Shown: in pieces, positions 1-64,000 of the stretch | Layout: each line of letters starts with the position of its first letter | How positions within the stretch are numbered: the first letter of the stretch is position 1 | Notes under the pieces: generated by a model | The model's input: the letters and a program-made list of their open reading frames with translations, nothing else | Told to the model about the DNA's origin: nothing | The model's database searches: none | From: Allacma fusca | Taxonomy: Eukaryota; Arthropoda; Collembola; Symphypleona; Sminthuridae | Assembly (NCBI GenBank): GCA_947179485.1 | Contig: OX359245.1 | Span: 60,933,067-60,997,066, forward strand | Length of the DNA: 64,000 nucleotides | Reading direction: 5' to 3' | Made by a program: the position numbers and the translations under genes

Positions 1-830
1 CTTATTGAGTGATTACCTTGCGGAACCGTACTCGAACTCGTACTCGAAATCGAAGCATCGAGTATGGACTCCAATCCAAGGTATACTCGTACTCGCCACA
101 TGTACGAGTACTCAGGAAAATACTTGAAATAAGCGACCGAGTTCCAGTTCAGAACCCGAACTTGTTTCATACTCGCGAGTACGGAACTGTAAATACCAAA
201 ATTCCGTACTCGTACTCGTGCCGTGACTCGAGTCTTCATACTCGAGTATTTAATAATAACAAGACCACAATTGAACAGTGATTTTTTTTAGATTCATTTA
301 ATTTCTCACAAATAATTCCCCCAAAATTTTAAATTGAACATGCAGTTGGTAAAGTGTCTGTAAATTTTCAATCAATTCAACTACGTCTGTCGAAGAGTTT
401 GTGTTAATATGTTCAGCCATTAGAATTAACTAATTGTTTTAACTTTAATAGTAATGTACTAAATGGAGAGAGATTATACTTTGAAACCTGAGAGAGTCGT
501 GACTGGTGGATACAACGATTTTTTGTGTCAATTTCATATTAGCGCCTTCGTCTCTTTACTGGAAATTCAGAAGTTTGCAACACTTGTGTGCACGTGTACG
601 CGTACTCGTATATTGAGCATGTGGTACTCGAACTCGAACTCGATAACCCTTATGAGTATTTTTATTGGACTCGTACTCGTTTGATACTCGTACTCGTAAG
701 TATGTGAAAAATCTTTACCCGTACTCGAAACCCATTTCAAGTATCGAGTATTCACAAAAATTTGACCGTACTCGACTCGAACTCGTACTCGTACTCGATA
801 CTCGCCGGTATACTCGAACTCGATAAGGAG
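1..830. repeat. Degenerate CTCG-word repeat block
   Basis: Two dense patches (about 20-260 and 590-830) are built from imperfect copies of TACTCG/AACTCG and related hexamers, with plainer AT-rich DNA between them. The words are not in a fixed period, so this is not a simple microsatellite. The texture matches the other word-type elements in this window (for example 24517-25011), so I infer a MITE-like element. Its left end may lie outside the window, and no terminal inverted repeat or target duplication is visible here. Short open frames across it are by-products of the reiterated codons. Confidence 0.55.
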
Positions 831-1856
831 CTATATTTGGAATACTATGCATATGCAGGGGCAATGGTGATTCGGATAGTTTGGAGTTTGCTTTAGACCT
901 CTACAGCCCTTATGTATTACTGGAGATTTTTAGTTTCGCAGTCAAAAAACGAATGGGATTTTCATTTCTACAACTTGGATCATAAAGAAGTACATGTGTA
1001 TGTATGTCTCTAATGTACCTGTAACTGTCCTAAAATTATTATGTACATGTGAGAATGAACAAGCACAATGAACTTCATGCTCAACCGTGAAATTTTACAG
1101 CAGCTGCTTGAATTGAAACGGTTGTTAAATATCTTGAACTTATTGAGCTGAAAATTATGACATATTGTATCGCTTTAAAGTTAATTCCAGTGGTCCAACC
1201 TGTCTTTAATGCACAGTGGTATTGGATTTATATTTATTTAGCTAAATATTCTCATCTTATATGCCCTTCCAACACCTACAATATATTTTCCAAAATTTTA
1301 ACCGCTGAAAAAATGTGTATTAAAATTATTCAAACTTGACTGAATATTTGTTTAATTCTTACGAAGAGAGACTTTTTTAAAAATTAAAGTTTGTTCAGGT
1401 AGACTGCTGATTCGTGGAAGAAATAATTAATGAATATTAATGTCAACCATTTTTCTTGAACTAAATTTTACAGGGATCTAAAAACACCTGTTTAATGGCA
1501 GAATTTCGAAATATTTAAGGTAATTACATAATATTTTTTTCTTACGCCAAAACCGTAGAATTGTCATATATTTCAGCCTCATGTTTTGCGTGCAACAGTC
1601 TCAGCGAAGGTACCCAAAGTTGCAAATTTCAAGTATGCAATAAATTCCTGGGCGGAGCAGCGCAATTTAAAATAAGTAAATAAAATAGGAAAAATATGAA
1701 GGACAACTAGATCCGAAATCATTTCTGGTTTTAGCACAAGTCATCCTGTCTCAGGTAAAGAAATATTTTTGTTGGCCATACCCACATTTCCCAACACCCT
1801 AGCGCAGTGACGTGTAATGACTTTCAAAAAGTTCTGTCATTCAGAACAAAAAAGGA
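831..1856. other. AT-rich stretch with no recognised feature
   Basis: I see no convincing exon, RNA gene or mobile-element terminus here. Open frames are short and AT-driven. It precedes the first SMS-like pseudogene and may be degraded upstream or intron sequence of that copy. Confidence 0.4.
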
Positions 1857-2381
1857 CAGCGGGGGTCTTCTTGTGGGGACTATAATTTTTAAGGACATAC
1901 TGCTGCGCTTGTGTTCGGTGCACTAATGTACGGAGAATGTAAGTGAGCAGGGTTTTTACATTCTTACGACCCCATCTTGGAGTTGCAAAAATTTATTCCA
2001 AGACGGGTCCAATAAATGAATATACTCTAGTGAATTAAATCTTAAATTTAATGTAACTATTTGTATAACAAAGATTCATCTCAGCGCCGGCGACCACTCA
2101 AATGATTAATGTGGGCAATGTCTTGTGGATGAATGGGTACATTGCTCTATTCACATGGCCACTATACGATTGATATCCTTGTCGGTTATTATGACTCTAC
2201 CAGGATGTTCTGGACGTACCACACTCTCGCCAACAATCCCAAACTCAAAAGGAAATCGTCCCAAAATTATCACAGTGAAGTTGAGTGGTTTCGACTTTTC
2301 CAGTTTTTTGAAGCTAATGTCGGAGGTCCTTTACCAAACAGGTACTCGTCACCCCGTCCATTTCGAGCAATGTCTAAATGA
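1857..2381 (+). pseudogene. SMS-like pseudogene, copy A (end of exon 1 plus exon 2)
   Basis: The end of exon 1 (about 1860-1938) still reads the Cys-Gly-Asp ... Gly-His-Thr block of sphingomyelin synthases and ends at a GTAAGT donor (from 1939), but a TAA interrupts it just before Gly-His. Exon 2 (2074-2381) matches exon 2 of the intact copy at 10340-10653, including the catalytic-type His-Tyr-Thr-Ile-Asp motif, the ArgMetPheTrpThrTyrHis stretch and the C-terminal PheGluAlaAsn block. Exon 2 has two in-frame TGA codons near its start. No body of exon 1 is present, so this is a relic. Its intron and exon 2 start are nearly the same as copy E (16806-17100), so A and E share a recent duplication. 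Confidence 0.8.
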
Positions 2382-2391
2382 AAGAAGATAA

Positions 2392-2826
2392 AAAAGATGA
2401 AATTAATTTTCGGAATTAATGTTTCATATATGTGTTATATTTTTCCGGCATCAGATTTTGGAATATTCAATGGCTCAAAACGCAAATACAAATTACTAAA
2501 ATCACAATACAACAATTTGAGATTAGTTGTAGGATAAAAATCCTTTTTTGACTACATTAAATCAAAACTTTGTTTTACGGAAACATGCAACTCATAACTT
2601 TGTATTATAATCTTCAAATATTTTGGATTTATTTCTCCGTGTGTACATGTATATATAGTATATGGCACATGGTTTGAGTTATACAGGATGCTTGGTACAT
2701 AAACTCACATATATAAATATTACCCTGTTACAGATACCCTGGAACTTAAAAGGCGGGGAAAATAACGGTTAAAGTTACCCATGTGATTAAATAAAGTATA
2801 CGGTAGTAATATTGGCCAAGGATATA
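2392..2826. other. AT-rich stretch, nothing recognised
   Basis: This lies between the SMS-like pseudogene and the first pogo-type MITE. I see no coding or structural signal in it. Confidence 0.4.
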
Positions 2827-3702
2827 CAGTGAATTTCCTATATAGTGGTTTCCAAGGGAGTGACAAATTCCTGCCACTATATAGGGATGCCACTATATGT
2901 TACTAATGGTTAACTATATGCTATTAATGTTTTTAGACAATAACTGTAACTAAATGCATTTATAAATTTATTTATTTTTACAGAATACTCAAAATTATGA
3001 GGTATGCTAAGCTTCATTGAGTTTAAGATGTTCAGTCACATTAGGTTTCCTCATACTATTAATAATATTAGTCGTAACAAACTATTCGACTGCAATGTCA
3101 CCATTCCAGAAACCAAAATCCCGGAATTATGGCAATGGGAATTACTTCCACTGAGTACTCTTTTTCACAATGAGGGTTTTCTTGACTGTCTATTTAATGT
3201 CATTTTAAATCTTCAATATAATAATTCAATTTATTTAAAAAAAACCAGCACGAATTGAAACTTATTAGAAGTGAGCCAAGGCAAAGATGGCAATGATTTG
3301 TGTTATAACTGTTCGTTTTAACTTAAATCACGGATCATATGCCGTAAATCCAGCTAATCATACCAGAGAGTCAGTAAACCACAATAATAATCAAACTGTA
3401 TTAACATTTGAAATTAAAATTGAACCAACCGACATAAGCATTACTAACCGCTCGCACGTTTTATAACATCATGTTATACTTTTGTAGCCATTATCTAGCT
3501 AATTTTATGCCAACTGCCATTATAATTTTGCATTGTCTGAGCCACCGTAACACCTAATAGTGCCATTATAGAGGGAATACCATTATAGCGGGTGCCACTA
3601 TACTGTATACCTTTAACATTGCAAACCTCTAGGGAGGGTTTTTTGATGCCACTAAAGAGGGAATGCCATCTAAGAGGAAACCACTATATGGGAAATTCAC
3701 TG
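2827..3702 (+). mobile_element. Pogo/Tigger-type MITE, copy 1
   Basis: The element begins CAGTGAATTTCC at 2827 and ends with the reverse complement, GGAAATTCACTG, at 3702, with TA on both sides. That is the insertion pattern of Tc1/mariner-pogo elements. The inverted ends extend to about 28 bp (through ATATAGTGGTTTCC). No transposase is encoded inside; an 84-codon open frame (3004-3258) has no family signature. A second copy lies in opposite orientation at 4682-5516 and matches along most of its length. Confidence 0.8.
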
Positions 3703-4573
3703 TAGCTAGACTATGCATAACCCTACGATTTGGTCAAAATAGCTCAATTTATTCTACCCCTCTTCGACGTTTCTCACCTTATATGATGTTCTCTACCCAC
3801 ATAAATGCAATCGTTCTCCAGTAAGTATAAACTGTGCTGGACGTTCCGTATGTATAGGGTTGGTAGGAAAAAAAGTTTGAGTTTAGTTACATTTGCCAAA
3901 TACTCTAACATCAAAATACTTTATTGATCTCACCTTGGAATCCGTTTGAAATCGTGCCCAAGGTTTACAACGTTGATAAAATGGCATGCAACCCTTTAAA
4001 TTTTACAAACTAAATACCATAAGAAACATTTTACATAGTCAGCTAAACAAGACATGCTGTAATTATATGTATAATTGTATGCCTATATTTCTACGACGAT
4101 TCTAGTGAGGTTCATGAATGTATAATGAATTATTTATGTATTATCGTCATACGTGTATGAGCTGGGATGTGGCACTGGAGTTCCGGGTGCGCAAGTGTAT
4201 GTGAGGAAAGAGTATTAAAGTCAAAGTATAGAATAAAGGGAGAACATTGGCAGCATCCATACAAGAAGGACGTACGTCTATTTAGTATAAGCATTTCCGC
4301 TATTGTTTTAAGAAAGGTTAAGTAATAAGTTAAGGATAATTTAGGTAGAAGTACTGGGTGCTAAGAAGACATTAAAACGATCACGTTTTTATAACTATTT
4401 TTTAGACTGTTTGAAATTTTTCAACTTGTGTTGACCAAAAAATTCTATACTTATAATAATAATTCTATATAGTAATTCTATTCTAAATGTTCTTTTTGAA
4501 TACTATAGGCAAAAAAGCTTCCAATCATCATAAAATTACTGGAGGTGGCAGATTCTCCACAAATAAAATTTAA
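3703..4573. other. Spacer between the two inverted MITEs
   Basis: AT-rich DNA of about 870 bp with no recognised gene. It would form the loop if the flanking inverted MITEs paired in RNA or single-stranded DNA. Confidence 0.4.
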
Positions 4574-4576
4574 TCA

Positions 4577-4668
4577 AATATGATGTCTCTTCATCCAAAA
4601 ATCAATCCAACCGTTGCTTGCTATGAATCCCGCCTCCCCGAATTTCACGTTGGGATTTTCCAATAATT
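4577..4668 (-). pseudogene. Fragment of a CENP-B/Tigger-type transposase DNA-binding domain
   Basis: Minus-strand translation reads Phe-x-Ala-Ser-Asn-Gly-Trp-Ile followed by LysArgHisHisIle. This is the signature of the second helix-turn-helix (CENPB-type) found at the N-terminus of Tigger/pogo transposases. About 30 residues remain before a stop, and nothing of the DDE catalytic core is visible. The TIR of MITE copy 2 starts 13 bases away, so the MITE appears to have landed in, or replaced part of, an old transposase gene. Confidence 0.6.
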
Positions 4669-4681
4669 CTAATATAGTATA

Positions 4682-5516
4682 CAGTGAATTTCCCATATAG
4701 TGGTTTCCTCTTAGATGGCATTCCCTCTTTAATGGCATCAAAAAACCCTCCCTAGAGGTTTGCAATGTTAAAGGTATACAGTATAGTGGCACCCTCTATA
4801 ATGGTATTCCCTCTATAATGGCACTATTATGTGTTACGGTGGCTCAATGCGAAATTATAATGGAAGTTGGCATAAAATTAGCTAGATAATGGCTACAAAA
4901 GTATAACATGATGTTATAAAATGTGCGGGCGATTAATAATGCTTATCTCGGTTGGTTCAATTTTAATTTTAAATGTTAATACAGTTTGAATAATATTCTG
5001 GTTTACTGACTCTCTGGTATGATTAGCTGGATTTACGGCATATGATCCGTGACTTAAGTTAAAACGAAGTTATAACACAAATCATTGCCATTTTTGTCTG
5101 GGCTCACTTCTAATAAGTTTCAATTCGTGTTGATTTTTTTAAAAAACCTTTTCAAAATAATAAAATAAATGAAAAAGCAAAACCTCGTAGTGATAAAACC
5201 GCAGAGTACTCAGTGGAAGTAATTCCCATTAACATAATTCCAGGAATTTGGTTTCTGGAATGGTGACCTTGCAGTCGAAATATTTGTTACAACTAACAAT
5301 ATTAATAGTATGAGGAAAACTAAAGTTACTGAACATCTTAAACTCAATGAGGCTGATACCTCATAATTTTGAATATTCTGTAAATGTATTTAGCCACAGT
5401 TATTGTCTATAAACATTAATAGTACATAGTTAACCATTAGTCACATACAGTGGCATCCCTATATAGTGGCAGGAATTTGTCACTCCCTTGGAAACCACTA
5501 TATAGGAAATTCACTG
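4682..5516 (-). mobile_element. Pogo/Tigger-type MITE, copy 2 (inverted)
   Basis: This is the reverse-oriented sister of 2827-3702: it starts CAGTGAATTTCCC at 4682, ends GAAATTCACTG at 5516, and has TA on both sides. The interior matches the first copy in reverse complement with scattered substitutions and small indels. It is non-autonomous. Together with copy 1 it forms a large inverted repeat with an approximately 980-bp loop. Confidence 0.8.
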
Positions 5517-5894
5517 TATTCCCTGTTTTTTTGCAATGGAAGTCAACATATTTTTAAAGTGTGCATAGAGGCACAGGAATATGCTTTATTTAAGAAAGCC
5601 TAATCTACAATAACTTGCATCTACAGTATTGGAATGATGAGCGACGATTTTGTGTGTATAATGTTTTTAATGCAGATCATTGTAATCAGAAATCGAAGCA
5701 TGCGTTTCGAAATGAATGGACATGAACCACTGTATACAGAGTTAACTTAATGTAAAAAGACCACTATATACAGGTTTGCAGCAGTGTTGTATACTCCTTC
5801 GTTTATTCAGTCCTACTCCTCATTGAGTCCTGTATACTTCTGAAACATTCATGTTAATTTGGTGGACTTCTTTCATTTAACGTTTTTTAAAATG

Positions 5895-6250
5895 AATAGA
5901 TACTTCTTGCCAAATATATTCCTAATTTATGTAATTCCCAGCCTTATCGTTACAAGACAGGCGCTATCATATAGATTGTCGTTGCGGGCACGTTGTATGA
6001 ATTAATGCAGATTAAAACAAGTAAAGCTATTCCCGCAAAAATGTGTAATCGTAACCTTGTAATCATAATGAATTTTCAGGTTTCGAAAATAAATTGTGAT
6101 TTGAAACAGATGTATAACTCAACTGTGCCCTAACTCATGCAACTACCACACACAGAGAATATAGTTATTCATATACTTGTATATGCGCTAGAAATAGAAT
6201 AATTTAATATATATTCACAAGTGGAATTCAAAAAGAGCTGAATTGCATAT
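5895..6250 (+). repeat. Duplicated spacer of the SMS-like cluster (partial copy)
   Basis: The run starting ATACTTCTTGCCAAATATAT and continuing through the CTCAACTGTGCCCTAACTC region recurs, diverged, at 6960-7740 and 17225-18046. These are the DNA that travels between duplicated SMS-like units. No coding content is seen. Confidence 0.65.
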
Positions 6251-6261
6251 ACATTAGGGGT

Positions 6262-6392
6262 GAGTACCTCGCTTTAAAATTCTCGTTTATCTCGTTCTCG
6301 TTTTTATAAAAAAATTACGAGGACGAGATATTTTGAAAACGAGTGTAGCGAGAGTAAACAATAAACGAGAGGAACGAGACAGGGCAAAAACA
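6262..6392. repeat. Short CTCGTT-word repeat
   Basis: About 130 bp made of imperfect CTCGTT/AACGAG words in both orientations, beginning after TTAGGGGTGAGTACC, which resembles a hAT-type terminus. No matching right end or target duplication is found. I place it with the other word-type MITE-like elements. Confidence 0.45.
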
Positions 6393-6494
6393 TGATTTTT
6401 ATTGAACTATAGAATACTTAGTTATAATTTTCGCAAAATTTGGACATAGAATATTCAATTTCATGTAATTTTGCTAATCGAAACAATAACCAAA

Positions 6495-6735
6495 GGGCTA
6501 GTTGTTCATTTTTGGATATAAACCATTAAATTTTGAAGCACGTGAAGATCTTGAAAAATATAAATAAACACCTCCAATCCACCTCCTGGTCACACAGGTG
6601 ATCCAGACTGTTGAATGAAAAGGTCAAAAATCTTGAAATTTTGAAAATGAAATGAAGAAATTTTGTGGAGGCTATTTACTCTGGGCATTATGGTCTTGCT
6701 AGTCATTGGGATGCTGATCTACAATGAATGTACGT
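6495..6735 (+). pseudogene. SMS-like pseudogene, copy B (internally deleted)
   Basis: The left part aligns with the upstream flank and N-terminal coding part of the intact gene (9005-9180), including the GATCCAGACT ... AATGAAAAGG stretch. The right part aligns with the end of its exon 1 (9597-9661), including GCTAGTCATTGGGATGCTG and a GTACGT donor. Roughly 400 bases between these, which encode the first membrane spans, are missing, and the frame is broken by stops and shifts. The following intron (6740-6960) also resembles the start of the intact gene's intron. Confidence 0.75.
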
Positions 6736-6959
6736 AAATATTTTTATTTAAAAAAAGTATGGAATATTTCAGTGCGATAACGCATATAGTTGCTACTAGA
6801 TAATATAGTAGCAACTATTTTTTCTAAATGCCAGCAAAATAACACATGCTGAAGAGGTAAAATGATCTACATACTGTACAAAATCATAGCATGTAGATCT
6901 GTTTTGCCTCTGCAACGACGACATTTTCCTTTTTGCCGTCCGGCTAGTTTTTATGAGCG

Positions 6960-7740
6960 GAGCGACGTTTTAAATTTTTGCCCGTCAAAACACTAATAAA
7001 ACACTAAATACGATAGCTATTGTTCCGATAAATTACAGGAAATGTTTTCAAAATGAATAAATCAATATATCTCAAATATATTCCTAATTTATGTTATTCC
7101 CAAACTTATCGATAGCGGAAATGTTCTTACAGGAAGATTTGGAGCAAGCATGCGTCCAAGTTGAATGAATTAATGTACATTAATACAAGTAAAAAAAATA
7201 TTCCCACCAAAAAGCATATATTCGTAACTTGATAATCCTAATAATTATCCCGGCTTCGAAAATAAATTGTAATTTAAATCAGACTTAAAACTTATAGCTC
7301 AGCTGTGCCGTAACACTTGTAACTACCCCCCACACATAGTATATAGTTATTAATATAATCTAGAGTAATCTAGGAACTAGAAAACTTTAATGCATACTCA
7401 CACGTGGAATTCCAAAACAGCTGATATAGATGCACATGATTTATCCTTAAATATCTAATATTTTTGATACGAAAATTAATGTTCAAAAACTGCAAGCTCA
7501 TTCTTTCATTTCCTCTGGTATTTTACTTTTGTTCAGCCTGTTGAATTCTTAGTCATGATGGGTAACATCAGCAGCTTTTGCCATTGAAGTTCTGTCAGTT
7601 TTAAATAAACTAAATTCAAGCCTCATAGAGAGAATCTAATCGTGTTTTTACGTGGTATCCAATATAAGTTTCCAAAAAACAACTCCTATCAATGATTGAG
7701 CAGGTAACGTAAAGCTAAATCATATGAATAAGTCCTAAAA
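6960..7740 (+). repeat. Duplicated spacer of the SMS-like cluster
   Basis: Aligns with 17225-18046 over most of its length and partly with 5895-6250. At its right end TGAATAAGTCCTAAAATTAT runs into TTTTTCAG, a plausible splice acceptor. At the equivalent place, the sequence before copy D's exon (18047) has the same layout. An SMS-like exon therefore probably began at 7753 before a hAT element landed 12 bp further on. Confidence 0.7.
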
Positions 7741-7764
7741 TTATTATTTTTCAGTACTCCGGTG

Positions 7765-8618
7765 CAAAGATGGGCACCTCGCCTGAAACTAGGCCTTGTA
7801 AATAGGCAACTAGGAAGGAAGGAAAGCAAAACGAATAGGTTTTTAGGAAAGGAACTAGGCAGGTTGTAGAATTTATGTCAAAACTAGGAAATAGAATAGG
7901 AAGGCTGAGAATATGTAAAATAATAGGCAAGTTCATAGGAAGGGTGAGGGAATTGGAAGGATCCTAGGAAGGACTACCGGGAACACATATATTTGATGCC
8001 AACCAGCGGCAAGAGATGACACTGGTTTGTATGATTACTGCTAGTTATTTGTATTGGACCGTATAACGTTGAATAAACGACATAGTCAAACACAAACTGT
8101 GAAGAAATTCCACCCATATGGACCCCACTAATAGTTAGAAGTCTAGATTCGGTGTTTCCGTAGATTTAATGTTGTGCTGTGAACAGGGTATATTTTTAGT
8201 ACATTAATATTCTGAATGCTGCTAACGTTAAAATATATCTTACAGAAAATCAATCCAAACTTGGAACTTATCATGTGTTCGTCTAACAATATACATTTTA
8301 AATGATGACAATTATCATATTTACCCGCTTATGTTAATATATACATATTGTTCCTCAACGCTATGCGTAAAGAAATGTACAATTTTGACCCAACCAACTT
8401 TAAGGCTGAACAAAGGCAATTCAGGCTGAACTAGGCATTTTAGGCCCTACTAGGTAATTTAATAATCTGACAAGGAAATAGGAAGGGCAATTATATGCCC
8501 ATTTTTAGGAAAAAGGAAATCAGCAAAAGTCCGGTTTAGGAAGGGTATTAGGAAGGACAATCGAGATTACATTGTAGAGGTAAGGTTTCAGGCGAGGAAA
8601 AGCAGTTGCCCATCTTTG
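7765..8618. mobile_element. hAT-type non-autonomous element with AGGAAGG words
   Basis: The ends are CAAAGATGGGCA at 7765 and its reverse complement TGCCCATCTTTG-like sequence ending at 8618. They are flanked by an exact 8-bp duplication, CTCCGGTG (7757-7764 and 8619-8626). Short TIRs with an 8-bp target duplication are the hAT signature. The interior near both ends is full of reiterated TAGGAAGG-like words, with about 400 bp of plain AT-rich DNA in the middle. No transposase is encoded. The target was the likely start of a degraded SMS-like exon. Confidence 0.85.
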
Positions 8619-8626
8619 CTCCGGTG

Positions 8627-9063
8627 GAAATCGACAATTCTAAACCAGCTATATAAATGCAATGGGCTTAGGAGATAATTAGATGAAGCTAACTTATATA
8701 AATTTTATTATGTCTATGTTTGGTTTCTTATGGTTTTTTATATGTATATACATATGTAGAGTATGCAATAATTAATATGATTTTAAAATTCATTACCTGA
8801 AATTTATGCTGGTCAAAATTCTAGCCTAAACTAAGCCCCTTGACAAACAAACTTACCGTTACGGTTAAATTATTCGGTAAAAAGTAAAATAAATCGGTTC
8901 CAAAGCACTTTTGTGTATAAAACCAACTTGGATTTAAATCCATTAACGTATTTTGAATAAATTGAATCTAGGTTTTAGAATTCATTAAAGCTGGCATTAT
9001 GTATGTTCATTTTTGGATTTAAAAAAAATGAAAGGGAAAAAATTAAGTTGTGGATTTTAACAG
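8627..9063. other. Upstream region of the intact SMS-like gene
   Basis: AT-rich DNA ending in a polypyrimidine-poor TTTTAACAG that could serve as a splice acceptor at 9063. If so, a short 5' exon lies upstream, but I cannot identify one. Part of the region (from about 9005) is shared with pseudogene copy B. Confidence 0.4.
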
Positions 9064-9075
9064 GTCCATGAGAAC

Positions 9076-10653
9076 ATGAGTAGTTGGGAAAAAATCAAGA
9101 AACTGATGTCCCCATCTACAGATAGTCCCACAGATGATCCAGACTTCCCGAATGAAAAGCTCAAAACGGTGCTGGCATTCTTATTTCTGCAGGTTTCATT
9201 TGTTCTCATTGTCACGTCCATTGCGCTCACCCATGACCGCGTCCCTGATAGAGACAGTGTCCCGCCCCTTCCGGATATAGTCCTCGACAACATCACACCC
9301 CTCCCAGAGCTGATGCGTTTGCCGGATGTTCTAGTCATAATAACATTGTTTCTGGCAGGAGTTCTTATTTTGTTCCATCAGCATCGTTGGATAGTAGCGC
9401 GAAGGATGTTCATAATCTTGGGGGTGCTGTACCTCATGCGCTCTGTTAGCATATACGTGACAGTTCTACCTATTTCGAACCGGACGGTGTACTGCGCTCC
9501 CAAAACAAATATCACGACTTTTCCTGTCCTGGCGCATCGCGTCTGGGAACTCCTTGCGGGAGGAGGGTTGCAAATCAGTGGGATGAAGAAATCTTGTGGG
9601 GACTATATTTACTCGGGACATACCGCCATGCTAGTCATTGGGATGCTGGTCTACAAGGAATGTACGCAACTATTTTTATATTAAAAATAAATTATGAAAC
9701 ATGACAGTGCGCAAACGCTCTACGAGACACTAGATGGTAGTAGCAATTATATTTTCTAAGCACCAGCAAAATAACACATTGTTGCTGAAGGCGTTAAATG
9801 GTTACATGCTATACAGAAACATACCATGCAAATCAATTCGTCTTTGCTTCGACGACATTCTCCTGTTTACCATCCTGCTAGTTATTATGATCGAACTACG
9901 TTCTAAATTAAATCTGTCCGTCAGGAGACCGCAATACTAAATTTTATGTTTGAGACAAGGTATAACAAAACAAACTACGAGATCTATTGGGTCAATAAGT
10001 TACAAGAAAATTTTTCAAACTTTCGTTTTAATTTCCTAAGAAATTTTGAAAATACCTCATTACGCAAATCTTGAATGAGCCCTAACAACTCTTTCGTGTG
10101 CGCATGCGGTACTGGCTGCGCATCTAACGACTTGAATGGAGTTTTCAATTTTTCATGTTCTTGCCTTAGGCGCATACTACTGTAATCTTCTACTATGAAA
10201 ATTGTGCTAAAATATTTGAGTTGCTCTTGAGTTGTATTTAAGCGTAATTTGTTTATACGGAGAATATAGAATGAGCGCACTATTCAAAAATGATATGACT
10301 TTAGAACCCAGATTTTACATTGAGTTTTTAATTTTGAAGATTCACCACAACGCTTGTGGCCACTCCAGTGGTTGACATGGGTCATGGCATGGGGCGGCAT
10401 GGGGATCTTACTCCTGGCCCACGGTCATTATACCATTGATGTTATTATAGGCTACTACGTCGCCACAAGGATGTTCTGGACGTATCATTCTCTCGCCAGT
10501 GACCCAAGTCTAAAAACTAAATCTTCTCGTAATTACCACAGTGAAGTTTGGTGGTTTCGAATTTTCCAGTTTTTTGAAGCTAATGTTGGGGGTCCTTTGC
10601 CAAATAAATACTCTTTCCCGGTTCCATTCAGGTCCTTGCCAAAGTTACCATAA
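9076..10653 (+). CDS. Sphingomyelin-synthase-like phosphotransferase (intact copy C)
   Basis: Two exons, 9076-9661 and 10340-10653, joined across a GTACGC donor and an AG acceptor in matching phase, give 299 residues. The family transfers a phospho-headgroup between phosphatidylcholine (or phosphatidylethanolamine) and ceramide in Golgi or plasma membranes. Signature blocks are present in order: ProLeuProAsp near residue 65, an ArgArgMetPhe...LeuTyrLeuMetArgSer...ValThr block at 109-130, CysGlyAspTyrIleTyrSerGlyHisThr at 174-183, and HisTyrThrIleAsp at 225-229. His182, His225 and Asp229 match the expected catalytic triad. About six membrane spans are visible. It is shorter than vertebrate SMS1 and lacks a SAM domain. 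Reading stays open upstream to a possible acceptor at 9063, so an extra 5' exon is possible. Headgroup specificity cannot be read from sequence. Confidence 0.88.
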
Positions 10654-11099
10654 AGAATATGGTAATAGAAATGTCCGACTACCTAGTGATTGTGTACCAA
10701 AGATTTCATGATTACGCTTTTTTCTAAGACGTTATTTGTTATTTAATCGCTTCTTAAACACCAAAAAATTTGTAATATTGCAATTATTGTAGCAATGTAG
10801 AAAACTTTGTTCTTTTAGCGTTCAAATTTGAAATAAAATTACGCCAAATAATATACATTATTATTTTTCCAAATGTTATTTTAGTACAGGTTAGATCAAA
10901 TGGTTTGTTAAGACCTTCGTTTTAAAATGATTTCACTGTATTTTACATACCGGGCATTGATGGAGGAATCCAAAAAATTTTTTATGGTTTTATAATCAAA
11001 TCATTTAAATACTTGGTAATTGTATAATATAATAAATAACAGTATCTGTCTCTAACACAAAGATGCTAAACTGATTTTGCCTATCCTACATCCTACCTA
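10654..11099. other. 3' flank of the SMS-like gene
   Basis: AT-rich sequence with no further gene. CCTACA/CCTACC words just before 11100 reappear after 16184 (16200-16330), as if the CACTA-like element had landed inside an older CCTACA-word repeat. Confidence 0.4.
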
Positions 11100-11385
11100 C
11101 CCTAGTAGCATTTGTTTACGAACACACGGTAATATAATGGTATGAATGTAGCGGTACAAATATTTCGTATATTATATGTAACACAAACGTGAAAATTAAT
11201 CGAAGTTTAGACTATGCGCTGACTCCACCGTGTGACAACAGAAGCAATATGGTGTATTTATAAATAAGTTTATTATACGGAATGTTTACGTAAAGTGCAT
11301 AATTTTATTTAGTAACCATGGTACCCAAAAATAAGAAAGTTGCAATTGCAATTCTGAGAAAATCTGAATTATAATTACTCTTGAC

Positions 11386-11861
11386 TTATAGTTCGTCTTC
11401 ATACTCCGACTCATCGGAAGTGAAGAAGTAATTCCATTTTCCTTGAACTTCAGTCACGATGTACTCCCTCAATGTTTCCTTGATGCTCTTTCCTGTACCA
11501 CGTCTACCTTTAATCTTCCCAAAAGTTTCCAAAACTGCGCCTAACGAAATTACATGATTCATGAAAATTTAACAGTAATTTATAACTAAAATGCAATGCA
11601 TGAAATATTTTGGAAGTAAACACTCAATGTCTTACATTTCAATGCGTAGTATACGCTGAGCGGAACACACGAACTTCCTTCTCGCCAATTTGCAGCCCAT
11701 TCATTCAGTTTCTCCTCACAAAAGGCTCTTGTCAGCAAGTTCCTTACTAATTCGTTAACCATTTTTGAACTATTACAAACCTCGGTGTAAACTTCAATTG
11801 GCATAAAAAACTTTCTCTTTATACTTCGAGACATGATATTTACCCTTGAAAATCTGTTTTG
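11386..11861 (-). CDS. BEN-domain-like protein, two exons, possibly 5'-incomplete
   Basis: Exon 11636-11861 joins exon 11386-11540 through a GTAAGA donor and a TTCGTTAG acceptor in matching phase. A stretch reading MetValAsnGluLeuValArgAsnLeuLeuThrArgAlaPhe, then a ValProLeuSer...AlaLeuLys segment and a C-terminal Lys/Arg-rich helix resemble the BEN fold, which binds DNA or protein. The first ATG in the exon is at 11834 and gives about 117 residues. Reading stays open back to a TTTGCAG acceptor at 11862, so an upstream exon may exist. It lies divergent to the transposase inside the same element. The BEN call is from pattern only and is tentative. Confidence 0.45.
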
Positions 11862-12022
11862 CTGCAAATGTGAACCACAATGGGTAGAACGAAAAATTCC
11901 TAATCTTAGATTCCTATGGAAGTCAGAACATTGTAGAATAAACCAATTGGATCGTACATGAAAATTATGAGATTAAGATAAAGAAGTGTTTTAAAATATT
12001 GCGTCTTATTGGTGAAAACAAA

Positions 12023-14071
12023 ATGCATCCATACAGTGCCAGACATTTTAGAAGACTCGTTTCAGAAGCCTGTCGTCAAAATGCACTGATCTTGGAAAAT
12101 ACCGTGGAATTGCAAGCCAATAATAATGTTGAAGAACATTCTGACGCTGATTTTGATAACCAGCCACTCGAGAACGCTCATGAATCCCATCATGATTATG
12201 ACCAAACTGACAGTGACAGTGAGATAACAATTTCACAATTAACAAATCGTACTGATTGTATAGAGAGTGACTGTGAAAAAACATTCCAAGATTTACTAAA
12301 TGATGAATCAAATGATGTGGATTCCATTAGTGATAACTCTGCATCTGAAGAAATTATGTCAGTTTCTATTAGGGACCAACTTAAAAATTGGTCTTTAGAA
12401 TATAATGTAAATTTAAATTCACTGTCTGCAATACTTAAAATACTTAAAATGCACAAGTGTTATAAAGATTTACCCAGCGATGCCAGAGCTATAATGGGAA
12501 CTCCAAAAATAGTCCATTCCATAATTATACAACCTGGCAAGTATGTACATTTTGGATTTCTGAAAGGAATCACAAAGATTTTAGAAGAATTTAAATACAC
12601 TGGGGATGAAATTAATTTGGATGTAAATATTGATGGTCTCCCTCTTTCAAATTCTGGACGATCCCAAGCATGGCCTATACAAGCTCGTGTTTGTAAAGTC
12701 AGTGAAAGCTTACCATTTTTTGTGGGAATATGGCAAGGCCCAATGAAGCCCAAATGTTTTAATGATTTTTTGAGTCTATTCGTACAAGATGCAAAGGAAC
12801 TAATTTTGCATGGGATCTCTTTTAAAGAAAAGGTCATTGCAACTAAAATTCGAGCTTTCATCTGTGACGCTCCGGCACGAGCTGAAATAAGTTACACAAA
12901 AGGACACAACGCTTATTATGGATGCGGAAAATGCAAGCAAAAGGGCAGCTATCAAGATGGAAGGGTAGTGTTTTCTACCAAAATACACGATCTCCGTACT
13001 GATTTAGATGTTCGAACCGGAAAGCATTACACAGGAGAAACTGTCTTAGCAAATATTCCTGTAGGACTTGTATCAGGAATTCCATTTGATTATCAACATT
13101 TGGTATGCCAGGGGGTGGTAAAAAAGTTGCTTTTGTATTGGTTTACTACAACCAAAAAACCGTACAGTCTGAGCAGTAGAGAAAAAATTACAGTTTCAAA
13201 CGCTCTCTTGTCAGTTTCAAAATACTTTTCGAAAGAATTTCAACGAAAGCCCAGATCAGTTCATGATGTAAAGTACTGGAAGGCTACTGAGTTCCGCCTA
13301 TTCCTTCTGTACGTTGGTCCATTAGTTTTGAAAAGTATATTGAAGAAGAAATTCTATAAGCACTTCATGCTTTTGCACTGTGCAATAAAAATATTGGTTT
13401 CAAAGCGGTTGTATGTTCTCCGAAATCATTTAGCCCAAAATATTTTCGAACAATTTGTACAAAATTTCCCTAAATTCTATGGTAATCATAGCATTTCCTA
13501 TAATGTACATGGACTGCTGCATTTAAGTGCGGACGCTTTACTTCTGGGACCATTGGATCAATTCAGCACCTTTCCATTCGAAAATAACTTGCAGCAGATT
13601 AAAAACCTTTTGCGATCCTCCCCAAGACCTTTAGAACAACTCAGCAATCGTATTAACGAAGGGTTTCAAAAGTGTTCTGAAATTAAATCCAATAAATTGC
13701 TGCCAAGTAGATTTCACTCAAATGGTCCCATACTCACCAGCACTGTTGGTCGACAGTGTCAAAACATAATGACAAAACATGGGCTAATTACCACAAAAAT
13801 TGGAAATAATATTGTTCAGTTACAAAATAAACGTGTATACATTGTTAAAAATGTCATATGTGGACCAAACGGGAAATGTGAATTACTTGCAGAAGAAATG
13901 CAAATAGTTCGCAGTGTGTTCAAATATCCAATGTCTTCCCGTGAGCTTAGTATATATAAGTGTATCAAGCTATCCGGTTTGGTTGCCATAGTTATTGAAG
14001 ACGTCTCGTGTAAATGTGTGTGTTTGAAAATGACAGGACGAATGTACGGTGTATTTTCGTTAGAGCACTGA
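12023..14071 (+). CDS. Transposase of a CACTA/EnSpm-like animal DNA transposon
   Basis: A single open frame of 682 residues from ATG 12023. The acidic N-terminal third (Glu/Asp/Ser-rich, residues about 30-115) precedes a core with features I associate with a widespread invertebrate transposase family: AspGlyLeuProLeu and TrpProIleGln early in the core, then PheIleCysAspAlaProAlaArgAla, a Cys-x2-Cys in a GlyCysGlyLysCys turn, PheAspTyrGlnHisLeuValCysGlnGlyVal, and a late PheProPheGluAsnAsn...LeuArgSerSerProArgProLeu block. The repeated Asp and Glu residues are candidates for the metal-binding site, but I cannot assign the DDE triad. The gene is uninterrupted, unlike most mobile genes here, so the element may have moved recently. 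Transposase identity is well supported; the exact superfamily is less sure. Confidence 0.75.
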   Translation: MHPYSARHFRRLVSEACRQNALILENTVELQANNNVEEHSDADFDNQPLENAHESHHDYDQTDSDSEITISQLTNRTDCIESDCEKTFQDLLNDESNDVDSISDNSASEEIMSVSIRDQLKNWSLEYNVNLNSLSAILKILKMHKCYKDLPSDARAIMGTPKIVHSIIIQPGKYVHFGFLKGITKILEEFKYTGDEINLDVNIDGLPLSNSGRSQAWPIQARVCKVSESLPFFVGIWQGPMKPKCFNDFLSLFVQDAKELILHGISFKEKVIATKIRAFICDAPARAEISYTKGHNAYYGCGKCKQKGSYQDGRVVFSTKIHDLRTDLDVRTGKHYTGETVLANIPVGLVSGIPFDYQHLVCQGVVKKLLLYWFTTTKKPYSLSSREKITVSNALLSVSKYFSKEFQRKPRSVHDVKYWKATEFRLFLLYVGPLVLKSILKKKFYKHFMLLHCAIKILVSKRLYVLRNHLAQNIFEQFVQNFPKFYGNHSISYNVHGLLHLSADALLLGPLDQFSTFPFENNLQQIKNLLRSSPRPLEQLSNRINEGFQKCSEIKSNKLLPSRFHSNGPILTSTVGRQCQNIMTKHGLITTKIGNNIVQLQNKRVYIVKNVICGPNGKCELLAEEMQIVRSVFKYPMSSRELSIYKCIKLSGLVAIVIEDVSCKCVCLKMTGRMYGVFSLEH

Positions 14072-14251
14072 CAACGGACACGACCAATACATTCAACTGA
14101 AGTATCTATGTATGCAACTATTAAACACATTTAGGGTTGTGCCTGTACTCTCACAGTTTTCACGGCATTCCACAGGTTTTCTCTTCTACACTCAAAGGTT
14201 TCCACAGAGCTACTCAGATTTACCGTTTGAAATAGAACTCAATTCATAAAA

Positions 14252-15538
14252 ATGTGGGTTGTTGTCGAATTTACCAAAACAAAAGAAACTGAAATTGTGC
14301 CAAATAGTTGGTGTAACTCAACGCTGTCAAAATGCTACTGGCCTCCAAAAGATAAGAAAAATGTAAGCAGGCTTGTAAAAAAGAATCTCGATCCTGACGC
14401 TTCCTGGGAAATGTGGAAAATCCGTGTACTTGATTCATTTGGTAAGCACTTAATATTTGTTGGTGTAATTTCTGAGATACCACTATTTTGAAAAATCACT
14501 GTTGTAATTAATGCAACTTTAATTTATTTGCTATGAATTAGAAACATATAAGCTGGCTCGAAGAGGGTTGCAAAAATCAGTTGACACATCTGATATTGGC
14601 TGCACGGACATTGATGTCGCATCAAAAAAGGCAAGGATAGAGAATTCTGCCTTAAAGGAAAATAGTGTGAACAATCCTTCTGATAGTACACGAGCTGCAA
14701 GTAACGTCCAACAACCTAATGATGGACAACCGATCTCGTCAAAGATATTGCCGATTAACGTGCTTGATTATTTAAGTATGAAATCATAGTCTACATTTTC
14801 TTATATTTTCCTCACTTTTTATACAATTTTACGTGCATGTGAATGGTCTCTAAATGTTTTTGCAGAGCAACTAGATCGCAAATTGGAGATAATGAATGCC
14901 AGAGTAAAACAAATTGGGTTATCGTTGGAGGTTGTGATTGCCAAGCTGAATATGATGGATGAGCACGATGGCCGCACTAATGATTCTGCAATAGAACTAC
15001 CACTGCCGTTGAAATCCCAAAATGATGTAAACGAATTTGATGACCAAATGAGCCGAAACCTTGCATTAAAAAATCAGTTTGTAAGTCCAGCTGTTATTTC
15101 CACCTCTTATTAATCGGGAATTCATTTGTACTAAAAATATTGTATTATTGTAGGGTAACTTCGTTCGGCGAGTTGGAGGGAACAGTCTGATGGGTGTTAC
15201 AAGGAGAGTGATTCTACTTGTGCTGTGAAGAGATCTAGTGCGTCAATTCAGTTGGGCTGGAAGAACAAAAAGGGCTTTCAAGCGTTTACTAATTTCGGAC
15301 ATTATAATAGGTGTGGTAACTGCAATCTTCTCTAACATTTAAAACGATTTGAAGTTGAAAATAATGTATACAATTATCAAATCATTTAAAAATGTCTAAC
15401 TCGTTTTCTACAGAGAAAATATCAACTCGATGCAGTGCCGATCGAAATCAGGTGGAAGCTGCTATAGCGGACGTCCTGAAATCGACCAAACCAACCAAAG
15501 CTGCCACTGAATTGTCTTCAACCATGGAACTTGATTAA
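14252..15538 (+). pseudogene. DUF4806-type transposon accessory gene with one in-frame stop
   Basis: Five exons fit with GT/AG borders and matching phase throughout: 14252-14441, 14542-14775, 14866-15080, 15154-15310 and 15414-15538. The first encodes a ValValValGluPhe start and a CysTyrTrpProPro motif common in arthropod proteins of this type. The fourth encodes PheValArgArgValGlyGly...ValThrArgArgVal and later PheSerTrpAlaGlyArg, which resemble the DUF4806 domain. A TGA at 15226-15228 in exon 4 breaks an otherwise complete 306-residue product. The five-exon structure with a single stop suggests recent loss or a sequencing error. Its role is unknown; location inside the transposon next to the transposase suggests an accessory protein. 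Confidence 0.65.
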
Positions 15539-16184
15539 ATGTGTTTGAGAACTTACAATTAGTTAATTAGAAAGTATGTTTGTGCCCATACTATTACATG
15601 CATGACTTACTATATTACATACTTTAGCATTACTGTTACCTAATTAGGTATCTCCTATTACTTATACACTTACTATTGCCTACCTTAGTCTGTACTATAC
15701 ATACTTTACCCTCACTATTACATGCATGTGTCCTTAATATTACGTAAAATAATTGATCAAAAAATTTTTATACTGCAGTTCCCGTATACGATATGTAGTA
15801 ATTATGCTCTAAATATTTGCAAGAATAATGTAACTCCTTGGATTGTTTTACGATTATTAAATTCATACAAAAATCAAATTTGATCTAAATTATTATATTT
15901 TGTAGACCTAAAATCACTCATTCTACGTAATTCTACAGTGGCATTATAGAGAGTCTACAGAAATGTCACTATATTTTGGCGTACAATTTACGATGTAGTT
16001 TGAGACTTACTGTTGAGTAACGTAAATATTACCGCTTAATGCTACGTGTTTCAAGTAGGACATTCACACGGTTCAAACACGCTATGGTTACGCAAAAGGT
16101 ACGGAACATTACGAATTATTTACGTTATAAAACAGCAACTCTTTGGTAAATAACCAGCAGCATAATCGCAACTTGCTACTAGGG

Positions 16185-16589
16185 TATACATTTAGTTTCT
16201 TCTCCCCTATTTGTGCAATTGTAGGACCTATATCCTTCCCTACAAGTAGGCATTTGCGGCTGCCTACATTTCTGCCTATTTAGGGATACGGAAAGTGTTA
16301 TCCCCTTCCTACATGTGACCCTACATATACTGCAGAATTAAATTATATTTTTATTGAAATTCACAAATTAAATTTTGCTCTTTTATTTTAGCAAATTTAT
16401 TTTGGACATATAACATTAGTTTAGAAAACACTATATGGGAAATTACTGTATATCTTGTCTTTATTCGCTGTAATGCCAAAATCTAATAATCATAATCATA
16501 TAACCGTTATGAAGTACCAGTCATTTTTTAGCTTCATTTTCTACAATCTAAAATCGAATGTTTAACATTCGGGTTAATATTGCTTACAG
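16185..16589. other. Remainder flanking the CACTA-like element
   Basis: CCTACA-word sequence (about 16200-16330) followed by AT-rich DNA. CACTATATGGGAAATTACTGTA near 16430-16450 resembles one end of the pogo-type MITEs, but no partner end is consistent with the surrounding elements. Confidence 0.4.
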
Positions 16590-16805
16590 AATAGTTTTCC
16601 GTCCTTGTTCTGCTATGCTTGCTCGTCCCGTCCCATTATACACACGACCAAAAAGCGTGTCCCGGCCCGAATAAAATGGGGACAAGTTTTGTTGTCCCCG
16701 TCCCGTTCCTAATACGACATGGGAACAATTATTTTGTCCCCTGGGACGTCCCGCCCCGGTCCGTCCAGTGTCCCGACGGGACGTCCCTGTCCCCGGCAGA
16801 AGCTC
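16590..16805. repeat. GTCCCG-word repeat inserted at copy E
   Basis: About 215 bp of reiterated GTCCCG/CGGGAC-like words in both orientations, strikingly GC-rich against its surroundings. The right end reads CAGAAGCTCTG, whose reverse complement CAGAGCTTCTG is hAT-like. It adjoins the SMS-like exon end of copy E directly. No target duplication is recovered at the left side. It belongs to the word-type MITE-like class. Confidence 0.5.
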
Positions 16806-17100
16806 TGGTACGGGGAATGTCAGTGAGCAGGGTTTTAAAATTCTTGCGGCCCCATATTGGAGTTGCAAAAATGTATTCCAAGACCGTTCCAATAGATGAA
16901 AATACTCTGATGAATTAAATATTAAATTTAATTCAACTATTTTGTATAAAAAAGACTCATCTCAGCGCTGGTGACCACTCAAATTGTTAATGTGGGCAAA
17001 CGCTGGTGGAGGAATGGGTACATCGCTCTGTTCACATGCCCACTATACGATTGATATCCTTGTCGGCTTATACGTCGCTACCAGGATGTTCAGGACGTAC
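16806..17100 (+). pseudogene. SMS-like pseudogene, copy E
   Basis: Starts with the last bases of exon 1 (to 16818), followed by an intron almost identical to that of copy A and by exon 2 from about 16955. Exon 2 has a TGA just after the SerGlnArgTrp start, and the usual GlyHisTyrThr is AlaHisTyrThr. Similarity stops after ArgThrTyr near 17100, before the conserved C-terminal half. It is a fragment of a duplication shared with copy A. Confidence 0.75.
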
Positions 17101-17224
17101 CAAATCCGTATTAGAATCCATATTTTCCAGTATTGCTATAGGTATTTTAAATCGGAATTCTCGGCCTTGAATAATTATTTTAATTCAAATTAGAATTCAT
17201 ATTTTTCCCATTTCCCATCCTTGC

Positions 17225-18046
17225 TCAATACTAACCTTTATGTTTGAGACAAGGTACACAGAAACAAAACCTACGGTAGCTATTATGCCGATAAGTTACT
17301 GGGAAATTTATCAAAGTGGATAAATACTTCTTGTCAAATATATTCCTAATTTATGTAATTCCCAAGCTTAGCGATACAGGAAATGTTTTCTCAGAAAGGT
17401 TGACAGATTGTGAACAACCGTGTCTTCAAGTTGTATGAAATAAAGCACATTAAAACAAGTAAAAAAAAATATTCGCACCAAAGAGTGTGTATTCGCAACC
17501 TTGTAATCTTAATTGATATCCAGGCTTCGAAAATAAATTGTAATTTAAAACAGACTTAAAACCTATAGCTCAACTGCTCCCTAACACTTGTAACTGCCCC
17601 CCCCCCACGCATAGAATATAGTTATTAATATAATCTAGAATAATCTTGGAACTAGAAAACTTTAATGCATATACTCACACGTGGAATTCCAAAACAGCTG
17701 ATTTAGATGAACATGATTTATCCTTAAATATCTAATACTCTTGATACGAAATTTAATGTTCACAAACTGCAAGTTGATTCTTTCGTTACCTCTAGTATTT
17801 CACGTTTGTTCAACCTCTTGAATTCTTAGTCCTGATGCGCAACATAAGCAGCTTTTGCCGTTGAGATTTTGTCAGTTTGAGCTATTCAAAAAACTAAATT
17901 CAAGCCCCCGATAAAATCTAATTGTGTTTTTACGTGGCATTCCCTGTAAGTTTCCGAAAACAACGCGTATCAATGCTTGAGCTGGCTTGAGCTAAACGGT
18001 ATGAATAAGTCCTAAATTTATTATTTATAAGAAGCTATAAATTCAG
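17225..18046 (+). repeat. Duplicated spacer of the SMS-like cluster (third copy)
   Basis: Aligns with 6960-7740 over most of its length. It begins TTTGAGACAAGGTA, which is also found in the intron of the intact gene near 9950. It ends just before exon 1 of copy D, with ATTCAG as a plausible acceptor at 18046. It marks the unit boundary of the tandem duplication. Confidence 0.7.
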
Positions 18047-18732
18047 GGAAGATCATCCAAAATTGGGCATTGGCTTCCTCCAATGGCGTGGACGAAAAGG
18101 ATTTCCCACAAGAGAAGGGCAAAACTGTGCTAGCCGTGATGTTTTCATTGCTCTTGTTCCTACTAAATGCTGTTTCAACGGCACTAATCCAGGACAGAGT
18201 ACCTGATAAGGACAGTGTGCCACCCCTGCCGGATATAATTTTGGACCATATTGATGAGAAGGCAGAGCTTATCCGTATAGCACATATTTCCTTGGCAATA
18301 TCCTGTTTGATGACAATGCTGCTTATACTCTTCCACCAACATCGTTGGATTTTGGCACGACGGATGTTCTTCATTAAGGGGGTCCTGTACCTCATGCGCT
18401 CCGTCACTATTTTTGTGACGGTTTTGCCCGTTGCCATCCGGACTGAGTATTGTTCCCCTAAAATGGAAGCATTTTCTTTTCACGTTCTAGCACGGCGAGT
18501 CATACAGCTACTGATTGCGGGATGGGCTGCTGAGAATGACATGAAATCCTGCGGAGACTACATTTTTTCAGGGCATATACTGTCCTGCTTGTGACCTGTG
18601 CACTAATGTACCGCGAGTGTAAGTGTAGAAAGTATTGCAAAATGCTTATATAAATAATAACGACTTAAGATTACATCTTGTTAGAAATCATGGCTACACG
18701 AAAATATGAGGCTATACGCCTGTCTGATAGAT

Positions 18733-19190
18733 AGTGGTTGGGCCAGTTCAGTTCAAAACTGATAATTTCAGCTTAGTTCAGTTCAGTTTGGTTCATACAA
18801 ATTTTGGTTCAGTTCGATACACAAACCAAACTGAATGGTTCGGTTTCAGTGTAAAACTGAACTGAACTGAACCATTTGAACTGATTTTTACGCATACACA
18901 ATAAAACATGTTTCTGCCATGTCGCACTTCTCATCTCTGACGGTTGCATTTGCCGTGTTATATAATTATTTATTTATAAGAGCATATCTTATATGTATGT
19001 ATGTGTGTGCAGTATATGCAAACATACATTACATATACATATATATGTATATTGTACTTACCAAATGGAAACTTTTTGCGTTATAGTTTTAACCTGGCGC
19101 GTTAAACTATTTTGTAAGCAGTTCAGTTCAGTTCATAGAGGAAACTGAAATGAACCGAAGAATAGCTAACTGAACTGAAATTTTGATTAA
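18733..19190. repeat. GTTCAGTT-word repeat
   Basis: Starts TAGTGGTTGGGCC and is dominated near both ends by imperfect CAGTTCAGTT and AACTGAACTG words in opposite orientation, with a plain centre (18895-19115) carrying TATG-rich DNA. It lies exactly where the intron and the missing start of exon 2 of copy D should be. Ends and target duplication are not clear. Confidence 0.5.
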
Positions 19191-20239
19191 TTTTATTTTG
19201 AAAAATTGATGATACCGTTGATATTCTTATCGGCTACTATGCAGGTAGTGCTGTAATTTGTTCGTTTTGTTTTGTTTTGTTCTCTTCGGAAATGAACAAA
19301 AGTAGAACAATTTGAGTTTTGTTTTGTTCACCGAGTTTAGTTTTGTTTTGTTTTTTGAACAATCCGTATTGTTCAAAAAACAATCCATATTGTTTTGTTC
19401 TACCGATGTAGAAGATGTTAGAAATTTGTGAAATTGACTGACGGATATGCTTTACAACTCTTATTTAATACACTCATTAAACCTTTTGTTGATAGTTTCT
19501 AGGAGCGTAAGGCGTAATGTAATTCCATACATCCACAAGAGCTGAAATGACCGCGTATATAGATATAATATATCAACAAACGATTGTGGTGGGGTTTACC
19601 TAGTGCTACCGATACGCATCGTTTGGGTTCGCCCGATGCCTTGAATGAATTAATTACCTGTATTGTTTTTTTTTTGTTTCTTAGGCCTCTTTTATTTCGG
19701 TGTCTTCCTGTCAACTCACAGTCAGACTAGTTTCAACATTTTAGGATCAAATTAAGTTTATAATTTAGCATCCAAGTCATCCTTCTGCATTTTATTAAAA
19801 ACAACAAAACAAAATCGAATTTCAGCAGTGGAGGTGGCATTTGTCCAACTAAGTACTGGTGTCCAACAGAAATTGCTCTCGTTTACAATATCCGATGTAC
19901 TCAAACATTTAATATCAGTACAGGTTATGGTCATAGCAGGTAACAATTAATTACTCCGTTGACCTCAAGTAGGCATTCTAATTGTAAGTTTCACGTTGTT
20001 CAATAACTTTAGATTGGCCTTAAATCTGTAAATAGTGTAAAGATTTTGTTGACCTTACTTAAGCCCAGCGGTTCACACCATAAATGATGTGTATAGATGT
20101 AACTAAAACCGTGCACTTCAATAGCTCCTAATGGTCATTATGATGTTATTTGAGATTCATTATAGTGTATGTAAGGTCATGGGTCTACTAATAACCCGCA
20201 AAGGTCAAATTAACGTCATGGGAATTCTTGTGACCCATC

Positions 20240-20900
20240 GAAAAATGAGATAATGAAACTCCTTGTAGCCCACTGAAGTCATGGAATTTCTTGTAGCCCA
20301 CTGAGGTCAAATTGAGGTCATTGAATTTCTTGTAGCCCACTGAGGTCAAATTGAGGTCATTGAATTTCCTGTAGCCCACTGAGGTCAAATTGAGGTCATT
20401 GAATTTCCTGTAGCCCACTGAGGTCAAATTGAGGTCATTGAATTTCTTGTAGCCCACTGAGGTCAAATTGAGGTCATTGAATTTCTTGTAGCCCACTGAG
20501 CTCAAATTGAGGTCATTGAATTTCCTGTAGCCCACTGAGGTCAAATTGAGGTCATTGAATTTCCTGTAGCCCACTGAGGTCAAATTGAGGTCATTGAATT
20601 TATTGTAACCCACCGAGGTCAAATTGAGGTCATGAAATTTCTTGTAGCCCACTGAGGTCAAATTAAGGTTATGGAATTTCTTGTGACCCACTAAGGTCAA
20701 TTTGAGGTCATGGAACTTGTTGTAACTCACTTAGGTCAATTTGAGGTCATGGAATTTCTTGTGACCCACTAATGTCAATTTGAGGTCATGGAACTTGTTG
20801 TAACTCACTTAGGTCAATTTGAGGTCATGGAATTTCTTGTGGCCCACTAATGTCAATTTGAGGTCATGGAACTTGTTGTAACTCACTGAGGTTAATTTGA
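20240..20900. repeat. 39-bp minisatellite, variant 1
   Basis: About 16 units of a 39-bp repeat whose core is CCCACTGAGGTCAAATTGAG. Because 39 is a multiple of three, an open frame of 13-residue repeats arises on the minus strand (20188-20730); I regard that as a by-product. It lies inside the hAT-type element. Confidence 0.85.
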
Positions 20901-20929
20901 GGCCATGGAATTTCTTGTGACATTTGAGG

Positions 20930-21315
20930 TCCTGTTGCTATTTATGACTCACTCAGGTCAATTTGAGGTCATGTTGCTATTTATGACTCACTCAGGTCAA
21001 TTTGAGGTCATGTTGCTATTTATGACTCACTCAGGTCAATTTGAGGTCATGTTGCTATTTATGACTCAGGTCAATTTGAGGTCATGTTGCTATTTATGAC
21101 TCACTCAGGTCAATTTGAGGTCATGTTGCTATTTATGACTCACTCAGGTCAATTTGAGGTCATGTTGCTATTTATGACTCACTCAGGTCAATTTGAGGTC
21201 ATGTTGCTATTTATGACTCACTCAGGTCAATTTGAGGTCATGTTGCTATTTATGACTCACTCAGGTCAATTTGAGGTCATGTTGCTATTTATGACTCAGG
21301 TCAATTTGAGGTCAT
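20930..21315. repeat. 39-bp minisatellite, variant 2
   Basis: About ten units of a second 39-bp repeat (core GACTCACTCAGGTCAATTTG), with two shortened units. It shares the GGTCAATTTGAGGTCATG part with variant 1, so both derive from one ancestral unit. It lies inside the same hAT-type element. Confidence 0.85.
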
Positions 21316-21724
21316 GTTACTTTTGGGCACTTTTTCAAACTAAGTTTGAAAAGATTATTACCAACTGTTGTGGTGGTTTGTTTGTTATAGTTTTGTTTTA
21401 TCTTATCGCGGTTTTGTTTTGTTCTAGTTTTGTTTTTTCGAAAACTGATTTTGTTTGTTTTGTTTTGTTCAAAAAACAAGAACTGAACAAAAGAACAAAC
21501 AAAACGCGAACAATATTACAGCACTATATGCAGGTACAAGGATGTTCTGGACTTTCCACACCCTTGCTAATAATCCAGAACTTAAAGTGAAATCAGTCCG
21601 TAATTATTACAGCGAAGCTTGGTGGTACCGAATTTTCCAGTATTTTGAAGCTAATGTTGGGGATCGTGTGCCAAACACCTACTCATCACCCATTCCATTT
21701 TGGTCAACGCCAAAGCTACCATGA

Positions 21725-22250
21725 AATTTCTAGATTTTTATCATAATTGGTTGTATAATAATTAACTGCAGTAAATTTGTTCCCGTACTACATTTTTGTA
21801 CAACTTATACTATGCGCTGTCATAGAACATTGATTGTATTACATACACTGGCAAATACATTTTTGCTCTTGTATAACTTTATCACCCTATTTTTGATCAT
21901 CTGGGAAATATAGTTTTTATTGGGTAGACGCCAAAGAAACAGTCCACAATACTCTTCTAGACTAATGGGGCCACTTTCTAAGATCCCTTCATCTATGGGT
22001 ACGTTGTAGTAAAGTCCGGCTTACAAAATTTTTAAAGTATTTTGGCAGTGCGTATGAGACAAATTTTGTGTTTGTAAATTTCAAAGGTAACCTCACAATA
22101 GACCATTGGTCATAAATCAACATTGTTTATTCCAGGACGTTTTTGATACTTTCAATCATATTCAGCAATGACACATAATGATATTTTATGCGTAACCCCT
22201 AGCCTGGAGCATTCACGGGAGGGGATATAAGTGTTATTGCAGCAGACTAG
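21725..22250. other. 3' flank of copy D, nothing recognised
   Basis: AT-rich DNA after the SMS-like stop codon. I see no further exon or element. Confidence 0.4.
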
Positions 22251-22254
22251 TGTT

Positions 22255-22480
22255 TCTTATCGAGACAAAAAAAACGTTCTGAACCGAAAGAAATCTTGCA
22301 AATCAGGAACCGGTACCGTTCCGATACCCGAAATTTTGGTTCGGGAAATTATTATCCCGAAACGGGAAATAAATATTTCTTCTGTCCCGGTACCGATACT
22401 ATCCCGAAACCGAATGACCCGATATTGGTTTATCCTGAACCGTTTTTTTCCCGAACCGTTCCGAATCAGTACCGATAACA
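22255..22480. repeat. CCGAAACC/GGTACC-word repeat
   Basis: Begins TAGTGTTTCTTATCG, close to the terminus of the hAT-type element at 24517 (TAGTGTTTCTG), and is filled with CCGAAACC, GGTACCG and related words. The right end and target duplication are not recovered. It is probably a diverged or truncated relative of 24517-25011. Confidence 0.55.
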
Positions 22481-24516
22481 GATTAAAATATTGAATCTAT
22501 AATTTTAAGTATAAGTTAACATTCTGTATGTATATTCATTGGTCTATATGCGAGTACACATTCACCATAAACAAAAAAACATTTCATACTTACCACGCAC
22601 TAGTCTAATCTACAATTCCCAAGTGCTCTAAGCAACTTATGTTACGCGCTCGAAACCTCGTTTTTTTTAATTCCTCGGACCGCAATACCGAGCCTTTTAA
22701 AGTAAAGTCCCACAGGAGTCGTAGAATATAGCTAAACGCCAATACATAGTGTTGCCAATAGTGCAAGCCCCAAATGTGATTATACAATGTTATGAATGTT
22801 ATTGTGTATGCTCTTCTGCGTCAGAAACTATAGTTAAGTTGGTCGAAATGTTTATTATCGGGGTTTTTGTATCTACTTAATATACATATGTATGTATGAG
22901 TGACAACTGGCAAAACACGAAATTGGGCCAAGGTTTTCCAAACGGTCTGATTTGTTTTACAAATGAAAGTGTAATAATATTCTCTGAAATCCTGGAATGA
23001 AGGATGGTAAACACTTTCCTATTTCCCCCTCGATTCCGTCTGGCAATCAATGCATGCTTGGGTAAAGTTTTCCTGAGAAAACCACTCAAGTCACGCCAAG
23101 CTTCTGACGTCAAACTGTCAATGAGTTTATTAATATCTATTTGGAAGCCAGTTGGGCTCCCGATGCCAAACAGATAAGTACGTACATAAATGTTAAACAT
23201 AATTGCTATCAGAGGATTTGAACTTCGTCCTCTTGTGTACAAAAAACTTTTTTTCCGAATATTCTCTATTAAGATTTTGAAAACGCGTACAGCAAAATCA
23301 AAACTTGATTTGGATTTCTTAAGATGATTTGAACTAGCTATTTTATCTACTTGGTTTTATGCTTGATACTTTTGCATTTAAGGGGTGTACATACATACTG
23401 CTCGTTTTGCCTTTCTTCTCCTTTATAGTTTGTGAAAAAATCTAAACTTTCCAAATAATGTGATCAGTCGAGATCAATTCGAATTATTCGAGCCTTGTGA
23501 AATTTTCCTATCCTAGATTTTGACAGGAATAACCCAGATTTTGCGTCGTAAACTTCAAGAAAAAGATAACAAAATAAATGATTTTCAGACTTAAATTGTA
23601 AACACAAGGAATACGGCCGTGTCACAGTAGTAAGAGCAATCTCTTTAATAGTTCTATAATAGCTGACAATTAGAACGGCACCGAACAAATATTCCAATCC
23701 TTTATACTGTAAACAAAGCTTTTAGCTCCAAAAACATACGACAGGGAAATCTGTGCAGGTTGCAATGTCCAAGCAAACATACACGCTTACTATTATTACT
23801 TGTTTTCCTATAGAATCAACGCATTCTTACATGAATCGTAAACTGAACAAACACATCAATTATCAAATTTCATAAGCTCAACATTCCTTATCGTTATCAT
23901 TAGTGTATGTCTAAGAAAATTACGGGAATATACCAAAAATATTTTTTAAATGGTTAAATAACCACAAAGAGCAGTACGTCGCATAACAAATATACGAATT
24001 TATGGAGAAGTATTTCAAAACGCTTTGTACAACAACGCCGCTCCGTTTCTATATTATGTGACAGGAAAAATCATCTTTTCAGGTTCGATTTTACAAGTCA
24101 TACACGCATAATGTGGTACTGAGTAAAATATAAGGTTTAATCAAATATTCAAGTTCAGTTTTAATATAACTAATTATATACAACGTTATTCACAAAAACT
24201 TGTCAGTTTATTAGCTGACTTATGGTAACATTAATTTGAGGCTGCGTGGTGTCAGCCATGTCACATTGTGAGTAGGGTGTGCGTGAAACATGATGTGTGA
24301 TTAGCTACGGACGTTCCAGTGCGTAGAATATAATGTCATTTACTAGTGTCGTTTAATTTGAATGTCCAAATTGACTTTAATCAAATACGACATCAATCTT
24401 ACTATTGACAGTGTTGATACAAGTATTGCTCTCAAAAAGTTTCGATGTTCCCAGGTATGTAGTGTCAGCCCACTAGTAAAATAATCTTGCCTTTATACGT
24501 CCGTCTGTCCGTGAGC
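22481..24516. other. Intergenic, no supported gene
   Basis: Contains minus-strand open frames of 121 codons (22877-23242) and 77 codons (23464-23697) without recognisable motifs, splice-consistent neighbours or repeats. I do not call them genes. The right end (from about 24480) is the start of an interspersed repeat that continues after the hAT insertion. Confidence 0.4.
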
Positions 24517-25011
24517 TAGTGTTTCTGAACGGTCCAAAAACATGGACTCGACCCGACTCGTTTTCCCGAACCGAAAAAAATCCCTTTTCTGTTCCCGAAA
24601 CCGGAACCGATATGTTCGAGTCCGGGACATTTTTGCCTTCCCGGAACCGATCCGGAAAATAAAATCGGTTCCCGGACCAGTTCCGGTTCCTTACCGAACC
24701 GGCAGAAAATGCATAGGATTCATTTTCATCGATGTCAAAATTGTGTCGCGTTTTCAAATGATAGTTGACAAATGCTTGACAAATGCATGTTTCACGTTTT
24801 CATCCAAAAAGGCAGCTTTACCAAACCCTTCCCGAAAACTTTCGGTTTTGATTTTTGTACCCGAAACCGGACCGAATGTAACGGTTCTTTAAACCGTTGA
24901 CCCGAAACCGGACCGAAATTTAACGGTTCTTTAAATCGTTGACCCGAAACCGTACCGGAACCGAAACCGAACCGGAACCTCGGGAATTCCCGATACCGAA
25001 CAGAAACACTA
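24517..25011. mobile_element. hAT-type non-autonomous element with CCGAAACC words
   Basis: The ends are TAGTGTTTCTG and CAGAAACACTA, in an 8-bp duplication with one mismatch (CCGTGAGC at 24509-24516, CCGTGAAC at 25012-25019). The interior is dominated by CCGAAACCGGA-like words. No transposase is encoded. It landed inside an older interspersed repeat whose two halves (to 24516 and from 25012) join smoothly. Confidence 0.85.
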
Positions 25012-25260
25012 CCGTGAACGCACGATAACACAAAAACTACTGGACCGATTTCATTGAAATTTTTGTGGATATTACTTGCATTAATAATAAGGTTGATTTC
25101 ATACTTCAATTGAATTCTGTCAGATAGATATTACAAAAAGAATTCTTGAAAATTTGAAATTCAAATGAAATGTCTATCCAAAAAACTACTGGACCGATTT
25201 CGATGAAACGTTTTGAAGACATTACTCATGTCAACAATAACGCTTACTTTATATTTGATT
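25012..25260. repeat. Interspersed repeat with two diverged tandem units
   Basis: The phrase AACTACTGGACCGATTTC followed by ATGAAA- or TTGAAA-like sequence occurs at about 25037 and 25183, within units about 146 bp apart. With the GTCCGTCTGTCCGTGA start on the other side of the hAT element, this resembles a phrase common in arthropod repeats. I cannot name the family. Confidence 0.55.
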
Positions 25261-26490
25261 GAAATGGGTCTCGTATGTTTCGAGAAAAAAATGCTCTGAT
25301 TCATCATCCTGTGAGTGGATAAAACCTAATTACGCATTTGCATTCTCTCAAAAGACATTTTTTTACCTGCGAGGATACACGGAATGGTTACAGCGCATTA
25401 ATTGTGAATGTTATAGAATTGGGTATCCCAGGTCATTGGAACGGTTTCCTTTCCTAACCGATAAGCCACACGTGTCAAGGAGCTTCAACGTTTAAAATTC
25501 GAAAAAAGTATTGGTCAAACGGCTATAGCAATTAATGATTGTGCAACAAACACGCCTTTGATTTAATTAAAACCATGAATATTAAACCACGTCAAAAGGT
25601 ACGCAAAGCTTATATATTCTGTATCACAGGATTTTGTGCTACTGACTGGAACGCTTATTCACTTCTTGAGTCAAAAATTGATTGTTGATCTTTTCCCATG
25701 GAAGCCATGACTTCAGGGCGGACTGAATTTCATGTGTGTTTCCACAGGACCCGTGCATTTTTTGGCTAATTTCCTCCTTTGAATACCTAAGGATTCACGC
25801 TTAATTATAATCAACCAGGGTAACTATACTTGAAGGTGAGCTAGTTATAGTGCTTTCCAAAAGTCATATTACTATGATCTTTATTAGTATGTATTAGTTC
25901 ACGAGGTACTGTCCTGAATTATTCCTAGATTACCCTACATCAGAGGATTTGATTTAATGAGCATGACTTACTTATAAAACCTTATATATTGCGTCTTACG
26001 AAGTGTCGGGAATTCATGTAATTATGTTACATTACTTTGAGACACCTAGTTCCGCATATCCTCTGACCTGACTTGACATGTACGCAGAACTAGATACTTG
26101 ATGTTTGAAATGAGAAATTAAATAAATAATGAGCATCAGTTAATTAAAACACAGTAGTTAACACTTCAGCACAACTATAGTGACTATACCTAATGCCTTC
26201 CGCGAAAACCAAGAACCAGAACGCTGGAAACCTTTGTGTCATCAACGACAGCGAAAACACTTGCATACATCCAAACACCCTCACAGCAGGTCTTTTTAAT
26301 TACAATTTGAACAAATACCTGAATCTAATAATTAGTTTTTGCACAAACATCATTTTAAAATGGCAATGAGACACCTACCTCTGTAACTCCTACTTCGAAG
26401 ACTTGTCTGACTTTGAACTTAGAATTAGCAGTGTGCTTAGGGCTCGGGATAACAATTCCCAGGTTCAGACTAAACTGACAGACAAATATT
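25261..26490. other. Intergenic, nothing recognised
   Basis: No exon, RNA or element boundary seen. Only short open frames occur. Confidence 0.4.
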
Positions 26491-26494
26491 ATAT

Positions 26495-27031
26495 AAAAAA
26501 TTTGGTTTAAAATATCATATAAATTTTGTTTAAAATATCCTATAAATTTTGTTTAAAATATCCTATAAATTTTGTTTAAAATATCATATAAATTTTGTTT
26601 AAAATATCCTATAAATTTTGTTTAAAATATCCTATAAATTTTGTTTAAAATATCCTATAAATTTTGTTTAAAATATCCTATAAATTTTGTTTAAAATATC
26701 CTATAAATTTTGTTTAAAATATCCTATAAATTTTGTTTAAAATATCCTATAAATTTTGTTTAAAATATCCTATAAATTTTGTTTAAAATATCCTATAAAT
26801 TTTGTTTAAAATATCCTATAAATTTTGTTTAAAATATCCTATAAATTTTGTTTAAAATATCCTATAAATTTTGTTTAAAATATCCTAAAAATTTTGTTTA
26901 AAATATCCTATAAATTTTGTTTAAAATATCCTATAAATTTTGTTTAAAATATCCTATAAATTTTGTTTAAAATATCCTATAAATTTTGTTTAAAATATCC
27001 TATAAATTTTGTTTAAAATATCCTATAAATT
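26495..27031. repeat. 23-bp AT-rich tandem array abutting a receptor gene
   Basis: About 23 head-to-tail copies of a 23-bp unit (core ATAAATTTTGTTTAAAATAT, then CCT). Most units are identical, with scattered single-base variants (CAT for CCT, one AAAAA). The array ends only about 50 bp before the start codon at 27081, so it covers the promoter or 5' UTR region of that gene. Units are contiguous, with no spacers, so it is not CRISPR-like. Confidence 0.95.
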
Positions 27032-27080
27032 TTATTATTTTTCGTAAAAAAAGGGCACGTTCAGAAAATTTTGAGCAAAA

Positions 27081-28589
27081 ATGTCCCGCCCAAATTCCAA
27101 ACACGATTTTGGCGAAGAAGAGGTGGCCCTTTCGTACCATTATATGGAAAAGTACTTCCGCGTCGCGGTTAACATCAATGCCGTCCCATATCATTACAAC
27201 AAGCAAAAACGGAGATTCAGATTGGATCGGAAAAGTCTCAAATACAAGCTTTGGATGCTCCTCATGCTTTTCGGGATGTTGGCGGAGACTGCTCAAGCTA
27301 CTAAGGAATTAATCCGAGGGAGTCTCGACGACACAGTTGGCCGTGGGGAGTGGAGCCTGGTGCTTTTCATCTTCATCAGTTGGGTATTCGTAACAAGTAC
27401 CCACTTCAACACGTACTTGCGTGGGGAGGACATCGTGAGCTATATTAACCAAGTCATGGGAACCCGAGCATACTTCAAAGAGTCCAATTTGCCCATGACG
27501 AGCGACCATAAAATTGTGAGAGCCCACATTTACGTCAGCTGTGCTCAATGTTTCTTTCAAGCTTTGATGGTAGCTGCTGAGGGGCTTAAACCCCAATATT
27601 TGTTCTCGAATGTCCCAGAAGAATACAGGAATCCTCTTACTTGGGCTATTTGGATCCCATATGCTTACTACCGAGTCATGAGCAATTTCCAGGCAGGCTA
27701 CTTTCAGTACTTCGTGGGGATTTTGCATATACAAACATGTAATCAAATCTTAATGTACAGGTACAAAATTTTGATTAAAATTTTATGGTGTGATTTTTTT
27801 AAGTTTAGAGTATTTTAAATGCAAAAGGTTAACGTGGTCATTTGTTTTCGTTATGAGGGAAATAATCCCATTCTTCATATTTCTTACAGGCGCATGATCA
27901 AAGAAACCCCTGAGCAAGGCCTCAAGACATATAGGATGATCCAGCTTCTGAGCAAACGTTACAACTTTGCCATTGCCTACACCTTTATCCCTGCCATCAC
28001 ACTCTTTGCTGCGGGGAACATCGTTGCTGGGATCTTCGGAACGCTCCGCTTTTCAAATGAGCTGGATTTTAACTTGTACATGAACTTCCCCTTGATGGTG
28101 ATGATGATGATTCTCTTCGTAGTCTCATTTTACCCCAAAAATGCCGCTATGAAAGAGCTCTCGGATGGGGAAGGAACTAGAATGCTATTCTCATGTCTGA
28201 ATATGGAGGACATCCTTGAGCGGCCCAAAAGTACAGCAATAGCCAATGAGACTCAAGCTGTGGAGTCAAACCAAAAGCCGACTGCAGCGATGGCGCAGCT
28301 TTTAACCAAACAGCCCCGAAGACCAACATTAGTACTGAACTCGAAAGAAGAGGAAGCAAGCCATGACAATACAGCGCAACTTAAAAGATTTGGCGGGATG
28401 TTCCAAAAGAAGATGGACAACATGTTGGAGAAAATTCATCGGTATAAGTTGGCGCGCTCATTTGCACGATCCTGCCCTTACCTGGCTGTGCGCCTGGCGG
28501 GATTTTTCCCTATTGATCGAACAGCTGTCCTGACTATCTTTGATTTCATTATCAACAGCACAGTGTCCGCCTTGCTCACTTGGTCATGA
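27081..28589 (+). CDS. Gustatory-type seven-transmembrane receptor
   Basis: Exons 27081-27760 and 27890-28589 join across a GTACAA donor and a TTCTTACAG acceptor (129-bp intron) to give 459 residues. About seven hydrophobic spans are visible: residues 57-73, 91-107, 149-166, about 187-203 and 206-220, then two strong spans in exon 2 and a last one near the C-terminus. The end, ValArgLeuAlaGlyPhePheProIleAspArg...SerThrValSerAla, resembles the last span of insect and springtail gustatory receptors (7tm_7), ligand-gated cation channels of sensory dendrites with an internal N-terminus. The predicted cytoplasmic loop before the last span is long and Gln/Lys-rich. No signal peptide is seen. The ligand is unknown. 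Confidence 0.7.
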
Positions 28590-28935
28590 GATAATAAGTT
28601 TGCTTCAAAATTATTATTTAGCAGAATGTAACAGCTTCTATAGATCTGAAAAATGACTTCTTTTTGTAAATTATTTACCGTCCTTTCCTTTGATGTAAAA
28701 TGAATTTAAATGAAAAACTTTTGAAAGCGATACTTGCAAGACAAGTATTAAGAATTTTGTTCTATACAATATTATAAAAGTTAGCGCATGGTAAGTTCAA
28801 TAATCAGAATTCATCTCTAATAATTAATGCGTACAATAGAACCAGGGATAAATAAATCAAGTCAAAAAATTCAAATTTTATGATTTATTATAAAAATTCA
28901 ATTTCATAGTTAATAAAAAATTCAGCAAAATTTAC
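28590..28935. other. 3' flank of the receptor gene
   Basis: AT-rich with an AATAAA-type signal (GGATAAATAAATCAAG near 28845). No other feature. Confidence 0.4.
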
Positions 28936-29007
28936 TGCCGTGACCAGGATTCGAACCTGGGTTACTGCGGCCACAACGCAGGGTCCTAACCACTAGACGA
29001 TCACGGC
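28936..29007 (-). tRNA. tRNA-His (anticodon GTG)
   Basis: Minus-strand cloverleaf of 72 bases. The acceptor stem GCCGTGA pairs with TCACGGC, with A as discriminator base. The anticodon stem CTGCG/CGCAG encloses TTGTGGC (anticodon GTG). The T arm contains GGTTCGAATCC (B box), and TCTAGTGGTTAGGA fits the D arm and A box. All stems pair. No intron is present and the CCA is not encoded, as usual for nuclear genes. Confidence 0.97.
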
Positions 29008-29390
29008 TCTGATGGTGTTAATCCTTTTCTGAAGCATTTTCTTGGGAAAAGATTGATTTAAAGGAATGTATGAATATACTGTATATTATATTAAGTGTAT
29101 ATATAATTATTTATGCATAGATAATTTAGTACAGTATATGTATGTGTCTTCAAGCATTTACTCTCCCCATAAGCATTTCACACTTCATGCACATTAGTTT
29201 GATAACATTATGTTAGATAAGTAAATATAGCATCAAGTGTGAGATAGCTCGTGAACATGCGAGCATATTAACTCCAACTCCATAGGTATGTATGAGAAGT
29301 TTATTCTTGACATTTTGTACCTATTGTTAATCAAGAAATTTAAGATGGATTTTGTAACACATGCTATAGTTTCACATTTCCCTGTAATTA
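29008..29390. other. Intergenic between tRNA-His and the ionotropic receptor
   Basis: AT-rich; no supported feature. Confidence 0.4.
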
Positions 29391-31352
29391 TTACTGAATG
29401 CTTAATGAGGAAATAAACTGCTCATTGAAACATTGAATGAGTACAAGTACATAAGAGAAGATCCAACCCGTAGCCCAAACCACCGTCTCCATAATTCGAT
29501 AGTACTCAATCAAAAAACAGCCGGAACAGAGTGCCAATAAAAAAACGAAGATCATCAAAATGCTCTGTGCTTCCGGAGATTTTAAAGAAAATACGAACAA
29601 GTCCTCGTCACTCCCACCATCATCATTGAGTGTTTTCATCCCAAACTGTCGCAAGTATGACGTCGTATGAGACTCCATCCCACCTACGTCATCGTAAGAG
29701 TAGAACAAACCATGAATGCCAAAAGAAACCAAGCGGACAACATTCTCATACAGGACCCTTGCCATGGGTCCAGTGAATTCCCAGTAATTTTGGTAAACCT
29801 GTAATTTCTCCCCAGCCATTTTACATCTACAACCTTTAGAGGCATTAACCAAAGGGAAAGTTGTGATTGCTGCGGCCACTGCATTGTTTTTAGAAAAAAA
29901 CACTAGAGTTGGGTCATGCATCATCAAATCCAGGACTTTTGTCATTGGGCGATTGACTGTTATCGCAGAGTCTCGGAGCTTCCTCAAATGTCGACTGAAA
30001 TTAAATGGACCCTTCTCATTATGAATAATCCAAAATTCCATTGAAGTGTCATTTTGAATTATAATTTTGTAGTTTTGCCTTGCTAATTCCTCAAATGATC
30101 CCACATAATTTTCTTCGGGGTGAATCAGGATAGTTTCATAATTGGATAAATAAACATTGTTGATTACAAAGGCGGAAAAGACCCATAAGAGTAGCAACTT
30201 GTGGGAGCGTTTCATCGCCGGGACCTGGTTAATTAAAATTGACACCAGTGTTAGGCAGTGCTCAACTCGAGAGAGGTTTCTTCTCTTAAAGATTACCATG
30301 ACTCCAATTAAACATAAAATCATCATCCATGTGTAGATATCCAAGGACTGGAAAATCTGGAGGATGTTGAATTCCTGCCTAGTCCTGAAAAAACACTGTA
30401 AAAAGGTGTCTCGGGTGGATGGGACGACGGTGAAGAGGGAAAATTCTGCCATGTCGTCCACATACATGTATGGGAAAATGGCGGGAAGAATCGTATTTTG
30501 TTGGTACAATTTACGAATTTGTTTCCTCCTTATAGGAGTAAAATTACGCGCCAGGGCTATTTCCGACATGTCTTTAAGTAAGATGAGTTCGTCCTCACTG
30601 GACTTTAGTTCCCAGACCCGACGCAATGTCCACCCCTGGATAAATCCCCAATTTGTGTGACTGTCGATCATGTGATCATTATGGATTAGGGCGTGCCAGG
30701 CATTAAAATTCTTCCCGTATTGAAAGGACTGGGAAAACTTCCGCATGAAACAAATATGATCGAGGTGACAGGTTTCCGCGGTTTTGAGAAAACCTTGCAA
30801 AGGTAATTTTACCACGCATGAGAACTTGCCACTACAGAACCATTGGAAACGAAACAGGCCCACAATTTGGTAGTTTTCCTTTGGGGAAACTTGCATTGCG
30901 ATGATATTCTCGTCGTAACGGAACAGATATTTGCAGAAAATATTCTGCACGGCCGTTAAAGGCTGACTTGATACAGACACAAATAAAATGAACTCCCTCC
31001 GTACATCAAAATAACGCTCTGTGTCAATTTTCCCGTATTTGTAACGACATTTATCTCGGGACGAAGTCACAATTCCATTTATTATTAAAATGTCACAAGT
31101 GTGTTTCCCGTTTCCTTGAAAAGTTTCAACAGTTTTATCCTTATTTTGAACCAACGGAATATCAAGGGAAAAACTTTGATCTACCAACAACTTGAAGAAT
31201 TTTGCTTCATTCCTCGAATCAGTTTTGTATTCATGGAGACTTATAACGCAATTTTTGATAGGACGGAGCACATATTTAACCTCAAATGCTGAGAATACTG
31301 AAATGTAGGTTAGAAATTTCAGGAAACTTATAACAACTGCTTTGAGCTTCAT
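29391..31352 (-). CDS. Ionotropic-receptor-like membrane protein, single exon
   Basis: 653 residues from ATG 31352. A hydrophobic N-terminus (residues 5-22) reads as a signal peptide. A ligand-binding-like extracellular half follows. Then comes a glutamate-receptor-type channel layout: M1 at about 341-356, a pore-loop-like SerIleLeuIleAsnGlnValPro near 371-378, M2 at about 384-402, a second extracellular lobe, and a last membrane span at about 610-630. This order matches divergent insect and springtail ionotropic receptors, chemosensory relatives of glutamate receptors. The canonical SYTANLAAF channel motif is not visible, as is common in divergent members. The intronless structure is typical of such expansions. 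It neighbours a gustatory-type receptor on the opposite strand. The ligand is unknown. Confidence 0.72.
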   Translation of the reverse strand: MKLKAVVISFLKFLTYISVFSAFEVKYVLRPIKNCVISLHEYKTDSRNEAKFFKLLVDQSFSLDIPLVQNKDKTVETFQGNGKHTCDILIINGIVTSSRDKCRYKYGKIDTERYFDVRREFILFVSVSSQPLTAVQNIFCKYLFRYDENIIAMQVSPKENYQIVGLFRFQWFCSGKFSCVVKLPLQGFLKTAETCHLDHICFMRKFSQSFQYGKNFNAWHALIHNDHMIDSHTNWGFIQGWTLRRVWELKSSEDELILLKDMSEIALARNFTPIRRKQIRKLYQQNTILPAIFPYMYVDDMAEFSLFTVVPSTRDTFLQCFFRTRQEFNILQIFQSLDIYTWMMILCLIGVMVIFKRRNLSRVEHCLTLVSILINQVPAMKRSHKLLLLWVFSAFVINNVYLSNYETILIHPEENYVGSFEELARQNYKIIIQNDTSMEFWIIHNEKGPFNFSRHLRKLRDSAITVNRPMTKVLDLMMHDPTLVFFSKNNAVAAAITTFPLVNASKGCRCKMAGEKLQVYQNYWEFTGPMARVLYENVVRLVSFGIHGLFYSYDDVGGMESHTTSYLRQFGMKTLNDDGGSDEDLFVFSLKSPEAQSILMIFVFLLALCSGCFLIEYYRIMETVVWATGWIFSYVLVLIQCFNEQFISSLSIQ

Positions 31353-32294
31353 TTTAAACTATAATTTATGCGTATATGGGTATAAGCTAAATTATAATGT
31401 GTTAAATAAAATGTCTCTCAAGCCTCATTTTACAGTGTCCTTGGGGTTGACTCAATCAGTATTTTCAGTAGCTAATCATGTCATGAAGACACAAAGCTAT
31501 CAGAACTTACAATTATTGGCATTTATGCACTTGATTCGGGGATATTGGTTTTTGGTGATGAAACACGAAGCTCCAGTGGACACACGGGGGAATCATTGTC
31601 TTTGTTTTTACAATATCGAAAAGGAAACATACAATATATTTACGTACTGAATTCAATCGGAATACAGCACAATATGCATCCAGCTTTTGCCTATACGTAA
31701 GTATACATTCAATGTTTTTTCAATCAAAATAATATTTTATTATTCCGGTTTTTTTTTGTAGGCAGGGAAAACAAACACAGACCGATATTAGCTTTCATGC
31801 AAATTGAATGTTGATTCAAGAAAAGAGCGTACATGAACTTATATTTGTGCAATAAATAATTCTAAATCTCACTGGTTTATTCTATAGCCATAAATTCCAA
31901 AATATTTTAAAATTCAGACCAAAATGTAAGCAATATTGAAATGCCAAAATGCCTAAAAAAATCCTCACACAAAGACAGGATTCATGAACATAAATCAAAG
32001 GCGGAAGATTGTAAAATTCTCAAGATACATACATATGTCACAGAGTTAAAGTATAATCATTTTATTCAACAACATAGTCAATATTTTCGTTCAGTATGAA
32101 TTTAAATACTTATTATATTTTCAGAGTAAATAAATACATAAAATTAGCCTGCACTTCTAAATGTTTTCAGTCTATTAGTTGATGTAAAGATTATAATGTT
32201 CTTATCTCGTGTGAAGCTTTAATTTGTGAATGTGACTATTTAAAAATATTTCAAAAATATTTGTCTTTCTTTTTGTTAAAAAAGCACAATATTG
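31353..32294. other. Upstream of the ionotropic receptor, nothing recognised
   Basis: Includes a 102-codon plus-strand frame (31342-31650) with no motif, which I do not call. The rest is AT-rich. Confidence 0.4.
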
Positions 32295-32440
32295 AATGGA
32301 AATGTGAACAAAATTTAATACATAACTTAATGGAAATGTGAACAAAATTTAATACATAACTTAATGGAAATGTGAACAAAATTTAATACATAACTTAATG
32401 GAAATGTGAACAAAAATTAATACATAACTTAATGGAAATG
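32295..32440. repeat. 34-bp tandem repeat, about 4.3 copies
   Basis: Four near-identical units beginning AATGGAAATGTGAACAAAAT with a 34-bp period, plus a partial fifth. They differ by a single base. Confidence 0.95.
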
Positions 32441-32713
32441 TTTTCAAAAACGTACTTAAAAAACTAAACAATTAATTAAAATCCCTACTTGCAGCACATT
32501 TTCATGGTCTGCCATCAACCTAATTACAGCACATTTAGCACCCTTGGTAAATCACTAATAACAAAACCAACTACTATATTTTATGAATTTGGCCATCAAA
32601 TTTTATAATAAAAAAAATCAAATATAATATGAGAAATCTGGTCCGGATAGATTCTTCCCAGGGAATGATAACATCTCAAAATTGAGCTATAGAGCAGAGA
32701 CACCTTATAATAA

Positions 32714-34425
32714 TTAAGGGCGAAAAAGAATTCCACTGGTAAAATCTTCTTTTTCAATATCCAGGCGTTCCACAGCCGTAAATTTATCCAACAAGTTCTG
32801 GGGACAAGTTTGAGGATTACTGCTTTCTACAGCATACTTCAAGTATTTAATTTTTTGACGAAGTTTCTCCGAGTAGAAAATCCCACCTGGTAACCACGAC
32901 CCTTCAAATTCTGCCCAAGTGTGTACGCTAAAATCCTTGAAGCTAATCGTATTTAAATTTGGGAATAGCTTATCTAAATCTTCCCCCTTCCGGAAATAAA
33001 GGTATCCTCTGTTGACTCTTGACCAAAGGGTAATTTTTTTGACTCCAGGCATTTCCTTCGGGAAACTAATTAAGTCCTCAGTCTTCAAGGGCCGTACTAT
33101 TAAATGCTCCATGGTATTTTTCCCTAGCTCAAGGAGCTTTTTGAAATTTTGCTTGTTCTGGTTAACAAAAATTATTTCCCTGTTACTTTGCAAGTGAGGT
33201 GTTCCAATGAGCATGGAGGTAATTTTAAGCTTCACTTCAACCAATGGGTCCATCCCCCTGGTCACGCTATCCCTGAAATAATGCTCATAATATTCCACGG
33301 AACGGAGGAGATGCAATTTTTTCATTTGTCGAAGCTCCTCAACCATTGTCAAAGGAAGGCAATAAATTTCCCTCACATTTGGGACCACTTCCAGAAGTCT
33401 AGTAGCTGTAAAATTCTCAAATTTGGTATTAAATGGCTCAAAGTAAAATTTTTGCACGTTCAAATTAACCCAGAAGTTGTCATGTCGGCAGACAAACTGG
33501 GCCCAAAATCCACAGGACAGTCGAAGCTCTTCCGCGTTAGGGAAATCCCGACAATAGATCCCAAAATCCGACCCAGTTCCGTCATCCTGGCTGTAGCCAC
33601 AGAGAAAAAAGGAAGCCACATGATTAATCCCGACTTGTTTGTGCGTCAACTTGTACACCATTGGTCCAAATCGGGTGACAAATTCCCGACATATTCTTTT
33701 CTCACTGTGAGAAAATTGCAATTGTTCCGAAAAATCCAGAGTGAGGTCAATAAAAATTGGAGGTTTCATATTTTTCAAATACTCCATCTCAGCTTCTATG
33801 GTTGAAGATCTCTCTTCAATTTGCTGATCGCCGTATCCCGTTCTAATCTTCACACTCATAGTTCTTGCGCTAATCCAAATTATTTGATAGTCCACGAACA
33901 TTGGATCCGCAATGGATCTCCAGATTGTATTCACATCTCGACACCTCTCCAAATCTCCAGGGCTCAGATGTCTAAAAATCTCCTTGAGAATCTACAAAAA
34001 TTTTTTTTTATAGCTCTGTAATTGGTCCTGAGTAAAAAGTAGGAGGAGTTAACAATTGAGCAAACTCTTTGAAATTCTAGCCATGTCACTATGTGTAACT
34101 TTCTATTTTTTGTTCGTATGTACTTCCATATGACATACTATTTTTAATATTATTTTCTACTTTGCTATTTTATTACGTATTTTTTGTATTTTTACACTAA
34201 ATTTTGATACATAAGTATTCTTGAAAATTTTCTTACCAGAAGGTTGTCGAAAGCCGTCCCAGCAACCACACTTGGACCGCCATGATCGAGTTCTTCCTCT
34301 GCCTTACTTCCTTGAGATGCGCTCGGGGACCGTTTTTTATTTTCATGTCTTTTCAGTTTTTTCCGACTTTTCTTCAAATTTCTAGAAGTTGAGTCACTAT
34401 CCTTTGATTGTTTAACTGGTTCCAT
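32714..34425 (-). CDS. F-box protein with leucine-rich-like C-terminal region
   Basis: Two exons, 34237-34425 and 32714-33991, join through a GTAAGA donor and a TTTTTGTAG acceptor in phase 0 to give 488 residues. The first 60 residues are basic and low-complexity (LysLysSerArgLysLysLeuLysArg), possibly nuclear-targeting. The F-box begins at the junction: IleLeuLysGluIlePheArgHisLeuSerProGlyAspLeu...CysArgAspValAsn...TrpArg, at about residues 64-88. F-boxes dock to SKP1 in SCF ubiquitin ligases. The long remainder has spaced Leu/Phe-rich segments like degenerate leucine-rich repeats, as expected for substrate binding, but no repeat is exact. Large F-box/LRR families of this look occur in springtails. 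The substrate is unknown. Confidence 0.75.
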
Positions 34426-34701
34426 TTTGGATCCTTGGGTAAATGTGAAAGGGGCGTCTTGGGGTCCTAGAATTTCTCTCTTTTATCACCTTTCACTCAC
34501 GTCGTGATGCTACGAAAGAACATGAGGCCATATGGTGCACTTGAGATCTTGAGAAATTGTCTCGTATGCCTATAGTCAGTTTTGTGCATGTGAATCCTAT
34601 ACTAATGGTTTGTGTATAGGTCTTAAATGTAGACACTCTAAATATAATTAGGAGCTGATTAAGCTGAGTAAGAGTTTTCAGAGTTCAGATACACTTTAAA
34701 T
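34426..34701. other. Upstream of the F-box gene
   Basis: AT-rich; presumably promoter of the F-box gene. No clear core element seen. Confidence 0.35.
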
Positions 34702-35269
34702 CAGAGGTGCCCAAATGAAATGGCCTTCCTTCACGCCTTTAAAGGGCAATTTTTACAAAAAATTCCTTCCTTCTTTTTACCAATGAATGAAGCCTTTAAA
34801 ATTGTTTGCTCTCCATCAGTCCTCCTTCAATTTTTAAATTATTTCACCCTTCATTTAGCGATCCTCCAAAAACTGTCCTCCTTCATTTTGAGCCTTCGCT
34901 TAATGCAAAATTATAGAAATTTTATCAAAACTTGCATGAATTTTGAAAACACTGTAGTTTTGATCAGCAGTATTGTCACAGATGAATGTGATGAATGAAA
35001 ATTCATGGAGATATTGAACAACGTTCACATTTTTACGCATCTGGCGTCATCCGCATGAAGCCTTTAATACACCCGAAAGCTGTAATATCACTTGTAACCC
35101 GCCTTTCCATCGCCGGCCATTTTTGATAAATTTTATGAAACCTTTTCGTAACCTTCGGGAAAAAATTCAGCCCACCTTCCATATTCCTTCTCTGGGCTGA
35201 AAAACTAGTTAGTCACCTTCAATGAAGTCGTCTTTGAAGGCTAGCCTTCGAAAGCTGGACATGTCTGTT
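34702..35269. repeat. CCTTC/GCCTTC-word repeat, hAT-like
   Basis: Begins CAGAGGTGCCCAAATG and ends with CTGGACATGTCTG, whose reverse complement CAGACATGTCCAG partly matches the start. Near both ends GCCTTCCTTC/CCTTC words recur. The flanks do not give a clean 8-bp duplication. An open frame of 92 codons inside is not called. Confidence 0.5.
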
Positions 35270-37230
35270 TCTTCAAATTATCTTTCTGGTGTTATCCCAG
35301 AATTTCCTATATTATCCATAGTCACACTGTATATATATGATGAAATAGGAATCTCCATAGGTGTTTTTATCATGTAAACAAACAGTTTGATTTTGTTTAC
35401 ATTTCTAAGATTTTAAATGGCAATGTGATTTTCTTGGCGTGTGCATCATCTCTATAAAAAATTCAATGTTTATCTCTGCTGACAATGAGTAACTTTTACA
35501 ACCCCATAACTACAATAAATGTTATATTTCTGAAAAAATTTTGGCTTGTGAACATTTGATTAAATTTTGAGATTTAACACTACCATATCCCCCTTCTTAT
35601 ATGCATTCACAGCTGTCGACTAGCTCCTCTAACATGTAATACTTTGTAAATTAATTTTTCTGTGTTTTTGTCATTCTTTATGGAGAATTCCTTTACTTCA
35701 CATGGGTGCAAAACATTTTTTGTAGGGAAGCCCGAGTTGTTCTCAAATACTGGAAGCTGCTTCGTTTTTAATGCGCGTTACAAATATTGCTTAGGGGTTA
35801 AGATTCTAAGCGAAGCTCCAAAAGTTCGTAAGAAGCATTCAATACTAAACGCCATGCATTTAAGCAAAATTGTATTATTTTCTATCACTGTTGGTCCAAC
35901 AGGCAAATTTATTTTTAATTAAGTCGCATGCCCTTGCAGGCATGGGACGCTACGGAGAGGGTAAATTATTTTGATGTTCCAATAATCGCATAGGTCATAA
36001 TTTCATAGTTGGGATTTTACCTCTAAAATACATTACATCTAAGATTGTATTACTTAAGTATTAAGTTATGGGCTTCAAAAACACTATTTGTTTTAATCTT
36101 TCAATCCAATAGGTTACAATCAACATTGAGTTTAATTAAATAAAAGAAATATTTAACATTTGTATTAATGTCTCTACTGCACGATTATGTGGATATCCAT
36201 GACAATGCATTTTTATCTCAATTTTATTTTGAAAATTCAGGCAAAAGTTGTAACAGGTTATGGTGCAGGGGGAAATAGCGTTGAAATCATGGCCTCTGTA
36301 CCCAAGTTGAGGTGCATGCCCAAATGTCCGAGGAGTTCTAAATAGCAAGGAGTAAGAAGCATAGGAAGCTTATTACCTCAAAATGTGCGTTTAAATTAAG
36401 CTCAAATCTGTGCATTAAAAAACTTATTCTTCTTCTTTCTTACTTCCCAAAATTGATGATTTGTCCCCTGGACTCATCATACTTATTCCATTGCATATTC
36501 GCTAGGGAAAATATTGTATGATTTCATTCGTTGAATTATTATAAAAGTAAATCTCTCAGCAGTTGCATGAGTGTGCTTACAGGGTGCTTGCAATTTCCTT
36601 AATGGGAGATAGCGGTACTCAAAATCAGTAATGGTAGATGGCTAATTTAAAATGTATTCACAATCATTTAATGGAAGGTATTAGTTGACATTGGAAATAA
36701 TAATGCGAAATTCAAAATCAATTTCAGGCAATTAAAATTAAAACCTTAGTAGAATTTTCCCACAATGGAATCTTTTAAATCATTTGTTTTGATTTATCCA
36801 TGAATAAAAACAAAAACATTATCCTTTTAAATCCTGGAAACTTTTGAGAAATTTCCGAAACGTCAGTCCTAACTATGTGTAATATTATGTTTATTTTAGT
36901 AGCTGGTTGTGGGTAGAAAAACAAAAATAGGACAAACGTTCGTGCCTCTATGACCAATTTTTCTGAACCTTTTATTCCTGTTCCAAGAAAACTGTCTCCG
37001 CTGTAAGCCGTAGCTAATTTTAGCTATTAAAAAATTACTATTCCCTGTTCCGACTCGGACCTAAAATTCATTCTCAAAGGTCTTGGACTTTTCTTGGAAA
37101 TTAGCTCAGAAATAAATTCCACCGTTCCTAGCGTATACTCAGCAAGTATGTACATAATTCAAAATCATGATCCAGAAATTCCCCAAAAAAATAAGCTGAT
37201 TATAGACTGTCTGCTTCTATACCTTTCACT
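35270..37230. other. Intergenic, no supported gene
   Basis: About 2 kb of AT-rich DNA with short open frames on both strands (for example 35662-35922 and 36136-36348). None has motifs or credible splice partners. Confidence 0.4.
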
Positions 37231-37234
37231 TTGG

Positions 37235-37240
37235 TATAAA
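37235..37240 (+). promoter_or_regulatory. TATA box of the small secreted-protein gene
   Basis: GGTATAAAAGCC is a consensus core promoter sequence. A plausible initiator (ATCATTCA) lies about 28 bp downstream near 37266, and the start codon follows at 37347, leaving an approximately 80-base 5' UTR. Confidence 0.7.
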
Positions 37241-37346
37241 AGCCTCCCATTTTTTACCATCCAACATCATTCAATCATTAGCTCCTTGAGTAGTCATTCC
37301 AACTTTATTTTGTGAAGTCCACAGATTTTAATTTACCTTAGACAAA

Positions 37347-38046
37347 ATGACTCAAATTTATATCTTAACCTTAACAACAGCATTATTTGCTTACTTTTTA
37401 GCACTTAGCCCTTATCATTGTACAGGCTTTGAATTGAGGTTCAACGGCACGACGAATTGTAAGTTACTCATTTTTATAAACCACATACAATTTTTGTATA
37501 TGCAACAATTTGTGTACTCAAAAAGGTGTTAAAACAGTATGAAAATAATTTATGCGATTTTTTTTTTGAAAATTTGCAGTTACCGGAAATGCTACAGCAT
37601 CCGGAGTGGGAACGTCCAATGGAACTGCCTCCGGGAATGGTCCAAACTCAACTGCAACTCTCACGACTAGCTCAGTGGGGTCAGCTTCTGGAGTGACTTT
37701 TGAGACCAGTGGGGGGAGCGGAAATAATGAAGTAACTAATGTGGGCACGGGCGTTAGCGGGACTGGTAATGGTTTCGGGGCAGGCTCTGCTTCAGGAAGT
37801 AATGCAACTGTTCAGATCGATACTTCCGGGTCAGGGAATGGAACAGCAAGTCACACTGGGACCACAAATAGTAATGCAACTGCTGCAGCACCTCCTCCTC
37901 CTCCGTCCACTCGCATTTTTGCTCTGAACCGTCAAGGCCGAACATTTTTCTTCACACCGGGCTATTATAATCGAGGCTACTACGGAGGCTACTACGGAGG
38001 CTACTACAACCCTTACTTTTCTAACCGATATATGTTCAAGAAATAG
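37347..38046 (+). CDS. Small secreted Gly/Ser/Thr/Asn-rich protein with a Tyr-rich tail
   Basis: Exons 37347-37458 and 37580-38046 join at GTAAGT and TTTGCAG in matching phase to give 192 residues. The N-terminus has a clear signal peptide (hydrophobic residues 5-20). The middle is low-complexity, rich in AsnGlyThr, SerGlySer and AsnAlaThr, so many potential glycosylation sites occur. A ProPro run follows, and the C-terminus has GlyTyrTyrGlyGlyTyrTyr repeats before a basic end. The composition is like cuticle, silk-like or mucin-type extracellular proteins. I do not recognise a family. An AATAAA at 38287 is a likely polyadenylation signal. With the strong TATA box, this looks like a highly expressed secretory product. 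Confidence 0.72.
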
Positions 38047-39229
38047 AAGACTTTTGTCCTTTGAAACATACATAGAATTCCAGAGGAGATAGATGATGAG
38101 GGGAAGGGAGGTGACAATTAATTAGAGTAGAACAAAACTGCGAGTATAACATTGTACTTGCAATTGCATGTCTCGTACCAATTGGCGTGGCTTTGTGCAA
38201 ATTAACTGTATGCATTACCATATAATTTTTCCTTGGTACTTGCATATGTATGTAAACAGTCCATAGAGATTTCACGTCATTGGAATGAATAAAAACCCAA
38301 AACAGTTTATTACAAAATGTAAAATTCCGTTTCGTTTCCTAACACATTTATTTTATTCAATTTCATACCTGAAGCATAGAACTATAGTTATGGAATTATT
38401 TTACAATGTATTTACGCTGCTGCTCATTTCATTTCAAGGGCTTGGCTCAAGTGTCGAAATGTTTTCAATTGTTTGGTTATCGATTGAAATGGGCATCAAT
38501 CATTGGCCCCATGTTAATTCGAAAATAATTTGACCCGCATTATTTTAGAAATATTTGCAAGCCTTGGAACACCATAGAAATAAGAGGCGTTTGAGGCTAC
38601 GCTACGATGTTTGATCTAAAAATAAATAGGAGAAAGATATGTACCAGCCTGTGAAAGGGTAAATATTATACGAGGCTTGATTCGAGATTGTAGTTTGAGC
38701 CTTTGTAAGATCTTCAAAGGGAGTATTTCATAAAAATCCGGAATTTCAGCAACAACAATACACAGAGGAACTTAATCTGATTGAGTCTGAAGATTAATAA
38801 TAATGTCTACAGGATTTTTGACTCATGACAATGTACCATAATCTAAAATTTTTTACTCCGGAAATATCATACTAAACAATGTTGCTACTTGTCTTACAAT
38901 AATTTAGATATTAAGGAAGAAATTATACAGTATTTCGGAATAACTGACTCTCAGCGTAAACTTATATATTGACAATGACCCACAAAGTTCTGTGCATATA
39001 GATAATAAATTATAATTAAATACAAAACGTGTTTACAGTAAGCTGACAATGATCACAAGTTTCCATGAGAATGTTATTCAATATTTGACCGAGCCTATCG
39101 CAGATTAAAGGTTTCTAAACCATACATTAACTTGATAAAAAATATTCTGACATATAAATATCTAGTACAAGTGTAAGTATTGTTATCCTTACTTTAAGAA
39201 CTGGGATGCAAATTTAAAGGAAAATATCT
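38047..39229. other. Intergenic, nothing recognised
   Basis: Contains the putative 3' UTR and polyadenylation signal of the secreted-protein gene. The rest is AT-rich without gene signals. Confidence 0.4.
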
Positions 39230-42200
39230 TTAAGCACAATCGGAAAATGCGGATAGTGTCAAGTACGTCACAGCAACTCCGAGAAGGACGGCTAATACAT
39301 GAGTAACTCTGCCTCCGAAAGGAACATAAAAAGTCTCAAAATTGCCAGCAATCATGGATAGAAACTGTTGTTTCCCGTCTGTGTAAGGAGGATATCGGAT
39401 ATCGTAGACTTTTTCATTGAATAGGTTCTGCCCGATCTCCAGGATCGTCCTTCGATGACAGAAAGTGTCAAATGAGGCTTTCCCATGATAGCGTCCCATC
39501 CCTAAATATCATAGTTATCATCAAGCTTTGATTTCTCCAAAATGAATCTATTTATTGATGAATAATACTTCTACAAAAAGAAAAACATTACTACAAACCT
39601 GAATCCCCGACCCCACCAAATGCTAATCCTGGTCCTGAAATCACAAATTAAGGCAATCAGTTGTAATTTACTACATTAAATGTAAATAACTGATTGACGT
39701 ACATTAAGAATATCCTAATTATTAATTAAGCTCTCATATTATACAAAACTAGCCAATAAAGATTCACTTAAATCAACAATATAAATCTTCACAGTGTTAC
39801 AACATCGATATATTAATTCATACAGTATAAGGCACATCTTAAGTACGTACAGAAATAATACTGTTTTTAATTTTGTTAGCAGTCACTACTAATCCATCTC
39901 AATAGTATTAAAAGAACAAAATCCTGAACAAAATTCTGATCTTACTATTCGACTGCCAGAAGACATCATTGACGCAAAGTGTTCCACTGGAAGTTGACTC
40001 GATCATTTTTTGAGTAACATTCTTGTCATTTGAAAATATGTACATCGCCAATGGCTTCGGTCTAAAAATAATAATACATTAAAAATCATTTAAATTTCAA
40101 ATTCCTACATTGATCATGGTATCATCAATTGATGAATACAATTTCATAGGGAACTTGAACAATGTTGTGACGGCTACGACCAAATCCAGTCAATAAATAT
40201 TAAAATAATTAGTATTAAGCCCTGATGTATAAATTCTGGAGTGTAACTGAATGTACTAACTTGGAGCGAATGATCCTCAAGGCATCGTTAAGGGAAGACA
40301 CAGTAACGATCGGCAATATCGGGCCGAATATTTCCTCCTGCATGAGTGCATCCGTGTCCGGGTTCACATTAACTGTACCAAATTAAATAAAACGGTTATG
40401 CCAAAATTGTTTTAAATTAAGTTATAATTACTTAAATTACTGAACAAATATTCTTACAAATAAAATCAAATAATTATTCCCTCAGCAAGCAGGGGTGGAT
40501 TAATAAAATAATTTTTACCCTGGCCCTAACCCTCAAAATAGATTTGTGGGCCTTTACACATGCTACCTGCAATCTGAGGGCCTTAGTCAACATTTTTTTT
40601 ACCCTGGCCCTAAATTTTTTACCCTGGCCCGGCCAGGGTGGGCCACCCCGTAAATCCACCCCTGTCAGCAAGTATATACTCACCAACAATAGTTGGCTCA
40701 ATCCAAAGGTCATCCTCGTCCATCTTCCCGCCCAATGCTATAGTTCCTTTAGTCGTCTCCAGCAATTTCTTAAGTCTAAGGAACAGTAAAACACAATTCA
40801 TCATTTATGTCAGAATAAATAAATTAAATACAATTATTATTACTTAAAATTAAATATTTCCTTCAAGATAATTTCAACACAATTTTAATCCACTGTCCCT
40901 ATTTATTTAAACCATTGGAAGACTAACCTGTTGAAATGATGTTTGTTGACAATACGAACAGTATCCGGTGACTTCTGAGCATCATTCGCGTAACATTTCT
41001 TGATGTACGTTTTTGCTGCCTGAATAAAAACATCTTTCGCTTCTTCAGGGCAAAGGACGTAACCGGGTGCTACGCAAATTTGACCTCCATTCATTTGCTT
41101 TCCCCAAAATACCTTCCGGGCAGCGATCCTGCAAATATAAATATAAATCATTTTTATTTCCAGATCCTTCAATTTAATTATTTATATAATTACTAATAAA
41201 GAATTTGAACAAAACTAATTACATTAAACTTTCTCCTCTCCCTTTGTCAGTTTAAAAATTTTGGCGCCAAATACCATAAATTTAAAAAATTGCAGTATTT
41301 CCGAATATTTGAAAAGCTTTAAGGAGAATTTATTAATTTAGTAAAATACGCGGTAAAAAAAATTAACTCACTTGTAATCAGCAGATTTGTCAATGTAGCA
41401 AGGACTGAAAAAAAATTTATAATTATTAGCAATTAAACAAAATAAATATCTGGGTATTTAATGATTCATTTTGTATTTATTTGTAATTCAGAAAAATACT
41501 TTTTCCCGCCAAGTTCCAATGTAACCGGGGTCAAATACGGAGCAGCTGCTTGTAAAATACTTCGTCCAACGGATTGAGACCCGGTGCAGAAAATATAATC
41601 GAATTTATTTTTCAGAAGTAATTTTGAATCTTCCACATCCCCTTGGACCACGTGGTAGCATTTCTATTAATAAATTCAAAATTATGAATATTTTTGAAAG
41701 GTACGTAAAATTGGTTTTAATATTTTTCTAGTTAAATATAATTACATAAAAAAATATATCGTTATGCCGAAATATTTTTAATCACCTGGTTCAAATATTT
41801 CGGTATTAATTCCGCTAGGACTTTTGCGGAAGCGGGCGTCACTTCCGAGACTTTAAGGATGGCGCAATTCCCGGCCGCAATCGCGCCTGCCAAAGGTTGA
41901 CAAATGGTCTGAAATGGGTAGTTCCAAGTTCCGAGGATCAGAACTACTCCGAAAGGTTCCTTCCGAACGTAGCCTTTATCTGTGACGGTGAGGATGTTAA
42001 ATGGCAAATTTTCATTGGAAGTGTATTCCTTCAAATGTTTTAACATTCCTTCAATTTCCACTATCACTGTTTTCATATCACCCAGTCTGCCTACATATAT
42101 ATAATAATAGGATTATTTATTTGCAAATTCCTAAGAAACTTTGATATGGATGAATTCACTTGGGATTTATTTTGTAACAGAAATTTGGTCAAATTTTTAT

Positions 42201-42362
42201 CTCACATTCCATAGGGGGCTTCCGTAGATCCTGGTGAAGTGCGTAAAGGATTTGCTCATCATTCTCAAAAAACATTCGACGGAAATTTTTGAGTTGTTCC
42301 CGTCTGAAGGCAAGACTTGATGTGATTCCAGTGTCAAAAGCCTGCCTTGCAATGTTTATTGT
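39230..42362 (-). CDS. Fatty aldehyde dehydrogenase (ALDH3 class), 5' end incomplete
   Basis: Ten exons fit with consistent phase: 42206-42362, 41786-42090, 41500-41663, 41372-41404, 40928-41128, 40684-40775, 40261-40372, 39946-40061, 39599-39634 and 39230-39501. They encode 495 residues. Visible are AlaArgGlnAlaPhe at the start, GlyThrTrpAsnTyrProPhe, ThrGlySerGlnSerValGly (NAD-binding), GluLeuGlyGlyLys with the general-base Glu, GlyGlyGlnIleCysValAlaPro with the nucleophile Cys, and GluGluIlePheGlyPro. A C-terminal hydrophobic segment matches the membrane anchor of microsomal fatty aldehyde dehydrogenases, which oxidise long-chain aldehydes to acids with NAD. The start exon is not settled: reading is open to an ATG at 42449 through AT-rich DNA, or a short exon lies upstream. 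Exons of 33 and 36 bp are notable. Confidence 0.92.
40490..40664. mobile_element. Short hAT-type MITE in a FALDH intron, CCCTGGCC words
   Basis: 175 bp with ends CAGGGGTGGATTAA and AAATCCACCCCTG, in an exact 8-bp duplication TCAGCAAG (40482-40489 and 40665-40672). The interior reiterates TTTACCCTGGCCC. It lies about 10 bases past the 5' splice site of the intron, measured on the minus-strand transcript. Confidence 0.9.
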
Positions 42363-42449
42363 CTGTGGACCGAGTAAGGTTTGTGTAAATACGAGGATAA
42401 TATAAATAATAATTATATAAATATATATAACCAATATTATGATTACCAC

Positions 42450-45400
42450 AGAAATATTTCAATTTAAAAGAATTATGTCAAAAAAAAATCCAGACCTTTG
42501 CAAAAGGATTCTCAGCCCCGACCCCGGAGTTATTACACGATTGGGAATTGGAATCCATAGTAGAGAAAAATTCTATCCGGAGTTATTAAAAAAAACAGAG
42601 ATAAATAACGTGGAAAAAATAATTTCAACTGCGACCTTACAAATGACACGCACTCCCAAGTATCTACTTAAATTTTGAACTCTTGTCTACTGTGTGGAAA
42701 CAGGTTATGGGCGAGTCTTGTGTATTCCAATGAATCTGTCATAAAAAAAAATATGCAAATAATATAAGAGAGTGAAAAATTTAGGGGGTAGAAAATTAGA
42801 AAAGTCCCAGGAATTTTAAGCCGTTTTGCTTTGACTCGTTGAAACATTAGAACTAAATGCACCTCCAAGGAAGCAGAAGATCAAGAGAGCTGAAATTAAG
42901 CAAGACGAAGTCTGAGGGAAGAAAAAAAAAACTTGATCTCGAGACTCGTGCAAGATTCTCTACTCATTTGTATGTATGTACAGGTAAGTGAAAGGCTATA
43001 TCTACACTTATATATTTAAGCATCTGTATATAACCACAAAGGGAAATATTATATTGAGGTTTCTCTCACATTGCCCCAGAAATATAGTTTAAATGTTTTT
43101 TAATACTTATATGTATTTTTTCTGTTGTAGTCATTTCATTCCTGGGAGAGAGGCTGACCCAAACCAATTTTAACAAGCGACTCTGTCTACAATGTACACA
43201 CTTTTTGGAGCTGTTGTGGGTCAACGAAGTATGATCCTGTATTGTTTTCAGTCAACTACTTGTCAAGGAGTAACTTGGGAAGAGACTGGGAAAGGGTTAT
43301 TTTTGTATACTGTACTTACATCCAATAATTTTAGCATGAGTAGCCTTACGGAAACTTGGGGTCTATTAGTATCTTTGATAGTAAATTGTACAAGAGAAAT
43401 GCTGAGAGGGTAACTTGTTTTTCTTGATTTTTTAGGCTTGCGTGGATTGCTAATTCGAGGGAGGAATGTGTTTTTATATACTAACAGGTTTCCCTGTTGT
43501 TTAGATCTGCTCCGAGCCATTCTTACATTGGGACTGTACATACAGGATCCTATGGGAGGGATAGGACGCTAAGAGCTCTGCATTATGGCTCCTTATCAGA
43601 TGTTTCTTGTGTAATATTTTAATGGTCACGTCAGTGCAGTTGGCTAGTCCTTTAATGCTCAAATGGCTTACTAATTCACTATGTACTTCATATTGTCCCA
43701 AGTATCAATGACTAAGATGTATCTCTCAAGTGATTTACCTTCCTCATAGGCAGCTGTTTTATTAACACTTGTGTAAGTATATGTGAACGTATGTATATAT
43801 GTGTGTATACTTAAGCATTGCTGACTTGTATGTACTGACTTTGGAAGTGCCGATTGGTAACACCAGAAATGAAACTGTTGCCAAAACAGGGCCCATAACC
43901 CCAGCGTTTGTTTCCGCAGCGAAGTGTAATTTAATGTATGTATGTATATGTTTGTAGATATACGTGGTTAGTGAGTATATGTGGGTATGTACGTCTTTGT
44001 ATTTGCACAAATCTTGGAGTTGTATCAGAAAGTCATTCAGGTTTCTAAGCCACCTTTTTGCTTATTCTTGGCTTCCCTGTGGGTGCAACCATGGAATTAT
44101 TACCTTTGAAGTTTTTATAGGAGTATGAACAGTAACAATGTTTAAATTGGTTGTTTACTTCAAGTCTCGGACGAGAAGTCTAGCCTTATACGCTCACTGT
44201 GCTGTACTTATTACTCGCCCTCTCCCACAATTTATTTTTCAGATCAAATTTCAGAACCAACTTCTGGAAACAAATTTGAAGCACCAGTGAGCTTTACAAA
44301 AACAACTGCAGTGATTGTATTGAAAAGAATTGCTACTGTATTTAAAAAGAACTTGTGGAGGCTGTGTTATAAAAGCACTTGACATAAAATCGGGGGCATT
44401 GTAAAAATTGAAACTTGTTGTTTTGCTCTCAATTCCTTCAAATACTGTAGATTGTGACATATTTTAAAGAGCTGGGGGTATACACAGGATAAAGTTATAT
44501 AGTAGTGTATATAATTACTTGTATGTAAATTATGGGAAATTTGTTCAGATTGTGTGAAAAATATTTGAATATTTAATTAATTAAGTTATAGGGCACTCTT
44601 GTTATAGGAGAGATTCGTTATAGAAAAGGAATGACTCATATTCACAAGATTTATTCATTCACTTTCACTTATGTACTTGTCAGAGTGTGCAATTACAGGG
44701 AATAAGAGTCACTATATAAGAGATTCCTTTTTAGGAGTATGTAGATAGAACATTGGGGCAAAAACATGTGGACTGGATAGATGAGCACATGAACATTTCC
44801 CATAATGCTAATTGTCCTCCTCATAATGCATGTGAGAAATTCCTTATAAAATTCAAATTCCACTGCTTGTTTTTGTAGGGAGCCTCTTATCGAGAGAATT
44901 TACTTGACTTCAAAATTTTTAAGTAATTTGGGACGAGCTGATAAGAGGATTGTTCGTGTGTAGCTGCTTAAATTTTTAAAATTTATTTTATACTGCGAAT
45001 CCTAATTATTCTCTTGAGTCTCCTCCATAAAATGTAATTAATTAATATTTTGAACACAATTTAATTACCTTACACACCTATACCTGCCTCGAAATTTATG
45101 ATCCCAATAAATAACGTTGTTAATTTCCAAGCAGGTTGCGCTTAAGTCTATGGCTTAGATGATGTTATGTAGCCAATCACCGTTTATCACCACAGATATT
45201 TTGTGTATAGCCATAACCGTGAGGAGAGTACTGACTGTATGAGCTGTCAGTAGATATAGAATAGTTATAAAAGCACCGGTCATTACCTTTGTACATTAGA
45301 CTTAAGGACGTGGGAACATTATTACAGAGTGACAGAATGGAGACATAAAAATTGCATATTTAATGTTCATTTTCATTTCAACCGGCTGGGAAAAGCTTTT

Positions 45401-48400
45401 TTAGCCCTGCACAACCAAGTTTACACTGAGCTTCCTGAGTTCAAGGAAGTGGAGCGAAGTTGGGATATTTCGTGGAGAAACTGAAATTAGTTTTTTGTAA
45501 CAACTCATCTACGATAATATTATCTAAATGAAGAGAATTACCACAGTCAATCTCACAAAATAATAAAAAAGGAATAAGCAATTGTCACTCTTGTTCGAGT
45601 AATTACCTTTTAAAATGAGATAAACGGAAAATTGAGGCACTGCAAATCTTGACAGTATACATATTGCATAGCAGAAGTCATAGTAGCCATTATGAGGGAG
45701 CCCCAATAAGGAGAAAACACGCTGCAATAATTACAATAACATGAGGTAAAGAGTTTTGCCTTTTCCTTGTATGTACTTACATAGTGTTGCATTTAATTTG
45801 GAAAGACCACGGCTATTCACTAGGATGTTTTGGTTGAACTGTCAATTTTTTTATGATCAATAAGCTCCATAATTGTCCCACTTGTTGTTTGATCAGACGT
45901 TTACGCACTGACCTTTATAGCCATTTCCTGGTAAAAAACTATTTTCGACTGCTCACCTATACCGACGCGAATACAGTGATCTGTAGATCTCTGTAGGATG
46001 GGTTGCTAATTGTAAGTGCTACAAAAACATTTCCTACAAAAGAGAAAATCTGGTTTAAGCGGGTCGACTGTACAGCAGAGTTCAATGTATGTATGTATGT
46101 ACATTTTATTTCCGACAGAATTTTTATGATGCGACGGAAGAATAAGCCTTGCGTAACTCCCAATCGTTATACTAACAAAATATCATTCAATTATTGCTCA
46201 GCGTGTGTTACGACCTTTATATGAGAAAGTTCAGCTTGAGATCCGCTTCCAATGGAGATTTTTGGCTGGATATAATTTGTGGCAATATGTACTGTTTGGA
46301 TGCTGACTCAAAGGCTTAAATAACGATATTTCAAAGATATAGGATTCTGTGAGGATTTTTTATTGACAGGAAATGATTGTAAATGTAACTGCCTTGAAAT
46401 GGATACGGGCGGATGGTCAATCGTCAGAATATTTAGGAATCAAGTAATTTCCCCGTGAGTTGCCAATGAATGGAGTCGGAGTGTTCTTAACATCTTTGAA
46501 AAGTATTCATCTACTTAGATCTCTTATATAAGGAGCTCAGTACAACAAATACATCAGACGGCATATTCGGAATTTTATCCATTTCACATGAACAGAATAT
46601 ACAAAAGGAGCATTTGTTTTTAATTCTGCTTTGTAAAATCGTAAGGGAAAACCTTTTTGTGAATGATTGCAGGCCTGGAATTTATTTAACTTTTGAGGTT
46701 TAGTTTTTTGGCACCACATACATAGATATATAATTACCATATTCAAAATGAGAGGACCATTTGGGGACAAATGTTTCATGCTGCTATTTTTATAAATTGC
46801 TCCATTAACCCAGAAGCATTCTTGAATTATTACGATTACGTGTTTAAAGGAGCTCTGAGAAGGATTTACCCATTGGATTTACAAAAATTCCTTCGAATAT
46901 AGAAAATATTTTATAGAAGAAACGTTCTTAAGAAACCTTATTGATTCACATCAAATTGAGCTGATGAAGTATATTGTACTTGAATCAAAAATAAAGACGT
47001 CAAACAAAATTAGTCTTTTTTTGTTTACGTTGAAGCCGGTATGTAATTACTGTAGCAACCCGCCTTGCTATTTTTTATTCCATACCACAATTCCTAATAG
47101 GGGTCTTTCAGCCTTCTCTTGAAATCTCAAAAAATGCATTCCTACAAACAAATATAAAAAAATTGTCCGAAAAGAATTTGGTGAGACAACATACGAAGAT
47201 ATAATTTTGAATTCCAGAATATTTGTGTCAACATTTTGACTGAAATATTAATCCACGTGACTGATTAATTGTTAAAATTCTGCAAATATTGTTGCTATTA
47301 ATTGGGAAGCAGAATAATATGTTTGAGGGTTGGCTAGTGATTTTGGTAGTCCAACATAATACATGACAGCTGCTGCATTTAAATGCATTTTTCAAAAGTC
47401 CTATTTCATTATTTCAGATGCAATATTTTTCCTATGGAACTTTCAGAAAAATTCAAAAGAGTGTAGTGTGAGATGATCTAGAAAACTTTAATTTACTCGC
47501 AAGAATTTACATGCTAAATTTATTACATAGGTGGATTGAACCAGCTAGATGCGAGAGTGATATATTGTACAGTACTGGGTTCACAAGTGTTGTTTATATA
47601 ATAATTACATAATTATACAAATTTGTTATAGATAATCTTGAGTACTGTAAGTAATTTAATAAGATTTGACGAATCTGTTCTGCGAATATATTCCTGAACT
47701 TTATTACGAGTTATTCTTTATTCGCCAGTTGTAAAAGCAGAACGGGAAACCCTGATTTAGCGGTTTCACAATCTCCAGAGTCATTTGAAGCCCACAATCG
47801 GAATTTCAGTGTTTGCGACTTACATGTGAAGTAATTCCCTTTTGTTTTGATGTGGCTACATAATGTTAGATGCAAAATTTAATTTCACTTAATTTGTGAG
47901 ACTTTGATTCTCACAAACAGTGAAAATTCAGTTAACAACAACAAAGTAGCTGATAAAAGCTGTTACTCTAAATTGCAAACAATTGGTTGAAAACAGAATT
48001 CCCATAAGATTGCATGGGAATACATACATGACCCTAAATGAAATTATTTTTTGTGATCAGACAAAAGTACTGTTTTTGACATAAATCACTGTCGTACTTC
48101 TGCAGGATAATACGCTTGTCTGTTTAAAGTGTGATAGAAAAATAGATGAAAGGCAGAATGCATGAAAATGCATATGTGATCATAAAACAAATAATTTTTT
48201 GAGGTCGTAATGAACAATCGATTTCTAGCCAAAATCTACCCAGGAGTTCTGGGGTCCACTAGGCTTTTGCTGTAGAAGGTTTGGTTGAGGCCGGCTAAGA
48301 ATTGCCATAGGAATACATTAGGGAGCTGCGCTGCCCTAAAAACTGTAGCGCAGTTATGCTGAAGAATGAACTTACGGACATAAACAAATGTTTTTTTGTT

Positions 48401-49181
48401 GCTTTTGTAAATCTGGATAGTCAAGTCTATGTAGATTTTTTTACATGCAAAGTAGAATACATTTCTTAAAACTCCATATCTTTCTGGACTCGCTATCATA
48501 TCCTTTTAGCATACACTTTATGTACATACGCAAGATAAATTGTAACTATCTAACTAATTTTAATATTATTATTGTATTACTCCCGAAAAAATAAAAGCAA
48601 ACCCAAAATTTATATGGCTGACTGATTTAGGATTATACAATCTCTTTACAGGAATACAATTATCCGATTTTGATGACACAACTACGCCTGACATGCTTTT
48701 CCTGTTTCACGGTCTGAATACAAACGTCAGTGCACAGTAGTGAGTTCATCGGGTACTTATCACTAAAACAGGATTATTTTATTGATTGATGTTCACACAG
48801 TCTGACTGGAATTGATGCATAAATACCGTTTGTCTGCGTATATACATGCATCCACAAATGTATCTGTACATTCAATTTAAGCACATCAGCAATGACTCCT
48901 ATGTACTTACGTATTACTGTGATGCTGGAAACAGTACAGTGCCCATAAAGAGGGATGGAGAAATGAAAATATTTCCTGATAATTCTGAGACATTGAAGCA
49001 AAATCGATCAATCTTAGTGAGTGATTAACTTTTTAAATCTGCCTAGCAAAGGTTATCAACTTTCAGGCCGGCAGATTTTCAGTAATAAAAGTGCTTCTTT
49101 AATTCAACGTAAATATTTGAACATGTCCCCATTTACCACAATGTTACTTGTACTCCTTTTACCGATACCTTTACGTCACAC
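42450..49181. other. 6.7-kb stretch without a supported gene
   Basis: I find no exon with family motifs, no RNA gene and no element with paired ends. It holds TATG-type microsatellite patches (43770-43800, 43930-44000, 46085-46105) and several 60-90-codon open frames, none convincing. The left part must hold the promoter and perhaps the first exon of the aldehyde dehydrogenase. GTTATAGG-type words at 44590-44900 hint at an old mariner-like repeat. Confidence 0.4.
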
Positions 49182-49596
49182 TGTGATGATATTCACTGAT
49201 TTGAAATATGTAAAATAAGTGGATCTACTACCAGCAGTTAAGCTGAAAGTTTACTAAGGTTTTAATGAGAAACAGGACTAAAAACAAATGAACAGAGTGA
49301 CAGCCTTATTGCCAACGACTACATGTAGAAAGGTAAACCGGTACTATTTAAGAGAATGCACGGGAGGGTGCGGACCTAATAGTGGTGGAGAATAAGAAGG
49401 GCTCCTTAGGTGACTAAGTGCTTATTCCAATCTTCCATGTGAATCACACTTCCAAATAGAAGTGAAAGGGCAGACTATGAGATTGCTATCAAGTCAAACA
49501 TACAGTCATCTTAGATTCTTAGAACAGTATGAATCATACACTTAACAATATAAGATACAAGGTTATTCAATGTGAGTAGATATATGTATCATAACA
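49182..49596 (-). repeat. 3' LTR of the copia element
   Basis: 415 bp, near-identical to 55546-55961. Differences include the CTACATGTAG/CTACTTGTAG site and the AGGTAAACCGGTAC/AGGACAAGCCGTAC segment. Confidence 0.95.
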
Positions 49597-49608
49597 CTTT
49601 CCCTCAAT
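49597..49608 (-). other. Polypurine tract
   Basis: On the element's strand, ATTGAGGGAAAG directly precedes the 3' LTR. This is the expected plus-strand primer position. Confidence 0.7.
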
Positions 49609-49766
49609 CTCAAAGGATGGTCTAGAACAAAAATTATAAAATTGAAACAGGTAATTACATTACATTACAAAACGATTCTCCATGTCTAAAAACAAGCTAT
49701 CATGAAGAGATTACACAAGACCTTTAACAGGTTGCATCTCAATCATATTAGTGATTGGTCTAGCAA

Positions 49767-51223
49767 TTACAGAAATTTTCTGAGGGTATGTACTGATCGT
49801 ATATAAATCACAAATATAGCTACAACTAAAATTAATATTACTGCTGCAAGGCAAATAGTAGACCAATAGTTTCGGGCTACATGAAAGTATGTTGGAGCAT
49901 GTAACTCTTCGAAATCATCCGTCTTGACCTCGAGTTTTAGAGATGACCAGTTGACGCTAGGTTGGAAGTGCCAGTTGGTTTTCATTGTGAAGACTGGGTC
50001 AAGGGTTTCAGTATGCTCAAGACTTATTCGGGAACCAATAAACTCCAACTCGTTGATCTTGAAGTTGGTATTGATGGGCAGACTGAATACGTCATTCGAG
50101 CAGTGCCGTTGTATCCCCTCCACGGTAAGATTTGAGCCGGGACAGTACACATAGTACTCTTTATCGCATGGTTTTATTTGAACAAAGTTTCGTTCATCCA
50201 TGGGTGTAGATTTTCTGCAATCATCAATCACAAAATGTTTGGTATCATTGGTGATGGGGTCCTTTGGAAGACATCCTCCAGTTGGGGCCAAGATAAGATC
50301 GTGCCAAACCGGTTGTTTAACGTTAACTGCAAAAACACACTCATTCATACCACCGTCAGGTCTGTACTTATTAGAGGTACTGCAAAGTCCATGAACAGTT
50401 TTTCGCCATCTTCTGATACCCGGCAGGTTTGAGCTCGAACTAAGTGAATTGGGCACTGCTCTCCACAGGGAAGTGTAAAGTTTAGGTAATCCAACAAAGC
50501 AGCATGGGCCCTCCGTTGTTTCCATTGCCTATGTGCCTCAATAATTACAGATTTAGCCAATAAAAGGTTACTAGTTATATATGAAATCGCATAATTGGTT
50601 CCAATCATCTTTCCCTTAAGCTCTTCATGATCTGTTTGTAGGGTTGATAGTTTATCAAGAGCAGCATTACATCGTGTGGTTAGGTTTTGTATCAATTCAT
50701 AGTTATGTTTCACTTGGCTTTCGATACCATTTAACAGCGTTGCCTCCAAGTTAAGCCGACTTTGAACTTCATTTAGTTCCTCCTTGTTGGAAGCGGCCAT
50801 TGCCACCGCGGATATACTCACACCGGCACTAGCAATAACGACCACGACCAGAATGCTTATTCGGATACCAATGAATCGTTTTTGTCTTAAACCGACGGTT
50901 GTCCAAGTTTTCTTTGGGCACATCTTCTGAATCTCATCCAGAAGCAACGTTTGATATGCGAGGTCACACCTTTCACGAGCCGATTGAGTGAGGTCACCGT
51001 GAACCGTTTCATTTGTAAGCGATAGACAGGGGTTGACAAAGTTGATCATAAGATGAACCTGGTGATGTCCAACGGTTACAAGGGTGTCCGTTTTCCTCCA
51101 TAGAACTGGCGCTGCTGTACGTCCCGTATTTGCTGAGGCTACGACCCAAAATAGACTTAACAGACAAATAAAAAACCATGGTGATTTACCAACGTTTGGT
51201 AGTTGCGGTGGTGGAACTTGCTG
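49767..51223 (-). pseudogene. Envelope-like glycoprotein gene of the copia element, frameshifted
   Basis: Follows RNase H in the same frame without a stop. Features in order: a hydrophobic signal-peptide-like segment (about 51128-51187); a short Cys-containing N-terminal part of about 85 residues; a furin-type ArgGlnLysArg site (50876-50887); an immediate hydrophobic Gly/Ala/Val-rich segment like a fusion peptide (about 50789-50875); a heptad-like region; a Cys-rich ectodomain with several Asn-x-Ser/Thr sites; and a C-terminal membrane span of about 20 residues with a short tail ending at 49767. A short N-terminal and long C-terminal subunit recall the F-type envelopes of errantiviruses and baculoviruses. 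The frame shifts within the region where two frames overlap (50345-50525), most likely near 50350-50380, so this copy cannot make the full product. Homology to a named envelope family is inferred from layout only. Confidence 0.75.
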
Positions 51224-54200
51224 AAGTCCAAGCTGATCTCGGTTTGTCTCCAGCTTTCCCTTCAGGAGAGGCTTAGTGAAGCCATCCGCTACTTGATCCA
51301 ATGTATTGACGTACTTCACTTCCAATTCCTTTTTAGCCACACATTCACGTGTATAGTGATGACGTACTTCAATATGTTTGGTTCTGGAATGCATTTCTGG
51401 ATTCCGAACCAATTTGATGGCCGATTGATTATCAACATATACTGGGGTAGGGTAAGCTAGCTGCCGTCCTATCTCCTTCTGTAGGTTTCGCAACCATATT
51501 GTCTCCCGGACGCCTGAGGCAAGGGCCACATATTCGGCTTCGGTGGAAGACAGGACTGCTTCTGGCTACTCCAGCTTATCAATCCGCCGTTCAAAGTTAC
51601 CGCAAATCCACTTGTAGACCTGTGATCAAGTTTGCACCCAGCATAATCCGAGTCGGTGTAGGTTACCATGGACAGATCTCCATTTGCTTTGTACTTGATC
51701 CCTAAGTCTGAAGTTCCTTTAAGATACCTTAGGATCCCTTTTGCCGCTGTCCAGTGCGTTTGGTCAAAGCATGACAAGAACTGTGATAATCTAGAAACAC
51801 TGAAAGAAATGTCAGGGCTAGTACATTTTGCTAGGAATAGAAGAGACCCGATGAGTTGGCGGAACGGTAGTTTGGGGTCACATTCCTTGGCCGGAACAAG
51901 TTCGGTGTATGGTTGAATTGGGACGGACGATGGATTACATTCCATCATTTTGAATTTTTCCAAGAGGTCAGCAATGTACTTATGTTGGGACAAAGTAATG
52001 GATCCACTATCGTCCCTACTGATTTAAATTCCAACATAACTTGAAGGTAGGCCATGCGTAATGTCATATTCAGACTGAATGCGTTTCATCAGGGAGATTA
52101 TGCACTGCTTATCTGATGAGAATACAAGACCATCAACGACATACATAGCCACTATAATCAGGGTTCCTTGAGGCTGTCCGAAAAATACGCTTGGGTCTGA
52201 GTTAGATCTTTTAAGTCCAAAGGCATCGTTCAGGAATTTGCTAAATTTTTCACTCCAGCACCGCGGACTTTGCCTTAGACCGTATATGCTTTTCAGGAGT
52301 TTTAGAACTTTACCCTTTCCCTGAAAGGGAAAACCTTCTGGTGGTTTAATAAGTATCTCTTCTTCAAGATCTCCGTGCAAGAAAGCTGTCTTTACGTCAA
52401 ACTGATATATGAACCATCCTAGGGAAGCAGCCGTGCACATGAGTACTCTAATCGTCTCATACCTGCAAACTGCTGCGAAAGTCTCCGAGTAATCTACGTC
52501 TTCTTGTTGTCTATAGCCTCGTATTACAAGCCTTGCTTTGAAGCGGGCGACTGAACCGTCTTGATTTCTTTTTACTTTAAACACCCACTTTGTGTCAAGT
52601 AGCTTGGCTCCATCGGGTTGATCCACCACTTCCCATGATTTATTTTCTTCCTGGCTTTTGAATTCTTCGCTGATAGCATTCTTCCATTCCTGATTTTCGG
52701 ACGAGGACAGAGCTTCTTTATATGATTTTGGTTCTTCGATTACTCGCGCTGCCATCATTACAGCTGACTGTGCTGGATTATCAGAGCCTGCCTGGCGACT
52801 TCGTAGACGATTCGAGAGAATTTTTGGCACAAACGAGTTGTTCTTCCCTGGACGAAGTTCTCTGGGTAGTGTTATGTTGGTAGTTTCACCAACTGGGACA
52901 CGCGCAGTGAAGTTGCCCTGTGGCGTGGTGATGATTACTTCCTTGGTTTTCTGTCCGACAGTAGTTTCTCTGCTTTCCGCTTCTCCATTTGATCCTTCCA
53001 CTGGAGTTGTTGTAGAAGCAGGTTGAATTTCATTTTCAGTCGTGAACCATTCATCTTCGTCGTCAGATAGTGGTGTGGAAGCGTTTGCTTGTGGAGTAAG
53101 TGGAATGACTCTTTGGCCTGATTGAGGGGTTGCATTCGGAGTTTCTATTGCTGTTTGTGATTCTTTTGATACACTGTCTCTTGGAAGTAAGACTATCTCC
53201 GGCTTCTCTTCGTAGAACTTGACATTACGAACCTCAATGACCTTCTTGTTGCCATCCCACAATCTATATGTGCGATTTTTCGCAGAGTACCCGACGAGCT
53301 TATATGCAACTCCTTTAGCTTCCCAAACAGACCTCTTTGAGTCTGGGACATGTGCGAAAGCATTACAACCGAATATACGGACATGAGATAGAGAAGGTTT
53401 GTTACCAAAGATCCGCTCGTATGCCGTTTTTTGAGTGCTTTGATGGTCCAGGACGCGGTTGTGGATGTATATAACTGTTGAAACTGCTTCCGCCCACAGT
53501 GTCTGTGGTAACTCCGAGGCCAACAGCACTGTTCTCGCTGAGTCCTTAATCGTCCTGATCTCGCGCTCTATCTTCCCATTACTCTCCGGGCTGAGGTATG
53601 GAGCTGAGGTTTCTATTTGAATTCCTTTATTACTAAGGAATGTCTGAAGATCACGGTTGACAAACTCAGAACCACAGTCACTTGAAAATACCTTGACAGT
53701 TCGACCAGTTTGGTTTTCCAGAAGTGCAATAAACTTCTTAATATTTTCGGAAGCTTCGCTTTTGCGTTTTAAGAAATACGCACACCTTTACCCGGTCGCA
53801 TGGTCCTTAATTAATAAAAAGTACTGAGACCCTCTCAAGGACTGAACTGGTAGCTCCCCTGTTAGGTCGGCGTAAATCTTCTCTCCCGGTTGAAAATTAT
53901 TTTCTGATTTGATTCTCGGGAATGGCCCTCTCGACATTTTCCCAGCAGTACAATCTAGACATTGAAAAGATTCTTTTACCTCAGAGAGATCCAATCCATC
54001 CACAGCTCCTTTTCTTGCAGTGTCTAAGATGTACTGGTGATTGATGTGCGAGAGGCGTTGGTGCCACAACTTGGAGCACTTGTTTCGGGGTAGGAATTTG
54101 CTTAGTTTGACATGGACTATTTCTTCAACTGGTCGGAATTTGAGGACATACCCGTCATTATTTAACACATCTGCTGGTCCAGGAGTTCCGTCGGCTTGAA

Positions 54201-55368
54201 AATACTTGACTTTTCCATGCTTTCTGATGATGGCGCACCTCTTTTTCATGTCCATCACGGCTTCAGAGAACAGATTTGCCGCACCAGGTACGTAGAGTAC
54301 ATCGTTGATGGTGCTGTTAATCCACTTTCCATTCATGAATGCTTCCAGAGTTACTGTGCCGGTACCACTTGCCTTCACTTTAACTTGATCAGCAAGAACA
54401 ACATAAGGGGCGTTACCATTAAACATTTCGATGTCGATGAACCAGACTTTGTTGCCGCAGATATGACGGGTAGCACCAGAGTCACTGATCCAGTTTCCTG
54501 GATCATTACTTGAGTAACCAGTTTTAGCAGCGATGACTTCCTTCTCAATACTTTCCGCGACGACTTGTACAACAAAAGCATTGTTTTGTTTAGGATCTCT
54601 ATTCTTGTCAGAATCTTTACCTTTCTGGTTTTGCTGATCGTTTTTCCGTTTTCTACAATCCCGTTTGATATGTCCTGGCCGATCACAGTAAAAACACTTC
54701 CTCGTTTTATGATCAGTACTCTTGTTCTTCTCAAACTTAGTTTTGTGTCCGACAGCAACATACGCCATGGTCCGTTCAACTTCTTCTGTTTTCCCGGATT
54801 TTGAATCTCTTCGAAGGACTTCTCTCTTAATCCGTGACCGCCATACTTCCCTGGTTTGGCTTACTGTTTCTACGTTGTCCCACGCAGTTTTAAAGTTATC
54901 GTAAGCCTCAGGTAGTGCTGAGACAATCTTGGCAACTACATCTTCTTCTTCCAATTTGGACCCCATATCTCGCAAAGCTTGAACTAAATCTTCAATTTCA
55001 TTCATACCTGATACTGGATCTTGGTCATCCGTCATACGATACGAGTAGAACCGTGTCAAAGTCAGTTGCTTGTTGAGACGACTGGAATCCGAGAAAGCAT
55101 GCCGAAGTCGATCGCACATCTGATTCGCTGTTGTACAAGTTGAAACGTGACTTATCTGACGAGAATCCAATGTAGAAGCGATGAGTGATCTAGCTTCCAG
55201 ATCCTTCTTTTTCCATGCCTTCTTTGGAGTCTCATCTTCTGGAATTTTCGTAGTCCCATCGACTATCTCCAGTAACTCTGCCGCTTCTAGCACCAGCGAC
55301 ATTTGAAATTTCCAGGTAGGATAATTTGAACCTACCAATTTTTCCACTGCGTCACTTCTACGAGCCAT
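51224..55368 (-). pseudogene. gag-pol of the copia element, interrupted
   Basis: Starts at ATG 55368. Gag has a CCHC knuckle (CysPheTyrCysAspArgProGlyHis..., residues 225-238). Protease shows AspSerGlyAlaThr at 296-300. The integrase zinc site is His436/His441/Cys470/Cys473, and the catalytic core continues after a TAA at 53788-53790. Reverse transcriptase reads PheLysAlaArgLeuValIleArgGly and AspValLysThrAlaPheLeuHisGly, but the catalytic TyrValAspAsp box is TyrValValAsp (52132-52143). A second TAA lies at 52024-52026. A frameshift near 51550 precedes SerThrGluAlaGluTyrValAla of RNase H, which runs to AspGlnLeuGlyLeu at about 51224. All domains are in copia order and full length. Confidence 0.93.
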
Positions 55369-55534
55369 TTTTAGTTGACAAAAATTTCGTACACTTACAC
55401 ACTCTGAATTTGTAATTGTTCACACGAGTCTTAGAGTTCTTGCAAATTTGTACTAGTAGTAACACTTACCGCATACCGGAATTAATCCTAGCTGTGAAAC
55501 TATTCCCTAGCTAATTGAAAATTTTTAGAACCAC

Positions 55535-55545
55535 GCTCTGCTACC
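55535..55545 (-). other. Primer-binding site for initiator tRNA-Met
   Basis: On the element's strand TGGTAGCAGAG directly follows the 5' LTR. It is complementary to the 3' end (…CUCUGCUACCA) of animal initiator tRNA-Met. Confidence 0.85.
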
Positions 55546-55961
55546 ATGTGATGATATTCACTGATTTGAAATATGTAAAATAAGTGGATCTACTACTAGC
55601 AGTTAAGCTGAAAGTTTACTAAGGTTTTAATGAGAAACAGGACTAAAAACAAATGAACAGAGTGACAGCCTTATTGCCAACGACTACTTGTAGAAAGGAC
55701 AAGCCGTACTATTTAAGAGAATGCACGGGAGGGTGCGGACCTAATAGTGGTGGAAAATAAGAAGGGCTCCTTAGGTGACTAAGTGCTTATTCCAATCTTA
55801 CATGTGAATCACACTTCCAAATAGAAGTGAAAGGGCAGACTATGACATTGCTATCAAGTCAAACATACAGTCATCTTAGATTCTTAGAACAGTATGAATC
55901 ATACACTTAACAATATAAGATACAAGGTTATTCAATGTGAGTAGATATATGTATCACAACA
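55546..55961 (-). repeat. 5' LTR of the copia element
   Basis: 416 bp, the partner of 49182-49596. Right flank CACAC repeats the left flank of the element. The flank continues as a CA microsatellite, so the 5-bp duplication is slightly ambiguous. Confidence 0.95.
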
Positions 55962-56693
55962 CACACACATAAAATGGTAAAAATTTGACTGTCGTAATGC
56001 TCCTGTAAGGAATAAAGCTAACATGTGAATGAAAAATGAGAATAGCAGTCCCGAATGCTACGGAAACCATAAAACGTCCGTTTTTAATCTTGAAAATAAA
56101 TATTTCAGATCTCGAGTAACAAAACGTACAAGGTAAGTAAAGTAGAAAAAAAGTAAAGGTGTCAAATTTCCATACTTTTAAGGCTGCTGTGATGACAGTT
56201 GTCAGCTCATTCGAAAATCTTATATTTCTGAAACAATTTAAAATTATTTCTAAAAAATGCATTGGATGGTGTGGAGTAATGTAAATACTGGTCATTTTTA
56301 TTTCGCCAACCCCTAACTCAGCCTAGAAGGGCTTAGTCATGAAATAATAATCTCCAAATGATGGAATCATAAACAAGTAAATATTGATGCGACGGAATCT
56401 TATCAGGCACAAAAATTATCGTTGCATACACACGGTTCCTAATAATTTGTACAATGCTGTAGGGTTACTAATTATTATCTAGTGTTGTCAAGTATTAGCT
56501 ATTTAGCCGCCCGTTATAACGACATTAGGCATTAACTGTCCAGGTATGTCATGCATGAATTATCTCCAAGGTGTGTGTAGATGACTCGCCATTCAAAATC
56601 CAGCTTCTGTTTTCGAATGAAAGGAATATTTTTCTGCTTCATTCACAAGCCTTCTATCGATTCTTGTTGAAGTACATTTTCTTGAATTGAGTA
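55962..56693. other. Intergenic, nothing recognised
   Basis: AT-rich. Presumably includes the promoter of the gene at 56694. Confidence 0.4.
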
Positions 56694-57352
56694 ATGTCAA
56701 CAACAGGGCAGTATATTGGTGGAAATGCCTTTATTTTGAACAACACCATCATAGTGAATGATCTTGGTGACACGGAAACGGATTCAGCAGAGAATCCTGG
56801 TTCAAGCACACTTCCTCAAAATCCCCCAGATCAGCTCGACATGTTACAGGACATACACAAGTCATCCACTGTGAAAGGGAAATCATTCGCTTCTGCACTG
56901 AAAGAACTAGTAAATTATATTGATGAGAAGAATCAAAGTAAGGGAGTGCCTTTAAAAGAAGCGTTTGAAGGTTACACCCTAGATCTATACGACAACACTA
57001 ATTTATCTGCTCAGGTCGTTCCTATACTCAAGGATATGAAAATCCTTGATGACGGTTCTGGAAGTAAAATTGTGAGTACTCTATAATTTAATGAGATTCG
57101 TTTTCGTCTTTGAAATTCATGTTTATTATTTTCGGTAGATTAATCACTTTTTTCCATTTGTCTCCTCAGATGAAAGACAAGGATACTGAGCATGTTGAGT
57201 GCTGTGCAAAAATTTACGACAGGTTGTTCAAGAATGGGAATGTTGACTATCTTGTTTATTTCTGGGAAAATACAAACAATACTGCACTATTTGAGCGAAG
57301 CCAAAAGTGGCTTGCGCGGAAATATCCAAATATATGTTGGCGGGACATCTGA
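56694..57352 (+). CDS. Unknown two-exon acidic protein, 186 residues
   Basis: Exons 56694-57071 and 57170-57352 join at GTGAGT and TCTCCTCAG in phase 0. The product is hydrophilic with no signal peptide or membrane span. The N-terminal third is Ser/Asp/Asn-rich and likely disordered. The rest looks alpha-helical, with a Lys/Glu-rich middle and an aromatic C-terminus (ValTyrPheTrpGluAsn, LysTrpLeuAlaArgLysTyr). I recognise no domain. Consistent phase, good splice sites and even composition support a real gene. The ATG is the first in frame after an AT-rich upstream region. Confidence 0.55.
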
Positions 57353-58272
57353 ACTCTTAGAAGTGTTCTGTGTATATGCACTCAGTGTTGGCGTTGGCCA
57401 AATGAAAATGTCCTACGTTTTATATCTGCCCGCTTGAAAATGTCAAAAATGCCCGGCATTGTGAGCATTTTTGGTAGGCATTTAGGGCATATTCGAATAT
57501 ATGTAAACAATTCTTTATTTGCCGCTATTGTTTAAAGATTTTTTTGAAATATCAATCTTCAATCAAAAATATACATTTTACAGAATGAATAATTCGAAAA
57601 CATTATAATTTGAAAACTGTTAATTCCCCTGTATCATTGCTTCCCGCGTGTATTCTTCATCTATTTCAACAATATCCTCAACATCTGCTTGAGCTCCATG
57701 TTGTGATAATAATTATTTCACGACACTTTGATTTTACAAATGTCTGACCAATAATAGCCAAATATTTTCATTAACTCGACGCATCCTGATTAAATCTCAA
57801 ATTAAAACGAAATTTAAGATAATAATAATAATTTCAGTATAATGAATCGAGACATGCGAAACGCTCCAAATAATCTAATATCATGTATGCGATTATAAAG
57901 GTCTTTGCAAAATTTTTAACAAAACACGTATAAAATGCATAGGACAAGGAAACTTACCTTTCTAAAAAAATAGCCCATGGCGTCGAGTTGGAAGTATTCC
58001 GAAAAATACTTGAATATGTCCACAATGCCTGCCCTACGCGGATTATGAAAAAATGTTAATGTATTTATTAAATCGACGCATATATGTACATATATTTAAA
58101 AAACTAACACTAAGTTTAAAACCTGGTCAGCTAAAAACTGACGGCATTTAAATTTTGATGTATTAACTTTTAAAATATTTATTCTGGCGCAAAGCAATCA
58201 TATATCTCATAAAATTTGGGTACAGAAGATTATCGCATAATAGTGTGTAGGAATTATTAGTAAAATATTTAT
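57353..58272. other. Intergenic, nothing recognised
   Basis: AT-rich gap between convergent genes. It holds the 3' ends of both neighbours. Confidence 0.4.
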
Positions 58273-61200
58273 TTAAAAAAATAAAATTTTAACAATAAAT
58301 CCTGCCAGCAGGATTAAAAATACCAATAACCCATGATGGAGCCTTTCCAACCTGAAAAGTTTTTAAAGCATTGAGTGATTATTACAGAAATTGTACTTAT
58401 TGTACTAAATTGAAAACGTCGAAGCAACTCGGTACTGAGTACTGAGCCTAGGATTTACCAGTACATATACGAAACTATCGAGAGATTTGTTTTACTACAC
58501 AGCTTGCATGTAATACAGAAATTGCAGTTAATAGAGGGCAGTTAAAACGATCCGGGAAATAAAAATGATAAACTCGTTGTCTGTATATCTTGAAAGGTTT
58601 ACTCTTTGCTTCAGCTTTGATAATTTGTAGTACTATAAAAAATACAGCGGATTTCCTACATAGTGGCTTGTTTTTAGATGACGTTTCTTTTTGGCATCTC
58701 CAATTATTGGCAGGCATTTTGCCATCTCTTGGGAACCACTATATAGTAAATACACTGCAGCATGTTTCTTTCAAAGCTGAAAGCTGCACAACCTTTTCGT
58801 TAACCGAATTATAGCGTAATAAATTATCAATATCGGCAACTCACCTTTTAAAATTCCGGCGTGCTTTTGGTAGATCTCGATCATCTTCTAACGCAGCATA
58901 CCGCCTGATGCCATTAATTCCTCGGAGGGTGTATGTCTCGTGGTTGAGGGTAGATATGTCAAAATCAAAGCATTCTTGATCGACGGGAGCTAACTGCTTG
59001 AAAAGAGCCTTCGTATTCCTTGTACTTATATCGTAATCCGCCGCTAACAGATCTTCGACAACTTTGAATAACTTCTTTAGCTTGTTGTACGTCGCTACCA
59101 TTCCATTTCTAAACAAAATATGAAAACATAATTTTTACTCAAAATGTAGTTTTTAGGAGAATTTGTTTTTCAGAATTTACACTCCTTGATATTTACTTTG
59201 GCCTTGATCCAACTACCATGAAGGCTCCATCGAGCAGTACACAAGGCATGTAATGCAGTATAAAATCAAGAATTTCCTTGCTCTTTTCATTCCAGGTGAA
59301 TATCATGAATGGATACCAATACATGCGCTTGTAAGGATTATGAGCGTTGGCCTTTACAACTATTCGAAATAGATCTTGAAATTTGAATGGATGCTCCGAA
59401 CTAGAGCAGTGGTACACCATGATTTCCTCTGACGTTTTGACTCCAACAGCAGTGGACATGGCTGCGGCAAGTGTTAGATTGACGACGTGGTCCACTGGAA
59501 CTAAATCAACCACACAGCGACTATTCAAGCGGCAAGTATGAATCAGTCCCCTGGAGATGGCAGCCATGACGCCATTAAACCCGGTCAAATTATCGATCCA
59601 GCCAGGGATTGGTTCCTTATTTGCTGGCGTAACTGTATTGTGAAAAAATATTCCCTACATTACAAACATCTCACTTACCTACTTTGATTACGAGCATTTT
59701 ATGCTTATACACATTTTGTTACGAAATAACATTTACTTTTAGCATGCACCTTTCTCAATGAGGATAAGTAAATGCAAGAATATTGGGTAATGCCACCTCT
59801 TATCATTTGTTCTAAGCAATGCGCTTGAATTATTTATAAATGTTGTGATTTTCTTCTCTATTATACTTATTATATCTGAATATAACATCCAAGAAATGAG
59901 TAAATCCAGGAATAAGAATAATTCCAAGGAACATCATTTTTAGTTTTCTGTGGATTTACTTACCTATTGATGGCCGCACAATGCAAACGGGGATGTCAAA
60001 CCTGGATTCCTCCACCAAAATCTCAGCGAGATGCTTTGAAAAAGTATAGTTCATTAAGTTGTCGCCCCTCAATCTGCATAAAATTAAAGCAATTTCAGAG
60101 AAAAATAACCTAAAAGAAAAATCTGAAATGAAAAACGTAAAATAAATTTTACGATCCATCACTGTTTTCATTTTATCCTCGAAATAGAGGAATAAATGCA
60201 TTACTGTGCATCCATGGAGTTTAGTAAGTCATCTGGTAGGAGTGAGCAGAGCTTTAGAGCTGCGTGAGGACCGACAGGATTGGGATACACCTTCTCGTCA
60301 ATCTTCGATCGTCCGCTGTTTGAAAATGCCGTCGAGATGTGTACGAAAGCCTGTGCGTTGTTGTCATGAAACATTAGAATTTTTAGTAATCTGACCGTTA
60401 CAATTGTTACACAACGCCTACATTTTGCAAATGCAATATGTGCATGTTGTGAAGAATCTGGAGACGCCTATGTAATTCCTTCTACCGTGGTGCTCTCATT
60501 GTCAGCTTAAGATTTGTTCTATGCCACTCTAAAAAAGGTCATAAATAATGTACACGTTCTTAATGGGTCTGGTTGTTACCTTGTGTAACCGGATGTGCAC
60601 AAACAGGGGTGGTATTTTGGTATTTTGGTAATAGGTATTTTATGCATCTAGTGTTAAATGAATATGCGTAATAAGTGGATACGTATAGGAGACATACTTA
60701 TGAATACATATTGTAGCAGTAAATGCTATAAATACATACGGATAGTATACAAGCATGCGTATATACTCGTACGCTGATTATGTTTAGCAACAATACTCAC
60801 ATGCACGGTTTGGTCTTTCGCAAATATCCCTGGAAAATAATTTTTGATTTTCCCCACTAAATCTGAAGTCACTGTTGGAAATTCCAAAAATCCCTAATAA
60901 AAGGTCAACAAATCCGAAAGGCCCTGTTGACAAGAATGTTTCTCCAAACGATTTGCTAGAAAAGGTCAACGAATGTTAGAATCCCTATTTACGAAACAAA
61001 TTTCTCTACAAGACGTCAACGATTTTATAAGCCCTGTTGACCAAAATTATTTCCCTTCCCTTTGAAATTTTCCACTCCTTTTATTATTTTTATGAGGATA
61101 ATTCTTCCCTTTTTTTCATAAAAACCGGATCCCTACTCACATGTGATGAAATTTTTATGATACAAAATTCTTTACAGCTTTTGCAACAACAACTGGGGTA

Positions 61201-62057
61201 GCATAAAAATATGCTCGCAAATGCAAACTTCACCGCGCAGGAAGTGGCATTCATTCAGTCTTTTCTCCCGCAGCTTTTTTAGACTGTCACTGCTGGATAT
61301 TTCCAAAGGTTTCCCCCGGCACACAATATATTTATTTTCATTCCTCATCGGAATAAGTTTGGATGCAAGCCAAAATATCATGTGCTCATCCAAAGCAGCA
61401 CACAATACAGCCTTATTTGAGAGGGGTGCTTTATATTATCATTTCGGAGATGTGCTTCAAGTCCAATCAAAACCGTCCGCAGGAAATGGAGCTCTAGGCA
61501 TGAAAGAAAATGCGAGGTGGCTGAAACACTTGCACTCAACAAGACTTAAACAGGACTGGAGACGTTAGACTATGGAAAAACTTCTTTTGCAAGGGACGTT
61601 GGGGCCATTATATTGCCTTCCAAATAATTCATTTATAAGCGTACATTAATACTTCCTAACCTGAAGTTACTCAAACATACATTATTGAGACATTGATTGA
61701 TTTTCCCACTGCTCTAACCTTTACATATTTAAGCTGCTTAGCCCAATCCAACATATTTTTAGTACCGCCAACATTGATTTTTAGCACAGTTTGTAACGAA
61801 ATTCCAAAATGAACAATTGCAGCTGAATGAATCACGACGGAGACATCTTCTCTCAGCATTGCTGTATCTTCTTTAGTTAGTCCCAGCTCGTCATTGGACA
61901 CGTCGCCATTAATTGGCACAACTTTCTCCAGTGATTCCGGACTTTCTTCCCGGATCTTATCAAACAGCTACATCACAGAAAGAATAAGATATTATATATC
62001 TTGACATGAGAGCAAAAATAGTGCATTACAAAATGCTGACTGTGTCTTACATATAAT

Positions 62058-62092
<35 letters not shown>

Positions 62093-62662
62093 GTAAAGTT
62101 TTATTGATTTGAGCTTTCGCTCCTTCAATATGTGTAATTTCAAGTGTGATAGTTTACATTAAAGTTGTAATTTTCTCTAGAAAACAGTATAATTCTGAAG
62201 CAAAATCTTTTTTCATGTTAGTAATTAAGTGACACCAAAAAGTATCAATAATCGGATATTGTGATGAATTTATATTAGATAGAGACGCGGGCCTATGGTC
62301 AGATAGTAGGTGGCACTCAAGGAAAATGTGGCTCCAATTTCGGCTGAATTGCGAGCAAAATTTACAGATATCTCGGCTATAATTATATATATAATACTGT
62401 ACACACAGAAGTGATGGCCTCAAAATCAATGTAAATAAAATAGATAATTTTAAAATAGTACCGGTGTTTTAAAAATTTCATTGATTCGATCATTTCCGGA
62501 CTTGTCCTTGTGACTCCGAACGAGAACGTAAACCTTTGTGATCTCAGGACACCCTCGAATCAATTTTTCGAGAATGGCTTTCCCGCAAAATCCTGTCGCC
62601 CCCGTCAAAAAGACAGATTTATTCGCAAAGAAATTCGGTATGGTTGTATTAATTCCTTCCAT
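58273..62662 (-). CDS. Fatty acyl-CoA reductase, seven exons
   Basis: Exons 62462-62662, 61719-61967, 60205-60350, 59964-60073, 59197-59632, 58845-59108 and 58273-58351 join with consistent phase to give 494 residues, the usual length for alcohol-forming FARs. These reduce long-chain acyl-CoA to fatty alcohol with NADPH, for waxes, cuticular lipids or ether lipids, at the ER or peroxisome. Evidence: ThrGlyAlaThrGlyPheCysGlyLys (cofactor-binding loop) at residues about 19-27, PheValHisIleSerThrAlaPhe, active-site TyrThrPheSerLys, ValArgProSerIle, and GlyTrpIleAspAsnLeuThrGly. The FAR_C region follows, and a last small exon encodes a hydrophobic C-terminal anchor. The gene is complete and unbroken. 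Introns carry a hAT-type and a pogo-type insertion. Confidence 0.94.
58645..58757. mobile_element. Short pogo-type MITE in the last FAR intron
   Basis: 113 bp with ends CAGCGGATTTCCTACATAGT and CTATATAGTAAATACACTG, diverged relatives of the termini at 2827 and 4682. TA precedes the left end; the right flank is CA. It is a heavily deleted member of the same family. Confidence 0.6.
60804..61135. mobile_element. hAT-like word-type element in a FAR intron
   Basis: Flanked by the 8-bp duplication CTCACATG (60796-60803 and 61136-61143). The ends CACGGTTTGG and CCGGATCCCTA are only imperfect inverted repeats. The interior reiterates AATCCCT and GGTCAACGA words. The duplication is exact, but the TIRs are weak. 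Confidence 0.6.
61169..61440 (-). other. Long open segment of unknown origin in a FAR intron
   Basis: On the minus strand a frame stays open for about 85 codons, ending at a TAA near 61172. Its composition is even (charged residues, Cys, a HisMetIlePheTrpLeuAla stretch), unlike the AT-driven frames around it. It could be a fragment of an unknown gene or element. The FAR transcript splices correctly without it, so I do not call it an exon. Confidence 0.3.
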
Positions 62663-64000
62663 TATGGTTCAAGATATTGATGAACATTCAATGTTCTAAC
62701 TGTCTAAACTAAATTTTCGTTTATGCTTCTACTGTGATTGCGAGTGTTGAACAAAGCTAAGGTTATGTGGATTCATATTTATATAACTTAGCAAAAATTG
62801 CTTTATGGTCACGCAGTTCAAAAAGTTTCCATGTTTCGATTGAGTAGAAATAGATGTGGTGTTAACCGACATCGCGTACATGTAGGTACTGTTTGACCGA
62901 CTTGTCGATGTTGTTGCTCAAAACGGCATTCACGATGGGAAATATAAAACATTTACATAAAAAAACTATACTACGTTTAGGAAAATCATTCGCACAATAA
63001 ATCCCTCCTAGTCCACATAAGGGAATGAGTTAGGGCACGTTCAGGTTGTCAATTTGTAATAACAGACGTCCACACTTTCCAAGAACAGTTGTATCGATCA
63101 ATTTGATATTTGTGTAAGAACGCAAGAGTAAAAAAATCTGATTCAAACAATGCTCTGAAAATGTAGGCATTTTATATTAAATCTGAATTCCCTAACATTC
63201 AGACTTCTATTTATTCTAACTGTGAATATTAAATATTGACAGGCATAATTGACTAGGGTACCTCAGAGTATGTGAAATGTATATCGCAATGAAATTTTGT
63301 GAACTACAGTCAGGTCTGATGTCAAAATCCACACTAAATTTCATACCAGTTCGGTCAGATTCGGCTAGCTTGTATCGTCCTGCGGATTTAAACTGTCTTA
63401 TAATGTGCTAATATACAAGTGTTTTATGGAATTAGACGGAAGTACAGATACAAATGGAATTTGTAAAGTTCTACAATTTAGAAGTTACCCACGAAGTTTT
63501 TTGCCATGACCTCTATCCACTGTCTGACATTGGTATTAGATTTCATCACTTATTCCCACAGATGTCATGTTTTTAGGCCTCAGAATCCCATAAAAGAAGA
63601 TAATTGACTATATATACTATTATAATAATTGTATGTTCACTTGTTGATTTTCGTTCATTGTTTTCCTCGATGAGAACTTGGTTTCATAGTTTGCAATGTA
63701 ATATATAAGTGAGCTGCTACATTACTCTGATCTAACAAAAAATTTTCCTATGTACTTAATTTAAGAAGCATTTTTTATGCACTTGTCCCACCAGCAAACG
63801 TGTAGTAGCTTCAAGCATTTGAACTGAAAATCTCCCAATACGATTTTACTTCGATCAATCAACAGGGAAAGAGACACTATAGATATTTATTGATGCTACA
63901 ATTTCCAATCCTTTGTAATTACGACAGTTATCTTGCTTCTGCATCATATGTACGTCTATATTTTAATTGCAATTTGTTTCCCTACTACTATGTGTGTATA
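62663..64000. other. Upstream of the FAR gene, nothing recognised
   Basis: Should include the FAR promoter. No TATA box in a fitting position, RNA gene or repeat boundary is evident. AT-rich throughout. Confidence 0.4.

What the first reader, a model, noticed from the sequence alone, without database searches (positions are those of the whole stretch)
49767..51223. Envelope-like gene behind a copia-type pol
After RNase H, the copia element continues into a protein with signal peptide, ArgGlnLysArg furin-type site, adjoining fusion-peptide-like segment, Asn-linked glycosylation sites and C-terminal membrane anchor. Such genes are well known in errantiviruses (gypsy type), Bel/Pao and retroviruses, and env-like frames occur in plant Sireviruses. 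An F-type envelope in an animal copia element is, as far as I recall, rarely if ever described. This could be a separate origin of a potentially infectious retroelement lineage.
Basis: partly seen in the sequence, partly recalled or inferred. Interest (0 to 1): 0.88.

Follow-up and report, generated by a model that had tools for sequence, protein, structure and literature searches.

The report
Copia jumping genes with virus-type envelope
A springtail genome carries a large, recently active family of copia-type jumping genes that also encode a virus-like membrane-fusion (envelope) protein, a combination well known in other retroelements but which we did not find described for copia elements of animals.

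Summary
Window 49177-55966 (minus strand) is a broken Ty1/copia element: 415-bp LTRs (10 mismatches), 5-bp target duplication, copia gag and pol, and between RNase H and polypurine tract an env reading with signal segment, RQKR site, hydrophobic fusion-peptide-like segment, six N-glycosylation sequons and C-terminal anchor. It is no chance ORF. In the same genome (very probably Allacma fusca) 127 of 134 scored env matches have copia RNase H just upstream; 60 of 134 lie in open frames of at least 1,900 aa; at 22 loci gag and env report the same frame length and phase. Ten copies compared have 0-7 LTR mismatches, and env is under purifying selection. Relatives occur in Folsomia candida and metagenomes. 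RNase H and env trees show no well-supported conflict. The predicted fold matches class I F proteins (paramyxo-/pneumovirus in PDB; negative-strand virus and baculovirus F in BFVD). The fusion peptide lacks the errantivirus/baculovirus consensus (0 of 30), which suggests a capture separate from that of gypsy. Fusion and infectivity are inferred, not shown. Nine literature searches listed no animal copia with env.

The parts
55962..55966 (.). target-site duplication CACAC (right flank)
49177..49181 (.). target-site duplication CACAC (left flank)
55547..55961 (-). 5' LTR, 415 bp, TG...CA
   Evidence: 10 mismatches of 415 to the 3' LTR
55528..55546 (-). primer-binding site TGGTAGCAGAGCGTGGTTC (initiator-Met-tRNA-like; the tRNA match is recalled, not computed)
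53791..55419 (-). gag, zinc knuckle, Pol_BBD, gag_pre-integrs piece (ends at an in-frame stop)
52027..53787 (-). integrase - SH3_retrovirus - RT piece (ends at an in-frame stop)
51472..52023 (-). RT end and RNase H start piece
51224..51565 (-). RNase H end (in the same open frame as env N-terminus)
50348..51223 (-). env N-terminal piece (F2-like part, cleavage site, fusion peptide, coiled coil, start of the beta-rich part)
51137..51193 (-). signal-peptide-like hydrophobic segment; no Met in the 53-residue RNase H-env linker
50876..50887 (-). furin-type site RQKR
   Evidence: R-x-K/R-R in 30 of 30 genome loci
50798..50875 (-). fusion-peptide-like hydrophobic segment
50579..50791 (-). heptad-repeat-like helix region (approximate; from the relatives' model and alignment)
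49770..50345 (-). env C-terminal piece (in another frame than the N-terminal piece)
49800..49856 (-). C-terminal membrane anchor
49597..49605 (-). polypurine tract GAGGGAAAG
   Evidence: the same 9 bases within 400 nt after the stop in 24 of 30 loci
49182..49596 (-). 3' LTR, 415 bp

Best explanation
This is a decayed member of an env-bearing lineage of Ty1/copia retroelements of springtails. The ancestral copia element gained a class I fusion-protein gene of the F fold, placed in frame behind RNase H and before the polypurine tract, so that intact members read Gag-Pol-Env as one ORF. SHOWN: element anatomy, multi-copy linkage, intact open frames, recent insertions, purifying selection on env, and RNase H and env trees without well-supported conflict. 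INFERRED: Env is inserted into the secretory pathway by its signal peptide (internal to the polyprotein, or brought to a start codon by splicing), cut by signal peptidase and a furin-like protease, anchored in the plasma membrane, and lets particles leave one cell and fuse with another (soma to germ line, or host to host), as in errantiviruses. The source was probably an arthropod virus with an F-type protein, more likely a negative-strand virus than a baculovirus, judged by fusion-peptide type and structural matches; this last step is the least certain.
For: Linkage: 127 of 134 env matches have RNase H upstream, median gap 97 bp. RNase H and env share an open frame in 28 of 30 fetched loci. 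60 of 134 env matches lie in frames of at least 1,900 aa without stop. Of 26 gag matches with frames of 1,874 aa or more, 22 have an env match 2.6-3.6 kb downstream with the same frame length and the same phase. The exact PPT follows the stop in 24 of 30 loci. Activity: of 10 copies compared, LTR mismatches 0-7, and 0 in three copies at different sites with own 5-bp flanks. Selection: pN/pS 0.07-0.12, Fisher p < 1e-10 in 15 pairs. Breadth: Folsomia candida and metagenome proteins with RNase H and env in one protein. Trees: 19 env-bearing RNase H rows are one side of a branch against 9 env-less copia rows, 93/91, 96% of bootstrap trees; no conflict with both supports >= 95. Fold: 121 PDB matches at E <= 0.001, best 2.6e-6, the 50 listed all paramyxo-/pneumovirus F; 20 BFVD matches at E <= 0.001.
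Confidence: 0.8

Rival explanations
1. The env was captured from a baculovirus F or from an errantivirus (gypsy) Env, so this is the errantivirus story moved to a copia backbone.
For: BFVD matches include Culex nigripalpus NPV F (2.4e-8) and Operophtera brumata NPV F (5.4e-7), interleaved with other viral glycoproteins. Errantivirus Env is related to baculovirus F (passages of PMC12992720).
Against: The errantivirus/baculovirus fusion-peptide consensus GxxxxxGxxxKxxxGxxDxxD (passage of PMC6563192) is in 0 of 30 sequences with a proper site. Baculo_F is not among the Pfam families matched at E <= 0.01 by 28 members, while Fusion_gly is weakly matched by 2. The env-only profile listed no gypsy or baculovirus protein, but that search reaches only relatives sharing short exact words.
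Confidence: 0.2
2. The protein is made but serves an intracellular role (membrane targeting of particles, chaperone), as argued for plant env-like ORFs, and the elements are not transmitted between cells.
For: No infection data. Env is fused to Pol: the window copy and three of the seven other linkers printed have no Met, and a fourth has only a leading Met of the RNase H tail, which is unusual for a retroviral env. For plants other functions have been proposed (passage of PMC7264820).
Against: A furin-type site is kept in 30 of 30 loci with a hydrophobic segment directly behind it; F fold; conserved cysteines; constraint. An internal role would not need a fusion peptide exposed by furin-type cleavage.
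Confidence: 0.12
3. A viral glycoprotein or host membrane gene fell into one copia copy by chance and means nothing for the family.
For: The window copy alone could be read that way.
Against: 127 of 134 env matches linked to RNase H; 15 divergent rows of this genome in the trees; relatives in Folsomia and in metagenomes.
Confidence: 0.01
4. The intact ORFs are assembly or segmental-duplication copies of one locus, not independent insertions.
For: Copies cluster at C1:22.6-23.05 Mb and C8:50.65-51.2 Mb. Two C8 copies share the same 3' flank.
Against: The 2146-aa family lies on six contigs (C1, C5, C8, C9, C10, C12), and three of the four copies examined have different flanks with their own 5-bp duplications.
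Confidence: 0.03

Closest known systems
Errantivirus (gypsy, ZAM, Idefix; Metaviridae) with baculovirus-F-like Env
   Same: Animal LTR retroelement with env after pol; furin-type site, fusion peptide, anchor; F-type fold class; recent amplification.
   Different: Backbone is Ty1/copia, not Ty3/gypsy. Fusion-peptide consensus not met. Env is in the same ORF as Pol; a third ORF is the errantivirus arrangement according to a passage of PMC12992720.
TelKA of bdelloid rotifers (LTR element with paramyxovirus-F-like env; PMC5408684, passages read)
   Same: Capture of a paramyxovirus-type class I F protein by an LTR element of an invertebrate.
   Different: A different element lineage; here a copia element and a single ORF, in Hexapoda. 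Homology of the two env proteins could not be tested (no TelKA sequence at hand).
Sirevirus / SIRE-1 (plant Ty1/copia with env-like ORF; seen in reference lists and passages; the rest recalled)
   Same: Copia element with an env-like product behind pol.
   Different: Plant host and contested env function. The springtail env has a predicted class I F fold, furin-type site and fusion-peptide-like segment.
LTR elements with chuvirus glycoprotein (a mosquito Pao element, PMC10084718; Anakin, PMC12440569; passages read)
   Same: LTR elements that took a negative-strand virus glycoprotein.
   Different: Other backbone and other glycoprotein. PMC10084718 states no clear evidence of jingchuviral glycoprotein capture for Gypsy and Copia.
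Paramyxovirus/pneumovirus and other negative-strand-virus F-type proteins
   Same: Predicted fold; order of F2-like part, cleavage site, hydrophobic segment, long helix, beta-rich part, anchor.
   Different: 7-14% identity in the PDB structural alignments listed; Pfam Fusion_gly below cut-off.

Membership tests
Ty1/copia (Pseudoviridae) | copia-type gag (PF14223) and RT (PF07727), integrase before RT | tested here: met
   Retrotran_gag_2 2.7e-34; gag_pre-integrs; rve 1.4e-6 (28.9 bits, cut-off 32.6), then SH3_retrovirus, then RVT_2 1.2e-51, in that order
Ty1/copia (Pseudoviridae) | LTRs with TG...CA, 5-bp TSD, PBS after 5' LTR, PPT before 3' LTR | tested here: met
   (that the PBS fits a copia-type tRNA is recalled, not computed)
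Ty1/copia (Pseudoviridae) | RNase H among copia RNase H | tested here: inconclusive
   groups with copia RNase H rows, but no gypsy or retrovirus rows were included as a contrast
Errantivirus (Metaviridae) | Ty3/gypsy pol with RT-RNase H before integrase | tested here: not met
   integrase precedes RT
Errantivirus (Metaviridae) | errantivirus/baculovirus fusion-peptide consensus behind RxxR | tested here: not met
   0 of 30; of 34 sequences given, 3 had no site with 25 residues after it, and the P0005 row is dropped because the script picked a wrong site (it too did not match)
Class I F-type fusogen | F fold in the predicted ectodomain | tested here: met
   (model pLDDT 72; Foldseek probability 1.00 for all 50 PDB rows listed; low TM-scores)
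Paramyxovirus fusion glycoprotein, Pfam PF00523 | score above the gathering cut-off | tested here: not met
   2 of 28 members match at E <= 0.01, both below cut-off (24.7 and 18.3 vs 29.8 bits)
Baculovirus F, Pfam PF12259 (accession recalled) | match to the family model | tested here: inconclusive
   not listed at E <= 0.01 in 28 members nor at E <= 1 in the 14 env proteins or pieces; a genome search with the model did not complete
Endogenous retrovirus in the functional sense | env-dependent transmission between cells | not testable with these tools
   sequence only
Sirevirus | RT inside the plant Sirevirus clade | not tested
   no named Sirevirus RT at hand

The most novel reading that the evidence does not exclude
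An animal Ty1/copia lineage has independently become retrovirus-like. It took an F-type fusogen from an arthropod virus (probably negative-strand), has kept it in frame as the end of one Gag-Pol-Env polyprotein since before the split of the springtail orders of Folsomia and Allacma, makes Env with an internal signal peptide, and is still amplifying as an infectious or germ-line-infecting element, one instance even adding a host-like VOMI domain in front of its Env.
Probability: 0.55. Interest if true: 0.92.

Novelty: new variant of a known kind. Interest (0 to 1): 0.86.

Why it matters
Retrovirus-like elements are known to have arisen from gypsy and from a Pao-type backbone by taking viral envelope genes (passages of PMC12992720 and PMC10084718). 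A copia backbone in animals would add the third LTR superfamily, by what looks like a separate capture of another F type. The lineage is present, intact and recent in a sequenced soil arthropod and has annotated relatives. So the order of gain, the way an env without its own start codon is expressed, and whether env spreads copies between cells or species all become testable. It also shows that a protein annotated as 'Copia protein' (P0006 of Folsomia candida) can hide a fusogen.

Tried and rejected
Host gene capture or chance ORF: rejected. Errantivirus-type Env: not supported at the fusion peptide. Sequence-only identification by Pfam: no family above cut-off for either window env piece. Sequence match to coronavirus S2 HR1 and phage gp26: treated as coiled-coil matches. 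First structure model (12 sequences, pLDDT 56): not used for fold search. IMG/VR scans with the env piece, the RT piece, P0122 and P0006 found no relative. The Mantel test on 9 taxa (r 0.594, p 0.0003) is weak support, because related rows inflate it. A first ORF analysis of the loci used wrong orientation for minus matches and was redone. No age in years is given, because no springtail rate was at hand.

Full report
1. The element. Within the window, the minus strand between two 5-bp duplications (CACAC at 49177-49181 and 55962-55966) holds an LTR element with 415-bp LTRs (55547-55961, 49182-49596; 10 mismatches of 415), a primer-binding site directly after the 5' LTR and a purine tract GAGGGAAAG directly before the 3' LTR. 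Pfam finds copia-type gag, zinc knuckle, Pol_BBD, gag_pre-integrs, integrase (just under its cut-off), SH3_retrovirus and RVT_2 in the copia order. The copy is broken: two in-frame stops (53788-53790 and 52024-52026) and frame changes near 51.5 kb and 50.35 kb.

2. The env reading. The ORF 50348-51565 runs from RNase H without stop into a protein with a hydrophobic signal segment, the site RQKR and, behind it, a 19-residue stretch of mean hydropathy 2.57. A second open piece (49770-50345) carries the rest, ending in a membrane anchor of mean hydropathy 3.4; the two pieces hold six N-x-S/T sequons. Neither piece reaches a Pfam cut-off.

3. Relatives. A search with the N-terminal piece found two proteins at E <= 1, one from the springtail Allacma fusca and one from a JGI source; both carry the end of copia RNase H in front of env. 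A two-sequence profile (2,231 proteins at E <= 10, most of the listed 120 by their RNase H) and an env-only profile (24 proteins at E <= 10) widened this. Of the 139 proteins collected, 35 match an env HMM made here, among them all 24, and 16 of the 35 also carry RNase H sequence in the same protein (four window pieces that the script's tally also counts, two env-only and two RNase-H-only, are left out). They include Folsomia candida P0006 (679 aa, 'Copia protein', RNase H plus env to the anchor; the table lists 27 contigs) and P0125, the unnamed-source proteins P0122 (RT, RNase H and env to the anchor in 873 aa) and P0123, and P0011, in which a VOMI domain (E 1.6e-43) stands between RNase H and env. 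That the JGI and ENA proteins come from metagenomes is my reading of the source column.

4. The host genome. The genome search placed the window in a 392,743,791-base, 91-contig assembly. The published Allacma fusca assembly spans 392.8 Mb (abstract of PMC10427803 as listed), and three Allacma proteins match genome loci at 99.4, 99.2 and 97.1%; five others of that species compared there match the 30 loci at 57-91%, and four of the other env clade at 30-45%. I take the species to be Allacma fusca; this is inference.

5. Copies in that genome. The N-terminal env piece gives 134 scored matches (236 candidates, a lower bound). 60 of 134 lie in open frames of at least 1,900 aa without stop, 21 of them in frames of exactly 2,146 aa and 11 of 1,958 aa; 16 have stops in the matched stretch. 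RNase H gives 150 scored matches; 127 of 150 have env downstream on the same strand within 1,500 bp (median 97 bp), and 127 of 134 env matches have RNase H upstream. The other 23 RNase H matches may be broken, env-less, or have env that was not scored. The gag piece gives 91 matches. I took the 26 gag matches with frames of 1,874 aa or more: 22 of 26 have an env match 2.6-3.6 kb downstream with the same frame length (1,910-2,027 aa) and the same phase, as a single Gag-Pol-Env frame would; in the other 4 the env match reports a shorter frame. In 28 of 30 fetched loci RNase H and env share an open frame; the furin-type motif is in 30 of 30, and the exact PPT follows the stop within 400 nt in 24 of 30. 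Six further loci fetched as pieces show RNase H, a linker, signal segment, furin-type site and anchor in one open frame each.

6. Activity and constraint. Of ten copies whose two ends were compared, LTR mismatches were 1/608, 7/616, 2/672, 2/671, 3/667, 1/394, 0/448, 0/448, 0/449 and 1/459 (aligned columns, which can include a few flank bases; the second pair also has 1 and the last 3 gap columns). Matching 5-bp flanks are plain for ATCCT, GATCA, AATAC and ATAAT, and for CTTCA and CAAAC after shifting the edge by eye; for the other four copies I claim none; two copies share a 3' flank and look like a segmental duplication. For env I took pairs of equal length, under 15% nucleotide difference and at least 10 changes: L026 against 14 family members gives 40-42 synonymous to 11-17 nonsynonymous changes (pN/pS 0.07-0.12), and L002-L003 gives 24 to 7 (0.08); Fisher p below 1e-10 in all 15 pairs. 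These amount to about two independent comparisons. In an earlier run on the matched stretch alone, env dN/dS was 0.14, 0.10, 0.16 and 0.06 in four pairs, 1.21 in one pair with dS 0.005, undefined in one with no synonymous change, and not computable for nine pairs with saturated dS; RNase H ends gave 0.04 to 0.71 where defined above zero.

7. Trees. On an RNase H tree of 118 rows all 14 env-bearing rows fall into one 20-row cluster (SH-aLRT 82). The label needs four changes there, but five of the six unlabelled rows in the cluster are Allacma proteins, of which P0016 and P0019 end in env-like sequence and P0018 in a membrane segment; the sixth (P0096) shows no env. On a smaller tree 19 env-bearing rows are one side of a branch against 9 env-less copia rows that I picked (93/91, 96% of bootstrap trees), and the env tree shares the well-supported groups. 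There are 22 conflicting split pairs, none with both bootstrap values at 95 or more. The Folsomia and Allacma proteins both fall in both env clades of the 21-row env tree. This fits one gain and long co-inheritance; transfer between springtails is not excluded. The RNase H rows were found with a profile that included env, which favours env-bearing rows.

9. How it probably works. Intact members read one ORF. Of the eight RNase H-env linkers printed, the window copy and three others have no Met, a fourth only a leading Met of the RNase H tail, and three have Met near or in the signal segment. So in part of the families Env is either the C-terminal part of a Gag-Pol-Env polyprotein targeted by an internal signal peptide, or made from a spliced RNA that borrows the gag start. 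I could not decide between these. After targeting, furin-type cleavage would arm the protein and the anchor would hold it at the surface of budding particles. Selection on env and recent amplification argue that env helps the element spread; the route (soma to germ line, individual to individual) is open.

10. Literature. Ten searches of the held PMC library were made; nine bear on novelty, and served to identify the species. Two of the nine returned no paper; in two, only the best 12-15 of 436 and 1,189 papers were listed, and in one 15 of 33. Apart from plant elements, no title or abstract start listed, and no passage that I read, reports env in a copia element of an animal. Papers opened by passages only: PMC13172572, PMC12992720, PMC12440569, PMC11599104, PMC10084718, PMC5408684, PMC7264820, PMC6563192, PMC6085415, PMC8220671, PMC13269885. 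PMC6563192 reports eleven env-bearing LTR elements of a silkmoth and the passages do not say that any is copia. Subscription papers, preprint servers and Repbase were not searched, so 'not described' is limited to this.

Noticed in passing
G000:C5:54139096-54144948 (L059) and other places: Gag-only ORFs of 549-556 aa, 37-39% identical to the element's gag, in several near-identical copies and once three in tandem (about 2,259-bp spacing); possibly non-autonomous or host-kept gag genes. Repeats beside two of them (L057, L058) had no clear LTR ends.
   Followed up: partly
P0011 (559 aa, ENA), residues 177-332: A vitelline-membrane-outer-layer (VOMI) domain, E 1.6e-43, lies between the copia RNase H and env of one relative: a host-like extracellular domain added in front of the fusogen.
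   Followed up: no
G000:C1:22.6-23.05 Mb, C8:50.65-51.55 Mb, C9:1.19-1.23 Mb, C10:63.5-63.9 Mb: Env-copia copies are concentrated in a few short regions, partly by segmental duplication; candidate piRNA-cluster-like or pericentromeric nests.
   Followed up: no
L052, L056 (loci with 2,216- and 2,202-aa frames): These carry a charged, lysine-rich linker of roughly 130-160 residues between RNase H and the env signal segment, absent from the window family.
   Followed up: no
window 32717-33991 (-), 59196-59654 (-), 9061-9681 (+): Host-type genes: F-box protein (F-box-like 7.8e-5, F-box 1.1e-4), male-sterility NAD_binding_4 (2.6e-7), PAP2_C (1.1e-5, just under cut-off).
   Followed up: partly
window 20188-20730 (-) and 21045-21590 (+): ORFs made of short tandem repeats (NDLNLTSVGYKKF and SGQFEVMLLFMTH units) seen; probably simple tandem repeat DNA.
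   Followed up: no
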